NCBI RefSeq assembly: GCF_001440395.1
Contig: NZ_LLXZ01000102.1
Coordinates: forward strand, 30,482-94,481
Source of the DNA: Bradyrhizobium jicamae
GTDB lineage: Bacteria; Pseudomonadota; Alphaproteobacteria; Rhizobiales; Xanthobacteraceae
Direction of reading: 5' to 3'
DNA length: 64,000 nt
The translations under genes and the position numbers were made by a program. Of the stretch, positions 1-64,000 are shown piece by piece. Position 1 is the stretch's first letter. Each line of letters opens with the position of its first letter. A model generated the notes under the pieces. The model searched no databases, was not told the origin of the DNA, and worked only from the letters and a program-made list of their open reading frames with translations.

Positions 1-648
<648 letters not shown>

Positions 649-665
649 CGTGGCAGGCGAAGCGC

Positions 666-980
666 TTAGGCAGCCTTCTTCTTGGAGGCGGGGACGTCGA
701 GCACGCCCATGATGTCGGACTCCTTCATGATCAGCAGATCCTGGCCGTCGAGCACGACCTCGTTGCCGGACCATTTGCCGAACAGCACGCGGTCGCCAAC
801 TTTGAGGTCGATCGGGATCAGCTTGCCGGCTTCGTCGCGGCCGCCGGGGCCAACGGCGACGACTTCGCCCTGCGAGGGCTTTTCCTTGGCACTGTCCGGA
901 ATGATGATGCCGCCCTTGGTCTTCTCTTCGGCTTCAATGCGTTTGACCACGACGCGATCATGGAGCGGACGGAATTTCAT
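666..980 (-). CDS. groES: Co-chaperonin GroES
   Basis: The 104-residue co-chaperonin caps the GroEL cavity. It begins [20 protein letters not shown] and contains the mobile-loop region [16 protein letters not shown] and the dome-side sequence [13 protein letters not shown]. Length and motifs are those of the family. The start is supported by GGAGGACC just upstream. It is the first gene of the operon, preceded by a CIRCE-like operator and, further up, two FixK-type boxes. Confidence 0.98.
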
Positions 981-1012
981 GTGGTCCTCCTTCTATTTTG
1001 ACTATCTCTGGA

Positions 1013-1039
1013 TTGGCATTCGCAATGCACGAATGCTAG
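1013..1039. promoter_or_regulatory. CIRCE-like operator (HrcA site) before groES
   Basis: TTGGCATTC (1013-1021), nine bases, then GAATGCTAG (1031-1039). CIRCE is TTAGCACTC-N9-GAGTGCTAA; each half matches at 7 of 9 positions, the spacer is exactly 9, and the arms pair at 7 of 9. It ends 32 bp before the groES start. HrcA repression of groESL through CIRCE is established in alphaproteobacteria. Confidence 0.75.
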
Positions 1040-1186
1040 CCGGTCCTTCACATAGGCCTGTGACACCGAGGCATAAGGTCTTCGCGCCAATGATGTTTGA
1101 ATCTCTCAGGCGCACTGTCGCTTCATCCTGCGTGGATTGGCGCAGACTGATAACTCCATGATGGGGAAGCGCCGATGGAGCTGTCG

Positions 1187-1200
1187 TTGACAGGCATCAA
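1187..1200. promoter_or_regulatory. FixK/FNR-type box TTGACAGGCATCAA
   Basis: Exact match to TTGAY-N4-RTCAA. It lies 207 bp before groES, upstream of the CIRCE-like element; it could give groESL a second, oxygen-linked control. Confidence 0.6.
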
Positions 1201-1292
1201 AATGTCGATCGATTTAGGGCGTGCCGCCTCTCCTCTCCCGATCCCATATTGCGGTCGTCGTCACCGGGATCTGCCTTATTCTGCCCGGTACG

Positions 1293-1306
1293 TTGACGGC
1301 CGTCAT
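1293..1306. promoter_or_regulatory. FixK/FNR-type box TTGACGGCCGTCAT
   Basis: One mismatch at the last position of the palindrome. No annotated gene starts within 300 bp on either side, so its target is unclear. Confidence 0.45.
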
Positions 1307-1753
1307 TTTTAGGTCGTGAGCGCTGTTGGAGAGTCGAGTTCGGTATCAGCTCTTGGCTTCGATTGTTGGGGAAAGGGGCTTATGTGAAGGGACGGTCGCT
1401 GACGACATTGCATCGGCGCGCTCTGCTTCGCCCGCAATTCCTATGCGAAGGGATCAGGAGGCGCCTTGTCGGAGTGAAAATATGGCTAGAAATAAAGGCA
1501 CCACCCCATTTCCTCTCCTTCGTCAGACAACCGTGACAATACAGCTAACTAGGCCAGGGGATGCAACGTTCATCCAGTCATGGAGATTAGAGATAAGAGA
1601 GCCTCCTTCTGTTATGCCGTAACGCGATGCCACGATCACTCCGATGACAGCAACTGGGCCCAAGTTCAGTTTGATATTGGCTGGTGCGGGTGCGGGCCGG
1701 TGATGCTGCAACGTAGACGCGATACTTCGAGCTTTCAGATTACGTCCTAACTG

Positions 1754-2320
1754 ATGAGTACCGATATGCGCATTCCCCCACGCGAATTCGAGAGCAAACT
1801 TCGCCCGCTGCCGCAATTCATCTTCGGTTCCCGCTGGTTGCAGCTTCCGCTCTATCTCGGCCTGATCGTCGCGCAATGCGTCTATGTGGTGCTGTTCCTC
1901 AAAGAACTCTGGCATCTCGTCCTCGGCGCGATGAAATTCACCGAGCAGGAAATCATGTTGGTGGTGCTCGGCCTGATCGACGTGGTGATGATCTCCAACC
2001 TCCTGATCATGGTCATCGTCGGCGGTTATGAGACCTTCGTTTCGCGGATGGAGTTGCAAAAGCACCCGGACCAGCCGGAATGGCTCAGTCACGTCAATGC
2101 CAGCGTGCTCAAGATCAAGCTCGCGATGGCGATCATTGGCATCTCATCGATCCACCTGCTGCGCACCTTTATCTATGCGGGATCGCTGGGCAAAGAGATT
2201 TCGCCCTATACCGAAACTGGCGTGATGTGGCAGACGATAATTCACGGCCTGTTCGTGATGTCAGCAATCGGCATTGCCTTGGTCGAACGCCTGAGCCAAC
2301 CCACGGCGGCGAAACATTGA
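1754..2320 (+). CDS. UPF0114 (YqhA-type) inner-membrane protein
   Basis: The 188-residue protein has four hydrophobic segments (about 32-52, 70-97, 118-140, 158-178) and matches the UPF0114/YqhA family in length and in sequences such as VMISNLLIMVIVGGYETFVS and KLAMAIIGISSIHLLRTFI. The molecular function of the family is unknown. The ribosome site before 1754 is poor, and ATG 1766 is an alternative start. It stands alone between groESL and gcd. Confidence 0.85.
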   Translation: MSTDMRIPPREFESKLRPLPQFIFGSRWLQLPLYLGLIVAQCVYVVLFLKELWHLVLGAMKFTEQEIMLVVLGLIDVVMISNLLIMVIVGGYETFVSRMELQKHPDQPEWLSHVNASVLKIKLAMAIIGISSIHLLRTFIYAGSLGKEISPYTETGVMWQTIIHGLFVMSAIGIALVERLSQPTAAKH

Positions 2321-2458
2321 TCTCGACGACTGTCCTCGTCGGCCTCACCAACTCCGCGCGGCCGGTGCGATCGCGGATTCGTCTCATCGAAGTGTCGGGT
2401 TGGGTTCAACCCAACGTGCGGCATCCGAGGAACGGATCGTAAGCCGCCGTCATCATGC

Positions 2459-2472
2459 TTGATGCCTGTCAA
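2459..2472. promoter_or_regulatory. FixK/FNR-type box TTGATGCCTGTCAA
   Basis: Exact palindrome half-sites, 60 bp before the glucose dehydrogenase start. Confidence 0.7.
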
Positions 2473-2532
2473 TGACGTCCCAGCAGCACTGACGGAGATT
2501 ACGGTACTCACCCTAAGTCGACGGAGCAGGAC

Positions 2533-5061
2533 ATGAACGCGCGGACACCCGGGGAGTGGGCAACCGTCATCTTTGGGCTCGGACTCATTCTGCTCGGGCT
2601 GGTGATCGGCGCGGGCGGCGTCTGGCTCATCGTGCTTGGCGGCTCGTGGTACTATGCCTTGGCAGGGTTCGGACTTTTGATGTCCGGGTTGTTGCTGACT
2701 CGGCTCAGCCAGGACGGCGCTTGGCTCTACTTCATCGTCTATCTCGGCACGTGGGTCTGGACGATATGGGAGGTGGGCCTCGATGGCTGGGCGATGGTGC
2801 CGCGCATTGTCGCCCCCACCGTGTTGGCGTTGATTATGCTCGCCATCCTTCCTGTGCTGCGCCGGCGCGGCGCAGTTCGGCCGCGATCGGTGCTCGGCCA
2901 GTTGCCCGCGGCGATCGCCGTGGCGGTGATGGCCGTTCTCGCGGGCGTGGCCAGCCTGCTGACGCCGCACGGGACGTCGTTGCCGCAATCGACCGAGCAA
3001 GCGGCGCAGGGGCCGGCCGTCGAAATGCGGGCTGCCGCGGAGACCACTGGCGTCGGCATTAATCGGGCTGTCGGCACGCTCGACCGCAACGGTGCAGACA
3101 CCTGGGTTGCCTACGGTGCCAACAACCACGCCACGCGCTTTTCGCCCGCAGATCAGATTACGCCCGAGAATGTCGCGAACCTCGACGTCGCGTGGCACTT
3201 CCACACCGGCGATTGGCCGGAGCGAAGCGACCCGGCGCTGCCGCCGGAAGCCGGCGCAGTGCGCTACGCTTTCCAGAACACTTCACTTAAGGTGAATGAG
3301 ACGCTCTATGTCTGCACGCCGAGCCAGCAGGTGATCGCGCTCGATCCCGCGACCGGTCAGCAGAAGTGGCGTTTCAACCCGGACGTCGACCGGCGTGCGA
3401 TGCGAAACGTAACCACCTCGACCTGCCGCGGCGTTGCATATTACGACACCAATTCGGCGGGCGCTGAATGTCGGAAGCGGATCATCTTCGGCACGCTCGA
3501 CAGTAGGCTGCTCGCCATCGATGCGGACAGCGGAGCGCCGTGCCGCTCGTTCGGAAAAAACGGCGCCGTCGACCTGAATGAAGGCATCGGCCGGACACTG
3601 CCCGGCTATGTGTCCGTGACGTCGCCGCCGACAATAGTGCGCGGGGTGGCGGTGGTGGGCCACCAGGTGATTGATGGGCAGTACCGCGACGCGCCGTCGG
3701 GAGTGGTGCGAGGGTTCGACGCGGCGAGCGGCGAATTCCGCTGGGCCTGGGACGTAGGCCGGCCTGGCGTCACCACGCAACCGGGGCCAAGCGAAACCTA
3801 TACCCGTGGTACGCCGAACGTCTGGACCATCATGTCTGCTGACGAGGAGCTCGGCCTGGTCTATCTGCCTACCGGCAACCCCGCGGTCGATTATTACGGG
3901 GGGAATCGGCGCCCATTCGACGAGCAGTACAACTCGTCCATGGTGGCGGTTGACGCCGTGACCGGCCGCGAGCGCTGGAAGTTCCAGACCGTGCACCACG
4001 ACATCTGGGACTACGACCTCGGCGCGCAGGCGACCCTCGTTGATTTCGCCACTGACGCCGGGCCGGTGCCGGCGATGATCGTGCCGACCAAGCAGGGCCA
4101 GCTCTATGTGCTCGATCGCCACACCGGGCAGCCGCTCACCCCAGTGGAAGAGCGGCAAGTGCCCCAGGGCGCGACTCCCGGAGACTGGACTTCACCTACC
4201 CAGCCGTTCTCCGTCGGCATGCCGAGCCTCGTTGGCGATCGGTTTGTCGAAAGCGATATGTGGGGCACGACGCCGATCGACCAGCTCTGGTGTCGCATAG
4301 AGTTCAATCGCATCCGCTACCGCGGCCCCTACACGCCGCCGGCATTGGGTGTGCCGACGGCGTACCAGCCAGGCTTCAACGGCGGCGTTGACTGGGGCGG
4401 CGTGGCGGTCGATCCCGAGCGCGGCTTTCTCGTCGTAAACAACAACAACCTACCGAACACGGTGCAGCTTCTCACCCGCGAGGAGGTGCAGCGGCGCGGC
4501 ATTCGGCCGGTCAGCGAGTCAGGTCCGCGCACCACCGGTGGCCTGTATCCGCAAGAGGGCGCGCCAGCCGGCGCATTCTCGGCGCCATGGCGCACGATCG
4601 CGCGCGTTCCGTGCACGCGTCCGCCGTGGGGCTTCATCGGTGTGATCGACCTAAAGACGCGGCGCTTCGTGTGGCGCCGGCCGCTTGGCACCGGCCGTGA
4701 CCACGGCCCGTTCGGTATTCCGTCGATGCTGCCTATCACCATGGGCACGCCGAACAACGGTGGCGCCGCGGTCACTCGCAGTGGTCTGATCTTCATCTCA
4801 GCGGCGCTTGACCGAGTGATACGCGCGTTCGACACGCGGAGTGGCAAGCTGCTCTGGCAGGCGCGCCTGCCAGCCGGCGGACAGGCGACGCCGCTCACCT
4901 ACATGTCGAACGGCCGGCAGTATGTAGTTATCGCCGCCGGGGGACACAACAGCATGGAAACAACTATCGGTGACAGCGTCATCGCCTATGCGCTGCCAGG
5001 CGCGATAAGCGAACAACGCGAAGTGACAATCGATCTCCGAACGAATCCGGCCTTCCCGTGA
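2533..5061 (+). CDS. gcd: Membrane-bound PQQ-dependent dehydrogenase, glucose/quinate/shikimate family
   Basis: This quinoprotein oxidises aldoses (glucose to gluconolactone) or quinate/shikimate in the periplasm and passes electrons to ubiquinone. The 842 residues comprise an N-terminal membrane anchor of about five segments (residues 12-145) and a PQQ beta-propeller, with typical stretches such as WVAYGANNHATRFSPADQI near residue 190 and FQTVHHDIWDYDLGAQ near 485. Length is close to E. coli Gcd (796). The start is supported by GGAGCAGGAC. A FixK-type box precedes it. Substrate choice within the family cannot be told by eye. A decayed N-terminal copy lies at 28674. Confidence 0.93.
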   Translation: MNARTPGEWATVIFGLGLILLGLVIGAGGVWLIVLGGSWYYALAGFGLLMSGLLLTRLSQDGAWLYFIVYLGTWVWTIWEVGLDGWAMVPRIVAPTVLALIMLAILPVLRRRGAVRPRSVLGQLPAAIAVAVMAVLAGVASLLTPHGTSLPQSTEQAAQGPAVEMRAAAETTGVGINRAVGTLDRNGADTWVAYGANNHATRFSPADQITPENVANLDVAWHFHTGDWPERSDPALPPEAGAVRYAFQNTSLKVNETLYVCTPSQQVIALDPATGQQKWRFNPDVDRRAMRNVTTSTCRGVAYYDTNSAGAECRKRIIFGTLDSRLLAIDADSGAPCRSFGKNGAVDLNEGIGRTLPGYVSVTSPPTIVRGVAVVGHQVIDGQYRDAPSGVVRGFDAASGEFRWAWDVGRPGVTTQPGPSETYTRGTPNVWTIMSADEELGLVYLPTGNPAVDYYGGNRRPFDEQYNSSMVAVDAVTGRERWKFQTVHHDIWDYDLGAQATLVDFATDAGPVPAMIVPTKQGQLYVLDRHTGQPLTPVEERQVPQGATPGDWTSPTQPFSVGMPSLVGDRFVESDMWGTTPIDQLWCRIEFNRIRYRGPYTPPALGVPTAYQPGFNGGVDWGGVAVDPERGFLVVNNNNLPNTVQLLTREEVQRRGIRPVSESGPRTTGGLYPQEGAPAGAFSAPWRTIARVPCTRPPWGFIGVIDLKTRRFVWRRPLGTGRDHGPFGIPSMLPITMGTPNNGGAAVTRSGLIFISAALDRVIRAFDTRSGKLLWQARLPAGGQATPLTYMSNGRQYVVIAAGGHNSMETTIGDSVIAYALPGAISEQREVTIDLRTNPAFP

Positions 5062-5361
5062 TGACTGTTGCGGAGCGGCTCTGCAGGTCGACGATGGCTT
5101 CGCACATTTGTCTGCCGGCATGGTCAAACGTTGAGCCAGTCGTCATTGTCTCCATGCCAATCATGATGCTTGCCCTGCCGTTCTAACCGCAAGCGCATGC
5201 TGAAACCGCGATTCGCGGACGAGCCCACCGGCGCCGCCGGAGCGCAGTTGACCCTCCGATCGCGTCGACTGTCTCCGACGCGGAGGCAAACGCGCCGACG
5301 CGAAGCTGCAAGTCGGCGATCGGGGAAAGGACGGTTAAGTCGCGCGAAGGAGAGCTCGCCT

Positions 5362-5451
5362 TCAACTGAAGTGATAAATCAGCGGCAAGATAATATACGT
5401 CCAGCACAGTACGCCAGCCAAACCGCCCAAGACGATGATGTCCTCAGACAT
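5362..5451 (-). CDS. 29-residue single-span membrane protein
   Basis: A tiny reading frame encoding MSEDIIVLGGLAGVLCWTYI and nine more residues ending YHFS. Nearly the whole chain is one hydrophobic segment. GGAG sits 9 bp before the ATG, and an exact FixK-type box lies 115 bp upstream. The frame can be extended to 5586, but the extension is rich in Arg and Cys and lacks a ribosome site. It resembles one-span subunits or regulators of respiratory complexes, but the function is unknown. Confidence 0.5.
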   Translation of the reverse strand: MSEDIIVLGGLAGVLCWTYIILPLIYHFS

Positions 5452-5566
5452 GTCAGGATCTCCGAGAAGTTCTTGACCGATTGCGACGTGCATCGAACCA
5501 ACGGGGCATCGCGGCACACGTTGCGCGATCCGGCAATAATAAAGTCGATTGCGATGGAGACGTAAA

Positions 5567-5580
5567 TTGATAGACGTCAA
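5567..5580. promoter_or_regulatory. FixK/FNR-type box TTGATAGACGTCAA
   Basis: Exact match. It lies between the minus-strand 29-residue protein (115 bp) and the plus-strand small Cys protein (159 bp), and could serve either. Confidence 0.65.
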
Positions 5581-5739
5581 TGACAACCGGGCGGCGCAGA
5601 TCGTTCTCTAAGTTTGGTGGTCGCCGCTGAACGCGGGTAGCGGCGTGCTCACGTTCGCCTTTTTCGAAAATCGTTTACGAGGCCGCGGCCGCATCGCAGG
5701 AAAGAACGATCAATGCGATCCACTTCACCTGAGACGTCG

Positions 5740-5919
5740 ATGAACTTAACACCTCCGTCCGGAACGACCGAAGCATTGGAGCTCGGTTGCACCTGCCAGT
5801 TCATCGCCCATCAGTCCGACACCCAAGAGAGGGAGCCCGCCGGGATGTTAATCGATCCTGATCCGAATTGTCCTTTGCACGGGACGAGCCGCGACTTCAG
5901 GTCGACGATATTTGGATAG
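5740..5919 (+). CDS. Small Cys/His protein, copy 1 of a duplicated pair
   Basis: A 59-residue protein with ELGCTCQFIAH near the start and DPDPNCPLHG near the end; C-x-C plus C-P-L-H suggests a metal-binding site. It is closely similar to the protein at 10164, and the DNA similarity runs through the upstream region, so the two arose by duplication. I chose ATG 5740 because it is conserved in both copies. ATG 5713 is open here but leads to a stop in the other copy. Function unknown. Confidence 0.6.
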   Translation: MNLTPPSGTTEALELGCTCQFIAHQSDTQEREPAGMLIDPDPNCPLHGTSRDFRSTIFG

Positions 5920-6134
5920 AGCGGCACCGCGCAGCGTTCGCCGGTGGTCCGAGGATCGGGAGGAAACGGCCGGGAAAGGCAGCGACATGGGGTGTCGCGC
6001 ATCCCTGTTTCCCGGATCGCGAAGAGGTACTGCCTTGATGGCCTCGATTTCGGCGCCGGCTTGCCTTCCGCCGGAGAGTCTCCGCGCGGTGGCGATCATG
6101 GGAACGCGGCCCCGAGAGGCAGAAGCTCAGGAAG

Positions 6135-6148
6135 TTGACGATCGTCAA
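6135..6148. promoter_or_regulatory. FixK/FNR-type box TTGACGATCGTCAA
   Basis: Perfect 14-bp palindrome, 56 bp before the zinc-finger protein start. Confidence 0.7.
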
Positions 6149-6204
6149 GGCCGGCCCGGCTGCCCGCACGCTACCATTGAACTCGAACAGACATTGAGTA
6201 TGGA

Positions 6205-6513
6205 ATGGCACAAGGCTGTAGGCATTTGGCGGGAATTCGCGACGTCGTTCCCAGTGCCCTTGGGTGCGAGGAATGCCTGCAACTGGGCGATCCATGGCTG
6301 CATCTGCGCGTCTGCCGAAGCTGCGGTCATGTCGGTTGCTGTGATCAGTCGCCCAACCGCCACGCGACGAAGCATTTTCATAAAACCAATCACCCAATCA
6401 TCGAAGCCTATGATCCGCCCGAAGGCTGGGGCTGGTGTTACATTGACGAAATCATGTTTGACTTGTCGGATCGGCCTACGCCGCAAGGAGGTCCGATCCC
6501 GAGATTTTATTGA
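6205..6513 (+). CDS. UBP-type zinc finger domain protein
   Basis: A 102-residue protein made almost wholly of a zf-UBP domain: CEECLQLGDPWLHLRVCRSC, GHVGCCD, then HATKHFHKTNHPIIEAY and WGWCYIDE, which carry the Cys and His zinc ligands. In eukaryotes this domain binds the free C-terminal end of ubiquitin. Bacterial stand-alone copies are known, but their ligand is not. The ribosome site is weak. A perfect FixK-type box lies 56 bp upstream, so it probably belongs to the stress regulon. Confidence 0.85.
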   Translation: MAQGCRHLAGIRDVVPSALGCEECLQLGDPWLHLRVCRSCGHVGCCDQSPNRHATKHFHKTNHPIIEAYDPPEGWGWCYIDEIMFDLSDRPTPQGGPIPRFY

Positions 6514-6605
6514 TGCCATACCGCGCTGCAGGAAGGGCTGTAAAGGCGTGGGCAATGCCCGCCTATGCGAGACCAGCTGATGGCGCAACTCCCCCGACGA
6601 TTACG

Positions 6606-6619
6606 TTGACGGCCCTCAA
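6606..6619. promoter_or_regulatory. FixK/FNR-type box TTGACGGCCCTCAA
   Basis: One change from the palindrome (CTCAA for GTCAA), 53 bp before the aldehyde dehydrogenase start at 6673. Confidence 0.6.
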
Positions 6620-6672
6620 GGTAGAGCGTCGTCATCGTCGGTTACGAAAGCCAACCTGGTAAGGGGATGGAC

Positions 6673-8247
6673 ATGGTCGCGCGTACTGCCAAACGGAATT
6701 CCGATCGAGGCGATGCCACAGAACAGCCTCGCGCAAAAGGTCAAACGATAGACCTGCAACCTTATGATCGCTTCGAGCTGCTTCCGATCGCGGGCGACTG
6801 GCGTCACGGCCGGGCAGAAAGCAGGTTGGTTGACAAAAATCCTTATACCGACGACGTCCTCCTCGAAATCAAGCAGGCCGATCGCAGCGATCTTGATGCG
6901 GCATTTGCAGGGGGTGCCAAGGCTCAGGTGGAGTGGGCTGCCTCAGCACCGCCGGCCCGCGCGCAGGTATTTCGCCGGGCGGCAGAGATCATGGAAGCGC
7001 GCCGCGGCGAAATCGTCGATTGGCTGATCAGCGAATCCGGCAGCACGCGGCTCAAGGCGAATCTCGAGTGGGAAGTGACTCATACGGTCATGCTTTGGGC
7101 CATCTCGGTGCCGCATGCCGTCGAAGGCCGCATCATTCCGTCCGACATTCCGGGCAAAGAAAATCAAGTGCGGCGCAAACCGGTCGGCGTCGTCGGCGCA
7201 ATCAGTCCGTGGAACTGGCCGCTGCACCTGAGCAACCGCACCATCGCGCCGGCACTGGCGGTGGGAAACGCCGTCGTGGTGAAGCCGGCAAGCGACACGC
7301 CGGTGACAGGCGGACTGCTGTTGGCGAAAATTTTCGAGGAAGCCGGCCTGCCGGCGGGACTCCTCAGCGTCGTGGTCGGCGCGGGCAGCGAGATCGGCGA
7401 CGCTTTCGTCAGTAATCCCGTTCCGCGGGTGGTTTCGTTTACCGGCTCGACGCCGGTCGGCCGCAACATCGCGGAACTTGCGGCGAAGGCGCCTATCATC
7501 AAGCGTGTCGATCTGGAGCTCGGTGGCAATGCCCCCTTCGTTGTGCTCGCGGACGCCGATCTGGATCAGGCCATCGAGGCCGCAGTGTTCGGCAAGTTTC
7601 TGCACCAGGGCCAGATCTGCATCGCAATCAACCGCATCATTGTCGAGGAGGCCGTTTATCACACGTTCGTCGAGCGCTTCGCCGCGCGGGTCGCGAGGCT
7701 GAAAACCGGCGATCCCCGCGACAGCGAAACCATGGTCGGCCCGATCATCAACAACTCGCAGCTTCGCAAGTTGACGGAACGCATTGGCCGCGCCCGCGAA
7801 GTCGGCGCGAAGCAGGTGCTCGGCGGCGAGCCGGACGGATTGGTGTTGCCGCCGCATATCTTCGTGAACGTTACTAACCAAATGGAACTCGCAGCAGAGG
7901 AAATATTCGGGCCGGTGGCGCCGATCCTCCGAGTCGGCAGTGCCGAAGAAGCGTTGGCTGTGGCCAATGAAACGAGTTTTGGACTAAGCGGCGCCGTGTT
8001 CACGCGCGACGTGCACCGGGGCATGCACTTTGCCCAGCGAATGCAGGTCGGTATGGCCCATGTCAATGATCAGCCCGTCATCGATTTGCCGACCTGTCCG
8101 TTTGGCGGCGAGAAGAACTCCGGCATCGGCCGGTTCAACGGCTCCTGGGCCATCGAGGCTTTCACGACCGACCAGTGGCTGACGGCACAGCACGCGCCGC
8201 GAGGCTTTCCCTGGAATGCTTCCGCCGTGCGGGGGCCGTGGTCCTGA
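6673..8247 (+). CDS. NAD(P)-dependent aldehyde dehydrogenase
   Basis: A 524-residue enzyme of the ALDH superfamily that oxidises an aldehyde to an acid in the cytoplasm. Visible catalytic elements are the oxyanion Asn in ISPWNWPLHLSN, the general-base Glu in LELGGNAPFVV and the nucleophilic Cys in HQGQICIAINRI. It has about 30 extra N-terminal residues and resembles the benzaldehyde/vanillin-type group; the substrate is uncertain. AAGGGG directly abuts ATG 6667 but is 6 bp before ATG 6673, so I chose 6673. A FixK-type box precedes it. Confidence 0.93.
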   Translation: MVARTAKRNSDRGDATEQPRAKGQTIDLQPYDRFELLPIAGDWRHGRAESRLVDKNPYTDDVLLEIKQADRSDLDAAFAGGAKAQVEWAASAPPARAQVFRRAAEIMEARRGEIVDWLISESGSTRLKANLEWEVTHTVMLWAISVPHAVEGRIIPSDIPGKENQVRRKPVGVVGAISPWNWPLHLSNRTIAPALAVGNAVVVKPASDTPVTGGLLLAKIFEEAGLPAGLLSVVVGAGSEIGDAFVSNPVPRVVSFTGSTPVGRNIAELAAKAPIIKRVDLELGGNAPFVVLADADLDQAIEAAVFGKFLHQGQICIAINRIIVEEAVYHTFVERFAARVARLKTGDPRDSETMVGPIINNSQLRKLTERIGRAREVGAKQVLGGEPDGLVLPPHIFVNVTNQMELAAEEIFGPVAPILRVGSAEEALAVANETSFGLSGAVFTRDVHRGMHFAQRMQVGMAHVNDQPVIDLPTCPFGGEKNSGIGRFNGSWAIEAFTTDQWLTAQHAPRGFPWNASAVRGPWS

Positions 8248-8506
8248 AGGCGCACAGGATGGACGATGTTGCTCAGCAGACCAGGGCGGATTACCCGTCC
8301 TGATCAACCACGCTACCGGCTTTTGTTCTCGGGACCGCTGCTCCCCCCTGGCGCCGTCGTAGGTGTCGTTATTGGGTGCAGGTATCGCGGAAATGGGGCT
8401 CGCATTGGGTTGCGCATATGCGCTCGGGCGTGTCGGAGGCCTCAAGGCGGCGGTCGAACTCGGAGCCGATAGGAAGGACTGAGACAATGACGATCTCAGG
8501 AAACGC

Positions 8507-9340
8507 TTATCGTCGGACATCTTCCGAGCCCCCTTCGCGCGCCCGATCGGGGGGCCCTTGTCTCGGGCTTCGGGCCACCAGCGCTCCGATGCGGTCCAGC
8601 ACCTGCTGCTTCACGGCGCCCACCTCGGAAGGCTTGACCCGGGCGGTCACCGTGAGTTCGACGACGGGCCGGTCAGCGTTGGTGATGTCGATGACCCGGG
8701 AAACATGAACAGTCGGCTGGCTTTGCAAGTTCGGATTCTCGCGCAGATCCTGCAGAACGCACTGGGCGATAGCATCGGCGGCGGGCCCTGCGGGAACGGG
8801 GAACGAGACCTTGAGCTCGCCCGTCGCGGGATAGGCGCTGCGATTGATGATCGGCTGGCCCCAGACCGACGCGTTAGGCAACAGGATCTGGGTGTTGTCG
8901 GGTGCTTTGAGCTCGGTCATGAACAGCGAAAGCGACCGCACCTCTCCGGCCTTGCCGCCGACCTCGACATCGTGGCCGATCCGGAACGGTCGGAAGACGA
9001 GCAACATGACGCCGGCGGCGAGATTGGACAGCGTTCCCTGCAGGGCGAGACCGATGGCAAGCGAGGCGGCGCCCAACACTGTGACCAGGCTGGCGGTCTG
9101 AATTCCGAAGAGCTGCAGGACGGCGATGCCGATCACGGCGAGGATGGCGTAGCGCGCCAGGCTGGCGACGAAGGCCGTAACTAGCGGGTCCACCTGGTGG
9201 GTCACCGTCAGCAGGCGGAACACGAAGCGCTGCGCCGCTTCTGCCAGCCACCAGCCGAAGATCAGGAGCAGGATGGCGTACATCGCGTCCAGCCCGTACA
9301 TCACCAGCGAAGACTTGAGAGTTTCGAAGTTGAGCATCAT
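8507..9340 (-). CDS. Small-conductance mechanosensitive channel (MscS family)
   Basis: A 277-residue inner-membrane channel that opens under membrane tension. Three hydrophobic segments occupy about residues 10-105, followed by the pore-helix signature GLALQGTLSNLAAGVMLLVF and RPFRIGHDVEVGGKAGEV, then the cytoplasmic beta domain. Length equals that of E. coli MscS. The frame is open 67 codons further upstream, but AGAGG lies 6 bp before ATG 9340, so the shorter form is right. No FixK-type box was seen upstream. Confidence 0.93.
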   Translation of the reverse strand: MMLNFETLKSSLVMYGLDAMYAILLLIFGWWLAEAAQRFVFRLLTVTHQVDPLVTAFVASLARYAILAVIGIAVLQLFGIQTASLVTVLGAASLAIGLALQGTLSNLAAGVMLLVFRPFRIGHDVEVGGKAGEVRSLSLFMTELKAPDNTQILLPNASVWGQPIINRSAYPATGELKVSFPVPAGPAADAIAQCVLQDLRENPNLQSQPTVHVSRVIDITNADRPVVELTVTARVKPSEVGAVKQQVLDRIGALVARSPRQGPPDRAREGGSEDVRR

Positions 9341-9790
9341 GTCGCCTCTGCGCAATAGATTCCGAAACGCTTTTCGGGCCCTATCGATCCATACGCCGGC
9401 GAGGCGGCCCATCCTGGAGCGCGTCGAGGTGCGGGCATAAAGCACCGTCAGAAATACATCCGCGACCGATGCGTTTTGAGCTTCGGTTAGATCCTGTGTG
9501 GATTTGCCTTGGCAGCGGAGCGACCAAAGACAATCAAACATTCACTGCGTCGTTCCAGGAATGGTGGGCTCTGAACCAACCCGTCTTCATGCCGGCTCAA
9601 CGACCAGCCGATGGTCGGGAAAATCTTCAAAAATTGACGATTGCCGGAGCTGCGCTCTTAGGTTCGATCTAAGTTCTCTAGCAGGCGCATTCTGGTCAGC
9701 GCACGAGCAGGCGCACGCAAGAAGCACTTCGACAAAGAGGAGGGCCGCCGCGCGCAAGTGGATCGTTTCCGGTTTGCGCGGCTGCACCGC
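9341..9790. other. Intergenic region, no gene seen
   Basis: About 450 bp upstream of both mscS (minus) and the 73-residue protein (plus). Frames open here have no ribosome sites or recognisable sequence. Confidence 0.5.
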
Positions 9791-9804
9791 TTGACGTGCG
9801 TCAA
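9791..9804. promoter_or_regulatory. FixK/FNR-type box TTGACGTGCGTCAA
   Basis: Exact half-sites, 68 bp before the 73-residue protein at 9873. Confidence 0.7.
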
Positions 9805-9872
9805 GACGAACGAACTCACTGATCGTAGGCTGGAATCAGGTTGGACGAGATATTTGCAAGGCGAGGCCCGAT

Positions 9873-10094
9873 ATGACTCGTTATGTCGTTCGATTCATGA
9901 AGAATGTGCGCGGTGGAAACGGACATGAGGCCGAAATCTGTCAGAGTTCTATCGAGATCGAAGCCTTCAGCCAGGCGGACGCCGCCGAACTGGCGAAGAT
10001 CAGGTTTTGCGAGTGCGAGAGGCTGAAGGATTGGTCGCTCCATGCCGACCGCGTTCAGATTATTGACGCAGAGTTTCCGTCATTCAAAGCATGA
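9873..10094 (+). CDS. Conserved small protein of unknown function
   Basis: A 73-residue soluble protein, MTRYVVRFMKNVRGGNGHEA, with an alternating pattern suggesting a beta-alpha-beta fold. The layout (MxRYxVRFxK, then FSQADAAELAKIRF) looks like a small family I associate with Bradyrhizobium genomes, but no function is known. An exact FixK-type box is 68 bp upstream, and the second small Cys protein follows 69 bp downstream on the same strand. Confidence 0.65.
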   Translation: MTRYVVRFMKNVRGGNGHEAEICQSSIEIEAFSQADAAELAKIRFCECERLKDWSLHADRVQIIDAEFPSFKA

Positions 10095-10163
10095 TCCCGG
10101 GACGGGACCGCGGCCGTATCGCACGAGAGAGCCATCAATGCGAACCTATTCACTCAGACGTCG

Positions 10164-10361
10164 ATGAACATAATACCCGGTCCCGGAACGACCGAAGCAT
10201 TGGAGCTCGGTTGCATCTGCCAGTTCATCGCTCATGAGTCCGACACCCAAGAGAGGGAACCCGCCGGCATGTCGATCGATCCCGATCCGAATTGTCCTTT
10301 GCACGGGACGAACCGCGATGTCAGGTCGACGACATTTCGACGCGCCGACACTTGGCCCTGA
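10164..10361 (+). CDS. Small Cys/His protein, copy 2 of a duplicated pair
   Basis: A 65-residue paralogue of the protein at 5740, sharing TTEALELGC-x-CQFIAH, SDTQEREPAGM and DPDPNCPLHGT. The DNA similarity covers about 240 bp including about 50 bp before the start, so this is a segmental duplication 4.4 kb apart in direct orientation. One base is missing upstream relative to copy 1, which rules out the earlier ATG here. The conserved Cys and His residues suggest metal binding; function unknown. Confidence 0.6.
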   Translation: MNIIPGPGTTEALELGCICQFIAHESDTQEREPAGMSIDPDPNCPLHGTNRDVRSTTFRRADTWP

Positions 10362-10694
10362 CAATTCCTCAAATGCGCCCTGAGTTCAGGAGATAGTTGG
10401 ATGGAGGTCTCACGCTCGGAACGCCATCGAGGCGCGGTGTTAGGAAACAGTCGACCAAAGCCAAAGCAGCGAACGAAAATGCGCTCTCGAGGCATACGCT
10501 GCCTTGCGGATCTTTCTGAAGAACGTCCGGCGGCGTCATGAATGGTCTCATGACAGAATTGTGGTCGGCGGCCTGAATTGGAAGAATGCGCGCCGGTTGG
10601 TGCCGTCGGAAGGCTGGTTGATGGCCGTAAAGAAAGTCAGCGATAAACGCGCAATCGGACCCAGCGCTTAATGACTTGGAAATAGACTCGGCTC
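10362..10694. other. Intergenic region with a possible gene remnant
   Basis: About 330 bp. A plus-strand frame ending at 10671 reads sensibly (for example GGLNWKNARRLVPSEGW) but has no ATG before its last 16 codons, so it may be the tail of a lost gene. Nothing firmer is visible. Confidence 0.3.
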
Positions 10695-10985
10695 TCAGCG
10701 GTTATCCCGGCGCCACTCTTCCGTTGCCAGTCGCATGGCTTCCGTGCGGTCGCAACCGGTCCGATCCATCCAGCGCTTGATGAGGCCCTCTTTCCCCTGC
10801 GCGCTCGTCATGGAAAAGACGCGCTGAAAATCCCGCTGGATTTCCGATTGCCGTCGTAAGTCGGTCTGTTGCGGCGTTGCCGGAGCGGGCCGCAGAGACT
10901 GCGATCCATGCTGCAACAGGTAATATGCGACGCCACCGACTAACAGCAGAAGCAATAGGCCTAGAACGATTTGTACCGTATCCAT
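10695..10985 (-). CDS. Small membrane-anchored protein of unknown function
   Basis: A 96-residue protein with one N-terminal membrane span (about residues 5-25, VQIVLGLLLLLLVGGVAYYL), a Pro/Gln linker and a charged C-terminal part containing WMDRTGCDRTEAMRLATEEW. I chose ATG 10985, which has GGAG 8 bp upstream, over the GTG three codons earlier. A FixK-type box with a GCAA half-site lies 54 bp upstream. Function unknown. Confidence 0.6.
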   Translation of the reverse strand: MDTVQIVLGLLLLLLVGGVAYYLLQHGSQSLRPAPATPQQTDLRRQSEIQRDFQRVFSMTSAQGKEGLIKRWMDRTGCDRTEAMRLATEEWRRDNR

Positions 10986-11039
10986 GTTCGCCACTCCGCT
11001 TGTGCTGGCTCAATTTCCTCCCCGGCGCGGCCATTTGCA

Positions 11040-11053
11040 TTGACGGATCGCAA
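11040..11053. promoter_or_regulatory. FixK-type box TTGACGGATCGCAA
   Basis: Fits the looser FixK2 pattern TTG(A/C)-N7-(T/G)CAA style sites with one GCAA half, 54 bp before the small membrane protein. Confidence 0.45.
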
Positions 11054-11324
11054 GCCGGTGGGTGGCGGATACAAGCGAAACCCAGGACATCTAGGACTAT
11101 TAGGAAGTCAGATACTATGGGCTTGTGGAATAGGCGGGATCCGTCACTGCAATTCGGTCCTCAATGGCGCCCAGGAGCTAGTTAGGGCGCGTACTTACAA
11201 TTCGCAACAGCTCACATTTTCGCTTACTGAATGTCCGCTTGGTCCCCACCAACAGCGGAAAGCGACATGCCGGGTCGCGCGCGGACGCGACTCGGCGAAG
11301 TGGGACCGTGATCGCGGGTCGCGC

Positions 11325-11525
11325 TCAGGCGTTCGGCAAGAAGTATCTCTTGATGTTGTCGCCGTCGGTCTTGAACAGCACGCGGGTGCCGCGAAGCTGC
11401 CGAATCTGCTTCTTGGTCCTTTTGATCATGCCGTGGCGCTTGCCGGCGTGGGCCGCCATCACTTTGCCGGTGGCAGTCACCTTGAAGCGCTTTTTTGCGC
11501 CTGATTTGGTCTTCAACTTGGGCAT
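11325..11525 (-). CDS. rpmI: Ribosomal protein bL35, stand-alone copy
   Basis: The 66-residue protein starts [20 protein letters not shown] and ends IKRYFLPNA, as expected for bL35 of the large ribosomal subunit. GGAGAGCC precedes the ATG. In most bacteria rpmI is directly followed by rplT and preceded by infC. Here neither is present: the next 300 bp downstream on the minus strand hold no L20 gene. It may be a second, paralogous copy, or the organism's only copy after relocation. Confidence 0.93.
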
Positions 11526-12174
11526 TTTGGCTCTCCTATGGCTGCGAGATGAAAACGCCCGCGAACGGCGTGCGGTCGGTTGAAGTGCTCGTTAGAGCGT
11601 TTGAAAGAGTTCCGTTATTTTCAGAACCTGCACGGACGTCGACACGGCAGCCCTTGGTCAGGCGGGAAATTAAGGTTGTCCGCGGTCTAACAGGGAGAAG
11701 TCGGATTCTTCGTGGAGGCGCCATTCGATAGGTCACGGTCGCTGTGTCCCGGGTTGTGTACCGGCCAGTGGATCGATTTCCGGAGGCCCCGGATTATTTG
11801 AGAATTTCCTGACCACGATTGCAGGCCATGATCTTGGCGAACGATCGAGCCGTTTCAGCGCGCGCGGTTGTACCGAGAGTATCCGCTGATAGCTGTCCAC
11901 GGGATAGGTTCTTGTATTCATACGCGCGCCCTTGCCTTTGGCTCGAGGTAACCCTTTCGAGGGGACCGGCGGAAAGATGAACGATCGCTCTGCAAGAACG
12001 TTCAACGAAATCTTGCGAATTCCCGTCCGTAAAAATACGTAATGCGGTCGCCGATGTCACAAACGAAGGGCACAGAATTGCATGCTGGAAATTGATTGCA
12101 CCAACGAGACGATGCTGATCGTTGAATGGGCAACAGTCAGTTCGACCCCTCTCGACCTCGCTTGAAGGAGAAAA
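11526..12174. other. Intergenic region with one TTACG-type motif
   Basis: About 650 bp without a supportable gene. The only structure I see is the TTACG-type repeat at 12027. Confidence 0.5.
12027..12043 (-). promoter_or_regulatory. TTACG-type repeat, candidate FixJ-family site
   Basis: On the minus strand this reads ATTACGTATTTTTACGG, one base different from the site before the Crp/Fnr gene at 35217. It lies 131 bp before the gene at 12175. Confidence 0.5.
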
Positions 12175-12609
12175 ATGGCATCCATTCGCGCTTTCGATGC
12201 GCTTGCACCGGATTTCATGCGGCGGGCCACCCTGACCAAAATCTCACGCTTTCAAATTTGGTTGCGCGAGCACAACGCAAAGGCGGGCATGTTGGTCGAT
12301 TGGGTCGATGGCATGCCCGATTGTGCGATGATCCATCCTACGGTCAACCAGGGTGCAGCCTGTACTTTAGCGGGCATATGCGGCTCGCCTTCGGAAGTGC
12401 ATCCGCGTCCCCAGATGGGCCTTGCTGCCGACATCCAGCGAAGCGCTGCGCTACGGGATCGAGCCAACCCTGCCGGGCAGACTCAGCCCGGCATTTCCGC
12501 GATCCATTTCGTGCGCGGTGCCAGCGATCTCAAAGCGGCGATGCCTCGCCTTGTCACCGCGTTCATCGAGGCGCAGATGGGCACCCAGCAGGAAGGGCAT
12601 CCATCATGA
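12175..12609 (+). CDS. Unknown 144-residue protein coupled to PPK2
   Basis: I do not recognise this protein. It is supported by a strong ribosome site (GAAGGAG, 4 bp before ATG) and by an ATGA overlap in which its TGA shares bases with the ppk2 start, the usual mark of translational coupling. It contains several Cys (CAMIHP, AACTLAGICG) and ends with a predicted helix DLKAAMPRLVTAFIEAQMG. No signal peptide or membrane span is evident. It probably works with, or regulates, the polyphosphate kinase. Confidence 0.6.
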   Translation: MASIRAFDALAPDFMRRATLTKISRFQIWLREHNAKAGMLVDWVDGMPDCAMIHPTVNQGAACTLAGICGSPSEVHPRPQMGLAADIQRSAALRDRANPAGQTQPGISAIHFVRGASDLKAAMPRLVTAFIEAQMGTQQEGHPS

Positions 12610-13562
12610 ACAAAAAGCCTTCGCAATCTCTCGTAGCCGAGTTGAAGCCTTTTGTAGCTCCGTTCCGCTTCGACGGATCGAGCGAGTTTCACCTCAAATC
12701 GCAGAAGACCAGAGAGAGGGGAGGTCTCGACAAGGGCCAGGGAGAGGGGATCATCGAGGCCAACCACAAACGGTTGAGTGATTTCCAGGAAAAGCTCTAC
12801 GCGCAGGACAGCTGGTCATTGCTGCTGATCTTCCAGGGCATGGACGCCGCCGGCAAGGACAGCGCCATCAAGAGCATCTTCAAGGGCATCAACCCGCAGG
12901 GCTGCGAGGTCCACTCCTTCAAACGGCCGTCAACGCTTGAGCTCGAACATGATTTCATGTGGCGCAGCGTGATCGCGCTGCCGCAGCGTGGCCGCATCGG
13001 CATCTTCAATCGTTCTTATTATGAAGAGTGCCTGGTGGTGCGGGTGCATCCGGAGATTCTCGCCGAGCAGAAGATTCCCGCCCGGCTGGTTACCAGGAAT
13101 ATCTGGCGTGAGCGGTTTGAGGACATCTCTTCCTTCGAGCGCTACCTCGCGCGCAATGGCACAGTCATCCTGAAGTTCTTCCTCAACATATCGAAGGAAG
13201 AGCAGCGCCAGCGTTTTCTCGCGCGACTGGATGAGCCTTCGAAGAACTGGAAGTTTTCGATGGCCGATATCGCCGAGCGCGCACTGTGGGACAAATACCA
13301 AGCGGCGTATCAGGATGTTATCAGGCATACTTCAAGCGAGGCGGCGCCGTGGCACGTGGTGCCGGCCGATCACAAATGGTTCGCGCGAGTGGTGATCGGC
13401 TCCACTGTCGTCAGCGCGCTCGACACGCTCGATTTGCAGTTCCCAAAGGTCGACCCTGCTTCGCTGCAGGAGTTCAAGCTGGTCCGCAAGGCATTGCTGG
13501 CGGAAGGGCAGGGGGCGAAAAAGGCGGTGAGGTCGCCGGTCAAACAGGTGAGGGGAACTTAG
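12606..13562 (+). CDS. ppk2: Polyphosphate kinase 2 family phosphotransferase
   Basis: This enzyme moves phosphate between polyphosphate and nucleotides (AMP/ADP or GDP) in the cytoplasm. The 318 residues contain the Walker A motif FQGMDAAGKDSAIKSIF, and the Walker B region IGIFNRSYYEECLVVRVHPE, as in the polyphosphate:AMP/ADP group. Later signatures are WRERFEDISSFERYL, LDEPSKNWKF and WHVVPADHKWFAR. A longer frame from 12126 is open but its first 160 codons overlap the coupled upstream gene and look random, so ATG 12606 is the start. Confidence 0.93.
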   Translation: MNKKPSQSLVAELKPFVAPFRFDGSSEFHLKSQKTRERGGLDKGQGEGIIEANHKRLSDFQEKLYAQDSWSLLLIFQGMDAAGKDSAIKSIFKGINPQGCEVHSFKRPSTLELEHDFMWRSVIALPQRGRIGIFNRSYYEECLVVRVHPEILAEQKIPARLVTRNIWRERFEDISSFERYLARNGTVILKFFLNISKEEQRQRFLARLDEPSKNWKFSMADIAERALWDKYQAAYQDVIRHTSSEAAPWHVVPADHKWFARVVIGSTVVSALDTLDLQFPKVDPASLQEFKLVRKALLAEGQGAKKAVRSPVKQVRGT

Positions 13563-14073
13563 AAAGGGTTTCGTTCCATGCGCTTAGCAGACCCAACACA
13601 GCCGCGAGGTCCGGCCTGTTCATCGGCTTCAGCGAGTCTTGTTAACCGGACCTTGGTCGGCGCGAGCGCTATCACCTGCCATATTGCTCGACGGCGGCAT
13701 TGCGACCGGAACAGCCATTTCATCCGATACTCGGTGGACGGCCATGCTGGTGGTTTGGGGCGACTTCTTTGCTGCGTCCATGCTGGCAGGTCCATTGGTG
13801 CCGATGAGTGGCCCACAGCATCAGCACGATAGCAAAACAGACGAACGCGACGATGACCGGGACGGCATAAGGCTTTCGGGATTCATGGGAGTTCTCCTTT
13901 GCCTGGATTATCAAACCCGGGATTGAACTTGACCGCGGCGCAAAGATCACAACCATGACCGTATCAATTGACGATGGCGCTGTCCCGTCGCTGATGGGGC
14001 TGCTGCTCGCTCGACGAGCTCATGCTTGATTTGCCCGATGGACCGGCGCCGCATTCGGGTAAAGCCCGCATTA
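13563..14073. other. Intergenic region containing a small gene remnant
   Basis: About 510 bp. Apart from the frameshifted membrane-protein remnant at 13720-13886 I see nothing coding. Confidence 0.4.
13720..13886 (-). pseudogene. Frameshifted small membrane protein
   Basis: An ideal ribosome site (AAGGAG, 7 bp, ATG at 13886) starts MNPES and then stops early, while the neighbouring frame reads PYAVPVIVAFVCFAIVLMLW, closely similar to the intact protein at 16963 (PYAIIFLIAMVCVAVVLMLW). Adding one C in the CCC run at about codon 3 would join start and membrane span. It is therefore a one-base frameshift, either real decay or a homopolymer read error. Confidence 0.55.
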
Positions 14074-14802
14074 CTATTCAGGCGCTCCGAGCCGCGACGT
14101 TACCAACTTTCGGGTCTGGGCCTTGATCCCCAATCGATCGAGTAAAGCGTTGGCAACAGCTTCCGAGGATGCTGGATTTTGTCCCGTGATCAGATCGCCA
14201 TCGGAGACGGCATAGGGCTGCCACTTCTCTTTCCGGGAATAGTTGCCGCCGTTGTTCCTCAACATATCTTCAACCAGGAACGGTACGACGTCCGTCAGTT
14301 CAATTGCAGCCTCCTCGAGGTTGGAAAATCCGGTGACGGATTTGCCGGCGACAAGGGGAAGGCCATTGGACGCCATGGTGTAACGCAACGCGCCCGGGCC
14401 ATGGCAGACGAGCGCTAATGGATGACCCGTGCCGGCCATGGTTTCGATCAGTGCGATTGAGTGGGGGTCATTGGCGAGATCCCATAACGGCCCGTGGCCG
14501 CCTGGATAGAAGGCGGCATCATGGTCGCGGGCCGAAATGCTCGACAGCGTCCGGGTGTTCGCGAACTCGGCTTGCGCGTGACCGTCGCGCCGAAAGCGAA
14601 TAGTCGCTTCGGTCTCCGCCTCGGGCCACTCACTTCTCGGATCGACCGGGGGCTGGCCTCCGTCGGGAGATGCAAGTGTGAGAACGATGCCGGCGTCCTT
14701 GAAGATGTAGTAGGGCGTAGCGAATTCATCGAACCAGCAGCCGGTCTTCTTGCCAGTGTCCCCAAGTCGGTCGTGCGAGGTTAGTACGATCAATATCCTC
14801 AT
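14074..14802 (-). CDS. DJ-1/PfpI superfamily protein, Hsp31-like
   Basis: A 242-residue class I glutamine-amidotransferase-like protein. It opens MRILIVLTSHDRLGDTGKKT and shows the nucleophile-elbow Cys in PLALVCHGPGAL and the glycine loop YPGGHGPLWDLA. Members act as holding chaperones, glyoxalases (methylglyoxal to lactate) or deglycases; the exact activity is not visible. ATG 14802 has AGAGGAG upstream and fits the family start. It is divergent from a broken membrane protein, with a FixK-type box between them. Confidence 0.88.
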   Translation of the reverse strand: MRILIVLTSHDRLGDTGKKTGCWFDEFATPYYIFKDAGIVLTLASPDGGQPPVDPRSEWPEAETEATIRFRRDGHAQAEFANTRTLSSISARDHDAAFYPGGHGPLWDLANDPHSIALIETMAGTGHPLALVCHGPGALRYTMASNGLPLVAGKSVTGFSNLEEAAIELTDVVPFLVEDMLRNNGGNYSRKEKWQPYAVSDGDLITGQNPASSEAVANALLDRLGIKAQTRKLVTSRLGAPE

Positions 14803-14870
14803 CTGAGGGTTGCTCCTCTGCTCAGCACCTGGGTGGCGGTGGAGCATTGGGCATCATTGCTCGACGTTCA

Positions 14871-14884
14871 TTGAGGGTCATCAA
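14871..14884. promoter_or_regulatory. FixK/FNR-type box TTGAGGGTCATCAA
   Basis: TTGA and TCAA halves at the right spacing, position 5 is G. It is 68 bp before the DJ-1/PfpI start. Confidence 0.5.
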
Positions 14885-15301
14885 TGTTGGCGTCAAAGTT
14901 CAAACCAGCGCTGATCGGCATAGGCTTCTGGTTGTGGGTCACATTGATTGTCGGCGAACTTTTGAAGCTCGTCCTGGTCGAGCGCCTGTTCAACCTTACC
15001 CGAGACAAGTTGACGAAATTCCCGCCTTTTGGGCGTACAAAAGGTGGGCGTACAAAATTCCGCGAAATCAAGACGCGAAATCAAGACATGGCTGAAAAAC
15101 ACCGAGGCCTGGCAGGCCGCTCGCGCATTTGGCAAGTCCGCCCGTCAGTATCTAACCAAGATCAAGAAATCCGCTGCAATGCAGCACTTGCAAGTTGCGA
15201 GTCGCCGAGTCGTCGACAGGCAAATAAATTCTTCTTTAGATCTCGACCTGCAGTGGTACGCGTGCCCTCAATACTTGAATTCGGGCATCGCCTTCAACTG
15301 A
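14884..15301 (+). pseudogene. Small membrane protein broken by tandem duplications
   Basis: The first frame encodes MLASKFKPALIGIGFWLWVT and a membrane span, then LVERLFNLTRDKL. The C-terminal part (KTWLKNTEAWQAARAFGKSA) is in another frame. A perfect 13-bp tandem duplication (15061-15073 and 15074-15086) lies exactly at the junction, and removing one unit restores the frame. A 15-bp near-perfect duplication (15030-15059) sits just before it, in a stretch where a third frame reads IPAFWAYKRWAYKI. The true 3' end is uncertain, since the frame runs into the neighbouring gene. Confidence 0.6.
15030..15086. repeat. Two adjacent short tandem duplications (15 bp and 13 bp)
   Basis: TGGGCGTACAAAAGG / TGGGCGTACAAAATT (15030-15059), then CGCGAAATCAAGA twice without a gap (15061-15086). 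They disrupt the reading frame of the membrane protein above. Confidence 0.9.
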
Positions 15302-15714
15302 TCCTTGGTCGTGTTGTAGATCGCGTGGTCCGGATACCACTTGCGGCTCGAACCTGTCGCCGACGATCCCGTCGTGGTGGTTGTGCTGCCGGACGCGGTG
15401 CGTGCGGGCTCGTCGACCCATTTCAGCTGATCGTAGGGGACGGCAACGTATTGTTCGCCGAGGCCGAGAAAGCCGCCGACCGACAGGATCGTCTTGCTCG
15501 CCCTGCCAGCTCGCTCCAGAAGGATATCCTTGACCTCGCCGAGCTTTTCGTTGCTGTTGTTATAGACATCCACGCCTACGAGCTTGTACGCACTGTATTC
15601 CGTCGTCGCCGCGCTGGTTCCGGAGGAATTCTTGCTCGTGTCTGTCTGGGCAAATGCGCCGCCGGTCATGAGGGCAACGCTCAGAAGCGCGGTTGTGATA
15701 TGTTTGGAAGCCAT
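15268..15714 (-). CDS. Secreted PRC-barrel domain protein
   Basis: A 148-residue protein with a signal peptide (MASKHITTALLSVALMTGGAFA) and a PRC-barrel: AYKLVGVDVYNNSNEKLGEV, then SVGGFLGLGEQYVAVPYDQL. A Ser/Thr-rich stretch and a short tail follow. PRC-barrels occur in RimM and in photosynthetic reaction-centre H subunits; these exported stand-alone forms have no known role. AGAGG supports ATG 15714, and a perfect FixK-type box is 53 bp upstream. It is one of four PRC-barrel genes in the window. Confidence 0.88.
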   Translation of the reverse strand: MASKHITTALLSVALMTGGAFAQTDTSKNSSGTSAATTEYSAYKLVGVDVYNNSNEKLGEVKDILLERAGRASKTILSVGGFLGLGEQYVAVPYDQLKWVDEPARTASGSTTTTTGSSATGSSRKWYPDHAIYNTTKDQLKAMPEFKY

Positions 15715-15767
15715 ATGAGTTCCTCTGTCGTTGTCGCCTGAAGCTAATCGATCCATGGCGTGGTACC

Positions 15768-15781
15768 TTGACGGCCGTCAA
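15768..15781. promoter_or_regulatory. FixK/FNR-type box TTGACGGCCGTCAA
   Basis: Perfect 14-bp palindrome, 53 bp before the secreted PRC-barrel protein. Confidence 0.75.
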
Positions 15782-16020
15782 TTCTGACTGCGGCCGGCCC
15801 ATCGTCTAACGGGCTTCCACAGTATCTGGGAATCTTAACGAAGCTGGACCAGCCGCACGAAGAGCCATTGCCGGCTCACGTGTCGAGTTCAGCGTAGCGC
15901 TTTCCTCGTCTACACAGTTGCTTCATCAAGAAACCGTCGGCCCCGCTGGGTGTTGTCCCATGGGGCTGAAGCATCGCAGCCGGCCTCCAAAGGAAACGTC
16001 AGGCGCGTGAGGAGCAAATC

Positions 16021-16476
16021 ATGACGTCAAAGCACCCAAAGCAGAAGAAGCCAACTGACGTGAATCTCCGCCGAAATCCGCTGATCGGTGGATCTAAGGG
16101 AACCACCATGGCTCATGTGACGGCCGAGCAATTGCAACAGCTCGAAGGCGTGAACACCATCGAAGGTGACGTCGAGAACGACACAAATCCGCAAGGGGGC
16201 GTCGACAAGGCAGAGGTCCGCAACGCTCGCCGCGGACCGCCCGATCATGGCCGTGAGCCTCCTCCGCGCCTAGCGGAGGGCCTACATGTCAACAAGGCTC
16301 GGCCGAAAGGCGCGGGAAGCGGCGCTATGACCAACCTGCAAGACGAGTTGGTTGGAGAGAACGTGGTGCTCTCGAACCGCGACAAGGTCGTCGAGTCCGG
16401 CGATCGCGGGCAAGACGGAAAATGGATCGAGACCGAGCAGTTGGCAGATCACGTCGCCAACAAGGGGCGGGGTTAG
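16021..16476 (+). CDS. Hydrophilic protein of unknown function
   Basis: A 151-residue, strongly charged, Gly/Asp/Lys-rich protein without membrane spans. GAGGAGCAAATC precedes the ATG. A second possible start, MAHVTAEQLQQLEG at codon 30, has a weaker ribosome site. The middle (NDTNPQGGVDKAEVRNARRG) is low in complexity, like intrinsically disordered stress proteins. No family recognised. Confidence 0.55.
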   Translation: MTSKHPKQKKPTDVNLRRNPLIGGSKGTTMAHVTAEQLQQLEGVNTIEGDVENDTNPQGGVDKAEVRNARRGPPDHGREPPPRLAEGLHVNKARPKGAGSGAMTNLQDELVGENVVLSNRDKVVESGDRGQDGKWIETEQLADHVANKGRG

Positions 16477-16857
16477 ATGCGAGCACGCCGGCCTGTTGGC
16501 TTGGTCCGCAAATCGCGGATAAAGTCCAACAGTCCCTCACATCGACAACCGCAATCGCTTGTCGGGCGCGCTCACCACCTCCGGTCCAACGTCCTGAGTT
16601 CGACCGTCCTGAGTTTGATGCCTGCGCCTGCAACAATTTTCTGGCGTCCGGTTGAAGCTCGAGTCGCGCGCCTCGCGGGTCTATTGGCCGGCGGGCTGGG
16701 CGAATTTTCGTCGCTGATATCTGTCATGGTATCGAGGACCCTCCCGATTAGCGGTCGTCAATCGGTTCTCTGCGCATCATACGACGACATCGCGGTCCGC
16801 TTCTTGCGCGGGCGTGCAGGTGATGCCGTGCAGGTGGTTTTGCTAGCGTCGCAGAAG

Positions 16858-16871
16858 TTGCGTGTCATCAA
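16858..16871. promoter_or_regulatory. FixK-type box TTGCGTGTCATCAA
   Basis: TTGC half-site, allowed for FixK2-type boxes, paired with ATCAA; 91 bp before the small membrane protein at 16963. Confidence 0.45.
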
Positions 16872-16910
16872 TGCGACCTTGCCGTTTGACCGCTATGATG
16901 GATGAGGCGG

Positions 16911-16936
16911 CAGGCACACTGGCCAGGCACACTGGC
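16911..16936. repeat. Perfect 13-bp tandem duplication
   Basis: CAGGCACACTGGC twice without a gap, 26 bp before the start of the membrane protein at 16963. Confidence 0.95.
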
Positions 16937-16962
16937 AATGCCGGAGGGCAAAGGAGCATCGC

Positions 16963-17208
16963 ATGAACAGAAATGTACCTTATGCAATCATCTTCCTGAT
17001 CGCGATGGTTTGCGTCGCCGTCGTTCTCATGCTCTGGGCAATGGAAGGAACCAGCAGCGGACGTCTGCAGCGCCAGGCCTCCGACACGCCGCGAAGCGCA
17101 TATAGGCCACCCAATGAGAGCCCCGTTCCTGCGGCACCCTTGCCTAGTAATGACGCCCGTGCCGACAGCGTCAGGGGGAGCGGCGGTCCCGAGAACAAGA
17201 GCCGGTAG
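16963..17208 (+). CDS. Small membrane protein of unknown function
   Basis: An 81-residue protein with one N-terminal membrane span (MNRNVPYAIIFLIAMVCVAV...) and a Pro/Ser/Asn-rich, probably disordered tail. AAGGAG lies 6 bp before the ATG. A frameshifted relative is at 13720-13886. A second tiny membrane protein follows 25 bp downstream, so they likely form one transcript under the box at 16858. Confidence 0.65.
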   Translation: MNRNVPYAIIFLIAMVCVAVVLMLWAMEGTSSGRLQRQASDTPRSAYRPPNESPVPAAPLPSNDARADSVRGSGGPENKSR

Positions 17209-17233
17209 AGTGGTTTATTCCGACGGATAGTCC

Positions 17234-17362
17234 ATGATGAGACTCGTGACGAATCGAATGGAGCAGGCTCGAAAGGCGGGCGGAAGCGGAATTGGCTTCA
17301 CGACCGCAGTGATCATTGCCATCATCTCCTGCGTCGCCTTGCTGGCATGGAGCGCAAGCTAG
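17234..17362 (+). CDS. 42-residue membrane protein
   Basis: A short frame starting MMRLVTNRMEQARKAGGSG and ending with the span FTTAVIIAIISCVALLAWSA, that is, a basic N-terminal part and a C-terminal hydrophobic tail. It follows the 81-residue membrane protein closely on the same strand. The ribosome site is weak (GGATAG). No family recognised. Confidence 0.45.
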   Translation: MMRLVTNRMEQARKAGGSGIGFTTAVIIAIISCVALLAWSAS

Positions 17363-17644
17363 AGGGCCCGATAATCCCCAGTCACGTCACAAAGCCGGTA
17401 GCTCGAACCGAGGGTAGCGATGTCGAGGTTTGAATTGTTCTCCTACTTGAGCGATAATCGTCGTAGCTATGACTTGAAACAAGGCACTCCTCATCAGGCG
17501 ATCGAACATGCGAGCGCTGGTCTGGCACCGCCGCTGACTGCACACCAGCGATTCCTCTACATGAGTGCGACCGACATCATGACGAAGAGAGCCTAAATAC
17601 GGATCATGGCTGTAGTGGCCATGAGCGTGAAGATGGAGGCGATC

Positions 17645-18667
17645 GTGATTCCCTTTTCGGTACTGGATCTGTCGCCGATCAACGAAGGCAGCGACGCAGC
17701 TCATGCCTTCCGCAACTCGCTCGATCTCGCGCAGCACGCAGAGCGATGGAATTACAAGCGGTTCTGGCTGGCTGAGCATCACAACATGCCCGGCATCGCC
17801 AGCGCGGCGACCGCGGTGGTGATCGGCTACATCGCCGGTGGCACCCAAACGATCCGCGTCGGATCGGGCGGGATCATGCTGCCGAACCACGCGCCGCTGG
17901 TTATTGCCGAGCAGTTCGGCACTCTTGAATCGCTTTACGAGGGCCGCGTCGACCTTGGTGTCGGCCGCGCTCCCGGAACGGATCAGCGGACGGCGCGCGC
18001 GTTGCGGCGGAACCTTGCGGAAAGCGCCGATAATTTCCCGCACGACGTCATGGAGCTGATGGCGTTGCTCGAACCGGTGCAATCTGGCCAGGCGGTGCGG
18101 GCCGTTCCCGGCAGCGGACTTAGGGTGCCGGTCTGGCTGTTGGGATCCAGCACGTTCAGCGCGCAACTCGCCGCAATGCTTGGCCTGCCATTCGCATTTG
18201 CATCGCATTTTGCGCCGAGGGAGCTGTTCCAAGCGCTGAACTTATACCGCACCCGGTTTCACCCCTCGCAATATTTGCAAGCTCCGTACGCCATGGTTGG
18301 CGTTAACGTCTTCGCCGCGGACACGGATGCGGACGCGCAGCATCTGTTTACTTCGTTGCAGCAGCAATTCATCAGTTTAAGACGCGGCACTCCCGGTCCG
18401 CTGCCGCCGCCAGCCGACGACCTGGATCGGCGCTGGTCGCCAGCGGAGCGGTCGATGATCGAGGAGTCGCTGGCCTACTCGGCTGTGGGCAGCCCGGCCA
18501 CGATCGAACGCGGACTCGCGCGGATCATCACCGAGACTCGGGCGGACGAGCTTATTCTCACGGCACAGATCTACCACCACACGGCGCGACTGCGCTCATT
18601 TGAAATCGCCGCCGAAGTGCGTCCCAAGGTCGCTGCGCTTGCCAGCTCAGCGGCATCCATCGCCTGA
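17645..18667 (+). CDS. LLM class flavin-dependent oxidoreductase
   Basis: A 340-residue luciferase-like monooxygenase, using reduced FMN to oxidise an unknown substrate. Typical features are [11 protein letters not shown] at the start, [35 protein letters not shown] and [10 protein letters not shown]. The frame is open from 17606, but GGAGG is 5 bp before GTG 17645, and the family starts at this IPFSVLDL, so I chose the GTG. It has no FixK-type box in the 240 bp upstream and stands alone. Confidence 0.9.
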
Positions 18668-18680
18668 AGCCTGCGGCCCG

Positions 18681-19061
18681 TCAGGTGGCTGTTGCCGGGA
18701 CGACACTTTCGGTTCCGGCGCTCATCGGCGCGATCATGCGCATGGTGTGGCGACTGCCAACGGCATTCTGGTGATCAGCTTTGCCCGCGAGCGCCATGGT
18801 CATCGGCATGCCGCCGATGGCTATCGAACCCTGGAAGACCTGGTGCCCACAATCTTCAGCTTGGTGCACTGCCGGGAGCTTGAGAACGCCAACCAGGCGG
18901 CCGTCGTTTGCACGGCATCGAGGGCCACGTGGAGGGTGGAGGGTGCCGCGCAGCCCGCTGGGAGCGCGGGACACCGATACACATTCGTGCGCTTCAGTCG
19001 AAAACCTTGCCTGGATCGCAGATCCAATAAAGCCAATGCCGCCAACAATGAGGATGCGCAT
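18681..19061 (-). pseudogene. Truncated NAD(P)-binding Rossmann protein remnant
   Basis: The first 30 codons read MRILIVGGIGFIGSAIQARF, the glycine-rich start of NAD-dependent epimerases/reductases, and then the sequence loses all family character for the remaining 95 codons. An intact member would have about 300 residues. I read it as the 5' end of a lost gene fused to unrelated DNA. Confidence 0.45.
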
Positions 19062-19163
19062 TGCGATTCGTTGCTTGGCCCAACGGCAGCGCTCCGCGAT
19101 GTTCGGCGGTTGAAACCTGCCGGAGACAACGAGATCGGATCACGGGCGCGTGCTTTGCGCCGA

Positions 19164-19811
19164 TTACTCGATAGCCTTCCGATCGCTGGCCTTCCGTGCC
19201 AAACGCGCTGCCCGGACCTGTCTGAAATCCCCAAACGGTGCGCCCAATTCTCTCGCTTTGCTCTGGACGGCAAGCCGCGAACGTTTCAGCACCACCGACG
19301 CACGGGCGGGTGAGACGCCACTATCGGCTAGTGCACGGAGAAGCTTGATCTGTTCGGCAGTCCAACTGCGGCAAGTGATACGCGGCATACGACATTGCTC
19401 CTTATTGGAACTTTGCTGGATGGCCTGCTCCCATTCGAAAGTTGATTTGTCGATGGCCTCCTTTAGGGCGGAATGGGGCACGAGCGCGACCACTGCCGGC
19501 CCGAGGCTGGTGATGCTCTCGCGGATCGCATATGAGCAATAGGCGCATGGCTCGGCGCTCGCATATATCACGCAGTCTTCCAAATTCACGGTGCCGAGCG
19601 CCTTCTGCGCTCCAGAGATTACGACCACTTCGGCATACCGTGTTACATCACCTTCGTTCGCTACCCAGTTGATGGATTCGGAAACGATTTCGCTGGCGCG
19701 GCGGATCACGGCGCCGTAGGGATATTCGCCTTTCTCTCCAGATAGCACCGAAAGCGCGATACAACGGATCATCATCTTCCGGTCGAGTTCGTCAGTTTCC
19801 GGACTTCTCAT
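19164..19811 (-). CDS. Deaminase-like protein with altered zinc ligand and C-terminal extension
   Basis: Residues 1-140 match the cytidine/guanine deaminase fold (MRSPETDELDRKMMIRCIAL, then EPCAYCSYAIRES with the two zinc Cys). The expected His-Ala-Glu is Tyr-Ala-Glu (DVTRYAEVVVI), so one zinc ligand is missing and activity is doubtful. Residues from about 142 (MPRITCRSWTAEQIKLLRAL) look like a small helix-turn-helix protein family that normally stands alone. Its internal ATG has GGAG upstream, so it may also be made separately. Total 215 residues. A FixK-type box is 66 bp upstream. Confidence 0.75.
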   Translation of the reverse strand: MRSPETDELDRKMMIRCIALSVLSGEKGEYPYGAVIRRASEIVSESINWVANEGDVTRYAEVVVISGAQKALGTVNLEDCVIYASAEPCAYCSYAIRESITSLGPAVVALVPHSALKEAIDKSTFEWEQAIQQSSNKEQCRMPRITCRSWTAEQIKLLRALADSGVSPARASVVLKRSRLAVQSKARELGAPFGDFRQVRAARLARKASDRKAIE

Positions 19812-19877
19812 GGTGAACCTATCATCGGCCGAACCTTGCCGATGATCAACTCTGAGCTGCGCAAACATATTATGTCG

Positions 19878-19891
19878 TTGATATCGGTCAA
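19878..19891. promoter_or_regulatory. FixK/FNR-type box TTGATATCGGTCAA
   Basis: Exact match, 66 bp before the deaminase-like gene. Confidence 0.65.
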
Positions 19892-20309
19892 TGCATTACG
19901 CGCAGGCGTTGGAAATCGGCGCGCTGGCGGCTGCGTGGCTCTACTTCCGACAGATGCATCATCGTTCACGTGATGAGGATCTCAGTTGAGCATCCCCGGT
20001 TTATGAGAATTGATGCCTGTCAAGGCCCATAGACAACTGCAGCGGCATACTCTGCCGCGCTTCCGCAACGAAGAAAGGCCGAGTGTTGAAAAGATTCCAC
20101 GCTGTTGAATGGGCTGATCTGATCGAATTGCGCGACTGGTGCCGTTGAGTAGTCCGCCGACCCCTTTCGTCGAGCTGTGTCGCTGTCATGGCCGCTTCGG
20201 GTGGAATTGCGATTGCCAATCTCGATCACAACCAGCCGATGCAGTCCGAAATCCGTGCGTGTACGCTTAGGTTCATCGCTCTGCTGGTTCGACAAGAGGG
20301 AGAGACGAT
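19892..20309. other. Intergenic region with an orphan FixK-type box
   Basis: About 420 bp with no supportable gene; the box at 20010 is its only clear feature. Confidence 0.5.
20010..20023. promoter_or_regulatory. FixK/FNR-type box TTGATGCCTGTCAA, no close target
   Basis: Identical to the box before gcd. The next gene starts 286 bp away (20310), so a leader or a small RNA could lie between. Confidence 0.55.
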
Positions 20310-20609
20310 ATGCGAAGTTCGTGTACCCGCATCGCTCTTGCCGCGTTCATCCTGGGCATTTGCAGCTCCATGGGTGCAGCCCAGCGGCAGAGTGAAGATA
20401 AAAAGTCGGAAGATTCTCCTTGGAGTACCGGACGCACGGTATTGCCGGACAACCAGGGGCAACCCCAGCCACAGGGCTGGACCGGCCCACTGTCGACCGG
20501 CACGGGCGGCGCGCCACCGACAAGTCCACAGGGGGGCACACCGCCAGACATGCAACCCGCGCCGGGCGGTGCGACCAAGAGCATCGTTGATCCTTCTCCT
20601 AAACAGTAA
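20310..20609 (+). CDS. Secreted Pro/Gly-rich protein of unknown function
   Basis: A 99-residue protein with a signal peptide (MRSSCTRIALAAFILGICSS, cleavage after GAA) and a low-complexity mature part rich in Pro, Gly, Gln and Thr, such as GQPQPQGWTGPLSTGTGGAP. AGGGAGAG precedes the ATG. It is probably periplasmic and disordered. No family recognised. Confidence 0.65.
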   Translation: MRSSCTRIALAAFILGICSSMGAAQRQSEDKKSEDSPWSTGRTVLPDNQGQPQPQGWTGPLSTGTGGAPPTSPQGGTPPDMQPAPGGATKSIVDPSPKQ

Positions 20610-20802
20610 CGCGTGACGTGGCTGCACGGAGGGAAAGCCCCGATGAACGGTCCTTCACCGGTCTGGCCTTGCGGTTTGCTGACGCCGTATACGCGGTCAA
20701 GGGCAGGTGGCCTCCGTATTCTCAGTTTTCGCAATCACAGGGGAAAGAACCGTGCCATCGGCGCGCAGCAGACGGGGCAGGGAAAAAACCTGTTTTAGAA
20801 AA

Positions 20803-20816
20803 TTGATGTTTGTCAC
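20803..20816. promoter_or_regulatory. FixK/FNR-type box TTGATGTTTGTCAC
   Basis: Last base differs from the palindrome. 83 bp before the formate dehydrogenase locus. Confidence 0.55.
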
Positions 20817-20899
20817 GATACCCAGGGTCATACTGTGCGCATAGTGGGGATTGAGTTTGATCTCTAACGTCCGTTGGACCGCATGGGAAAGGCTCATGT

Positions 20900-21112
20900 A
20901 TGATGAAAGGACGTGTCCAGGCAGCCGTGTATCGGCGTGATCTGCTTCGCCTCGCGGTTGCAAGCACTGCTGCCGCGACCGTTGGAACGTTGACCATCGA
21001 GCCCATCGTGGCTGAGCCTACGGGTAGCGCCGGTAAGCGCAAGCCTCGTTACCAGGCGAACTCAGCCGAGGTTCAAAACTTCTATCGCGTCAACAGCTAT
21101 CCCGCCCGATAA
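20900..21112 (+). CDS. Formate dehydrogenase region Tat-target protein
   Basis: A 70-residue protein with a twin-arginine start, MMKGRVQAAVYRRDLLRLAV, and a short mature part ending AEVQNFYRVNSYPAR. This layout is the small Tat-exported protein always found just before fdhA in alpha/betaproteobacterial formate dehydrogenase operons (TIGR02811-type). AAAGG is 7 bp before the ATG. Its 10-bp spacing to fdhA indicates one operon. Confidence 0.88.
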   Translation: MMKGRVQAAVYRRDLLRLAVASTAAATVGTLTIEPIVAEPTGSAGKRKPRYQANSAEVQNFYRVNSYPAR

Positions 21113-21122
21113 GGAGGCGCGC

Positions 21123-24074
21123 ATGCTGTTCAGGAAGTCGGAACGTCGCAGCGGTCGGGGGCAAGCAGCTATCGCGCCGCCTCAACCACGCAGGGGCATT
21201 GATCGCCGCGCGTTCTTGAATCGCTCGGGCCTCACCGTCGGTGCGCTGGCGGTGCTTGGCGACCTGCCGCTCGGCCGCGTTCGCCAGGCGAAAGCCGGCC
21301 CGCCGCCTCCCGCGGGTGCCACGGTTAACACCCGCAAGAACATCTGCACACATTGTTCGGTCGGCTGTTCGGTTATCGCGACAGTCACGAACGGCGTGTG
21401 GATTGGGCAGGAGCCAGACTATGACAGCCCGATCAATCGTGGATCGCATTGCTGCAAGGGCGCCGCGGTCCGCGATGACGTCTTGAGTGAGCGCCGCTTG
21501 CGCTACCCCGTGAAGCTTGTCGATGGCCAATGGATGCGTCTGTCATGGGAGCAGGCCATCGACGAAATCGGGGACAAGCTTATTGAGGTTCGCGAGAAGT
21601 CCGGACCGGAGTCGGTGTACTGGCTTGGATCCGCCAAGTTCACCAATGAGGCCGCCTACCTCAACCGCAAGCTTGCGGCCTTCTGGGGCACGAACAATTC
21701 CGACCACCAGGCGCGTATCTGCCATTCCACGACGGTCACCGGGGTAGCCAATACCTGGGGCTATGGCGCGATGACCAATAGCTACAATGATATTCGAAAT
21801 GCCAAGACCATCATGGTCATGGGTGGCAACCCGGCCGAGGCGCACCCGGTTTCGCTTCAGCACATTCTTGAAGGCAAGGAGCTGAACCGGGCCAACATGA
21901 TCGTCATCGATCCACGAATGACGCGGACGGCCGCGCACGCGACCGAGTATGTTCGCGTTCGCCCCGGAACCCACATCGCGACGATCTACGGCATGCTTTG
22001 GCACATTTTCCAGAACGGCTGGGAGGACAAGGAATTTATCCGCCAGCGGTCGTACGGCATCGACGAGATCCGCAGGCAAGTCGCGAAGTGGACGCCCCGG
22101 GAAGTCGAGCGTGTTACAGGTCTGCCGGAAGCACAGGTCAAGCACGTCGCGGAAATGTTCGCCAAAGAGAGACCCGCAACATTGATCTGGGCTATGGGTC
22201 AGACGCAATTCTCGACCGGTACAGCGAACGTCCGTGCCAGTTGCATACTGCTGCTGGTGACAGGCAACGTCGGAGGTCCCGGAGGCGGCGCCAATATTTT
22301 CCGTGGGCACACCAATGTGCAGGGCGCTACCGATCTCGGCCTCGATGTGACGACGTTGCCACTCTATTACGGCCTGACCCAGGATGCCTGGCAGCATTGG
22401 TGCCGGGTATGGGAGGTCGATTACGACTGGATCGCTTCGCGCTTCGCGAGCAAAACGCTGATGGAAACTCCGGGAATTCCTAGCACGCGCTGGTTCGACG
22501 CGACTTTATTGCCGAAGGATCAGGTCGCACAGCCCGACAATGTGCAGGCGATGTTCGTCATGGGACATGGCGTCAACACGATCACGCGGATGCCGGAAGC
22601 CAAGCGAGGGATAGAAAAGCTCGAACTGCTAGTGGTGTGTGATCCCTATCCGACCGCATGGTCGGTGCTTTCGGAACGCAAGAACGGCATCTATCTTTTA
22701 CCGGCCTGCACTAGCTTCGAGATGGATGGTTCGCGGACCGCCTCGAACCGCTCGCTGCAGTGGGGCGAGAAGATCGTGGACCCGGTGTTCGAATCGAAAA
22801 ACGACTACGAGACGATGTATCTGCTCGCCCGCAAGCTGGGTTTCGCCGACCGGATGTTCAAGAACATCAAGATAGAAAACGGCGCGGTATCGGCGGAGGA
22901 TATTCTGCGCGAGATCAATCGCGGTGGCTGGTCGACCGGCTATTGCGGACAATCGCCGGAACGGCTCAAGGCGCACATGAGGAACCGGGGCAAATTCGAT
23001 CTTGTCACCTTGCGTGCGCCGAAGCATGATCCGGAAGTGGGCGGAGACTATTACGGCCTGCCGTGGCCGTGCTGGGGGACGCCTGAGTACAGACATCCGG
23101 GTACGCCGATTCTCTACAATACCAATCTTTCGGTAAGCGAAGGCGGCGGCACGTTCCGCGCGCGGTTCGGCGTCGAACGCATCGTCAAGCGCAAGGTGAT
23201 GGAGAACGGGCAGGAAGTCGAAAAGGAGCAACACGACAATTTACTTGCTGAAGGCTCGTATTCGGTCAGTTCCGAAATCAAGGACGGCTACCCCGAGTTT
23301 ACGCTGGCCGTGCTGAAGAAACTGGGCTGGGACAAGGACCTGACTCCGCAGGAAATGGAGGTCATTCAACGCGTCAATCGTGCCAATCCCGATGCGGTGT
23401 CATGGGCGCTGGATCTCTCCGGCGGGATTCAACGTGTCGCGATCGAGCACGGCTGCTCGCCGTACGGCAACGGCAAGGCGCGCATGATCGCCTGGAATTT
23501 GCCTGATCCGATTCCGGTCCATCGCGAACCGATCTACACCCCCCGCCCGGATCTCGTGGCTGATTATCCGACGCTGCCGGATGCCAGGCAATTCCGCGTG
23601 CCCAATATCGGCTTCAGCGTCCAGAAGGCTGCCGTTGACAAAGGCATTGCCACGCAGTTTCCCCTGATCCTGAATTCGGGCCGGCTTGTCGAATATGAAG
23701 GCGGCGGCGAAGAGACGCGATCCATTAAATGGCTAGCAGAGCTGCAGCAGCACATGTTCGTCGAAATCAATCCGACGGACGCTCGCGCCCGCGGAATCAA
23801 GGATGGCGGATGGGTTTGGGTGACCGGGCCGGAGAGTAATTCGAGGGCTCGCATGAAGGCCTTCGTGACGGAAAGAGTAGGCGAGGGAGTGGCCTGGATG
23901 CCTTTCCACTTTGCCGGTTGGTACGAAGGCGCCGATCTGCGTCACAAGTATCCGAAAGGTGCCGATCCGATCGTACTCGGCGAGAGCGTGAACACGCTCA
24001 CGACCTACGGATACGATCCATCGACCGGCATGCAGGAGCCGAAGGCCACCCTTTGTCAGATCAGGGCGGCGTAA
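21123..24074 (+). CDS. fdhA: Formate dehydrogenase alpha subunit (Cys type)
   Basis: The 983-residue molybdopterin subunit oxidises formate to CO2 in the periplasm. It has a twin-arginine signal (RRGIDRRAFLNRSGLTVG), the [4Fe-4S] cysteines in NICTHCSVGCSVIA and GSHCCKGAA, and Cys-His at the metal site (HQARICHSTTVTG), where E. coli FdnG has selenocysteine. Strong AAGGAGG precedes the ATG. The gene looks intact, but the electron-transfer beta subunit that should follow is a remnant and no gamma subunit is present, so its function here is doubtful. Confidence 0.95.
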   Translation: MLFRKSERRSGRGQAAIAPPQPRRGIDRRAFLNRSGLTVGALAVLGDLPLGRVRQAKAGPPPPAGATVNTRKNICTHCSVGCSVIATVTNGVWIGQEPDYDSPINRGSHCCKGAAVRDDVLSERRLRYPVKLVDGQWMRLSWEQAIDEIGDKLIEVREKSGPESVYWLGSAKFTNEAAYLNRKLAAFWGTNNSDHQARICHSTTVTGVANTWGYGAMTNSYNDIRNAKTIMVMGGNPAEAHPVSLQHILEGKELNRANMIVIDPRMTRTAAHATEYVRVRPGTHIATIYGMLWHIFQNGWEDKEFIRQRSYGIDEIRRQVAKWTPREVERVTGLPEAQVKHVAEMFAKERPATLIWAMGQTQFSTGTANVRASCILLLVTGNVGGPGGGANIFRGHTNVQGATDLGLDVTTLPLYYGLTQDAWQHWCRVWEVDYDWIASRFASKTLMETPGIPSTRWFDATLLPKDQVAQPDNVQAMFVMGHGVNTITRMPEAKRGIEKLELLVVCDPYPTAWSVLSERKNGIYLLPACTSFEMDGSRTASNRSLQWGEKIVDPVFESKNDYETMYLLARKLGFADRMFKNIKIENGAVSAEDILREINRGGWSTGYCGQSPERLKAHMRNRGKFDLVTLRAPKHDPEVGGDYYGLPWPCWGTPEYRHPGTPILYNTNLSVSEGGGTFRARFGVERIVKRKVMENGQEVEKEQHDNLLAEGSYSVSSEIKDGYPEFTLAVLKKLGWDKDLTPQEMEVIQRVNRANPDAVSWALDLSGGIQRVAIEHGCSPYGNGKARMIAWNLPDPIPVHREPIYTPRPDLVADYPTLPDARQFRVPNIGFSVQKAAVDKGIATQFPLILNSGRLVEYEGGGEETRSIKWLAELQQHMFVEINPTDARARGIKDGGWVWVTGPESNSRARMKAFVTERVGEGVAWMPFHFAGWYEGADLRHKYPKGADPIVLGESVNTLTTYGYDPSTGMQEPKATLCQIRAA

Positions 24075-24086
24075 GAGGATAGAGTC

Positions 24087-24440
24087 GTGGTGCGCATGAA
24101 ACTCCTTTGTGCCGACCGCAACATCGACTGCAATTCCTGCGTCACCGCCCGCAAAAACGAGAATGACGTCCCCAGGAGAATGACGGCAAGCCCGGTGAGC
24201 GTTCGGTTTCGATGGGCTGCATGCATTGCACGGGCCCACGCTGTGCGGAGGTTTGCCGTGTGGACATGCATCAATCCGACAGACGATTGCATCGTGCTGC
24301 TTCGGAAGATTTGCGCATCGGCTGCGGCTACTGCTTCTATGCTTGCCCGCGCGCGGCGCCGCAGTATCCGATGGTCAATTTCGGGTCTCGCGGTAAGATG
24401 GAAAATGCCCTTACTGCGCCCGTTGCGGCGTCCCGGAAGC
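24087..24440 (+). pseudogene. Formate dehydrogenase beta subunit remnant
   Basis: The start reads MKLLCADRNIDCNSCVTARK, matching the first ferredoxin motif but with one Cys changed to Arg. After about 29 codons the frame shifts by one; the second frame then reads GCMHCTGPRCAEVC and IGCGYCFYACPRAAPQYP, and breaks off after GSRGKM, about half way through the usual 200 or so residues. Both the frameshift and the truncation disable the iron-sulfur electron relay. Confidence 0.8.
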
Positions 24441-24459
24441 GACCGGCGACGCCGGCTGA

Positions 24460-24830
24460 AGCTGGAATCGGACCCTGCCCAGCCCAGGGACCGCGCGTCG
24501 ATTGGGGCCTTTGATCCGGCAAGCCTGCCATCGATCGAAACAATCGCCGCTGAGACCGATATCCGCGCATTTCTGGACGAACGCGTGCCCTCCGAGCTGA
24601 CGCGCCTTGCGCTACGCCGGGCGTGGGCGAGCGATCCTGCAATCCGAGACTTCATTGGAATCGCGGAAAACCAATGGGATTTCAATGATCCGAATGCAAT
24701 CCCCGGCTTCGGTCCGCTGCGGGCAAGCGACAATCTGCTAAGTCTTCTTGTGCAGCAGGCGCTCGGCAATGCCGACAGGCTCGCGGAAACAATGGCGGCA
24801 TTTCCGGCGTCTCGCGCGCAAGCGCAGTCG
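24460..24830 (+). pseudogene. DUF3306 protein remnant
   Basis: FDPASLPSIETIAAETDIRA and NQWDFNDPNAIPGFGPLRAS are the core of the DUF3306 family, found with formate dehydrogenase genes in Bradyrhizobium-type genomes. The normal N-terminus is missing; the DNA is fused directly to the truncated beta subunit. The reading frame is part of one 461-codon open frame that runs from the beta-subunit start into the TorD remnant, which would encode a chimera. Confidence 0.6.
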
Positions 24831-25104
24831 TCTGTGCTGGATCGCGAGGCCACAAATCTTGACCGGAGTGCGGGCAGGACATTAGACGTTGCGTCGGAAA
24901 CCCGCCCCAATCCTGGAAGGTTGGCCGTTGGCAGCGACGCGAAAGGCGGATGGGTGGACGCCCCGGCCCAGGCATCGCGGCGGGCAGCGGTCGCGCTGCT
25001 GATACATATGGTGGTGCGCCGAACCGGCGTTCGCATGGCAGTGCCTTGCCGCGGATCAAGGTTTGACTTGAGGCAACGTCCGGCTGAGCCACAGGCCGAA
25101 ACGA

Positions 25105-25700
25105 GAACCAAGCGGATGCAAGAGCCGACCTCACCCTTACTGCCTGAATCCGCCGTCGATGAGATCGACTGTACGCGGGCGCGGGAATACGCGCTGCTCG
25201 GAACGCTGCCTTCTCACAGTCCCGATGCCCGACTGATCGGTCAGCTTGCGCTGCTGATGGGCGACGCGACGCTCGGACGAGCTCATGCCTTGTTGGGGAA
25301 GGCCCCTGCCGCTCGAGCGAGCAAAGCGCTGCGCGGGAGTATTTCGATTTGTTTGTCGGGTTCGGACTCGGCCGGCTGCTGCCGGATGCGTCCCATTATC
25401 TGGCCGACTCGCTGTACGGCCGTCCGCTCGCCAGCCAGCGTGACACCCTTTGGCGGGCTCTGCGTCGATTAGGCCGTCCGAACCCGAAGATCACGTTTCA
25501 ATCCTTGCGAGGTCATGGCGGGTCTGATCGCAGGCGAGATCGTCGCTCGGGCTGGTGCCGATCGCGAGTTCTTCGAAAACTACCTCGCGCCATGAGCGAA
25601 GCGGCTTTTTGTCGACCTCGAACACGCAAAATCGGTTCAATTTTGGAAACCCAGCGCACGAACTTGAGGTCGCCGGCCGTATCGGCTGAACCTTCCCGGT
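25105..25700 (+). pseudogene. TorD-family chaperone remnant
   Basis: TorD proteins mature molybdoenzymes such as formate dehydrogenase. The first part reads DEIDCTRAREYALLGTLPSH in the frame of the upstream remnants; after a shift at about 25330 it continues EYFDLFVGFGLGRLLPDASH and YLADSLYGRPLASQRDTL, and after another shift MAGLIAGEIVARAGADREFF. At least two frameshifts make it non-functional. The ferredoxin-like gene usually found between DUF3306 and torD is absent. Confidence 0.7.
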
Positions 25701-25765
25701 AGTGGGCATCGATTTCGGCGGCGCGCCGAGGCGCGATGCCTTCGATGAGAGACCCGCGATGGTGT

Positions 25766-26530
25766 TCACGAAAGATCGGAAGCAGCAATCCAATAGTATC
25801 TGACCTCCCAATAGTCGTAGACGTCCTGGTTGCGGGCCCGAGCTGTTAGTTCCCAGTTTTCCCCTTGCTCGACCTTCGGCGCGTTCTTTATCTCCTCTTC
25901 GGTGATGTCCACCTGGAAGCCATCTGGCTTTTCATTGCAGGTCAACATCGACCAGGGAATAGGGTAGTGGTCCTCTCCGATGCCGAGGAAGCCGCCGAAA
26001 CTCAGGATCGCGTAGGCGATCTGGCCCGTGAGTTTGTCGATCATCAGGCGCTCGACCTTCCCGATACGCTTGCCGTGTACGTCATAGACCGGCATTCCTT
26101 CCACGCTGTCGCTGGTGATGAGGGACGAAGTGTGGCCCTCTTGCACCGGTGCGGGTTGCTCCCAATAACCATGGACCCGCTCGTCGCGGTCCGGGTTCGC
26201 TTGCTCCCAGCCTTCCACTGGTTCGGCCTTCGGGGCTTTCTTGAGTTGCTCCTCGGTGATCTCGACGCGATATCCACCGAGCTTCTCATCGTAGTTCAGC
26301 ATCGGCCAGGGAATCGGATAGTGAGTCCCTCCGATACCGAGGAATCCCCCGAAACTCAGGACCGCGTAGACGATGCGGCCGCCGGCCTTGTCGATCACTA
26401 GCCGCTCGACCTTCCCAATGCGCTTGCCCTGCGCGTCATAGACCGCAGTGCCTTCGACGCGATCGCTTGCGATCAGGGAAGACACAGTTCCGCTCTCCGT
26501 CGCGGGTGTGCGCTGCATTGTAGTCACCAT
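25766..26530 (-). CDS. Double PRC-barrel domain protein
   Basis: A 254-residue soluble protein built from two PRC-barrel repeats, at about residues 17-95 and 135-215: each has VYD-x-GKRIGKVERL, FGGFLGIG and HYPIPW-x-ML, and ends in an EITEEQLKKAP/DITEEEIKNAP helix. There is no signal peptide. The last 40 residues (YDYWEVRYYWIAASDLS) are aromatic. AAGGAG lies 9 bp before the ATG, and an exact FixK-type box 121 bp upstream. Function of such proteins is unknown; they accompany stress genes here. Confidence 0.88.
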   Translation of the reverse strand: MVTTMQRTPATESGTVSSLIASDRVEGTAVYDAQGKRIGKVERLVIDKAGGRIVYAVLSFGGFLGIGGTHYPIPWPMLNYDEKLGGYRVEITEEQLKKAPKAEPVEGWEQANPDRDERVHGYWEQPAPVQEGHTSSLITSDSVEGMPVYDVHGKRIGKVERLMIDKLTGQIAYAILSFGGFLGIGEDHYPIPWSMLTCNEKPDGFQVDITEEEIKNAPKVEQGENWELTARARNQDVYDYWEVRYYWIAASDLS

Positions 26531-26651
26531 GTGATTGTCTCCTTGATTGGCACATTCAAAACCAGAGCATCGGCCCCGGATCTACCCAATCGGTGGCTTC
26601 GGAGGCCTGAACTCTATTGCAAGCAGCTACGCTGCCATCGCCTCCACTGCA

Positions 26652-26665
26652 TTGATGGTCGTCAA
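26652..26665. promoter_or_regulatory. FixK/FNR-type box TTGATGGTCGTCAA
   Basis: Exact match, 121 bp before the double PRC-barrel gene. Confidence 0.65.
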
Positions 26666-26952
26666 CGCTTGTGAACGGTGTGCGGCATCGTCGATTTGGT
26701 GCCCTCGACTCCAGCTTGCATAGCGATCGTTGCTTCAAGTGAAGAGGCGTTTCAGCGCGTAACAGGAGGCCAATCGAGCAATCAGGGATCGGCCACAGGA
26801 TAGCATGGTGATCAGTCGACTGGGACACCGACCTAGCTCTCCTGACCTGCTTCCACGGCGCGTCCTAACTGACTGATGCGAATCTATGTCGCCCGGCGCG
26901 CCTGTGTTCCTCTTCGGCGACCATTAGTTCGGAAGCGTAACGCGCGGCGGGC

Positions 26953-27999
26953 TCAGATGACCTTCGAGAGTCTCCGGACGCGCATCAAGGACTCGTACTT
27001 GTCGATGTATTCCCTCGCCATACGATTTGCGGTGAAGCGTTCCTCGAAACGTATACGTCCCCTGTGGCGGTCAATCTGGCCGAGACGGCCAACCGCATGA
27101 ACTGCTTCCTCCTCACCCTCGACCACGAAGCCCGTAATGTTTTCCTCGACTATCTCTGGCACCGAGCCCGATCGATAGGCAATTACTGGAGTCGCGCATG
27201 CCATTGCTTCGATCATGACAAGGCCGAATGGTTCTGGCCATTCGATTGGAAATAGTAGAGCCGCAGCACCTGCAAGAAATGATGCCTTAGACTTATCGTT
27301 CACTTCGCCGAGAAGTTGGATATGCTTCCCATCAATTTGCGGTTCCAGAGTCTGCTTGAAATAGGCTTTCTCATCTCGAGGGATTTTTGCTGCGATCCGA
27401 AGCGGCATTCCCGTCGCATGCGCGATGCGAATTGCGCCTTCAGGCCCCTTTTCGGCGGTAAGTCGACCCAGAAAGGCCAGATAGGAGCCTGGCTGGTACG
27501 AAGGACTAAATAGGTCGATCGGGAGGCCGTGATGGACGGTGCCGCACCAGTTCGCAGCGGCAAGCGGCAGACGCTGATTGTTTGAGATTGACACGAAAGG
27601 GGCCGTTGGAAACTCCCGAGTCACGTCAGAGAGGCCAGGTAGATCAAGGCGTCCATGCATCGTGGTGAGGAAAGGTACAGCGAGGCGGCTCAACAGCGGC
27701 AAATGTACCCAATCAGTATGGGCGTGGATTACATCAAATTCCTTGGCTCGCTTCGACATTGCTTCAAGCAGAGCGGTGCACGCCGCCATGGGATCCGCGG
27801 CTGGGTGGCTGAGCCGAAGAGCACGAGGCCAGACAGGATGAAGTTTGCCATGCGTTTTCGAATCACCACTCGCGAACAAGGTCACGTCGTGCCCGAGCGC
27901 GACGAGCTCGTCGACGAGCCACGCAACGACCCTTTCTGTTCCACCGTAGAGTCTCGGAGGAACACTTTCAGCCAAGGGGGCAATCTGTGCGATTCGCAT
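26953..27999 (-). CDS. Glycosyltransferase family 4 protein
   Basis: A 348-residue GT-B fold enzyme that transfers a sugar from a nucleotide-sugar donor. It opens MRIAQIAPLAESVPPRLYGG (acceptor-side glycine loop) and has the donor-site sequence FPIEWPEPFGLVMIEAMACA with the E-x7-E motif, followed by TPVIAYRSGSVPEI. Base composition looks slightly less GC-rich than its neighbours, and the ribosome site is weak. No FixK-type box was seen. Substrate unknown; related proteins act in glycan or trehalose-like pathways. Confidence 0.9.
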   Translation of the reverse strand: MRIAQIAPLAESVPPRLYGGTERVVAWLVDELVALGHDVTLFASGDSKTHGKLHPVWPRALRLSHPAADPMAACTALLEAMSKRAKEFDVIHAHTDWVHLPLLSRLAVPFLTTMHGRLDLPGLSDVTREFPTAPFVSISNNQRLPLAAANWCGTVHHGLPIDLFSPSYQPGSYLAFLGRLTAEKGPEGAIRIAHATGMPLRIAAKIPRDEKAYFKQTLEPQIDGKHIQLLGEVNDKSKASFLAGAAALLFPIEWPEPFGLVMIEAMACATPVIAYRSGSVPEIVEENITGFVVEGEEEAVHAVGRLGQIDRHRGRIRFEERFTANRMAREYIDKYESLMRVRRLSKVI

Positions 28000-28252
28000 G
28001 AACCCGAATCCAAGCTTCGACTTTTGGAGATCCGCGAAACGCGGCGCACCTTACTGCCTCCACAGGAGAGGCCGATATCATGGCGCAGCTCAGGCTCCCC
28101 GGCAGCGAGCAGGCCATCCGTGGCGACGGGGCCCGCGCCGAGTGCTAGGGTCGGATTGAGATGGACGACTATTCGGGGGCGTCCACCGTAGTGGGCATGC
28201 GTGATCCTCGCCGCGCCGGTCGCATGCCAGCGCCGAAACCGATCCGCGAGTT

Positions 28253-28489
28253 CTAACAGCGCCGCACTTTACGAACGATCAAAGTGCCGTCGGGCCGGTG
28301 GCGGCGCTCGACTACTACGCGGCAGTCGTCCCGGGCGTAGCTACGCCACGCCGGTTCGCGCACGATCACGTCGCGTTCGACCACTCGAGCTGGAGGACGA
28401 ATAACTTCTTCTTCCCAGACCTGAGCTGAGCTGGGCCATGCGACCAAGGTCGTCATGATACCCGCAAGACCTATCACGAAAGTTCTCAT
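28253..28489 (-). CDS. Secreted basic protein of unknown function
   Basis: A 78-residue protein with a signal peptide (MRTFVIGLAGIMTTLVAWPS, cleavage after SSA) and a mature part rich in Arg and Val (ARVVERDVIVREPAWRSYA) with two Cys, DDCRVVVERR and KVRRC at the C-terminus, which could form a disulfide. AAGGAGAG precedes ATG 28489; the longer frame to 28666 has no such site. A near-exact FixK-type box is 105 bp upstream. Confidence 0.65.
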   Translation of the reverse strand: MRTFVIGLAGIMTTLVAWPSSAQVWEEEVIRPPARVVERDVIVREPAWRSYARDDCRVVVERRHRPDGTLIVRKVRRC

Positions 28490-28594
28490 GTGTCTCTCCT
28501 TGCAATTGACCGGTTGGCATTGGGTGCCAACGCTTAGAGATGTTGGATGTTGCCGCCGGTTGCGAAAGTAAAGCACATGAGGCGCGGCCGGAAA

Positions 28595-28608
28595 TTGATG
28601 GCTGTCAT
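28595..28608. promoter_or_regulatory. FixK/FNR-type box TTGATGGCTGTCAT
   Basis: One mismatch at the last base; 105 bp before the secreted basic protein. Confidence 0.55.
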
Positions 28609-28673
28609 GGGCGCGCTTGGGCAGTAGAGCGCCAACTTGGCCACCGGACGCTCTCGAATGCTCCATATTGCTG

Positions 28674-28910
28674 ATGCTGCTTTCTCGACCGGTGATCTCA
28701 GGTGCAGTCTTCGCTCTGCTTGGTGTCTACTTTGCGGGCGCCGGCACATGGCTCGCCGTTCTCGGGGGCGTTCGCGGAAAGCGGCCCCGATCCATGGTAT
28801 TGATGCCGAGGCTGCTGATCCCAACCTTGCTCAGCGTTTACCTGCTGATGCGCTCCATGGTGGGTTGGAAAGCGGTGCGGCGCTTACACCATCGCCTTCC
28901 GATTACCTAG
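28674..28910 (+). pseudogene. Remnant of a PQQ glucose dehydrogenase membrane anchor
   Basis: The frame reads VFALLGVYFAGAGTWLAVLG, like the first span of the gcd product (LIVLGGSWYYAL region), then jumps to SMVLMPRLLIPTLLSVYLLM, which matches WAMVPRIVAPTVLALIML of the fourth or fifth span in the same protein. The spans between and the whole catalytic propeller are missing. It looks like an internally deleted 5' end of a second gcd-type gene. Confidence 0.45.
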
Positions 28911-29107
28911 TTCAAGTCCGGGACGCCCCGATCCCGCGTCCCAATCGAAAGCCAGTGCCACGATTCGTTGGGCAATTGTTCGAATTGTGGATTTCTGCGC
29001 TTGCCAGTTGATGCTCGCGGCTACGATCTTCGACGCTGCCCGCTTCTCGATCACCACGGACATCGGGACCGAACATGACTGCACCATGACAAACGTCACC
29101 GCCGCAG

Positions 29108-29123
29108 TTACGTAATTTCACTA
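29108..29123. promoter_or_regulatory. TTACG-type motif, candidate FixJ-family site
   Basis: TTACGTAATTTCACTA: the first half is perfect, the second degenerate. It lies 84 bp before the gene at 29208. Confidence 0.4.
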
Positions 29124-29207
29124 GATCGCGGGCTGTCCCTCATGGCTTGTAGGCTCCTTGGCAGGTCTGAAACATTGCCCTCAAGATGAGTAAGTACGGA
29201 GCTAAGT

Positions 29208-29423
29208 ATGGCAGATGTGCTTGATCCGCGACATTGGCAAGAACGAGCCGCGAGAACGAGAGACAAGGCTGAGCAGTTCGGCATGCGAATCTCGCGCGAT
29301 CGCCTGCTGAAGATCGCCGAGGAGTATGACCGGATTGCCGAGCGAACGGCGGAGCGGCAGCAGGCCTCCTGCGTAACCGGTACTGCCCCTCAAGCCGGGC
29401 CGCTCGAATCGGGTCGCCAGTGA
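29208..29423 (+). CDS. Small helical protein of unknown function
   Basis: A 71-residue protein, MADVLDPRHWQERAARTRDK, with helical heptads and the sequence LLKIAEEYDRIAERTAER. It belongs to a group of small proteins common in Bradyrhizobium (pattern DPxHWxxRAxExR...YDxLAxRAxxR), whose function is unknown. GGAG is 6 bp before the ATG. A TTACG-type motif lies upstream. Confidence 0.65.
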   Translation: MADVLDPRHWQERAARTRDKAEQFGMRISRDRLLKIAEEYDRIAERTAERQQASCVTGTAPQAGPLESGRQ

Positions 29424-29766
29424 ACACGTTGCGCTATAATTTACAGCGCTACGGAAATCATCTTAGTCGGCGCTGAACGTGTTGGCCATGCCGTTCGGTT
29501 CCGCGGGCTATGGCCGGCCGTGTTGGCCTCCGGGTAATGATGCACGAGCATTCCAAATCAAGTCATGCTGCCGGGCATGAAGCAGCGGAATCGGCACACT
29601 GACGTCTGTCAATAATCAGCCTTTGGCTACGGACTTTGCGTATCTCGCAGATCCCTGAGAGGTGCATCTTATCGAGCGGACGCTGTGCGATCAGGGGCAC
29701 AACGCTAACACGGACTGGTTAGCGGTTGGCAGGTATCGGCCAGCAATGGCGGTTTCCATTTCTGAA
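29424..29766. other. Intergenic region
   Basis: About 340 bp with no gene seen; it contains a FixK-like box at 29599 and ends at the box at 29767. Confidence 0.5.
29599..29612. promoter_or_regulatory. FixK-like box CTGACGTCTGTCAA
   Basis: First base differs from consensus. It lies 154 bp upstream of the better box at 29767 and could be a second site for the same promoter. Confidence 0.35.
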
Positions 29767-29780
29767 TTGATAGCGGTCAA
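29767..29780. promoter_or_regulatory. FixK/FNR-type box TTGATAGCGGTCAA
   Basis: Exact match, 51 bp before ATG 29832. FNR-type activators bind about 41 bp before the transcript start, which would put that start near 29815 and exclude the earlier possible start codons. Confidence 0.7.
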
Positions 29781-29831
29781 CGCTTGCTCGCGATGAAGGG
29801 GCTAGTGTGGCTCATTCATTCGGGATTGGCC

Positions 29832-30245
29832 ATGCGGAAGATAGTGCAAGGCATCGTCACGTTTCTCGCGATCGCTGTCGCATCCCCAGCGTTCGGCCAA
29901 GGCAGCGTGCGCTACGAGCTGCTCCCTGAGCCGGATGTCAAGTCCAACACCTCTTACCGGACGGCTTCGGCCTATGTAGTAGACAAAAAAGAAAATCAAT
30001 TTTTTGTCTGTTCGGCGCGCTACAACTATCGTGACCTGACGGCGAACAATGGTTCGTGCGTCAAGCTCGACCCGACGATCGGCCGGCCATCGCTAAACGA
30101 GACATATGTGGCGCGTGCAGTGACGGGCTCCGCGATGGTCAACCCGTTCCTGCCGGTGATCTGGTTTATCGACCCAGGCAGCGGGGATGTTCAATTTTGC
30201 GCCATCCGTCACGCCGGGCTATGCGTGAAAATTAGTCTGCCGTGA
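29832..30245 (+). CDS. Secreted protein of unknown function
   Basis: A 137-residue protein with a signal peptide ([20 protein letters not shown], cleavage after AFG) and a mature part with four Cys ([32 protein letters not shown]), likely two disulfides in the periplasm. Earlier in-frame starts at 29784 and 29793 would lie at or before the predicted transcript start set by the box at 29767, so I chose 29832. No family recognised. Confidence 0.65.
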
Positions 30246-30264
30246 AGAACAAGGGACTCGCATC

Positions 30265-31116
30265 ATGACCGTCACCGAGGCCACCCGCACTACCGTACTT
30301 CCTTCAGGTGAACACATTCCAATACTCGGCCAAGGAACCTGGCACATGGCCGAGAATCCGCTGAACCGGAGCAACGAGATCAAAGCGCTACGCCTCGGCA
30401 TCGATCTCGGCATGAACCTGATCGACACGGCCGAAATGTACGCCGACGGTGGCGCCGAAAGGCTTGTGGGCGAGGCCATCAAGGGACGGCGCGATGAAAT
30501 CTTTCTTGTGAGCAAGGTGCTGCCTCAGAACGCCACCCGACAGGGCACGATAACGGCTTGCAACCAAAGTCTAGCCCGGCTTGGGGTGCATGAGATTGAT
30601 CTCTATCTGCTGCATTGGCGAGGACTCACTCCGCTGGAAGAAACCGTCGATGCTTTCGAGGCTTTGGTGGGCGCAGGCAAGATCCGGAACTGGGGCGTCA
30701 GCAATTTCGATATCGGCGACATGCAGGAACTCGTCGACTTGCCCAATGGTGCCGACGTCGCGACCGATCAGGTGCTCTACAATCTCGAGCGTCGCGGCAT
30801 CGAGTTCGACCTCTTGCCATGGTGCCAGCGCAGCGGCGTTCCCGTTATGGCCTATTCGCCGATCGAGCAGGGCCGTGTGTTGCGTCATGTCACACTCAAG
30901 ACCATTGCGGCTCGTCTCGGCGCGACCCCGGCACAAGTGGCGCTGGCATGGGTGCTGCGCCAGGACGGCGTATGTGCGATACCGCAGTCGGGCAAACCGG
31001 AGCATGTTCGCGAGAATCGTGGCGCGCTGGACGTTCGTCTGACGCCGCAGGATCTCGCCGATCTCGATGAAACCTTTCCGCCGCCGGACCGCAAACAACC
31101 TCTGGCGACGCATTGA
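30265..31116 (+). CDS. Aldo/keto reductase
   Basis: A 283-residue NADPH-dependent carbonyl reductase with the TIM-barrel signatures of the family: LPILGQGTW-like start ([14 protein letters not shown]), the catalytic Asp/Tyr in [15 protein letters not shown], Lys in FLVSKVLP and His in LYLLHWRG, and the cofactor-site [13 protein letters not shown]. It follows the secreted protein by 19 bp and trxC comes 24 bp later, so the three likely share a transcript from the box at 29767. Confidence 0.93.
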
Positions 31117-31140
31117 GCCCGGTTCGGGAGCCATCCTAAC

Positions 31141-31602
31141 ATGAGTGCACAAATCCGCCACATCGTTTGTCCGCATTGCACAAGCATCAACCGAATTCCG
31201 GCCGGGAAAGATGCGCGCCGGGCGAAATGCGGCCATTGCCACCAGCTCCTGTTTACGGGACATCCGACGCCGGTTTCCGCTCGCAGCTTTGCCACCCACA
31301 TCCAGCGCAATGATATTCCTGTCGTGGTCGATTTCTGGGCGGAGTGGTGCGGGCCCTGCAAGGTGATGGCACCGGTTTTCGAGCGTGTCGCCGGCGAGGT
31401 CGAACCCGAAGTTCGTTTCCTGAAGGTTGACACAGAGGTGGAAGCCGAGCTGTCCGCGCGTTACAACATTCGAAGCATTCCAACCGTGATGCTATTCCAT
31501 AAAGGGAATGTCGTCGCGCAACGCGCGGGCGCTGTGGGTGCCGAGGCGTTGCGCCAATGGTTGCGCCAGCATGCGCCATCGGCCGCGCCTGCAGCCTCCT
31601 GA
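31141..31602 (+). CDS. trxC: Thioredoxin 2 (TrxC)
   Basis: A 153-residue thioredoxin with the extra N-terminal zinc ribbon typical of TrxC (HIVCPHCTSINRIPAG and AKCGHCHQLLF) and the active site FWAEWCGPCKVMAPVF. TrxC reduces disulfides in the cytoplasm, mainly under oxidative stress. The cis-Pro loop SIPTVMLFHKG is present. It lies directly after the aldo/keto reductase on the same strand, suggesting cotranscription. Confidence 0.95.
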   Translation: MSAQIRHIVCPHCTSINRIPAGKDARRAKCGHCHQLLFTGHPTPVSARSFATHIQRNDIPVVVDFWAEWCGPCKVMAPVFERVAGEVEPEVRFLKVDTEVEAELSARYNIRSIPTVMLFHKGNVVAQRAGAVGAEALRQWLRQHAPSAAPAAS

Positions 31603-31620
31603 ACCGCAGATCGGGCCGCC

Positions 31621-32988
31621 TCACGCCACCATCACGGTTTTGATGTTGACGAACTCCCTGATGCCGTAGCAGGACAATTCGCGCCCATAGCCGCTTTCCT
31701 TGATGCCTCCAAAGGGCACCCTCGGATCGGAACGAACGTTGTCATTGACGAAGACCATTCCAGATTCGATCTCGAACTCTGCGATCCGTTCGCCGCGCGC
31801 AAGATCGCGGGTGATCACGGCACCGCCAAGTCCGAATGGGGTGTCGTTCGCGACCGCAATCGCCTCGGTCTCGTCCAGGGCCGGGATGATTGCCGCAACC
31901 GGGCCGAACAATTCCTCTTCATAGGCCGGCATGCCTTTCCTCACCTCGGTGAGAACTGTCGGCGGGTAGTAGGCTCCCGGATGATTGGGCACAATGCCGC
32001 CGAGCAGCAGGCGTGCACCCTTTCCGACGCTTGCGACGACCTGCCGGTGCAACGTGTCGCGCAAATCGTGCCGCGCCAGCGGTCCTATCTCTGTCCCATG
32101 CTCGAATGGGTCTCCCATTTTAGTCTGGCTCATCAGCTCGACAAAGCGCTTCTCGAAAGCCGGCCTGGCCTTCTCGACCACGATGAATCGCTTGGCGGCG
32201 ATGCAGCTCTGGCCCGAATTCAGCAGCCGGCCTCTGGCGCAAATGGCGGCGGCGGAGTCGGTATCGGCATCTTCCAGGACCAGATAGGGGTCGCTGCCGC
32301 CGAGTTCGAGCACCGTCTTTTTGAGCATGGCGCCAGCCTTGCTCGCGACCGCGCGTCCGGCGGCGCCGCTGCCCGTCAGGGTCACCGCGCGCACGAGCGG
32401 ATGCTCGATCACGGCCTCGACTTGCTTGCTTGTGATCATCAATGTGCGGACTAGATTTTCGGGAAATCCGGAGTCGCGAAAAATCTGTTCGATCGCAAGC
32501 GCACAACCCGGCACGTTTGAGGCATGTTTGAGCAGTGCGGCATTGCCTGCCATCAGGCTCGGCACTGCAAAGCGAAAGACCTGCCAGAACGGAAAATTGC
32601 ACGGCATCACCGCGAGCACGACCCCGATCGGATTGAACGTGACGAAGGTCCTGCGTGCCTCCGTCCTTATCGGGTGACGTGTCAGGAAATTCTTCGCATT
32701 GTTGGCAAAGAACTCGCAGGCCTGGGCACATTTCTCGGCTTCCGCGACGCCGTCATGGAGGGGCTTTCCCATCTCCTCCGCCATTAGTTGCGCATATTCG
32801 CGCGCCTTCTTGTTCAGGATCTCGGCGGCGTTGCGCATCAGTGAAGCGCGGTGTTCGAAATCGGTTCGGCGCCAGGAGAGGTAATCCCGGTTAACCTTGC
32901 CGACGACGTCTTGCGCCTCCTCGGTCGACCATCCCTCATATGTCGCAAACGGCTCACCGGTGGTGGGGTTGATGGATTGAAATGTCAT
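31621..32988 (-). CDS. NAD(P)-dependent succinate-semialdehyde-type dehydrogenase
   Basis: A 455-residue aldehyde dehydrogenase. It begins MTFQSINPTTGEPFATYEGW and has the catalytic Asn (VMPCNFPFWQVFRFA), Glu (LELGGSDPYLVL) and Cys (LNSGQSCIAAKRF). It resembles the short succinate-semialdehyde dehydrogenases (GabD/Sad group) that feed the TCA cycle from GABA. The frame extends to 33027, but ATG 32988 fits the family start. It is convergent with trxC (18 bp between the ends). A FixK-like box is 81 bp upstream. Confidence 0.9.
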   Translation of the reverse strand: MTFQSINPTTGEPFATYEGWSTEEAQDVVGKVNRDYLSWRRTDFEHRASLMRNAAEILNKKAREYAQLMAEEMGKPLHDGVAEAEKCAQACEFFANNAKNFLTRHPIRTEARRTFVTFNPIGVVLAVMPCNFPFWQVFRFAVPSLMAGNAALLKHASNVPGCALAIEQIFRDSGFPENLVRTLMITSKQVEAVIEHPLVRAVTLTGSGAAGRAVASKAGAMLKKTVLELGGSDPYLVLEDADTDSAAAICARGRLLNSGQSCIAAKRFIVVEKARPAFEKRFVELMSQTKMGDPFEHGTEIGPLARHDLRDTLHRQVVASVGKGARLLLGGIVPNHPGAYYPPTVLTEVRKGMPAYEEELFGPVAAIIPALDETEAIAVANDTPFGLGGAVITRDLARGERIAEFEIESGMVFVNDNVRSDPRVPFGGIKESGYGRELSCYGIREFVNIKTVMVA

Positions 32989-33069
32989 GGCGGATGGTCC
33001 TCGCATCGCGCTCGGCTCGAGCGGCACTCGCTGCGTCGATCACCATGAGTATGCGAGGTTCGATAGACC

Positions 33070-33083
33070 ATGACGGCCGTCAA
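33070..33083. promoter_or_regulatory. FixK/FNR-type box ATGACGGCCGTCAA
   Basis: First base differs from the palindrome; 81 bp before the dehydrogenase at 32988. Confidence 0.55.
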
Positions 33084-33110
33084 TTTGCGCGCTTGCAAAT
33101 GCCGGCTTGA

Positions 33111-34340
33111 CTATCGCCAGCTCTGGTCCACGCACGCCTTGGGCTGTTCGCCGCGGTCCTGGGCCAGCGACGGATAGTCGGTGTATCCCTTCTCACCTCC
33201 GCCGTAGTAAGTGCTGGGATCATCTTCGTTGAGTGCCGCGCCGAGACGCAGACGGTCTGGCAGGTCGGGGTTGGCGAGGAATTTCCGGCCGTACGCGATC
33301 AGATCGGCCCATCCCTCCCGAAGCCACCGCGCTCCGCTCTCGGCATCGAAGCCGCCTGCCACGATCAGGGTTCCCCTGAACCTGTTCCGGATCAGCTTCG
33401 CCATATCGAGGGCGTGTGGATCCGGTTCCTTCCCGTTCTGCATCTGCTCCAGCGCGGGGTTGACCATATGCAGATAGCCCAACTTGTATTCGCTCAGTCG
33501 TTCGGCCACATGGCCAAAGGTTGCGTGCGGGTTGTCGTCATGGATGTCGTTCAATTTTCCCATCGGGGATATGCGCACGCCGATGCGATCCGGCCCCCAG
33601 ACCGGCGTCAGGGCCTCGATGACTTCAAATAGCAGGCGGGTGCGGCTCTCCACCGCCCCGCCATAGGCGTCGTTACGCCGATTGGTGCCACTCTCGATAA
33701 ACTGGTCGAGCAGGTAGCCGTTCGCTGCATGGATCTCCACGCCGTCGAAATCCGCCGCCACTGCATTCCTTGCCGCACGCACATATTGCGCCACCACGTA
33801 GGGCATCTCCTCGATGTCAAGCGCGCGAGGTCGTACAAAGGGAACGAGCGTGCCTTCGCCACGGTCGTTTTCGATGAAGGCCTTTCCGGCTGGGATGACG
33901 GCCGATGGAGCGACGGGTAGCATGTTGTCGGGCTGTAGCGCCGGATGTGAGATGCGGCCGACGTGCCAGAGCTGGCAAAACATCAGGCCTGCCGCCTGAT
34001 GGACCGCGTCGGTGATGCGCCGCCACGCCCCAACCTGCTCGCGGCTATGAATGCCGGGCGTCCAGGCATAGCCCTGGCCCTGCATCGACACCTGCGTCGC
34101 CTCGCCGATGATCAGCGCGGCCGAGGCGCGCTGCGCATAATAGCAGGCCGCGAGCGCGTCCGGCACGTTGCCGGGCTGGCGAGCGCGCGAGCGCGTCAGC
34201 GGGGCCATAACCACGCGATGGGGCAGATTGAATGGACCAAGGCGGTACGGCTGGAACAGCGGTGAGGTATCGGTCTCCCGGCTCGCTTCTCGCTTTGGTG
34301 TCGCTGTCGCCACGTCATCCATCGTCGCCACGTCATCCAT
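33111..34340 (-). CDS. Old yellow enzyme family alkene reductase
   Basis: A 409-residue FMN enzyme that reduces activated C=C bonds with NADPH (N-ethylmaleimide reductase group). Signatures are LFQPYRLGPFNLPHRVVMAP and LTRSRA, the His/Asn substrate pair in VEIHAANGYLLDQFIESGTN, and the Tyr in the following NDAYGG region. ATG 34340 has GGAGCAGGCG upstream. An 18-bp tandem duplication covers the start and repeats MDDVAT. A FixK-type box lies 62 bp upstream. A decayed relative is at 62797. Confidence 0.93.
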   Translation of the reverse strand: MDDVATMDDVATATPKREASRETDTSPLFQPYRLGPFNLPHRVVMAPLTRSRARQPGNVPDALAACYYAQRASAALIIGEATQVSMQGQGYAWTPGIHSREQVGAWRRITDAVHQAAGLMFCQLWHVGRISHPALQPDNMLPVAPSAVIPAGKAFIENDRGEGTLVPFVRPRALDIEEMPYVVAQYVRAARNAVAADFDGVEIHAANGYLLDQFIESGTNRRNDAYGGAVESRTRLLFEVIEALTPVWGPDRIGVRISPMGKLNDIHDDNPHATFGHVAERLSEYKLGYLHMVNPALEQMQNGKEPDPHALDMAKLIRNRFRGTLIVAGGFDAESGARWLREGWADLIAYGRKFLANPDLPDRLRLGAALNEDDPSTYYGGGEKGYTDYPSLAQDRGEQPKACVDQSWR

Positions 34341-34341
34341 C
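34306..34341. repeat. Perfect 18-bp tandem duplication over a start codon
   Basis: GTCGCCACGTCATCCATC occurs twice without a gap and duplicates the first six codons of the old yellow enzyme gene, in frame. Confidence 0.95.
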
Positions 34342-34402
34342 GCCTGCTCCTGCAAAGGCAAAAACCTCGCGACAATCCTAGTCACCTGGTGATCCGCCTT
34401 CA

Positions 34403-34416
34403 CTGACGATCGTCAA
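34403..34416. promoter_or_regulatory. FixK/FNR-type box CTGACGATCGTCAA
   Basis: One mismatch at the outer base; 62 bp before the old yellow enzyme start. Confidence 0.6.
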
Positions 34417-34529
34417 CCAAACGGGTCAGAGCAACGATATGACTAAACAAAATGTGTGTTTTTTGCCATCGCGACTTTTCACTCGCGCGAGGAGGTACCC
34501 ATGCGCGTCCCGCGAGGAGCGCCCGGGCT

Positions 34530-35015
34530 TCAGGCGGCTTGTTCGGTCGTTGCCTTTGGAGCATCTTTGACCTCGATCTTCTTCGGCTCCGGGTTGGCCG
34601 GTTTCGGAATCGTGATCTTCAGGACGCCGTTTGACATCGCGGCATCCACGCTCGACGGGTCGACGCCGGGGGGAAGCCGCAGCACGCGCATGAACACGCC
34701 GTAGCAGCGCTCGCTGTGCTGGACATTCATGTCCTTCTGGCCCTCTGCGATCCTCTTCTCGCCGCGAATTGTGAGGGTGTCACCGTCGATGGATACCTCG
34801 ACATCCTTGCGCTCGAGGCCGGGCATCTCCGCACTGACCTCGATCGCCTTGTCGGTCTCCGTGATATCAATGGTAGGAACGAGAGTCGCCGACCCGCCAT
34901 TGGCACTCGGGCCTTGGACGACTTCATTGAACAGCCGGTCGATCTCCCGATGCAAGCCGAACAACCCGAAGCCCGGTTGCGTCTCACGAGATGGAACAAG
35001 TGATCGTAGTCTCAT
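34530..35015 (-). CDS. Hsp20 family small heat-shock protein (copy 1)
   Basis: A 161-residue alpha-crystallin-type chaperone that holds unfolding proteins. The domain spans about residues 45-140 (DITETDKAIEVSAEMPGLER, LTIRGEKR, GVDPSSVDAAMSNGVLKITI) and the C-terminal tail is KPANPEPKKIEVKDAPKATT. It is closely related to the Hsp20 at 40846, including similar 3' flanking DNA, so one is a duplicate. GAGGAG supports ATG 35015. A perfect FixK-type box lies 154 bp upstream. Confidence 0.95.
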   Translation of the reverse strand: MRLRSLVPSRETQPGFGLFGLHREIDRLFNEVVQGPSANGGSATLVPTIDITETDKAIEVSAEMPGLERKDVEVSIDGDTLTIRGEKRIAEGQKDMNVQHSERCYGVFMRVLRLPPGVDPSSVDAAMSNGVLKITIPKPANPEPKKIEVKDAPKATTEQAA

Positions 35016-35169
35016 AGCACTCTCCTCGTTGGTCGTTCGGGCGGCCGTCATCAGTCCGCGGATGTGACGCTCTGGTTGATGTCCACGTTCAAGGTGGCCA
35101 TGAGTGTTCTTCCGCCTGCGCCTGATTTCCGAATTTCGTTCTCATAGCGCGCGCGGTGCCGGCGTGTCG

Positions 35170-35183
35170 TTGACCGCGGTCAA
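35170..35183. promoter_or_regulatory. FixK/FNR-type box TTGACCGCGGTCAA
   Basis: Perfect palindrome midway between divergent hsp20 (154 bp) and the Crp/Fnr gene (150 bp). It may serve hsp20 and give feedback control on the regulator. Confidence 0.7.
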
Positions 35184-35216
35184 TTTTTGCGGTCCGTAAA
35201 GACTTCGAGGCGGCCG

Positions 35217-35235
35217 ATTACGTATTCTTACGGTA
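35217..35235 (+). promoter_or_regulatory. TTACG-type repeat before the Crp/Fnr gene
   Basis: ATTACGTATTCTTACGGTA, 98 bp before the regulator start. The decayed second copy has a like motif at nearly the same distance (44652), suggesting a conserved activator site, plausibly for the FixJ-type regulator. Confidence 0.55.
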
Positions 35236-35333
35236 CGGAGATTTGCAAAAGGTTTGGATCACCAAGGCGATAACAAGGTTGGTGTGGCGCGAATGGGCAG
35301 CGTAAGGAAGAACGAGAAAAGGAAGGTGCAGCC

Positions 35334-36068
35334 ATGAAGGCGAAAACGCGCGCACTGGACTACTATCGGCGAATGTTAGCCGCGCAGAACCATGCAATGA
35401 AGGGGCTCGATGAGCATGCCAAGATTATGCTGTTTGCCAGGAGCCAGGAGGTTCCAGTCAATTCGGAGCCGGCGGCCCATTGGTACTACGTAATCACGGG
35501 GGCGGTCCGGCGATCCGCCATCCGTTCAGACGGGCGACGGCAGATTCTCGACTTGATGTTGCCGGGAGATTTCTTCTTCGTCGTCGATAGAAACGAAGAT
35601 CAAACGGTTGAGGCGATCGCGGAGGAAACAACACTGGCAAGTTACTCTGGTCAAAGGGTCGAGCAATTGGCGCAGCGCGATGTGGAGTTCGCCCGCGAGC
35701 TCCGCAATGTCGCATTCCAGACCATGTCGCGGATTCAGGATCAGTTGCTGATCATTGGCGGCGTAACGGCGGTCGAAAAGGTCGGTTCATTCCTGCTTGC
35801 GTTGGCGAGCCGTTCGTCGAACGATAAGGGGCAGATCGTATTGCCCCTGACGCGCTACGACATCGCCGAGTATCTCTCGGTTTCGGTCGAAACCGTTTGT
35901 CGTTCCTTCACCAGCCTGCAGCAGCGTGGCGCGATCAGGCTGGCTGGAAAACGCACCGTCAGGATCATTAATCGAAATGTCTTGGAGGAGAAGAACGAGC
36001 ACGAAGTTGACGCATGCCCAGCCGCACCATCATACGCGCGCGGTGAATCTCGATCGTGCGCACACTAA
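35334..36068 (+). CDS. FixK-like Crp/Fnr family transcription regulator
   Basis: A 244-residue activator with a cyclic-nucleotide-type beta-roll (about 40-115) and a C-terminal HTH, LTRYDIAEYLSVSVETVCRS. Glu186 and Arg190 in the recognition helix are those used by FNR/FixK to read TTGA, matching the boxes in this window. It lacks the N-terminal Cys of FNR, so it is not an iron-sulfur sensor. Cys189 in this helix recalls the redox-reactive Cys of Bradyrhizobium FixK2. The last 24 residues are read through antisense DNA of a broken response-regulator gene. Good ribosome site (GGAAGG). Confidence 0.92.
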   Translation: MKAKTRALDYYRRMLAAQNHAMKGLDEHAKIMLFARSQEVPVNSEPAAHWYYVITGAVRRSAIRSDGRRQILDLMLPGDFFFVVDRNEDQTVEAIAEETTLASYSGQRVEQLAQRDVEFARELRNVAFQTMSRIQDQLLIIGGVTAVEKVGSFLLALASRSSNDKGQIVLPLTRYDIAEYLSVSVETVCRSFTSLQQRGAIRLAGKRTVRIINRNVLEEKNEHEVDACPAAPSYARGESRSCAH

Positions 36069-36150
36069 GGCCAGCAGATGAACGATCATCTTATTGGAGC
36101 TGTCGTCGATCAGCCCCTGTAGTACTTCGCGTCGCGCGAGCTAAGGGTGT
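36010..36150 (-). pseudogene. Remnant of a FixJ/LuxR-type response regulator
   Basis: On the minus strand, one frame reads VLQGLIDDSSNKMIVHLLAL and the next LGLSVRTIEIHRARMMVRLG, matching VLDGLMDGHSNKVIAYNLGL and LSVRTVEVHRARMMDRLG of the intact regulator at 45427. Only the HTH end is left, with at least one frameshift, and the receiver domain is gone. It overlaps the 3' end of the Crp/Fnr gene head-on, the same arrangement as at 45424/45427. Confidence 0.8.
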
Positions 36151-36576
36151 TGACCCGGCGCGTGGCAATAGCGATCTTTTCGGCACGAACAGATGTGCGT
36201 CCGTCGCAAACCTGGTTGCGACTGTGTCGCCAAGCTCGCGGCTTCCGTCGCTGTAGCCGTAGGGCAATCGCATATGGCTTCGAGAAGCCACGTGGGACTG
36301 AAGCGGATCGCGAACAAAGCGGAATCGAATGCCGAACAATCTCGCTGCTTCCGTTCGGATTCTCCGAGTTTTTTCCTTATGCGATAGCCCGACCTGTAGC
36401 CGGGGCTGTCAAATTCGGTAAAGCCTGAACCACCAAAGAGGGTGGCCAACTGGGGCGGCCTTGCCTGATCGTCGGACCAGCTACGCCCCCTGCACGAGCA
36501 TACGAACATGCGGATGGTTGTACCGCTCTTGGGATCGAGCATCGTGCGAAGGACGGGAGGCATGTTACGACACCGG
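36151..36576. other. Region of decayed sequence
   Basis: A minus-strand frame whose start (ATG 36563, MPPVLRTMLDPKSGTTIRMF, then VCSCRGRSW) resembles small Cys-rich Bradyrhizobium proteins, but what follows has no family character and the ribosome site is poor. I read this as the start of a lost small gene. Confidence 0.3.
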
Positions 36577-36873
36577 CTACACGTCTTCCGAATCCGGGTC
36601 GAGTGACGTCGGATCGGCACCAGGCTTGGGTTCCTTGATCAACACAGCAGGTTCGTCATAGCCCTTGCGGCTGCTGTAAAAGAGCAGGGCCATGAGTCCG
36701 AAGCCGACGACAAGCGAGAAGGTCACGCCGAGTGCCATGGCAATGTAACCCGACGCGGGCACCTCGGCCTCTCCGAGGCGCAAGCCCTCATGCGCAACGA
36801 AGCCGGCGGCTGCCAACAGCAACAACAATAGAATGATGACGAGCCACGAACCGAGGCTCTTGGGAACTGACAT
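36577..36873 (-). CDS. Two-span membrane protein of unknown function
   Basis: A 98-residue inner-membrane protein with spans at about 10-28 (WLVIILLLLLLAAAGFVA) and 42-66, and an acidic cytoplasmic tail (GADPTSLDPDSEDV). GGAAAG precedes the ATG. It follows cbpM by 53 bp on the same strand and is probably the last gene of the chaperone operon. No family recognised. Confidence 0.65.
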   Translation of the reverse strand: MSVPKSLGSWLVIILLLLLLAAAGFVAHEGLRLGEAEVPASGYIAMALGVTFSLVVGFGLMALLFYSSRKGYDEPAVLIKEPKPGADPTSLDPDSEDV

Positions 36874-36926
36874 CAGTCTTTCCGTTTTTGAATGCAGGAT
36901 TGGCCCCGTTCATTTTTCGTGCAACT

Positions 36927-37214
36927 TCAGCCGCCATGCTTCGCACGATCCAGCGTCTCCATGGTCTGGATATCCTGGACCAGGCAACGCAGCCCGTGCA
37001 GTTGATCCAGCAGGTGCAAGACTATCGAAATGCCTTCGTCGTTAACGCCGAAATCGGCCTTGAGATCCTGGATCAGGCGCACCCGCGCGAGTTCGGCATC
37101 GGAAAAGTCCAATCTCCTTTTTGCAGCGATAGGGACCAGCCATTCCGCTTCGATCCACGCATTCAGGGTCGGGAGGTCGAGATGCGATCGGTCGATGAAT
37201 TGCTGCATCTGCAT
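36927..37214 (-). CDS. cbpM: Chaperone modulator CbpM
   Basis: A 95-residue protein, MQMQQFIDRSHLDLPTLNAW, with the MerR-like helix pattern and the sequence RVRLIQDLKADFGVNDEGIS typical of CbpM/YccD. CbpM binds the J-domain of CbpA and inhibits its co-chaperone activity. It starts one base after the cbpA stop codon with its ribosome site (GGGAG) inside cbpA, so the pair is translationally linked, as in E. coli. Confidence 0.88.
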   Translation of the reverse strand: MQMQQFIDRSHLDLPTLNAWIEAEWLVPIAAKRRLDFSDAELARVRLIQDLKADFGVNDEGISIVLHLLDQLHGLRCLVQDIQTMETLDRAKHGG

Positions 37215-37215
37215 G

Positions 37216-38127
37216 TCAAACTCCCATCGATTGACGCGGGCTTTCCGCGGCCGGGTGCCATCGGGCGACGAATTTCTCGAGTTCCGGATCCCGCTTTTGC
37301 GGCAGCACCAGCTTGAGGGTAATGTATTGATCGCCCTTGACTCCGTCAGGATGCTGAACGCCGCGCCCCTTCAGGCGGAGCAAGCGACCGGTGTTCGACC
37401 ATTTCGGTACCGTCACCGTAACCGTCCCGCTCGGCGTGGGGACGCTGATCTTAGCGCCCAGCACCGCTTCCTTCAGCGAGATCGGTAGATCCAGATAGAT
37501 GTCGTCGCCTTTGCGGGTGAAGTAGGGATGCGGTTGAACGCTGATCTCGATCAGGGCATCGCCGGGTTGACCTTCGCCGGCCGCCGGACGGCCTTTGCCT
37601 TTCAGGCGCAGTGTCTGGCCGTCCCGCACGCCCGGGGGAATGTTGACCTCGAGCGTGGATCCATCGGGAAGCACAAGCGATTGCTTGCCGCCGTTGATGG
37701 CATCGAGGAAGGCGAGGTCGAGATGATAGCGGACATCTTGGCCCCGTCTGCGGCCGCCGCGGCCCGCGCGACCGAAAATCTCCGAGAGGATATCCTCGCC
37801 GCCGGAAAAGTCGCCGAAATCGGCAAAACCGGAATTGCTGGTGTAGGTCGACCAGCCGTCCTGATCGGCGAAATCCCGATAGTACCGCTGCCGCGGTCGC
37901 TCAGTGCCCGAACTGTCGATCTCGCCGCGATCAAAGCGCGCACGTTTTTCCGGATCGTTCAACAGATCGTAGGCGGCGGAGAGTTCCTTGAATTTTTCCT
38001 CAGCGGCCTTGTCGCCGGGATTGAGGTCAGGATGCGATTTCTTCGCGAGACGGCGATAGGCCTTCTGGATATCTGCTTGCGTGGCATCCTTTCTTACTCC
38101 CAGTGTCGCATAGGGGTCTGCAGCCAA
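37216..38127 (-). CDS. cbpA: DnaJ-type co-chaperone CbpA
   Basis: A 303-residue J-protein: J-domain at 1-70 with the HPD motif (KKSHPDLNPGDKAAEE), a Gly/Phe-rich linker (about 75-130) and two C-terminal substrate-binding domains (DGSTLEVNIPPGVRDGQTLR, VTVPKWSNTGRLLRLKGRGV). There is no zinc-finger region, so it is CbpA-like, not DnaJ. The start codon is TTG, with GGAG 6 bp upstream; no ATG fits. It stimulates DnaK, encoded upstream in the same operon. Confidence 0.94.
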   Translation of the reverse strand: MAADPYATLGVRKDATQADIQKAYRRLAKKSHPDLNPGDKAAEEKFKELSAAYDLLNDPEKRARFDRGEIDSSGTERPRQRYYRDFADQDGWSTYTSNSGFADFGDFSGGEDILSEIFGRAGRGGRRRGQDVRYHLDLAFLDAINGGKQSLVLPDGSTLEVNIPPGVRDGQTLRLKGKGRPAAGEGQPGDALIEISVQPHPYFTRKGDDIYLDLPISLKEAVLGAKISVPTPSGTVTVTVPKWSNTGRLLRLKGRGVQHPDGVKGDQYITLKLVLPQKRDPELEKFVARWHPAAESPRQSMGV

Positions 38128-38175
38128 TATCCGCTCCCGTTCCTTTGTGCGCGGTTGGGCCGCGCGCAGCCCGCG

Positions 38176-38742
38176 TCATTGTCGTGTTGCGTGCGGAGAT
38201 GGCTGTTGGGCTTTGGCTACCGCAACGCGCGCCGGCCGCAGTAGACGATCGTGCAGCGTGTAGCCATTCTCCAGAACCTGAACCACATTGCGGGGCGGCT
38301 GCCCAGCTGCATCGATCTCCAGCACCGCTTCGTGTTTCTCGGGGTCAAACGGTGCGTCCTGCGCCTTGATCTCCTCCACGCCGAACCGCTTCAGGATCTC
38401 TGTCAGGATGCGGTCAGTTGCTGCCACGCCCTCGACCAATGGATCCTGCTGGCCAGTGTCAGCACGGTTAGTGCCGGCACCGATTGCCCGCCGGAGATTG
38501 TCGACCACCTGCAGCAATTCGCGGGCGAAGCTCGCGATGGCGTATCTCTGCGCCTCCTCCGTGCGCCGCTCGCCTTGCCGGCGGGTATTCTCGGTCTCCG
38601 CGAGCGCGCGCATCAAACGTTCCCTCAAGTGTTCATTCTCGACCTCGAGATCGCCGCTCCTGGTCTCGACGCTATTCACCTGAGTTTCGGCGCTATTCGC
38701 CTGCGCCCTGTCAAGATCCTCGTCCACGGTTTTTGTCGCCAT
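38176..38742 (-). CDS. grpE: Nucleotide exchange factor GrpE
   Basis: A 188-residue protein with a long N-terminal coiled coil (about 30-95) and the GrpE signature LLQVVDNLRRAIG and FDPEKHEAVLEIDAAGQPPR followed by VVQVLENGYTLHDRLLRPAR. It releases ADP from DnaK. GAGGAGTATGAC precedes ATG 38742; the longer frame lacks a site. It sits between dnaK and cbpA. Since bradyrhizobia have a main grpE elsewhere, this is likely a second, dedicated copy. Confidence 0.95.
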   Translation of the reverse strand: MATKTVDEDLDRAQANSAETQVNSVETRSGDLEVENEHLRERLMRALAETENTRRQGERRTEEAQRYAIASFARELLQVVDNLRRAIGAGTNRADTGQQDPLVEGVAATDRILTEILKRFGVEEIKAQDAPFDPEKHEAVLEIDAAGQPPRNVVQVLENGYTLHDRLLRPARVAVAKAQQPSPHATRQ

Positions 38743-38781
38743 GTCATACTCCTCGCCTGTTTTCATATGCGAGTACGCGAT

Positions 38782-40695
<1,914 letters not shown>

Positions 40696-40845
40696 GACTG
40701 GCTCCTTTCGATGTAGTTGCGCTGGCTCGGTTGTGGAGCGGTCGTCGACCGCCACATGTGTTGGCGTGATGTCGCATCAATCGGTCGAGCGGGACGCGCA
40801 ACGCTGGAGGAGAACGACGATGTGCGCGTCCCGCAGCCGCTGGGC

Positions 40846-41316
40846 TCAGGCGGCTTCCTTGACCTCGATCTTCTTCGGCTCCGGTTTGGCAGGCTTCGGA
40901 ATCGTGATCTTCAGGACTCCGTTCGACATGGTTGCCTGAACGCTCGAAGGGTCGATGCCGGAGGGCAATTGCAGTACGCGATAGAACACGCCATAGCTGC
41001 GCTCGCTGTGCTGGACATTCTTGTCCTTCTGCTGTTCTTCGACCTTCTTCTCGCCACGAATGGTTAGGGTGTCGTCCTCGATCGATATCTCGACATCCTT
41101 TCGCTCGAGTCCGGGCATCTCGGCTGTAACTTCGATCGCCTTGTCGCTTTCGGAAATTTCGATGCTCGGAACGATGTTCGCTTTGCCGCTCGGGCCGATG
41201 CCTTGCGCGAACTCGTTAAAGAGCCGATCGATCTCTCGATGCAGACCGAACAGCCCGAAATCGGGTCGCGTCAATGCGCCGGCGTCTCCAAATGGGACCA
41301 GTGATTTTAACCTCAT
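40846..41316 (-). CDS. Hsp20 family small heat-shock protein (copy 2)
   Basis: A 156-residue alpha-crystallin protein nearly collinear with the one at 34530: MRLKSLVPFG, LFGLHREIDRLFNE, EISESDKAIEVTAEMPGLER, MSNGVLKITIPKPAKPEPKK. AAGGAGC precedes the ATG. It lies between the BON-domain gene (44 bp) and dnaK (150 bp) in one direction, so it is part of the accessory chaperone operon and would hand clients to DnaK. Confidence 0.95.
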   Translation of the reverse strand: MRLKSLVPFGDAGALTRPDFGLFGLHREIDRLFNEFAQGIGPSGKANIVPSIEISESDKAIEVTAEMPGLERKDVEISIEDDTLTIRGEKKVEEQQKDKNVQHSERSYGVFYRVLQLPSGIDPSSVQATMSNGVLKITIPKPAKPEPKKIEVKEAA

Positions 41317-41360
41317 TGGAATGCTCCTTCTTTGAGTGAAGTCTTGCTAGCTTGGGAAGA

Positions 41361-42017
41361 CTAGTAAGGCCTGACGACAATCCGGTCTTCGACCTTCGTG
41401 ACGCCGGGCGCCGACCATGCGACACGTTCGGCTTCCTCGCGCTCGATCCAGGAACGAACGGTGCCTTCCAGCACCACTTCGCTGCCCTTCGCTTCCACGG
41501 TGATGCGCTCCGCGTCCACCTCGGCGCTGCGTTTGAAGGCATCCTTGATCTTGCGCTGGATGTCGGTGGGCTGGACCTTCGGCTTCACGGTGATGACGTT
41601 GGTGACGCCTTTCACGCCCTTGACCTTGCGGACCGCCGTGTCTGCGGTGGTCTTCTGGTATTGCCACTCCACCGCTCCTTCGAGCGTAATCCAGCCGTCC
41701 TTGACGATGACCTTGATCTGGTCGTAGGAAATTGGCAGTTGTGACTTCAGCGCGGCAACTGCGTCTCGGGCGATGTCGGGATCCGGACGTTGGTCGATCG
41801 CTGGGATCCGCACTTCGATGTCGTTTGCGACGGCAAGAACGCCGGCCACGCGCTTCGCGGCTGCCTCGGCCTCAAGCCTGTCGGTGTAGCTGTGGGTGAA
41901 CCCCGCTAGCGTAACGACACCATCCTTGACTGACACGGCGATATCGTCGGCATTCAGATCGGGATCCCATTTAAGTTCGTCCCGAACATCGCGCTCTATT
42001 TCGCTGTCGGATTTCAT
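41361..42017 (-). CDS. Protein with three BON domains
   Basis: A 218-residue protein consisting of three BON domains (about 4-70, 78-145, 150-217), each with a D-x-I-x-V-x-V-KDG-x-V-x-L-x-G core (ISVKDGVVTLAGF-like, KVIVKDGWITLEGAVEWQYQ, ITVEAKGSEVVLEGTVRSWI). BON domains bind phospholipid or membrane surfaces, as in OsmY. No signal peptide is visible, so it is likely cytoplasmic. GGAGAACGAC supports ATG 42017. It heads the chaperone operon, with a FixK-like box 94 bp upstream. Confidence 0.92.
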   Translation of the reverse strand: MKSDSEIERDVRDELKWDPDLNADDIAVSVKDGVVTLAGFTHSYTDRLEAEAAAKRVAGVLAVANDIEVRIPAIDQRPDPDIARDAVAALKSQLPISYDQIKVIVKDGWITLEGAVEWQYQKTTADTAVRKVKGVKGVTNVITVKPKVQPTDIQRKIKDAFKRSAEVDAERITVEAKGSEVVLEGTVRSWIEREEAERVAWSAPGVTKVEDRIVVRPY

Positions 42018-42111
42018 GTCGTTCTCCTGGTTTGCACGAGACTCGGTAAACTGACTCGGCGGATCATTTTTGCCGATAGAGTTAAATCTATGCCGGCCAA
42101 GGGATGCGGCC

Positions 42112-42125
42112 ATGACGATCATCAA
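42112..42125. promoter_or_regulatory. FixK/FNR-type box ATGACGATCATCAA
   Basis: Outer base differs; on the other strand TTGATGATCGTCAT. It is 94 bp before the BON-hsp20-dnaK operon. Confidence 0.55.
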
Positions 42126-42203
42126 CTTCCACACCAGGTTTGTGCGGTCGATGAAGCCGTCCGCCGATAGTGCTGCGTAATGGCGGCTCCAATGAATGAT
42201 GAA

Positions 42204-42854
42204 CTATGGCCGCCCCAGCGGTTCGTTCCCCAACCACGGATCGGGCCGCAGCGAGTGAAGCGGGAGATCGTCGGCCGTCTTGGCGACATCGATTTCGTGG
42301 ATGTGAACGGCTTCTCCGCCGTGGCGAAGCAGAATTTCCTGGGCCAATGCTTCCTTCTCCGGGGACTGAACCCGTACCCAGATCAGCAACCCTTCCCATT
42401 CGGCAACAGGCTCCAATCCGCGAGCCCGGTCACGCTGCATCACCCGTCGCAGCGGACGTATCACAGCAGCGGCCGCGACGATCCCGCTGAGGACAGAGAC
42501 CAAGATAACGCTCGGTGGCGTCACTTCGCGCGATACGAGATAGAACGCCACGACAAGGGCGACAACGCAGCCGACCACGCTGGCCGTGACGACTTCGAGG
42601 CCAAGCCGATCGTCTCCGCCTACATAAGGCCTCCGCGCCGCCGCCGGTATGTCGGCAAGGTCGGCAGCCGGGATAGCTTGATAGTTCAGCCGCCGTTGCT
42701 GTTCGTCCGGCGAGGCGCTGACGTCGATGTCGGCCCGGTCAAATCCCGAGGACAACAAATCCTGCGCCGCGTCGTCGAGCGCTTTCCGAGAATGGAAGAC
42801 GCCCGTCACTTCTCGCGTACGGACCCGGCCAAGGACATCGGGAGGCTCGGACAC
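42204..42854 (-). CDS. Membrane protein with stress-protein-like N-terminal domain
   Basis: A 216-residue protein. Residues 14-45 (EVTGVFHSRKALDDAAQDLL) resemble general stress protein 17M-type sequences; two spans follow at about 85-108 and 113-133 (VVTASVVGCVVALVVAFYLV), and a C-terminal soluble domain contains LLIWVRVQSPEKEALAQEIL. The start is GTG 42854 with GGAG 8 bp upstream. It follows a PRC-barrel gene by 19 bp, in one operon. Function unknown. Confidence 0.7.
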   Translation of the reverse strand: MSEPPDVLGRVRTREVTGVFHSRKALDDAAQDLLSSGFDRADIDVSASPDEQQRRLNYQAIPAADLADIPAAARRPYVGGDDRLGLEVVTASVVGCVVALVVAFYLVSREVTPPSVILVSVLSGIVAAAAVIRPLRRVMQRDRARGLEPVAEWEGLLIWVRVQSPEKEALAQEILLRHGGEAVHIHEIDVAKTADDLPLHSLRPDPWLGNEPLGRP

Positions 42855-42873
42855 GGGGCGCGCTCCGGTCCGA

Positions 42874-43359
42874 CTAGGAGGATTTATGATGGTATTCCGT
42901 CAGCTTCTTCAGTTCCTCCTTTGATGCGCCGGGTAGGGTGATCTTTTGTCCTTTGTCGTCGATGACGAGGCTCTCATAGGGCACGACTATCAGGCGGGCG
43001 CCGACGCCGAGGAACCCGCCGACCTGCAGCACAGCAAAGTTCACTTGCTTCTTGTCCGCGATGACATCATCGAGGGTCCCGATCTTTTCGTTCTTGTCGT
43101 TGATAACGTTGCTGCCGAGCAGCTTGCTCATGCGGTAACCATTGGCCACAACCGAGAAGTCGACCTTGATGAGACTTACGCCGGCTTGCGGAAGTGCCGG
43201 AGTAGTAGTGGTAGTGATTGCCGCGAACGCCGCGAGCGCAAACCAAATCATCCAGTCCGGAGCAGTCCTGTACGCTGTCAACGCGCGACCGGGTGAGGGC
43301 GGCGATGCCGTGCGGGTGTCAGAGTCAAGAGAGGCTCCAAGTCTGTTGAATGCAATCAT
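42874..43359 (-). CDS. Membrane-anchored or exported PRC-barrel protein
   Basis: A 161-residue protein with a hydrophobic segment at about 37-55 (IWFALAAFAAITTTTTPALP), probably an uncleaved or late signal, and a PRC-barrel with NVINDKNEKIGTLDDVIADK and QVGGFLGVGARLIVVPYESL. It resembles the protein at 51688. AGGAGGTACCC precedes the ATG. A FixK-like box is 59 bp upstream. Function unknown. Confidence 0.85.
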   Translation of the reverse strand: MIAFNRLGASLDSDTRTASPPSPGRALTAYRTAPDWMIWFALAAFAAITTTTTPALPQAGVSLIKVDFSVVANGYRMSKLLGSNVINDKNEKIGTLDDVIADKKQVNFAVLQVGGFLGVGARLIVVPYESLVIDDKGQKITLPGASKEELKKLTEYHHKSS

Positions 43360-43418
43360 GGGTACCTCCTGGGGTTGATCATCACTGCAGAATTAAACAC
43401 TCAATCCCGGTAGCGGCG

Positions 43419-43432
43419 ATGACCGTTGTCAA
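43419..43432. promoter_or_regulatory. FixK/FNR-type box ATGACCGTTGTCAA
   Basis: Outer base differs from the palindrome; 59 bp before the PRC-barrel gene. Confidence 0.55.
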
Positions 43433-43483
43433 TGTGGCGGGCCGCTAATCGCTCGGCACGTCCGACGCCGACCTGTTGGTCTG

Positions 43484-44023
43484 TCAGGCATGGCTGTCGG
43501 CTGCAAGGCGACTTTGAATTGCCGACGCCAGGGACGCGAAGTCGAATGGACCTTCATGACGGACGCCATTGATAAAAAAGGTAGGTGTGCCGTTTACGCC
43601 ACTGCGTACACCGCCCATGAAGTCGTTCCGTACTTTGCTTCTGAACTGTCCCGTTTCGAGAGCAAGGCGCATCATCGTCTCGGGAAGCCTGAGCTTCTCG
43701 GCAATTAGCATGATCGTCGGAACACTCAGGATGGCTTGGTTTCGAAAGAGCGCGTCATGCATTTCCCAGAACACGCCCGCCGTACCGGCAAATTCGGCGC
43801 TTTCGGCCGCAACCTCGGCATAGGGATGCACTTCGGTTAACGGAAAATGGCGGAACACAAATCGCATCTTTCCTTCGAAATACGATTCCAGTTGGTCGAC
43901 GACGGCACACGCCGAAGCGCAAAATGGGCATTGATAGTCGCCATATTCCACAAGACTAATCGCAGCGTGGGCCGGGCCCCGGATATGGTCACTTTTATTG
44001 ATCGGCGTTTTCAAGTTGGCCAT
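43484..44023 (-). CDS. DsbA family thiol oxidoreductase
   Basis: A 179-residue thioredoxin-fold protein with the active site EYGDYQCPFCASACAVVDQL, the insertion helices typical of DsbA (FAGTAGVFWEMHDALFRNQA) and the cis-Pro loop NGTPTFFINGVRHEG. There is no signal peptide, so it is likely cytoplasmic, like FrnE/DsbA-type domains associated with peroxiredoxins or Na/H antiporters. The start overlaps the end of the peroxiredoxin gene by 29 bp, so the two are coupled and probably partners. Confidence 0.9.
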   Translation of the reverse strand: MANLKTPINKSDHIRGPAHAAISLVEYGDYQCPFCASACAVVDQLESYFEGKMRFVFRHFPLTEVHPYAEVAAESAEFAGTAGVFWEMHDALFRNQAILSVPTIMLIAEKLRLPETMMRLALETGQFRSKVRNDFMGGVRSGVNGTPTFFINGVRHEGPFDFASLASAIQSRLAADSHA

Positions 44024-44501
44024 GTACGTTTGCCTGGTCGGAGAGTTGTTCGAGAGCATCCAGAATCCCATCTGCGCCGGGATTGACTGCAACCGGTGAG
44101 CAATAGCTCCACGCGATCGTTCCCTGGCGGTCCAGGACGAATAGCGCACGTTCGCAAACGCCTTCGCTATCACGATAGGCGCCGTATTTCTTTGCTACCG
44201 CGCCCTTGGGTTCGAAGTCAGCGAGCAGGGGAAAATGTAAGTTCCGGTCACGCGCAAAGGCCGCGTGGCACCAAACCCCGTCGACCGAAATGCCGAGTAT
44301 TTCCGCGTTGTGTTTGTGAAATTCGGGAAGCAGTTCGTTATACAGCGTCACCTGATCGCCGCAGACCGGACTCCAGTCAGCCGGATAGAACGCCAGAATG
44401 ACCGGCTTGCCCCTAAGATCGGACAACGTGAGCATTTGGTCGGGGGTGACACGCAGCGTGAAGTTCGGCGCGACGATACCGGCCGTCAGGATGGATGACA
44501 T
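43995..44501 (-). CDS. Peroxiredoxin (AhpC/TSA family)
   Basis: A 168-residue peroxidase reducing H2O2 and organic peroxides with thiols. The peroxidatic Cys lies in FYPADWSPVCGDQVTLYNEL; a second Cys (GVCERALFVLDRQG) may act as the resolving residue. The Pro-x3-Thr-x2-Cys motif is modified to Ala-Asp-Trp-Ser-Pro-Val-Cys, as in the BCP/AhpE-like group. ATG 44501 has GAGG 5 bp upstream. It is coupled to the DsbA gene, and an exact FixK-type box lies 71 bp upstream. Confidence 0.9.
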   Translation of the reverse strand: MSSILTAGIVAPNFTLRVTPDQMLTLSDLRGKPVILAFYPADWSPVCGDQVTLYNELLPEFHKHNAEILGISVDGVWCHAAFARDRNLHFPLLADFEPKGAVAKKYGAYRDSEGVCERALFVLDRQGTIAWSYCSPVAVNPGADGILDALEQLSDQANVHGQLENADQ

Positions 44502-44572
44502 CGTCACCTCGTGCGTGAGTTGCGGCCCGAATTGAATCGATGCCGTTCTAGAGGAATGAGCAGCTCGCTTCG

Positions 44573-44586
44573 TTGATGGCCGTCAA
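44573..44586. promoter_or_regulatory. FixK/FNR-type box TTGATGGCCGTCAA
   Basis: Exact match, 71 bp before the peroxiredoxin-DsbA operon. Confidence 0.7.
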
Positions 44587-44651
44587 TTGGGTGGCGTTCA
44601 AAATCGTCACCGTAGCTGCACACGGAGATGCGTGGCCCGGATCGGGACGGC

Positions 44652-44670
44652 GTTACGTAATATTACGCTA
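44652..44670 (+). promoter_or_regulatory. TTACG-type repeat before the decayed Crp/Fnr gene
   Basis: GTTACGTAATATTACGCTA, 90 bp before ATG 44761. The intact Crp/Fnr copy has a similar element 98 bp before its start. Confidence 0.55.
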
Positions 44671-44760
44671 TGCAGATCCCGCGAATGTTTGGAACGCCGG
44701 CATCCTGCAAAGTTTATGGAACCAAGTAGAGCCGGCGACCTCCGAAAGAAGGGTGAAATC

Positions 44761-45424
44761 ATGAAAACGAGAGCGCATGCGGCAGACTATTAGGCGGATT
44801 CTTTGGGGCAGGCCCATTCGTTGAAGCAACTAGATGCATTCGCCAAGATTGTGCTTTGCAATCGTGGTCAGGAAATTCCACGAAGTGTGAGTTCCGCCGG
44901 TCACTGGTATTGTGTCATTTCCGGGGCGGGTCGCAGGTGCGCTCCGGACCGACGGACGGCGGAAAATCCTTGATTTGATGCTGCCCCGAGATTGTTTCTT
45001 CGTGCGAGGCGACGGGGACGAGGCCACCATCGAACGAAGAAACCGCGCTTGCCACTTATCCCGGCGAGCGGATCGAACGGCCGGCCGAGCGTGATCCAGA
45101 GTTCGCGCGGGAGCTCCGCGACGTAGCCTTCAGTTAACCAGATCCCAGGCCCAATGATGATTGTGGCGGCGTCACCGCACTCGAGAAGGATTTCTCCTTT
45201 CGCTCGACGGTCGTTCCTCAGGCGAAGATGGACAGGTTGTGCTACCCGTCTCGCGCTACGATATCGCTGACTACCTTGTGGTTTCGGTCGAGACGGTATG
45301 TCGCTCGTTCACCAAGCTGGAGAAACGGGGTGCCATTACCCCGGCGGGCAAGCGTACGGTCAAGATTCTAAATCGCGCCGCGCTGGAAGAACATGTTGGC
45401 GAAAGCCAGGGAACAGGGGCCTAA
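44761..45424 (+). pseudogene. Decayed second copy of the FixK-like Crp/Fnr regulator
   Basis: It has a proper ribosome site and starts MKTRAHAADY, but codon 11 is TAG, and the coding sequence then changes frame several times: GHWYCVISGAG, RKILDLMLP, REFARELRDVAFS-like pieces and finally an intact HTH end, VSRYDIADYLVVSVETVCRS and KRGAITPAGKRTVKILNRAA. The parts are collinear with the 35334 protein throughout. The terminal HTH frame (45161-45424) remains open, but I doubt it is expressed. Confidence 0.9.
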
Positions 45425-45426
45425 CT

Positions 45427-46047
45427 CTATCCCGTAAGCCTGTTGAGTCTCGACATGATTCTCAAACGAAGGGCTTGTGCGAGCTGGCGCGTGCCAAGCC
45501 GGTCCATCATACGCGCGCGGTGAACTTCAACCGTCCGCACGCTGAGGCCGAGATTGTACGCAATCACCTTGTTGGAGTGACCGTCCATCAAGCCGTCAAG
45601 CACCTGTCGCTCGCGCGGACTAAGACCCCCGATCCGCAGTGCTGCGTCCGCAACCTCGTCGTTGTAATCGGACTGCCTGTCTGTCGCAAAGGCCATCTCG
45701 ATCGAACCCAACAGCGCACGGTCGCTGTACGGCTTTTCAAGGAAATCGATCGCGCCCGCCTTCATGGCGTGCACCACTGTTTGAATATCGCCCTGAGCGG
45801 TCACTACGATTACCGGAAGATCGCGTCTGATCCTGTTGAGATGTTGCTGGACCTCCAGTCCGTTCATGCCTTGCAAGCGGATATCCAGCAAGAGGCAACC
45901 CGCCTTGATCGTTTTTGCAGCCATGAGGAACGCGTCCGGATGTTCGAAGGTAACGGGCTCGAACTTCGCCGAGCGCAGAAGTCGCTCCAGAGAGCGGCGG
46001 ACTGGCTCATCGTCTTCGAGAACATAAACAGTTCGTCCCGCGGGCAT
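45427..46047 (-). CDS. FixJ/LuxR-type response regulator
   Basis: A 206-residue two-component regulator: receiver domain with the phosphoacceptor Asp in CLLLDIRLQGMNGLEV, the Thr and Lys switch residues in VIVVTAQGD and DFLEKPYSD, and a C-terminal LuxR HTH, LSPRERQVLDGLMDGHSNKV. It is of the FixJ class. It is convergent with the decayed Crp/Fnr gene, 2 bp apart. No kinase gene is adjacent; the PAS kinase at 53002 is the nearest candidate partner. ATG 46047 or GTG 46053 may start it. Confidence 0.93.
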   Translation of the reverse strand: MPAGRTVYVLEDDEPVRRSLERLLRSAKFEPVTFEHPDAFLMAAKTIKAGCLLLDIRLQGMNGLEVQQHLNRIRRDLPVIVVTAQGDIQTVVHAMKAGAIDFLEKPYSDRALLGSIEMAFATDRQSDYNDEVADAALRIGGLSPRERQVLDGLMDGHSNKVIAYNLGLSVRTVEVHRARMMDRLGTRQLAQALRLRIMSRLNRLTG

Positions 46048-46475
46048 CGGCACATCGTCCGGATAGGATCATCAAATATTGGCCCGCCCGATATCGAGTG
46101 CGACCATTAATCGATATCGTGGGCGTCATGATCGATCGCGGTCACATTCTGTAACTGTGCGCTCGGACAACTTGATACTGTCTTGGGGGATAAGCAATAA
46201 AAAAAGGGGATAAGCAATAAAAAATTGACGCTCGGGGCTTGACAAAATGGTGCGGGTGAAACTGCGGCCTCTGTGCCGGCAACCAGGTTTGCGTTGGATA
46301 CATCGACAGCCGGCAGCTTGTTCAAATCATAAGGTTCTGTTCGGTAGGACTCGCATGGGTTGTGCTATTTACGCAAAGACAATCCATGATGGTTGGTCGC
46401 TCGCCGGAAAGGTTTCAAGCAGCCGTTGTTCGATCTCCTCAATCCCTTCGACATCAATGCCGTTACCTGTTACTA
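46048..46475. other. Intergenic region with an AT-rich direct repeat
   Basis: About 430 bp. It has a weak FixK-like sequence (TCGATCGCGGTCAC, 46132-46145) 84 bp before the regulator, a 20-bp tandem repeat, and a short minus-strand frame ending at 46369 (EQRLLETFPASDQPSW) that looks like the tail of a small Bradyrhizobium protein but has no start codon. Confidence 0.4.
46186..46224. repeat. AT-rich tandem repeat, period 20
   Basis: GGGGATAAGCAATAAAAAA occurs twice with a period of 20 bp; its A-runs contrast with the GC-rich surroundings. Confidence 0.9.
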
Positions 46476-47096
46476 TTAGGCGGCCCTTCCGGCGACCGTT
46501 CGGTCGATTTGTTGGTGCTGTCTGGACCGGAGCTTGAAGGATAGGATGACGAGTGCGACGCCAAATGCGATGGCATAGGCGCCCATCCACCATGTCAGCA
46601 CGATCGCCCCGATGAGCGGTGTGGCAACCAGAAGCGCTCCATAGGCGAGGGACAACAATCCGCCCAGAACGAGCCACCACCTGCCGTGGCTGACGTTCAG
46701 CCGGAAGGCAGCGGCCGTCGTCAGCGCACCCGAGACGATTGCCCAGGCGGCAACAAGCAACACGAATGCCAGAACAGTCATGCCAGGCCACAGAAAGGCA
46801 AGGATGGCTACGGCTATATTGAGCAGGCCTTCGAAGATCAGCCATCCCCACCGATCCTCCTTGCGCCGGATCGCCCTTACGGCCGAGATGATGCCGGCTA
46901 CGCCATCGACAAGTGTGTAGGCCGAGAACAGGAGCACCAGGGAGAGCATCGTTGGGCCGGGAAAGATCAGCGCGACAACGCCAAAAAGGATTCCCAAAAT
47001 TCCTCGCAGCAGGAATAGCCACCAATTCTGCGCCAAACTCTCGCTCGCCGAGGTGGACCCGGCGTCGAAAGCGGAATTAACTGTGCTGCTCGCCAT
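46476..47096 (-). CDS. HdeD family acid-resistance membrane protein
   Basis: A 206-residue inner-membrane protein with six spans, starting after NWWLFLLRGILGILFGVVAL and including FPGPTMLSLVLLFSAYTLVD and a repeat of the same pattern, as in the HdeD/DUF308 family. In E. coli HdeD supports acid resistance at high cell density; the mechanism is unknown. GGGAGAATGTC precedes ATG 47096. A FixK-type box with one mismatch lies 93 bp upstream. Confidence 0.92.
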   Translation of the reverse strand: MASSTVNSAFDAGSTSASESLAQNWWLFLLRGILGILFGVVALIFPGPTMLSLVLLFSAYTLVDGVAGIISAVRAIRRKEDRWGWLIFEGLLNIAVAILAFLWPGMTVLAFVLLVAAWAIVSGALTTAAAFRLNVSHGRWWLVLGGLLSLAYGALLVATPLIGAIVLTWWMGAYAIAFGVALVILSFKLRSRQHQQIDRTVAGRAA

Positions 47097-47189
47097 GACA
47101 TTCTCCCAAGTGCAACCTGGTTTCCGATCTAATGGAAGTTCGCTGCCTTGCACCGTGATTGTTCCTATTCCATGCGCTCAAGGGAAGCC

Positions 47190-47203
47190 TTGACGCTTGT
47201 CAG
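47190..47203. promoter_or_regulatory. FixK/FNR-type box TTGACGCTTGTCAG
   Basis: One mismatch at the last base; 93 bp before hdeD. Confidence 0.55.
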
Positions 47204-47319
47204 TGGCTTGGCTCGGTAGTATCTGCGAAAAGCTCGCGACATTCGGAACCCGCTGTCACACGATGATCCATCACCGGCAGAGCCCATAAAGAGGTGTGGC
47301 CGCTGTGTGCTTCCCGAAG

Positions 47320-49755
47320 TTATCGGGAATGCGCCGCCTGCCGTTCCGCGGGCGCTACGTGTGGCGTGCCCTCGAAGCGGGGATCGCGCGTCTGCGGGGG
47401 ATTTAGTGCAGCGTCAATCGCGTCGTCGACCCGCTCAAGCCATATGAAGCGCAATCGGCTGCGCGCATTTTCAGGGACATCCTCGATATCTTTTCGATTG
47501 CGGGCAGGGAGCATGATCGTGGTAATCCCTGCCTGAAGCGCGCCAAGCACCTTCTCCTTCACGCCACCGATCGGGAGGACCAGGCCGCGCAGCGAAATCT
47601 CGCCGGTCATCGCTGTATCGCTCCGAACCGTGCGGCGGGTCAGAAGTGAAGTCAGTGCCAGAAACATAGCCACCCCCGCGCTTGGGCCATCCTTGGGAAT
47701 GGCGCCGGCCGGGACGTGTACGTGGACATCGGATTTCTGCAGCGCGATCGTATCAATGCCAAACTCAATGGCGCGCGACTTGACGAGGGAGAGTGCCGCC
47801 TGCGCGCTTTCCTTCATCACCTCACCCAGCTGACCGGTTAGGATCAGTTTGCCCCGGCCGGGAATGCTAGTCGCCTCGACAAAGAGAATATCACCGCCGG
47901 CAGGAGTCCAGGCGAGGCCAGTAGCGACCCCGGGCACGCTGGTTCGCATGGCGACCTCCTGCTCGAAACGCCGCGGCCCCAGAATGGCAGGAAGGTCCGT
48001 CGGCGCGGCGATAAAGCGTGTGACGCTCGCCTCGGCTATCCGCATAGCCGCGTACCGGCAAATAGCGCCGATATGGCGCTCGAGGTTTCGCACGCCGGCT
48101 TCGCGCGTGTAGTTGCGGATGACGGTCGTGATGACGTCGTCGGAAATTTCACATTGCTCGCTGGTTAGACCTGCGGACTTCAGTTGACGCGTGAGGAGAT
48201 AGCGCTTGGCAATCGCCAGCTTTTCCTCCTCGATGTAACCCGGCATCTCGATGATCTCCATCCGGTCGCGCACCGCGGCCGGGATGTTGTCGATCACATT
48301 GGCGGTGCCAATCAGCATGACCTTGGAGAGATCAAAGGGAATCGCAAGGTAGTTGTCGCGAAACGCAGCGTTCTGCTCGGGGTCTAGCACTTCGAGCAGC
48401 GCCGCCGCCGGGTCGCCGTGAAATCCCGCACCCAGCTTGTCCATCTCGTCCAGCATCATCACCGGGTTGCGCGTTCCTGCCTTGCGGATCGACTGGATCA
48501 CGTTCCCCGGCAGTGCGCCGATATAGGTTCGGCGGTGTCCGCGTATTTCGCTTTCGTCATGGACGCCGCCGAGGCTCAATCTCACGAACTTGCGTCCCGT
48601 GGCGCGGGCGATGCTTTGGCCGAGCGAGGTTTTGCCGACGCCGGGAGGCCCGACAAAGCAGAGTATCGGGCTCTTGCCTTCCGGATTGAGCTTGCGGACA
48701 GCAAGGTGTTCAAGAATTCGCCGCTTCACCTTCTCAAGGCCATAGTGATCGTCATCGAGAATTCGCCGCGCTTCGAGGATGTCGATTTGCTCCGGATCCA
48801 GCTTCGACCAAGGCAGCTCGATCAGCCATTCGAGGTAGCTTCGCGTCAACCCATACTCGGCCGCAACCTCTGGCATGCGTTCGAGCCTTTTCAATTCCCG
48901 TCTGGCCTGCTCCTCGGCCTCCTTCGGCATTCTGGCCTTGTCGATCTTGTCACTGAGTTCCTTCAGTTCGATGGCCTTGGCGTCGTCGTCGCCTAGTTCC
49001 TTCTGAATCTGGCGAAGCTGTTCACGAAGAATGTGCTCGCGCTGCTGCGACGAAAGAGTCTGTTGCGTCTGTTCGCCAATCGCCTTTGAAAGCTGCAGGA
49101 CCTGGATTCGCTTCGCCAGCAGGCCGAGCAGCTTGTCTAGAAGCTGGGTTACGTCGAAGGTTTCGAGCAGATCCTGCTTCTCGCTAACAGGAATATCGAT
49201 TATGCCGCTGAGAAAGTCGGCGAGCACGGACGGCGAATCGAGGCCTTCAATCGCCGCTGGAAGTTCCGGCGGCAGATTGGGTAGCAACTGGATCGCTTCC
49301 CGGGCGCGCATCTTGAGCAGACTCATGCGCGCCTCGACCTCGGGGGTGATCACCTCGGATATGCCGACCTCCTCGATGCGCGCTACGATGTAGGGAAAAC
49401 CGGAAAGAAATTCCTTGACACGGAATCTGTTTACACCGCGGCAGATCGCATAGTGGGTCGCCTCGGACGTGACATAGCGCAGGATTTCAGCCACCGTGCC
49501 GACGTGCCGCAGATCCTCTGGCCCGGGCTGTTCAACGGCGGGGTCGTTCTGCAGTAGCAGGCCGATTTTGCGGCCGCTGCGGACGGCTTCCTGCGCGGCA
49601 GCGACGGAGGACGGCCGCGCAATCGTCAAAGGCAGCACGATACCGGGGAACAGCAGCATATTGCGAACCGGCAAGATGATGATTGCATCCTCGGGCAGGG
49701 CAGCCGGGCTGTGATCAGTCGTGGTGCCGGATTCGCTTTTGGATGCATCAACCAT
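47320..49755 (-). CDS. lon: ATP-dependent protease Lon
   Basis: A full-length 811-residue Lon protease degrading misfolded and regulatory proteins. It has the N-terminal substrate domain ([20 protein letters not shown]), Walker A in [20 protein letters not shown], Walker B in [12 protein letters not shown], and the Ser-Lys proteolytic dyad in [20 protein letters not shown] followed by [19 protein letters not shown] precedes the ATG. It overlaps the Hsp20-like gene by 8 bp, so the two are coupled. Bradyrhizobia also have a main lon gene, so this may be an accessory copy. Confidence 0.97.
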
Positions 49756-50176
49756 CGATAGGTCCCTCCATCGATTGCTTGAAGAAGGTCAGCGCAAGAC
49801 ATCCGTCGCGGTATTCCGATTGACCGAACCGTAGGCCCGTAGTCGGAAACGCAATCCGACGCTCGAATCTCCCATAGGGGATCTCGAGACGGAACGCGGT
49901 GCCATCACGCGGAATCGTGCCCTGACGGCGAAGGCCAACGACCGAAACGCCATCATCATCGATCGTCACTTTCAAGTCGTCACGGTCGACGCCGGGAAGA
50001 GCGACCGTTATTCGAGCCTCGGAATCGGTCGCAATGATATCGATTGGAGGCTCCCAACAGGCCGCGGAAGCGATAGCGGTAATCGGCTGGAAGAATTGAC
50101 GATGCAAGCGCTCGGCGCGCTCGATCATTTCGCAGGCAGTGGCCCACATAAGAGTTCCTGGATCGACTGCGGCCAT
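49748..50176 (-). CDS. Divergent Hsp20/alpha-crystallin protein coupled to lon
   Basis: A 142-residue small heat-shock-type protein with PPIDIIATDSEARITVALPG and DRDDLKVTIDDDGVSVVGLR, the first strands of an alpha-crystallin domain, and a Pro/Phe ending ([16 protein letters not shown]) in place of the usual I-x-I tail. It is more divergent than the two other Hsp20 proteins here. Its stop overlaps the lon start, suggesting it delivers substrates to Lon. A perfect FixK-type box is 58 bp upstream. Confidence 0.85.
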   Translation of the reverse strand: MAAVDPGTLMWATACEMIERAERLHRQFFQPITAIASAACWEPPIDIIATDSEARITVALPGVDRDDLKVTIDDDGVSVVGLRRQGTIPRDGTAFRLEIPYGRFERRIAFPTTGLRFGQSEYRDGCLALTFFKQSMEGPIDG

Positions 50177-50234
50177 GTCATCTCATCCTCATGCGCGTGC
50201 CCGCGGAGCCTACGACGCAACTCGAGAGGTGACC

Positions 50235-50248
50235 TTGACGATCGTCAA
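50235..50248. promoter_or_regulatory. FixK/FNR-type box TTGACGATCGTCAA
   Basis: Perfect 14-bp palindrome, identical to the one at 6135; 58 bp before the Hsp20-lon operon. Confidence 0.75.
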
Positions 50249-50270
50249 CGGCAGCCATCGCGGGACTGCC

Positions 50271-51104
50271 CTAGTGGGCGATGACCAGCGGTACCGGTGA
50301 ATGATGCAGGAGTCGTGAGGTCGTGCTGCCTGGTAACAATTCATGAAGGCGCGAGTGGCCATAGCTGCCCATCACGAGCAGGTCGGCGCCCAGCCGACGA
50401 CATTCCTCGATCACGATGTCGGCAATTTCGTCGTCCTCTCCGACCGCACGATACTTCACCGCGTTGATGCCGTGATGCCGCAGATGCTGCACGGCATCGT
50501 TGCCTCTCAGCGCATCGGTCTCGGCCGGGCGTTCGTTTTCCACCACGAGAAGCCAGACTTTCCTTGCTCGCTGCAGATAGGGCAGGGCTTCGGAAAGCGC
50601 GCGCGCAGATTCCCGGCTTCCGTTCCAGGCAACCAAGACATGATCGAGGGGGGCCATGGTTTTTTTGTCCTCCGGAACCACAAACAGATGACGTCCCGCG
50701 CCGTAGAGGAGTTCTTCGATCAGACCCTGCGGTTCGTTTGGTTGGCCGTTTGGGCGAAGCGCCACGAAGGTGTCGGCGGCCCGTGCCAGGAGCGAAGCAG
50801 TATCGGCGACGTCGCGTTCGCCGGCCACATCGAACCGCCGGAGGAAGGTTGGTTGCTGCAGCCGCTCCAGTCGCTGCAGCGCCGTGGCTTCGAGGGCGTC
50901 GCCGGCCTTCCTTGCATCGTTCAGCAGTTTTGCCGACCCGCCGGACCCCGCATCTTGGATGCCATCGGTTATAGCCGCCGGCAAGACGTTGAAGATCAGC
51001 CCGGTGATATGACTTTCGAAAGCTGCGGCGATCTGGCTGACAGCGGCCAGCCGCGCGAAGTCTCCTGGTGTCCCATCCAACCGAACCAAGATGTCCTTGA
51101 TCAT
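50271..51104 (-). CDS. Universal stress protein (two-domain)
   Basis: A 277-residue UspA-type protein with two tandem domains. The first is MIKDILVRLDGTPGDFARLA and has lost most ATP-loop residues; the second contains VLVAWNGSRESARALSEALP and the ATP-binding loop LLVMGSYGHSRLHELLPGST. GAGGTCATT is just before ATG 51104. Such proteins help survival in growth arrest and anoxia. It follows a 53-residue gene by 44 bp and probably shares its promoter with the box at 51357. Confidence 0.92.
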   Translation of the reverse strand: MIKDILVRLDGTPGDFARLAAVSQIAAAFESHITGLIFNVLPAAITDGIQDAGSGGSAKLLNDARKAGDALEATALQRLERLQQPTFLRRFDVAGERDVADTASLLARAADTFVALRPNGQPNEPQGLIEELLYGAGRHLFVVPEDKKTMAPLDHVLVAWNGSRESARALSEALPYLQRARKVWLLVVENERPAETDALRGNDAVQHLRHHGINAVKYRAVGEDDEIADIVIEECRRLGADLLVMGSYGHSRLHELLPGSTTSRLLHHSPVPLVIAH

Positions 51105-51148
51105 AATGACCTCGCAAGGCGCCGCGAGCGTTGGCGATCGACCGGTCA

Positions 51149-51310
51149 TCATGCGTGGATTTCAAGCTCAAACCAAACGACCATCGCTGCTGACCGCAAG
51201 ACCCTGTCCACTGGAATGATGCAAAAGCTGTCGCGCTTGCAGAAGACGAGCCGGGTCGGCAAGATGCGATTGAGATCGACAAGGCCGGTCAGTGCTTCCA
51301 TGGCGCACAT
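51149..51310 (-). CDS. Small protein upstream of the universal stress gene
   Basis: A 53-residue protein, MCAMEALTGLVDLNRILPTR then LVFCKRDSFCIIPVDRVLRS and a C-terminal VVWFELEIHA. The orderly alternation of charged and hydrophobic residues and the position 46 bp downstream of an exact FixK-type box argue that it is real. ATG 51301 is an alternative; both have poor ribosome sites. It was not recognised as a known family. The universal stress gene follows on the same strand. Confidence 0.5.
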   Translation of the reverse strand: MCAMEALTGLVDLNRILPTRLVFCKRDSFCIIPVDRVLRSAAMVVWFELEIHA

Positions 51311-51356
51311 CCCGATTGCGTTAACTGGACAATTGCTGCGGATCTGCACTGGCGCT

Positions 51357-51370
51357 TTGACGGTCGTCAA
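51357..51370. promoter_or_regulatory. FixK/FNR-type box TTGACGGTCGTCAA
   Basis: Exact match, 46 bp before the 53-residue gene and 253 bp before the universal stress gene. Confidence 0.7.
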
Positions 51371-51687
51371 CCTGGTGTACCGAAATTGCAAGTGCCCCGG
51401 GGTGACTTGATCTGACAGATATTCAACCTGACGCTATCGTCCTGGCCAGTCGCCACGCCCAAAAAGAAGGACCGCTCGGATTTCGCCGGCGGTCCAAGTC
51501 TGGGAGGAAAGACCCTGGGAAGGGACACCGGCAGGAGGATACTGCCGATTATCAGAGACTACGGATAGAACAGGGCCGCGCATTGACAACGCTCAACTTC
51601 CGTTCAGCCTTGATGATCCGGTGGGCGGATGCATCGCTGCGTGCTCGTGGCGCTGGGCGTCGTTTACCAGTTAATGCGCGACCGCGA
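51371..51687. other. Intergenic region
   Basis: About 315 bp without a gene; contains the isolated box at 51583. Confidence 0.5.
51583..51596. promoter_or_regulatory. FixK-like box TTGACAACGCTCAA, no clear target
   Basis: One change from the palindrome. No gene starts downstream on either strand within 200 bp; it may be chance or mark an unseen transcript. Confidence 0.3.
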
Positions 51688-52143
51688 TCAGCGTGTGGAC
51701 GTCTGAGTTTGCGCGTTGTACAGGTAGACCGGCAATTTATCCAATGCCGCGCGACTTGCTCCCGGAAGCACGATGAAGCCGCCGGAATCCTCCAGCTTCA
51801 AACTGTTGAAGGGAACGGCGACCAGGCGGGGTCCGGCTCCGATGAAGTCGCCCACGGAAAGCACGGCAAAGATACGTCCGTCCTTGCTGAAGATGAAATC
51901 GTTGATCTTCCCGATCCTCTCGTTCTTGTCGTTGACGATTGTCTTCAACTTCAGCGTCTCGGCGGGATAGCCGTTCGCGACCTCGTTGACATCAAGCGTA
52001 ACCAGGCCGACTGATTGCGCCGCCGAGTATTGCCCCGGTAGACAGAAGAGGACAACGGCAACCGCAGCAAGCCACGGCGAAGGAAGCCCTCGTTGGAGAG
52101 GCTTCCTTCGAATGCGGTAGAGGCGTTTGCGCGTTACTGGCAT
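51688..52143 (-). CDS. Exported PRC-barrel protein
   Basis: A 151-residue protein with an N-terminal basic region and a signal-type span (WLAAVAVVLFCLPGQYSAAQ), then a PRC-barrel with TIVNDKNERIGKINDFIFSK, LSVGDFIGAGPRLVAVPFNS and FIVLPGASRAALDKLP. It is a relative of the 42874 protein. The start overlaps the end of the secreted protein at 52134 by 10 bp, so the two are cotranslated from the box at 52652. Confidence 0.87.
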   Translation of the reverse strand: MPVTRKRLYRIRRKPLQRGLPSPWLAAVAVVLFCLPGQYSAAQSVGLVTLDVNEVANGYPAETLKLKTIVNDKNERIGKINDFIFSKDGRIFAVLSVGDFIGAGPRLVAVPFNSLKLEDSGGFIVLPGASRAALDKLPVYLYNAQTQTSTR

Positions 52144-52553
52144 GGGCGTGCGGTGCCGGTGCCACAGTTTGAACGACGGACGGCGTTCTCGGAGCTCGAG
52201 CCGCTGGTAGTAGGCTCCGTTACAATCTCGGTCACGAGTTTCGTATCAGGATTGATCAACACGATCCGGTCGGGCAGTTTTACAAAGAGAAGGCTTTTGA
52301 CCTCCGGCACCCGGTCGGTGACATTATTGGGAAGCGCTTGCGCGTTCATCGAATCCGGCAGCTTGCTTCCGAGCTGCGGTTGCGTGCCGCCAGGCGCGGG
52401 CTGTGATGGTGAGGACGCAAGTCCTTGGCTAATCATTTGTTGCTGATTCGACGTCAGATCAGCTGGAGCGGTATCGGGCTTCTGGGCAGCGGCGAAACCT
52501 GTGCTGCCAAGAAGTGCAAGGGCGATGGTGCCTGCGCAAAGGAGTCTGTTCAT
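52134..52553 (-). CDS. Secreted protein, DUF1236-like end
   Basis: A 139-residue protein with a signal peptide (MNRLLCAGTIALALLGSTGF, cleavage after AAA), a Pro/Gln/Ser-rich middle and a C-terminal motif VPEVKSLLFVKLPDRIVLIN followed by PDTKLVTEIV, which resembles the DUF1236 domain seen in many rhizobial exported proteins. GGAGATACACT precedes the ATG. It is the first gene of a two-gene operon with a PRC-barrel protein. Confidence 0.7.
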   Translation of the reverse strand: MNRLLCAGTIALALLGSTGFAAAQKPDTAPADLTSNQQQMISQGLASSPSQPAPGGTQPQLGSKLPDSMNAQALPNNVTDRVPEVKSLLFVKLPDRIVLINPDTKLVTEIVTEPTTSGSSSENAVRRSNCGTGTARPCQ

Positions 52554-52651
52554 AGTGTATCTCCTGGATCGGGAGTCGAGGTCGCCAATGGTCCCGGCGT
52601 GGCGTCGGCCACTGGTACTCGCAAGGAAACGGCAAGGCGGCTGACCGGGCG

Positions 52652-52665
52652 TTGACCATCGTCAA
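52652..52665. promoter_or_regulatory. FixK/FNR-type box TTGACCATCGTCAA
   Basis: Exact match, 98 bp before the secreted protein-PRC operon. Confidence 0.7.
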
Positions 52666-52738
52666 GATTTTGCGGGGATTGACTGGAGCGCGAATGGCCC
52701 ACGCTGCCACCTTTGTAATTGAACGTGGCGTGCTACTG

Positions 52739-52918
52739 CTAGGCCGTGTGCGGCGGATCCAGATATGTCGGCGTCTTCTTCGCGCGTTGCGGCGTCATCT
52801 TTGCCGGCGATGGCTTGCCGGGAACACCACGAGGTCCAAGCAACTCCTGCTGGATGTCATCCTCGGTTTTGCGAGGCAGTCCATCATCAAGTTGACGAGG
52901 TTCACCGAATATCAGCAT
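52739..52918 (-). CDS. Small hydrophilic protein of unknown function
   Basis: A 59-residue protein, MLIFGEPRQLDDGLPRKTED, with a Pro/Lys-rich end (PSPAKMTPQRAKKTPTYLDP). AGGAGAGAAG directly precedes ATG 52918, a better site than for the longer frame to 52933. An exact FixK-type box lies 54 bp upstream. It resembles disordered nucleic-acid-binding proteins, but no family was recognised. Confidence 0.55.
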   Translation of the reverse strand: MLIFGEPRQLDDGLPRKTEDDIQQELLGPRGVPGKPSPAKMTPQRAKKTPTYLDPPHTA

Positions 52919-52972
52919 CTTCTCTCTCCTCACTTCGGATTTTCTCCTTAGACCAGGAGGCTTCGTCGGGCG

Positions 52973-52986
52973 TTGACCATTGTCAA
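52973..52986. promoter_or_regulatory. FixK/FNR-type box TTGACCATTGTCAA
   Basis: Exact match, 54 bp before the 59-residue protein and 16 bp after the kinase gene end. Confidence 0.7.
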
Positions 52987-53001
52987 ACTCACCAATCGCT
53001 T

Positions 53002-54705
53002 TTATCCGGCATCGGCCGGTACGTTCTTCGGCAGAGAAGGGAGGGTAAACCGGAAGATCGTTCCGCCTCCGGGGTTTGCCTCGTATCGCAGCGTACCGCC
53101 ATGCGATTCGGCAATTGACTTGCAGATCGTAAGGCCGAGCCCCATGCCATTGCGCTTAGTTGATCGAAATGCCTCGAAAAGATGGCTGGCGATTTCGGCC
53201 GGCAGTCCCGGGCCACGGTCGGCAACAGCGATCTCGACAAACTCATCATCGAGCAACGCGGTCGTTACCTCGATGTCATAGCGATGACTACCCATCATCG
53301 CTTCATTGGCGTTCCGGAGCAGGTTGACCAGCAATTGTTGCACCTGGACCCGGTTTGCCAGCACATTCTCGGCCTTTGGATCAAAGGAGAACCTGACCTG
53401 AGCGATCCGTGCAGCGCTGCCCGCCAGCGCGAAGTGACTTGCATCGCGAATGAGAACGGAAAGTGCTTCGATACGCATTTCCGCTTCCTCCCGGGTTACA
53501 AATTCGCGCAGACGCCCAATGATCCGGCCGGTGCCAAGCGCCAGTTCTGCAGCCTCGTCCATGATTTCACGATAGACGTCGATGCGGTGCGCGTTACTGT
53601 TGGCCATCATCCGGCGCACGGCGTTCACGGAGTTGGCGAGAGCGGTTAGAGGCTGATTGATTTCATGTGCGAGCGCACCGGCCATTTGACCGGCAACGCT
53701 TAGACGAGATGCATGCAGTAGCTCCAGCTGCAGATCTCGCGCTCGGGCGTCGGCGCGCTCGCGCTCCGCAATCTGTGCGTCGAGCTCGGTCGTCCGTTCG
53801 ATAACGCGCCGCTCGAGCGATTCATTCACCTTGCGCAAATCGGCCTCCAGCTTCTTCTGATTTCGGAGATCGCGGCTCACCGTGGCCAGGTTCATCGGCC
53901 GCCCCGTGCGTGGATCGTCGATCCGAAACCAGTCAACAAAGAACGGAATGGTCTCGCCAGTCTGAAAATGTTGGAAATCCAGCTCGCCAAGCCAGCGGCC
54001 GGTTTGCAGCACGATCGGCAACAGCGTATCGCGCGCATGCTCGCGATCGCGCTCGGCAATGATATCGAAGATCAGGAGGTGCGAGATTGGCGCGTTGAGG
54101 GACAGCCCAACCAAGTCGCGGCCGGCCGGATTGATGTATTGCGGAATACCTTCCATTGAGGCGAAGCCAATGAATTCGGACGATCGTTCGATGACTGTCA
54201 CCAGACGCCGTTGTTCTGTCTCGGATTGCCAGCGGCTCACCGCGAGAGTGGCGTCGTTGGCGGCAATGCCAAGTAACAGACGCTCTTTTTCGTTTGGAAA
54301 CCTGGATCGAAGCGATCCAGCCACTACCTTCGCGGTGCCGGTGAAGCCGATGGGCACTGAAACGATCGCGAGTTCGCCCGCTCCAGTCGGGTTAGCCATC
54401 AACATCGTTTGTTCGCTGGGCCCTGACCCGCTGCTGCGTACGGCGATCTCGACAGCTCTTACAAAGGCCGCCGACATCCGGCTGCCAGAACGGGTCGCTT
54501 CGACTGACGGACCGTTTCTTGTACCCGGCAGTGTCACGTAAACGAAGTCGGCGCTTAGCATCGTAAGCAAGGCTGCCGACACGCTGTCGGCGATCTGTTG
54601 TGGCTGATAGTCCTTCCAGGTGGCGGGCAGTGTCGAAAGTGCGATCAGATCGCGTAAGCATTTCCGCAGATTGTGCGAGTCAGAGAGCTTTTCTACCCAC
54701 GTCAT
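53002..54705 (-). CDS. PAS-domain sensor histidine kinase
   Basis: A 567-residue kinase: GAF-like region (about 40-165), PAS domain (about 175-290, FIGFASMEGIPQYINPAGRD), coiled coil (300-340), HisKA with the phospho-His in ALAHEINQPLTALANSVNAV, and an ATPase domain with N-box LLVNLLRNANEAM and G-boxes DRGPGLP and GMGLGLTICKSIAESHGG. It has no membrane span, so it is cytoplasmic. The architecture is FixL-like, but I see no His suited to heme binding in the PAS. A TTACG-type repeat lies 138 bp upstream. It is a candidate partner of the regulator at 45427. Confidence 0.93.
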   Translation of the reverse strand: MTWVEKLSDSHNLRKCLRDLIALSTLPATWKDYQPQQIADSVSAALLTMLSADFVYVTLPGTRNGPSVEATRSGSRMSAAFVRAVEIAVRSSGSGPSEQTMLMANPTGAGELAIVSVPIGFTGTAKVVAGSLRSRFPNEKERLLLGIAANDATLAVSRWQSETEQRRLVTVIERSSEFIGFASMEGIPQYINPAGRDLVGLSLNAPISHLLIFDIIAERDREHARDTLLPIVLQTGRWLGELDFQHFQTGETIPFFVDWFRIDDPRTGRPMNLATVSRDLRNQKKLEADLRKVNESLERRVIERTTELDAQIAERERADARARDLQLELLHASRLSVAGQMAGALAHEINQPLTALANSVNAVRRMMANSNAHRIDVYREIMDEAAELALGTGRIIGRLREFVTREEAEMRIEALSVLIRDASHFALAGSAARIAQVRFSFDPKAENVLANRVQVQQLLVNLLRNANEAMMGSHRYDIEVTTALLDDEFVEIAVADRGPGLPAEIASHLFEAFRSTKRNGMGLGLTICKSIAESHGGTLRYEANPGGGTIFRFTLPSLPKNVPADAG

Positions 54706-54842
54706 GGCGGTGAACCTGCGGGTATGTCGGTAGCGATTGGCCGCCATGGTCCGCGTGCGACCGGTGAACGCTCAGGTAGCCAAGAAAGCTCCGTGTGCGG
54801 CAAACCATCTATACCCGTTTAGCTCAGTTCAAATCGACGGCG

Positions 54843-54862
54843 CATTACGTAATTTTACGTAA
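54843..54862 (+). promoter_or_regulatory. Best TTACG-type repeat, before the histidine kinase
   Basis: ATTACGTAATTTTACGTAAT: two TTACGTAA palindromes one helical turn (10 bp) apart, 137 bp before the kinase start. It is the most symmetric of six such sites. Confidence 0.6.
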
Positions 54863-55279
54863 TCGCTTTCACGACCTCAAACCCACGAACTGTCATCGCA
54901 ACTTCGGCCGAAGGTGCTCCCCTGTCATCACTGATCGCGGATTGCCCAACGCGTAGGCAGCTAGCGGACATGGTGTCGCTATTCGATGGCGACAGCCGCA
55001 ACGCCGGGAAGATCGCGAGGCGACATCGAAGAAGCTGGTGTTTCATTGTGACGCGCGGCTTGGCACCAACCATTGCTTTTGGCATCGGCACTGGAAAAAT
55101 TCCCAATGGTTCGGCACCGCAAAACGGTGTTCCTGCCCAAATATGTGACAATCGTCGCGGGATAAGTTTCCTTGTTGCGGTTTATGACAGTGATGGTTGT
55201 CGGGCAAATAGTACAGCAACCTATTTGCGACTTTGGGATTTCACTCCTCGCATCACTCTCCCAACCAAGAGAGTTGACC

Positions 55280-55513
55280 ATGCCGCGATACTACTTTCAT
55301 CAGCACACGAACGGCCGGCGATTCGAAGATCGAGAAGGCACGATCCTTCGTGGCGCCGCCGACGCCTGTACCAGCGCCATTCGCCGAGCACCCGCTCGTT
55401 TAAGGATGGCGATCCGCGAGAGCGAGAACGACAACTTTATAGCCACAGAAATCTCGGACGGCGCGCGCACCCTGTTTGTGGTCAGAGGAAAAATAATCAT
55501 CGAAAAGGGTTAG
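55280..55513 (+). CDS. DUF6894-type small protein
   Basis: A 77-residue protein starting MPRYYFHQHTNGRRFEDREG, the pattern of the DUF6894 family (MPRYYFD-x-HDG-x2-x-D-x-EG), with GARTLFVVRGKIIIEKG at the end. The family is very common in Bradyrhizobium and Methylobacterium and has no known function. AGAGAG precedes ATG 55280; the frame to 55172 is not supported. Gene order with two other small proteins suggests a transcript of its own. Confidence 0.75.
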   Translation: MPRYYFHQHTNGRRFEDREGTILRGAADACTSAIRRAPARLRMAIRESENDNFIATEISDGARTLFVVRGKIIIEKG

Positions 55514-55542
55514 TTCCTCTCGATGATCGTCCGGACAGGCAG

Positions 55543-55559
55543 CTACGTAAAATTACCGA
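55543..55559. promoter_or_regulatory. TTACG-type motif, candidate FixJ-family site
   Basis: CTACGTAAAATTACCGA: degenerate member of the family, 66 bp before ATG 55626. Confidence 0.4.
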
Positions 55560-55625
55560 ATTGTCTGACTGCGTCGGGTTTTAGTAGTTACCAGTCGCTG
55601 GAGCCAAGGCGAATTGAGGCGTCGC

Positions 55626-55853
55626 ATGCAGGACATTCAGAAGCGGATCGATGAAATAGAGATCCAGGCGGCCGAATCGGCCTTGATTGCTGATCTGGCT
55701 ACGGATCATGAGGCGCGAATCTACAACGGCAGGCTAGCGCGGGAGCTTCGTGAGTTTGCAACGGACCTGCGTAGGCAAGCACAAACCACAGGGAACGTTA
55801 GGCCGCCTTTCGCGGGCAACGTCGGACCCTCGTCTGACGGTCGTACCCGGTAA
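55626..55853 (+). CDS. Small helical protein of unknown function
   Basis: A 75-residue protein, MQDIQKRIDEIEIQAAESAL, whose first 55 residues form a long amphipathic helix, probably a coiled coil, with a Gly/Arg end. GAGG is 6 bp before ATG 55626. A TTACG-type motif precedes it. It resembles the protein at 29208 in length and layout. A second helical protein begins 14 bp after its stop. Confidence 0.55.
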   Translation: MQDIQKRIDEIEIQAAESALIADLATDHEARIYNGRLARELREFATDLRRQAQTTGNVRPPFAGNVGPSSDGRTR

Positions 55854-55867
55854 AGGTCCCGTCTGCC

Positions 55868-56104
55868 ATGCGCCATCGATCAAAGCCACACCGTTTTGAA
55901 GACCAGCTGGCGGTAGAAAAAGAGCGGCTGGAACGAGAGGTCGCGAAGCTGCCCGGCGGTTTCGAAAGGGATGCATTGGTCAGGAAAATCAGGCAGGTTG
56001 ATACAGCTGAACGCATGAATGCGTGGCTATCATCGCGGGGCTTGTCGATGCCGACACCAGTTCCGTGCGCGACCGGAACGCGCAAAAATGCGCCGAAGCG
56101 ATAG
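55868..56104 (+). CDS. Small helical protein of unknown function
   Basis: A 78-residue protein starting MRHRSKPHRFEDQLAVEKER with heptads in EREVAKLPGGFERDALVRKI and a conserved-looking ERMNAWLSSRGL segment, as in many small Bradyrhizobium proteins (pattern DQLxxEKxRLExExAxLPPGxxRDALxRKIRQ). It follows the previous small protein by 14 bp, so the pair is probably one operon. Function unknown. Confidence 0.65.
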   Translation: MRHRSKPHRFEDQLAVEKERLEREVAKLPGGFERDALVRKIRQVDTAERMNAWLSSRGLSMPTPVPCATGTRKNAPKR

Positions 56105-56386
56105 ATTGCAAGATTGGTCATCGGAGACGATTGCTAAGGCCCTCGCAGGTATCCCCGGCGACGATGACCGCGTCGATGCCTTCGACGACCGCGAACTTCC
56201 TTATCGGAAGGACGTCGAAATGGAGATCGCTGAAGTTCTGAATCTTCATGCTGTTCCTCCATCAGACATGTCAGTGTAGTTCGGAGAGCGGCGCCTTTAG
56301 GGGGTGATGCTGCTTCTGGAGGCGTGAAGCTGCTCCGACCGGGCGAATACAGCTATTTGGCTTTCGAGGCCGTTGCTCGACGCCAA

Positions 56387-57256
56387 TTAGCTTACCTTCC
56401 TGGCTCGCATCGACGACCGTTTCGCCGGGGGGCGCTTGTGTCCCTTAGTGACACGCTGATGATGTGTTAAAGGCGTGCTGCGGCCACCTGCTACGCTCTG
56501 GCGGAATGCTTCCATCAGGTCAATAACCTCAGCCGAGGGTCGCCCCCTTGGTTTATCGATCGTTTCGCCGCGTTGTTTTCTCTTAATTAACGCTCGCAGG
56601 GCTCGCTCGTAGTGATCTTCGAATTGTTCGGGATGAAAGTGACCAGCCTTCATCGCGAGTATTTTCCTCGCAAGCTCAAGCATTTCTCTCGGTACTCTCT
56701 CCTCCGGCAGATCACCGAAATAGTCCCTCTCGTTCCGGATTTCATAGGGATATCGCAGCGTCACGCCCACCAGGCCCTTGCCACGCGGCTCAATCGCCAT
56801 CACATGTTCGCGCGTCGTGAGCACCACCCTGCCGAGCGCTACCACGCCTTCTTTCCTGATTGCTTCTCTGATGACCACGTACGCCTGCCGGCCGATTTCC
56901 CCCGCCGGGGTCATGTAGTAGGGACGGCTCAAATAGAGATCGTCAATCTCGTTTCGTGGCACGAACTGGTCGATCTCGATTGTATGCGTCCCTTCGATCT
57001 CGATCGTCTTGAGCTCATCCTCGGTGAGGGCGACATATCGCCCCCCACCGACTTGGTAGCCCATGACGATGTCTTGCGGGTCTACCTGCTCGCCGGTCTC
57101 AGCATCAAGCTTGCAGTATTTGATCCGGTGCCCGGTCTTCTTGTTGATCAGATGAAATCGGGCCTTCTCGCGGTCAGAGATCGCCGGAAACAGCTGGATC
57201 GGACACGACACTAGCGACACACGCAAATAGCCCTTCCAGTAAGCACGTGGGGCCAT
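56387..57256 (-). CDS. ku: Non-homologous end-joining protein Ku
   Basis: A 289-residue bacterial Ku that forms a ring on broken DNA ends and recruits LigD. It opens MAPRAYWKGYLRVSLVSCPI and has KTGHRIKYCKLDAETGEQV, TIEIDQFVPRNEIDDLYLSR, YYMTPAGEIGRQAYVVIREA and a basic C-terminal tail. GGAGAGACTG precedes ATG 57256. No ligD is in the window. It lies 61 bp after a DUF2267 gene and probably shares its FixK-type box. Rhizobia often have several ku genes. Confidence 0.95.
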   Translation of the reverse strand: MAPRAYWKGYLRVSLVSCPIQLFPAISDREKARFHLINKKTGHRIKYCKLDAETGEQVDPQDIVMGYQVGGGRYVALTEDELKTIEIEGTHTIEIDQFVPRNEIDDLYLSRPYYMTPAGEIGRQAYVVIREAIRKEGVVALGRVVLTTREHVMAIEPRGKGLVGVTLRYPYEIRNERDYFGDLPEERVPREMLELARKILAMKAGHFHPEQFEDHYERALRALIKRKQRGETIDKPRGRPSAEVIDLMEAFRQSVAGGRSTPLTHHQRVTKGHKRPPAKRSSMRARKVS

Positions 57257-57317
57257 CAGTCTCTCCATTCGCAAATCTATCGTGTGTCGGCTTGCAACGA
57301 GTTTCTGGCTGGGTTGC

Positions 57318-57773
57318 CTACTTTGCGGCAGGGCCAGATGACGCCCAGGTGACTGGCCAAAGTGCGCGGATCTCCTTCGGCAGAGACTGAACTACGTGGC
57401 CGATTTCTCCTGCGGAGACATGGTTCTCAAGGGTCTGGAAGACGGCACGTACAGCATCTTCGCGGTTGACGAGCGCCGTGTTGGGGAGGCGCGTGTCAAT
57501 CAAGGCTAGGAATTCTTCCCGTGACCGAATCTTTTCCGGCTTGCCGGCGGGACGCCACGCCTCGTAGTAGATACCGCGTATTAGCATCGGGAGTTGCTCA
57601 CCGAGATGCGCCGCCTCATCGATTGTCAAGCGGTCGCGCAGGCAATGCAGCACCGCTCGCAACGCCTGATAGGCCTCGCGACGATCGGAGCCTAGCATCT
57701 CTCCGATTTCTTTGAGCCACGTGTTCGTCTTGTGAAGCGTTTCGTCAAACACCTCTAGGCCTGTCAAGCTCAT
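57318..57773 (-). CDS. DUF2267 domain protein
   Basis: A 151-residue protein built around DUF2267: MSLTGLEVFDETLHKTNTWL, EIGEMLGSDRREAYQALRAV, LHCLRDRLTIDEAAHLGEQL and PMLIRGIYYEAWRPAGKPEK. Function is unknown, but the domain recurs with stress genes. GAAGG lies 6 bp before ATG 57773; the frame to 57947 is not supported. It is first in an operon with ku, 109 bp after an exact FixK-type box. Confidence 0.9.
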   Translation of the reverse strand: MSLTGLEVFDETLHKTNTWLKEIGEMLGSDRREAYQALRAVLHCLRDRLTIDEAAHLGEQLPMLIRGIYYEAWRPAGKPEKIRSREEFLALIDTRLPNTALVNREDAVRAVFQTLENHVSAGEIGHVVQSLPKEIRALWPVTWASSGPAAK

Positions 57774-57882
57774 GATCATACCTTCCGGATCGAATGCGGA
57801 CATTCCAAATGCAGGTCGAGCCCGAGTGGTGGTCGCGACCCCAAAGATTTGCAAGATTTTGCGCGCGACCGCATGGGCCGCC

Positions 57883-57896
57883 TTGATGGGCGTCAA
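57883..57896. promoter_or_regulatory. FixK/FNR-type box TTGATGGGCGTCAA
   Basis: Exact match, 109 bp before the DUF2267-ku operon. Confidence 0.65.
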
Positions 57897-58052
57897 TTTG
57901 CTGCATTCGTCCAGCTCGTGAGCACGAGCGCAGTGACAGTTTTGCAAAGAGTTCTACGTCACGCCTGGCCTGCCCCTCGATAAGCGACGCAGGCAATTTC
58001 AACGCGTAACGATGGCGGCACGGATACACAGATGCATTATTTCTAACCCTAA

Positions 58053-58066
58053 TTGACAAGTATCAA
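58053..58066. promoter_or_regulatory. FixK/FNR-type box TTGACAAGTATCAA
   Basis: Exact match, but 324 bp before the next plus-strand gene (58391). A long leader or a small transcript may start here. Confidence 0.55.
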
Positions 58067-58332
58067 ATTTGTGGCTCGGAATTCAGAACCGTGTTGGCTG
58101 GAGTACGAAGGGGGGTGGACAATAAGCCGCCGCTGGGGACCCACTGGAAAGCTGTCCCAAGCACAAACCAGACTCCGGCGACCGCTGGCTTTGGGCTCGA
58201 CGCAACAATGGGATAGCATCCACCTCGGCCATCGAAAGAGTGATGATCTGGGGCCCCTGCCAGGACAGTCAATCGCTTCGTACAGTAATCAGATAAAAAG
58301 TTGCGCGCTTGAAGCCGCAGGAACGATAGCGC

Positions 58333-58364
58333 GCAAAGCCGATTGATAGCAAAGCCGATTGATG
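58333..58364. repeat. Tandem duplication, period 16
   Basis: GCAAAGCCGATTGATA followed by GCAAAGCCGATTGATG, 27 bp before the start of the DJ-1/PfpI gene. Confidence 0.92.
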
Positions 58365-58390
58365 GGGAGCTGTTCTGAAGGAGTTTTCCG

Positions 58391-58951
58391 ATGGATCTGA
58401 AAGGCAAGAAGATCGCGATCCTGGCCACCCACGGCTTCGAGCAATCCGAACTGGAAGTGCCTCGCGACCGTTTGAAGAAAGCGGGTGCAACCGTCGAGGT
58501 GATTTCGTTGGCTGCGGGCGAAATCAAGGGATGGGACATGAACGACTGGGGTCGGCCGGTGAAAGTCGACAAGTCGCTCGATCAAGTCTCATCGTCGGAC
58601 TACGACGCCATCGTGCTACCGGGCGGGCAGATCAATCCTGACCTGCTGCGGGTCGAGCCCAAAGCCCTCAAGTTCATCAAGGAGATTTTCGACGCCCAAA
58701 AGGTCGTCGCCGCAGTCTGCCACGCGCCGTGGCTGTTGATCGAGACCGGAATCGCGAAGGGACGGAGGATGACGTCCTACAAGTCGATCAAGACCGACGT
58801 CATCAATGCCGGCGCGAAATGGGAGGATTCCCAGGTCGTGGTCGACCAAGGGGTGATCACCTCGCGCAACCCGGGTGACCTCGAAGCGTTCAGCGCGAAG
58901 ATCATCGAGGAGGTCAAGGAAGGCCGCCACCTCCGGAGGAGCGTAGCCTAG
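58391..58951 (+). CDS. DJ-1/PfpI family protein, YhbO/PfpI type
   Basis: A 186-residue class I glutamine-amidotransferase-like protein. Features are MDLKGKKIAILATHGFEQSE, the conserved Glu after the first strand, DAIVLPGGQINPDLLRVEPK and the nucleophile Cys in VVAAVCHAPWLLIETGIAKG. Such proteins (YhbO, PfpI) protect against oxidative and carbonyl stress, with disputed protease or deglycase activity. AAGGAGTTTTCCG precedes the ATG. An isolated FixK-type box is 324 bp upstream. Confidence 0.93.
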   Translation: MDLKGKKIAILATHGFEQSELEVPRDRLKKAGATVEVISLAAGEIKGWDMNDWGRPVKVDKSLDQVSSSDYDAIVLPGGQINPDLLRVEPKALKFIKEIFDAQKVVAAVCHAPWLLIETGIAKGRRMTSYKSIKTDVINAGAKWEDSQVVVDQGVITSRNPGDLEAFSAKIIEEVKEGRHLRRSVA

Positions 58952-59106
58952 ACCCAACCGCGCTCGCGAAGAGATGGAAGCAAGATCCGTCGGATCGGAG
59001 CCTTGTCCTCATCCTCGACCAGGGAGAGGAGGCGTTCGGGCCATCACCGATTTCGCGAACAAGGAGCAGTTCAGCTGCGCCGCCGTAACGGCAAACTTCG
59101 TGGAAA

Positions 59107-59120
59107 TTGATCGTTGTCAG
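59107..59120. promoter_or_regulatory. FixK/FNR-type box TTGATCGTTGTCAG
   Basis: One mismatch at the last base; 69 bp before the DUF5335 gene. Confidence 0.6.
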
Positions 59121-59189
59121 CGCGTAGAAGCGGGCTGCCAGCTAGTGGCGTCGAGAGTTCGGCGGTGGCTAACGCGGAGACTACGAAAA

Positions 59190-59540
59190 ATGGCAAAGAA
59201 ACTCGAAAAGTCGCAGTGGAGCGTCTATTTCGATCTCATATCCAGAGCACTGGGCGGCAAACGTGCCGAGATCGAGGTTGCGTCGCTTGAGCTCGGAGAT
59301 CAGATCGAGGCGCACTGGCTACCGTTCTTTGGGATTTCCTATGATCCGAAGGACGACGTCATCTCGCTCGTGCTCGAAGGACACGACCATCTGATCCACA
59401 AACCCAGAGAAATATACATCGAAGGAGAAGGTCTGGAGTTGTCCAGCCTCGAGGTTATCGACGCGGAAGGCGACCGTCATATCGTCCTCCTCAGAGATCC
59501 TCTGATGCTGCCGGCGCCATCTGCGGCAAAAGCGCGCTGA
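59190..59540 (+). CDS. DUF5335 family protein
   Basis: A 116-residue soluble protein matching DUF5335: MAKKLEKSQWSVYFDLISRA, GKRAEIEVASLELGDQIEAH, ISYDPKDDVISLVLEGHDHL and a C-terminal RDPLMLPAPS. Function unknown. The frame is open to 58974, but GGAG is upstream of ATG 59190 and the FixK-type box at 59107 lies inside the longer version, so the short form is right. Confidence 0.88.
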   Translation: MAKKLEKSQWSVYFDLISRALGGKRAEIEVASLELGDQIEAHWLPFFGISYDPKDDVISLVLEGHDHLIHKPREIYIEGEGLELSSLEVIDAEGDRHIVLLRDPLMLPAPSAAKAR

Positions 59541-59977
59541 TCGTTCCACTAACCAAAGAAACAAACGATAGCTCATAGCTTGGAGCGCGCAGAAGTGCTG
59601 CGATCATCCAATCGGGCATCTGGTCTCGATGAGAACCCAGATTCGCTCCAACTTGAGTAGCATATGCTGAGGCGTCGTCGTTTCAAACGGGACCTCTTCG
59701 CAAAGGCGCCGTTCAGAACGGATGCCGGAGCAATAGCCCGGTCAGCAGCATCCCGAGTCATTACCTCGCGAGCGACCGAGGGCCGCCCGACCGTGCTGTA
59801 AAACGGCTCCGACCTCAGCCATTCAACTCCACGAACCAGTCAATCGATCGCAATAGATGATTGGCTGACTGTACCGCTTGAGCGGGCCGGCAAGCGACGA
59901 GTTTCTGCGGTGTAGCGCAATGGATCATCTCGCGGTCCGGCGCGTTGATCGAAACTCCCACGACTAAGGAGCAAGCG
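59541..59977. other. Intergenic region, nothing seen
   Basis: About 440 bp; no ribosome-site-supported frame, no FixK-type box and no repeat found. Confidence 0.5.
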
Positions 59978-60403
59978 ATGCCCGAGCTAGCCGTTTCACG
60001 CGAAAAGGTCAGCTTTCTGATCGAAAAAGCGCATGAGTTTGATGTCAAAGACCTGCCGGTCGATGAGGAGTCCGGATCGAATCCTTCTGACGATGCTGAA
60101 GTTAACGTATTGCAGGACGATGGCTGCGACTCTGTCGCTGCCGAGATGGCGAGCTTCATTAGGGCCTTGAACGAGGACGAACAGATCGACCTCGTCGCGT
60201 TGATGTGGCTCGGACGCGGCGATGGCACGATCGACGAGTGGGAGGATCTGCGTAGCCAGGCGGCTGAACGGCGGAACGGATACCGCAATCCGCGTTGGGA
60301 GACCGTGCGTTACCTGCTCGGCGAGCCGCTGTTGGGCGATCTCCTGGCCGAGGGCCTCGACAAGTTCGGAATATCCTGGGTCGATGAGGCGCCTACGCCC
60401 TGA
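59978..60403 (+). CDS. DUF3775 domain protein
   Basis: A 141-residue protein with the DUF3775 pattern: MPELAVSREKVSFLIEKAHE, ASFIRALNEDEQIDLVALMW, LGRGDGTIDEWEDLRSQAAE and YLLGEPLLGDLLAEGLDKFG. Strong AAGGAGC precedes ATG 59978, deciding the start against the frame from 59945. Function of the domain is unknown. No FixK-type box was seen upstream. Confidence 0.87.
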   Translation: MPELAVSREKVSFLIEKAHEFDVKDLPVDEESGSNPSDDAEVNVLQDDGCDSVAAEMASFIRALNEDEQIDLVALMWLGRGDGTIDEWEDLRSQAAERRNGYRNPRWETVRYLLGEPLLGDLLAEGLDKFGISWVDEAPTP

Positions 60404-60610
60404 TAAGCAAATTCGGCAGGCGAAATAGGGGGTGATCGCGATCATCTATAGCATGTGCACCCCGGTACTTTACCGACGAGGGATGACACTTCGAAAAGCG
60501 AGAGTGGCAAGCGCCAATGAAAAGCCGACCCGTTTTCGATGTCTTGAAAATCAGGGGCGCGCCAACGCAAAAAAGAGACCCGCGCCCCTATCGACGGCGG
60601 TTACGCGAAA

Positions 60611-60643
60611 GAGGAGATGGTCTATAATGAGGAGATGGTCTAT
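60611..60643. repeat. Tandem duplication of ribosome site and start region, period 18
   Basis: GAGGAGATGGTCTAT occurs at 60611 and 60629. Each copy carries a Shine-Dalgarno sequence, so the SDR gene has two nearly equal start signals, at ATG 60627 and ATG 60642. Confidence 0.95.
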
Positions 60644-61502
60644 GTTGCCTGACTATCCGAAGCCACCTTACCCCAATCAGAAACAGCCGGTACCCGGTTG
60701 GACCGCCAAGATGGACCCGCGTCCGGATCATGGCGAGTACAGCTACAGGGGCTCAGGTAAGTTGAAAGGCATGCGAGCTGTAATTACGGGCGGCGACAGC
60801 GGCATTGGACGTGCCGTGGCAATCGCCTATGCGCGCGAAGGTGCCGACGTCCTGATCGCCTATCTGATCGAGCACGACGATGCGCAGGAGGTCAAGGCGC
60901 TGGTTGAGCAGGAGGGGCGTAGGGCTGTCTTGATCGCCGGCGACATTGGTAGTCCCGAGCATTGCCGCTCCATCATCAAGCACGCTGTCGGCGAACTCGG
61001 TGGCATCGATATACTTGTCAACAATGCAGCCCATCAGGCGACATTCGGGGATATTAGTGAGATCAGCGACAAGGAATGGCAGCTGACCTTTGAGGTGAAT
61101 ATCCATTCGATGTTCTACCTGACCAAGGCCGCTGTGCCTCACATGAGGCCCGGCAGCGCAATTATCAATACTACATCGATCAATGCGGACGCACCGAACC
61201 CCATTCTTCTCGCCTATGCGACCACTAAAGGGGCGATCCAAAATTTCACTGGTGGTCTTGCACAGATGCTCGCCAAGAAGGGAATCCGCGTCAACGCGGT
61301 GGCGCCCGGACCGATCTGGACGCCGCTGATCCCATCGACCATGCCTGAAGAAACGGTGAGGAATTTCGGCGCGCAGGTCCCAATGCAGCGGGCAGGGCAG
61401 CCCGCCGAACTTGCAACGGCTTTTGTCATGCTGGCGGACCCGCTGTCGAGTTACACTTCAGGAACAACGGTTGCGGTGACGGGCGGGAAGCCGTTTATCT
61501 GA
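60642..61502 (+). CDS. SDR family oxidoreductase
   Basis: A 286-residue short-chain dehydrogenase of the YhxD/YghA-type group, with the proline-rich N-terminal extension (LPDYPKPPYPNQKQPVPGW, MDPRPDHGEYSYRGSGKL). NADP-binding loop is ITGGDSGIGRAVAIAYAREG, followed by DILVNNAAHQ, and the catalytic Ser, Tyr and Lys are in NTTSINADAP and LAYATTKGAI. It reduces an unknown carbonyl. A weak palindrome GTGATCGCGATCAT lies at 60432. Confidence 0.92.
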   Translation: MLPDYPKPPYPNQKQPVPGWTAKMDPRPDHGEYSYRGSGKLKGMRAVITGGDSGIGRAVAIAYAREGADVLIAYLIEHDDAQEVKALVEQEGRRAVLIAGDIGSPEHCRSIIKHAVGELGGIDILVNNAAHQATFGDISEISDKEWQLTFEVNIHSMFYLTKAAVPHMRPGSAIINTTSINADAPNPILLAYATTKGAIQNFTGGLAQMLAKKGIRVNAVAPGPIWTPLIPSTMPEETVRNFGAQVPMQRAGQPAELATAFVMLADPLSSYTSGTTVAVTGGKPFI

Positions 61503-61865
61503 CAGCTCTCTGTTGGCGCAACGCTTGGCCATCCGAAAGCGTCCCCACCGGTAACGTTTGCCCGAATCGTCAAATGTTAAGCAGAAGTTGACGTTTGTCA
61601 TCGCTATGATTCCGACGCTCATGGATTGAGCGTCTTGGCGAGACCGCGCGCTCCTTCAGGGTGTTCGTCCGGCTTGCCACCGTCGTTCGACAAGGCATGC
61701 GGAGGGTTGTGTGTGCGCATGAAGCCTGTCCAGACATTTGATGGTCTCGATTGCTAAGTCGTCGAACGCTAGCGAACATTGCGAACCGGCGGTTACTGCG
61801 CGATTGACGAATAATGCACTCGTGTTGGGGCATCGGTTGACGTTCTTTGGAATGCAGGTTCGATC
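61503..61865. other. Intergenic region with one FixK-type box
   Basis: About 360 bp, no gene seen; the box at 61588 is 264 bp from the next start. Confidence 0.5.
61588..61601. promoter_or_regulatory. FixK/FNR-type box TTGACGTTTGTCAT
   Basis: One mismatch at the last base; 264 bp before the lactate dehydrogenase-like gene. Confidence 0.45.
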
Positions 61866-62795
61866 ATGAAAGTCGGAATCGTCGGAGCAGGCAGGGTAGG
61901 GTGTTCCTGTGCTCTCGCCATGGTAGTACGGGGGAGTGCCCGGACGATTGTGATCTTGGACCGAACGTCTAAGCGGGCGAAGGCGGTCGCCACCGATCTT
62001 CGCTACGGAGCGCCGCTCTGCCCAAAGACCACCATTGTTGATGGCGACTTTGAAGAGCTTGTCGATGCAGAGCTGGTGATGATTACCGCCGGCATCAACG
62101 AAAAGGCCGGCGGCGCCACCGAACGCGACGATCCGCAAGGCAGGTTGCGGTTGCTCGACAGGAATGCCGAAATCTATCAAGAGATCGTTCCACGCATTGT
62201 GCACGCCGCGCCTCGCGCCGTGATATTGGTCGTGACCGATCCGCCGGATCCGCTCGCCGATATTGCGCGCGCAAGCGCAAGCCATGATCGCGTGCTGAGC
62301 ACCGGTACTTTTCTGGATTCCTTGCGCTTCCGCGTCCATTTGGCGGCGCATTTCGACATCGATGCCAATCAGGTGGAGGCGCAGGTGATCGGCGAACATG
62401 GGATCTCGCAGGTATTTCTCTGGTCAACCGCCCGGATCGCCGGCGTGCCGGTCGGCGAGATCGTCGGAATTCGTGGCCGCGTGCCTCACTGTTTGCGCCG
62501 GCGGGTCGAGGCAGACGTTCGTTACGCGAATATCTCTATCATCGAAGGCAACGACGCGAGCCAATTTGGCATTGGCATCGTTGCGGCGAGGATTGCGGAA
62601 ATTGTTCTTCGCGATGAGCGAGCGGTGATTCCGATTGGCAGCTATAATGACAGGTTTCGTGTCACTCTGTCACTTCCGAGCGTCGTCGGGCGCGAGGGCG
62701 TGCTTCGAGTTTTCGAGCCCGAGATGTCCGCCGAGGAGCAGCGGGCGCTGGAACTCGGCGCGGCCAAGTTGAGGAAGTCGCTAGGTCGTCGGTAG
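61866..62795 (+). CDS. L-lactate/malate dehydrogenase family protein
   Basis: A 309-residue NAD-dependent 2-hydroxyacid dehydrogenase. The Rossmann start is MKVGIVGAGRVGCSCALAMV; the catalytic Asp and Arg are in GTFLDSLRFRVHLA and the His in VIGEHGISQVFLW. These suit lactate dehydrogenase (pyruvate to lactate, regenerating NAD under low oxygen), although the substrate loop (ERDDPQGRLRLLDRNAEIYQ) is unusual: it lacks the NPVD of classical enzymes (VTDPPDPLA instead). So the substrate is not certain. Confidence 0.87.
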   Translation: MKVGIVGAGRVGCSCALAMVVRGSARTIVILDRTSKRAKAVATDLRYGAPLCPKTTIVDGDFEELVDAELVMITAGINEKAGGATERDDPQGRLRLLDRNAEIYQEIVPRIVHAAPRAVILVVTDPPDPLADIARASASHDRVLSTGTFLDSLRFRVHLAAHFDIDANQVEAQVIGEHGISQVFLWSTARIAGVPVGEIVGIRGRVPHCLRRRVEADVRYANISIIEGNDASQFGIGIVAARIAEIVLRDERAVIPIGSYNDRFRVTLSLPSVVGREGVLRVFEPEMSAEEQRALELGAAKLRKSLGRR

Positions 62796-62796
62796 A

Positions 62797-63160
62797 CAGC
62801 CGAGGGGACGACGGGAAGCATGTTGTCGGGCTGCAGCGCCGAATGGGAAATTCGCCCGCTGTCAAAGCTGATTGAAAAACCAATCCGTCAGGAGGGTGCA
62901 CAGCTCACGTGACCCTATGCTTCCACCCGCTCGCGGCTGTGGATGCCGCGAGTCCAGGCGTAACCCTGGCCATGCATCGACACGTGGGTTGCCTGGCTTA
63001 CGACCAGGCTGCGCATGCACGCTGCGCGTAGTAGTCGGCGAGGGAACTCGGCACGTTGTCCGGTTGGCGCGCCGCGAGCGCGTCAAGAGCGCCATGACGA
63101 TTCGATGTGGCAGCCTGAAAGGACCGAGCCGGTAGGGTTGGACCTGAAGTCCACGCCACG
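62797..63160 (-). pseudogene. Remnant of a second old yellow enzyme gene
   Basis: On the minus strand, VQPYRLGPFRLPHRIVMALL and LTRSRR match the start of the intact enzyme at 33111 (FQPYRLGPFNLPHRVVMAPL), and further DNA matches run to the AATGTTGTCGGGCTG-type stretch near 62820. Frames shift several times, and only about the first third of the gene is left, ending against the lactate dehydrogenase gene. Confidence 0.75.
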
Positions 63161-63235
63161 CACCAAGATGTCGCAACTTCGAAGGGCGGCGTGATAAAGA
63201 TCATTTTCACGTATGTGCGAGAAAATCGCGCGAAA

Positions 63236-63249
63236 CTGACGGCCATCAA
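63236..63249. promoter_or_regulatory. FixK/FNR-type box CTGACGGCCATCAA
   Basis: One mismatch at the first base; 49 bp before ATG 63299, which supports that start. Confidence 0.55.
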
Positions 63250-63298
63250 GGGGGAGGCCGGCCTGCGCACGGCATCTTGCGGCGAGGAGACCGCTGCC

Positions 63299-63787
63299 AT
63301 GATGATCGCCGCCGTGCAATCGAACCAGCCGCCCGCCAGCCATGTTATGAGCATCGCGAGATTCGAGCGATTTTTTCGGATCGCCGCCAGCCTCGATGTC
63401 GACAAGCAGGACCTCAAGCGCTACAGCGATTTCATCAACCAAAAACTTTATGATCTCCTGCTGCGGGCCCAGGCGATCGCCAAGGCGAACGGCCGTGTGA
63501 TACTGGAGCCATTCGACCTGCCAATTACCAAGGGATTGCAGGAATGCATCCACGAGTTCGAGAGACTCGACGAAGAGATCGAGCTGCGGCCGATCCTCGA
63601 CCACCTCGCCACACGCCCGCCGCTTGACCTTGCTTACGGTGAAGATGTCGAGGCTCGCCTACCGGAGATCGTGGGTGGTCTGAGCGTCGCGCTCGCGCGC
63701 ACGTTCAATATCATCGATTCCGGGCTGAAGAATCCATCGGGCGTTCACTGGCGGAAGTGCTTTCGTATTTTCAATCTGCTGCTGTAG
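63299..63787 (+). CDS. DUF1931 histone-fold protein
   Basis: A 162-residue protein of the DUF1931 family: RFERFFRIAASLDVDKQDLK, DFINQKLYDLLLRAQAIAKA, DLPITKGLQECIHEFERLDE and a C-terminal IVGGLSVALARTFNIIDSGL. The Aquifex member has a double histone fold, so DNA binding is possible but unproven. GAGGAG precedes ATG 63299 and a FixK-like box lies 49 bp upstream; the frame is open from 63191 but would contain the box. A universal stress gene follows 62 bp later. Confidence 0.88.
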   Translation: MMIAAVQSNQPPASHVMSIARFERFFRIAASLDVDKQDLKRYSDFINQKLYDLLLRAQAIAKANGRVILEPFDLPITKGLQECIHEFERLDEEIELRPILDHLATRPPLDLAYGEDVEARLPEIVGGLSVALARTFNIIDSGLKNPSGVHWRKCFRIFNLLL

Positions 63788-63849
63788 CTGCACGCAAGTG
63801 GCAGAGCAGCCAAACATCGCGACGCCTGTCGTCGAGCGAGGAGAGAGCG

Positions 63850-64000
63850 ATGATCAGGGATGTAATGGTGTGGCTGGACGGCGGCGCCTCCGACGAAATT
63901 CGCCTGGCAGCCGTCGCCGATTTGACCCGGTGGCTCGAGACCCGCGTGGTCATCGGGTTGTATCTCAACGTTCTGCCATTGCCTGGGCCGATCGACGGCG
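63850..64000 (+). CDS. Universal stress protein, N-terminal part (cut by window edge)
   Basis: The 50 visible codons read MIRDVMVWLDGGASDEIRLA and continue to GLYLNVLPLPGPIDG, collinear with the start of the universal stress protein at 50271 (MIKDILVRLDGTPGDFARLA...FNVLP). GAGGAGAGAGCG precedes the ATG. It follows the DUF1931 gene in the same direction, so they probably share a transcript. Confidence 0.8.
   Translation, partial: MIRDVMVWLDGGASDEIRLAAVADLTRWLETRVVIGLYLNVLPLPGPIDG

Follow-up and report, generated by a model that had tools for sequence, protein, structure and literature searches.

INTRODUCTION

In Escherichia coli the subunits of formate dehydrogenase-N (FDH-N) are encoded in one operon. 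In Pseudomonas aeruginosa a partial operon, that of an orphan cbb3 oxidase subunit, reportedly supplies a subunit to a respiratory complex that is otherwise encoded elsewhere. The FDH3 type of formate dehydrogenase is represented by a solved alpha chain (9vap_A) and a profile of the beta subunit (NF038355), and its operons are expected to have intact fdhB and fdhC genes beside fdhA. We analysed a 64,000-nt stretch of DNA (the window) on contig C102 of a Bradyrhizobium genome (G000), which is an 8.73 Mb draft of 235 contigs. Its formate dehydrogenase locus, operon A, has an uninterrupted fdhA, an fdhB remnant and no fdhC.

RESULTS

The second fdh type of Bradyrhizobium

A survey of 265 genomes of the genus gave fdhA matches at E <= 1e-200 in 179. 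The genus is assigned from shared fdhA sequences: in 11 of 15 groups of identical sequences, a locus of a surveyed genome is paired with a named Bradyrhizobium record, three of the remaining groups are one genome present twice, and one consists of two named records. Among the matches listed, sorted by score, 40 fdhA genes from 36 genomes, the window included, are at least 84% identical to the window copy, and the next is 75% identical. By this identity criterion the group is a second fdh type of Bradyrhizobium. Named records of this type have the gene order tat-fdhA-fdhB-fdhC-(polyferredoxin)-DUF3305-DUF3306-torD, the polyferredoxin being assigned by eye. A preliminary description of the window had held that the usual order, with DUF3306 and torD before fdhA, was disturbed. 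We rejected this claim because named second-type loci likewise carry both genes downstream of fdhA, so that their position in operon A is normal. Operon A thus shares its gene order with loci such as that of B. erythrophlei GAS478 (L027), and fdhA of such loci is 84-89% identical to the window copy. They differ in that their fdhB and fdhC are intact, whereas the window lacks everything from the 3' part of fdhB to the 5' part of DUF3306. We pooled 50 second-type fdhA loci from several searches, a set in which several genomes are counted twice; 48 of these loci also contain an fdhB that is matched, in a single frame, over at least 85% of its length. The window is one of the two exceptions, and the other, L042, is truncated within fdhA by a contig end.

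Operon A retains fdhA and remnants of its partner genes

The features of operon A, together with a regulator gene further downstream, are given in Table 1. The preliminary description had held that the Tat protein gene and fdhA look complete, and this proved correct. FdhA keeps the motifs RRAFL (residue 28), ICTHCSVGC (residue 74) and RICH (residue 198), which we take to be the Tat, 4Fe4S and active-site (Cys-His) motifs, respectively, and PF04879, PF00384 and PF01568 score above their cut-offs in a Pfam profile search. The predicted protein has all of the FDH3-type alpha-subunit features (Tat signal, 4Fe4S motif, active-site Cys-His and molybdopterin domains). Its score of 456 bits with TIGR01591 (Fdh-alpha) falls short of the cut-off of 666. 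This model does not seem to be set for FDH3-type alpha subunits, because the canonical copy on contig C120 of the same genome also scores below the cut-off (458.5 bits).

Table 1. Features of operon A and a candidate regulator gene (window coordinates)
Feature	Position	Strand	Evidence and remarks
FixK/FNR-like box TTGATGTTTGTCAC	20803..20816	+	One mismatch to TTGAYNNNNRTCAA; begins 97 bp upstream of the Tat protein start
Intact small (70 aa) twin-arginine (Tat) protein, of the kind present in formate dehydrogenase loci	20900..21112	+	TIGR02811 20.8 bits, E 3.5e-4, below cut-off 48.45; homologues at the same position in related loci
fdhA, formate dehydrogenase alpha subunit, 983 aa, uninterrupted, under purifying selection	21123..24074	+	TIGR01591 E 1.7e-136, below cut-off; closest solved chain 9vap_A; branch omega 0.078
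fdhB remnant covering the 5' two thirds of the gene; frameshifted, internal gap of 28 nt, 3' end gone, three cluster-motif Cys replaced	24087..24470	+	
461-codon frame across fdhB, DUF3306 and torD remnants	24087..25472	+	Pfam matches DUF3306 alone within
DUF3306 fragment, N-terminal part absent	24468..24755	+	PF11748 E 4.9e-13, profile 45-120 of 120; tblastn
torD chaperone remnant, several indels	25125..25661	+	tblastn 34%
Crp/Fnr-family regulator, resembling FixK most closely; candidate for recognizing the boxes	35334..36068	+	HTH_Crp_2, cNMP_binding; FixK model 120 bits, below cut-off 300

Downstream of fdhA, the fdhB remnant aligns in two different frames to codons 1-30 and 42-134 of the 198, and it has single-base indels relative to an intact copy. 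With NF038355 (FDH3 beta) it reaches 81 bits in one search and 63 bits in another, against a cut-off of 240 bits. The segments RNIDC, TARK and DLRIG stand in place of RCIDC, TACK and DICIG of the intact copy; three cysteines are therefore substituted in the aligned remnant rather than the single one that the preliminary description had reported missing. The other damage described there was all found again: a frameshifted and incomplete fdhB joined to a truncated DUF3306, a frameshifted torD with several indels, and a single 461-codon frame spanning parts of all three genes. Compared with the intact operon of the related genome G020, about 4.4 kb is absent between the fdhB and DUF3306 pieces, and the DUF3306-torD stretch has 80% DNA identity with indels present. 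A profile scan of the flanking frames at 20310-20609 and 25766-26530 matched no electron-transfer family. We conclude that decay of the partner genes beside fdhA is genuine.

Two further fdhB-fdhC sets are present in the genome

The genome contains two fdhA genes of the FDH3-type family, those of the window and of contig C120, which are 70% identical; the next match is 30% identical. The second full fdh locus that the preliminary description had proposed to look for was found on C120, which has a complete canonical set of fdhA, fdhB, fdhC, torD, DUF3306 and DUF3305 frames, the TorD and DUF3305 profile matches lying below their cut-offs. There are two FdhD genes in the genome.

A second locus, operon B (L025), lies on C102 at ~113.1 kb, outside the window and 58.6 kb downstream of the end of the window fdhA. 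It consists of a box-bearing promoter region, a 5' remnant of tat, a short 3' tail of fdhA, an intact fdhB, an fdhC with a frameshifted end, and DUF3305, followed by frames judged by eye to encode DNA ligase. The fdhB genes of operon B (C102:113123; 325.6 bits) and C120 (332 bits) both exceed the FDH3_beta cut-off of 240 bits. FdhC of operon B (L025:10769-11704) scores 135 bits with TIGR01583 (FDH gamma; cut-off 115.85) over profile positions 1-179 of 204, its C-terminal part being lost through a frameshift that affects the last 30 to 42 codons in G000; the gene is in frame in the related genomes G093 and G110. Judged by gene content, operons A and B are reciprocally eroded and complementary, A keeping tat and fdhA, and B keeping fdhB, fdhC and DUF3305. 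As a piece of the fdhA 3' end and a piece of fdhB occur in both, they represent two operons and not a single operon cut in half.

fdhA remained constrained while fdhB decayed

Selection was examined with a branch codon model that assigned a separate omega to the window branch. For fdhA (n=8 sequences) the window-branch omega was 0.078 compared to a background of 0.063, a difference that was not significant (2ΔlnL 1.4). A value of 0.10 was allowed (2ΔlnL 2.15), and values of 0.12 (6.45) and 1 (122.5) were rejected. This dN/dS analysis, another of the checks proposed in the preliminary description, placed fdhA at the background level, and decay of fdhA was supported neither by pairwise nor by branch codon models.

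In the fdhB remnant 122 codons were usable, for which the same model (8 sequences, hand-set tree) gave an omega of 0.23 versus a background of 0.026 (2ΔlnL 31.4), and dN on the window branch was 0.152 for the fdhB remnant versus 0.030 for fdhA. A fully neutral branch was rejected for the fdhB remnant as well (2ΔlnL 12.9), as expected if fdhB worked during the first part of the branch. By arithmetic from these branch-model values, the excess dN over background is ~0.14 for the fdhB remnant and ~0.006 for fdhA. From this contrast we infer that fdhA remained useful well after its cis fdhB had died.

For operon B, fdhB of G000 and G093 differ by 12 synonymous and 3 non-synonymous changes. Omega was 0.048 on the G093 branch (neutral rejected, 2ΔlnL 9.8) and 0.185 on the G000 branch, where changes were too few to reject neutrality (2ΔlnL 0.4). 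For fdhC, omega was 0.31 in G000 (2ΔlnL 6.0), 0.47 in G093 (6.9; not distinguishable from neutral at 1.5) and 0.13 in G110, where the gene is not relaxed. These estimates for fdhC speak against a fully maintained gamma subunit of operon B.

Operons A and B in related genomes

In G093, locus B lies in the same surroundings, with fdhB 99%, fdhC 90-91% and DUF3305 92% identical. The neighbourhood of operon A is also present there, with an eroded torD remnant and no fdhA; no FDH3-type fdhA was found in this genome, the best match being 34% identical. Operon B is therefore not strictly tied to operon A. In an alignment of G000 and G093 the tat remnant runs into the same stretch of the fdhA tail in both genomes. 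Among the window frameshifts examined, no inactivating torD change was common to the two. In G110 only fdhC (85%) is left at locus B, and a canonical fdhA is kept. Among the loci examined, fdhA of A and fdhBC of B occur together in G000 only.

Two side observations concern genes without their usual neighbours. G093 (L176, L177) has fdhB and fdhC without an FDH3-type fdhA, and of these fdhB looks constrained and fdhC relaxed; they may have another partner, or the loss of fdhA may be recent. The G110 fdhC (cytochrome b; L178 9875-10777) is under normal constraint with neither fdhA nor fdhB adjoining.

Phylogenetic analysis grouped the window fdhA with L179 (G020), L180 (G230) and L108 (UFBoot 98). 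Placement with six other loci, whose own clade has a support of 29, was rejected (AU 3e-49). The fdhB remnant grouped with L067, L161 and L168 (UFBoot 80) and not with the G020 copy; L161 and L168 are G230 and G076 loci of the fdhA clade that holds the window. For operon B, fdhC grouped with L149/L116 (UFBoot 100) in a clade of 13 (93), and moving it to L179 was disfavoured yet not rejected (AU 0.062). Its fdhB grouped with the MAG locus L039 (UFBoot 100), which sits elsewhere in the fdhC tree. From these trees, operons A and B are likely to be of different ancestry.

FixK/FNR-like boxes upstream of both operons

The preliminary description had stated that the promoter box of operon A is still present. 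A box is indeed found there, but it is one base off the motif TTGAYNNNNRTCAA, which we take to be of the FixK/FNR box type. The window contains 18 exact sites for this motif, compared to a mean of 0.05 over 20 mononucleotide shuffles, and the whole genome contains 133, compared to 7 for the reversed control. When at most two mismatches to TTGATNNNNATCAA were allowed, the window had 58 sites versus 20.5 in dinucleotide shuffles, and 0 of 100 shuffles reached 58. One exact box (35170-35183) lies upstream of the Crp/Fnr regulator gene. Given this coincidence with a FixK-like regulator gene, we consider the boxes to be putative FixK/FNR sites.

Operon B has a one-mismatch box starting 106 bp before its tat remnant and an exact one further upstream. 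The 26-nt block that holds its box, TTGACGTCCGTCAT, is identical in G000, G093 and G110. The 17 kb C120 stretch (L024) has no exact box, its one-mismatch sites being at 604, 2033 and 5231, the last inside fdhC. In the stretch from 560 to 190 bases before fdhA, a box was found in 2 of 34 distinct loci, exact in L116 and with one mismatch in the window; outside G093 and G110, the L116 genome has the fdhC closest to that of operon B. A promoter common to the operons of relatives was rejected, as the upstream regions align poorly, and a sigma-70 scan was of no use (3 found versus 1.6 in shuffles).

The window as a whole appears to be a dense island of putative FixK/FNR-controlled genes (PPK2, Hsp20, Hsp70, Lon, Usp and PRC-barrel), holding 18 of the 133 exact genome boxes in 64 kb of 8.7 Mb. 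The same island encodes a PQQ-type dehydrogenase and two aldehyde dehydrogenases (2533-5061, 6667-8247 and 31621-33027), which with fdhA could possibly form an alcohol-aldehyde-formate oxidation set.

DISCUSSION

The preliminary description had left two readings of the locus, that fdhA is on its way out or that it uses partners encoded elsewhere. The latter fits better, because fdhA is at background constraint and two other fdhB/fdhC sets are present in the genome. We consider it probable that window FdhA functions with FdhB and FdhC encoded elsewhere, by operon B and/or by C120. This probability has two components: a pairing of A with B, the larger one, is by itself somewhat short of an even chance, and a pairing of A with C120 only is the smaller. 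The conclusion draws on the anatomy of the loci, on the constraint that fdhA kept while the adjoining fdhB decayed, and on the existence of partners in trans.

According to this model, an island with many FixK-like boxes would once have contained two operons of the same type, separated by ~60 kb. Operon A would have lost the region from the 3' part of fdhB through the 5' part of DUF3306, and operon B most of tat and fdhA, leaving each with a FixK/FNR-like box and one of two complementary halves of the gene set. The present state would be a membrane-bound, Tat-exported formate dehydrogenase assembled in trans, in which the FdhA of operon A is combined with an iron-sulphur subunit (FdhB) and a cytochrome b subunit (FdhC) that are encoded by operon B, by the canonical C120 operon or by both; C120 would also supply TorD, DUF3305 and DUF3306. 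The expression and co-regulation of the genes, the export and assembly of the enzyme and its choice of partner are predictions of this model. Type, promoter and position favour operon B as the natural partner; C120 is the safe alternative and would probably provide the functions of TorD, DUF3305 and DUF3306. The pairing with operon B would describe paralogous respiratory operons eroded until neither suffices, with alpha from one and beta plus gamma from the other, 58.6 kb apart and kept in step by the same oxygen-responsive box type, yielding a formate dehydrogenase of mixed ancestry; we put this forward tentatively. Three findings speak against the trans model: fdhC of B is relaxed and frameshifted at its tail, G093 has lost fdhA, and the combination was found in one draft genome.

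Loss of the cis partners and cis chaperone, and the absence of fdhA from G093, could instead mean that fdhA is a pseudogene in waiting, which lost its constraint so recently that no trace of the loss shows yet. In window FdhA, 10 positions that are otherwise invariant carry unique changes, the second highest number among 33 proteins, and some are not mild (K672S, G716S and N868I). However, L179, a relative with an intact operon, has 14 such changes, and the excess of non-synonymous changes per site is ~0.006 in fdhA compared to ~0.14 in the fdhB remnant; we regard this explanation as rather improbable. Nor do we give much weight to a soluble periplasmic FdhA that passes electrons to another carrier without FdhB or FdhC. 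In favour of such an enzyme, nothing in cis is intact apart from fdhA and the Tat protein, but the retention of fdhB beside fdhA in 48 of 50 second-type loci and the scanned neighbour frames make it very improbable. Finally, the draft state of the assembly raises the question of a sequencing or assembly artefact. Sequencing error is unlikely because the remnants have 66-80% DNA identity to intact relatives with many indels and because the A neighbourhood of G093, with its eroded torD, shows a pattern of erosion of its own; G093 also shares locus B, including the short tail of fdhA. An artefact is thus scarcely credible.

The reading that FdhA is served in trans includes a narrower case, in which FdhA would work only with FdhB and FdhC of C120 and operon B would be a decaying leftover. 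The C120 locus is complete, its FdhB is 85% identical to that of operon B, and the state of the operon B fdhC agrees with such a leftover. On the other hand, FdhA of the window and of C120 are only 70% identical and FdhC of operon B and of C120 only 47%, fdhB of operon B still shows few amino-acid changes, and its box-bearing promoter block is identical in three genomes, in contrast to the C120 stretch with its lack of an exact box. We therefore consider dependence on C120 alone to be unlikely, albeit less so than incipient loss of fdhA.

Partnership in trans, if correct, provides a natural example of a membrane complex whose subunits appear to be split over two damaged operons while the catalytic gene is still selected. 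The contrast in rate can be measured between neighbours 12 bases apart, fdhA and the fdhB remnant, and the locus offers a system for testing the exchangeability of FDH subunits among paralogous sets. It also cautions that annotation as a decayed operon need not equal a dead enzyme. Among the papers listed on Bradyrhizobium formate dehydrogenase/FixK2, DUF3306, membrane FDH3 (Methylorubrum), reciprocal operon gene loss and orphan catalytic subunits, no title or abstract opening mentions this arrangement.

Comparison with known systems places the locus closest to FDH3-type formate dehydrogenase. The match of window FdhA to 9vap_A spans residues 15-982 and scores 1180 bits, and the likeness extends to the beta genes of operon B and C120, which exceed the FDH3_beta cut-off. 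Unlike that system, the window has no operon with all subunits, alpha being apart from beta and gamma in two eroded operons. FDH-N of E. coli (1kqf) is similar as well, since residues 4-182 of its cytochrome b chain (1kqf_C) align with FdhC of operon B and the window alpha subunit matches 1kqf_A; its genes lie together, whereas here the subunits are split. The orphan cbb3 subunit of P. aeruginosa resembles the present case in that a partial operon reportedly contributes a subunit to a respiratory complex whose remaining parts are encoded elsewhere. There, however, the extra subunit stands next to full operons, whereas here neither of two same-type operons is complete and the two complement each other.
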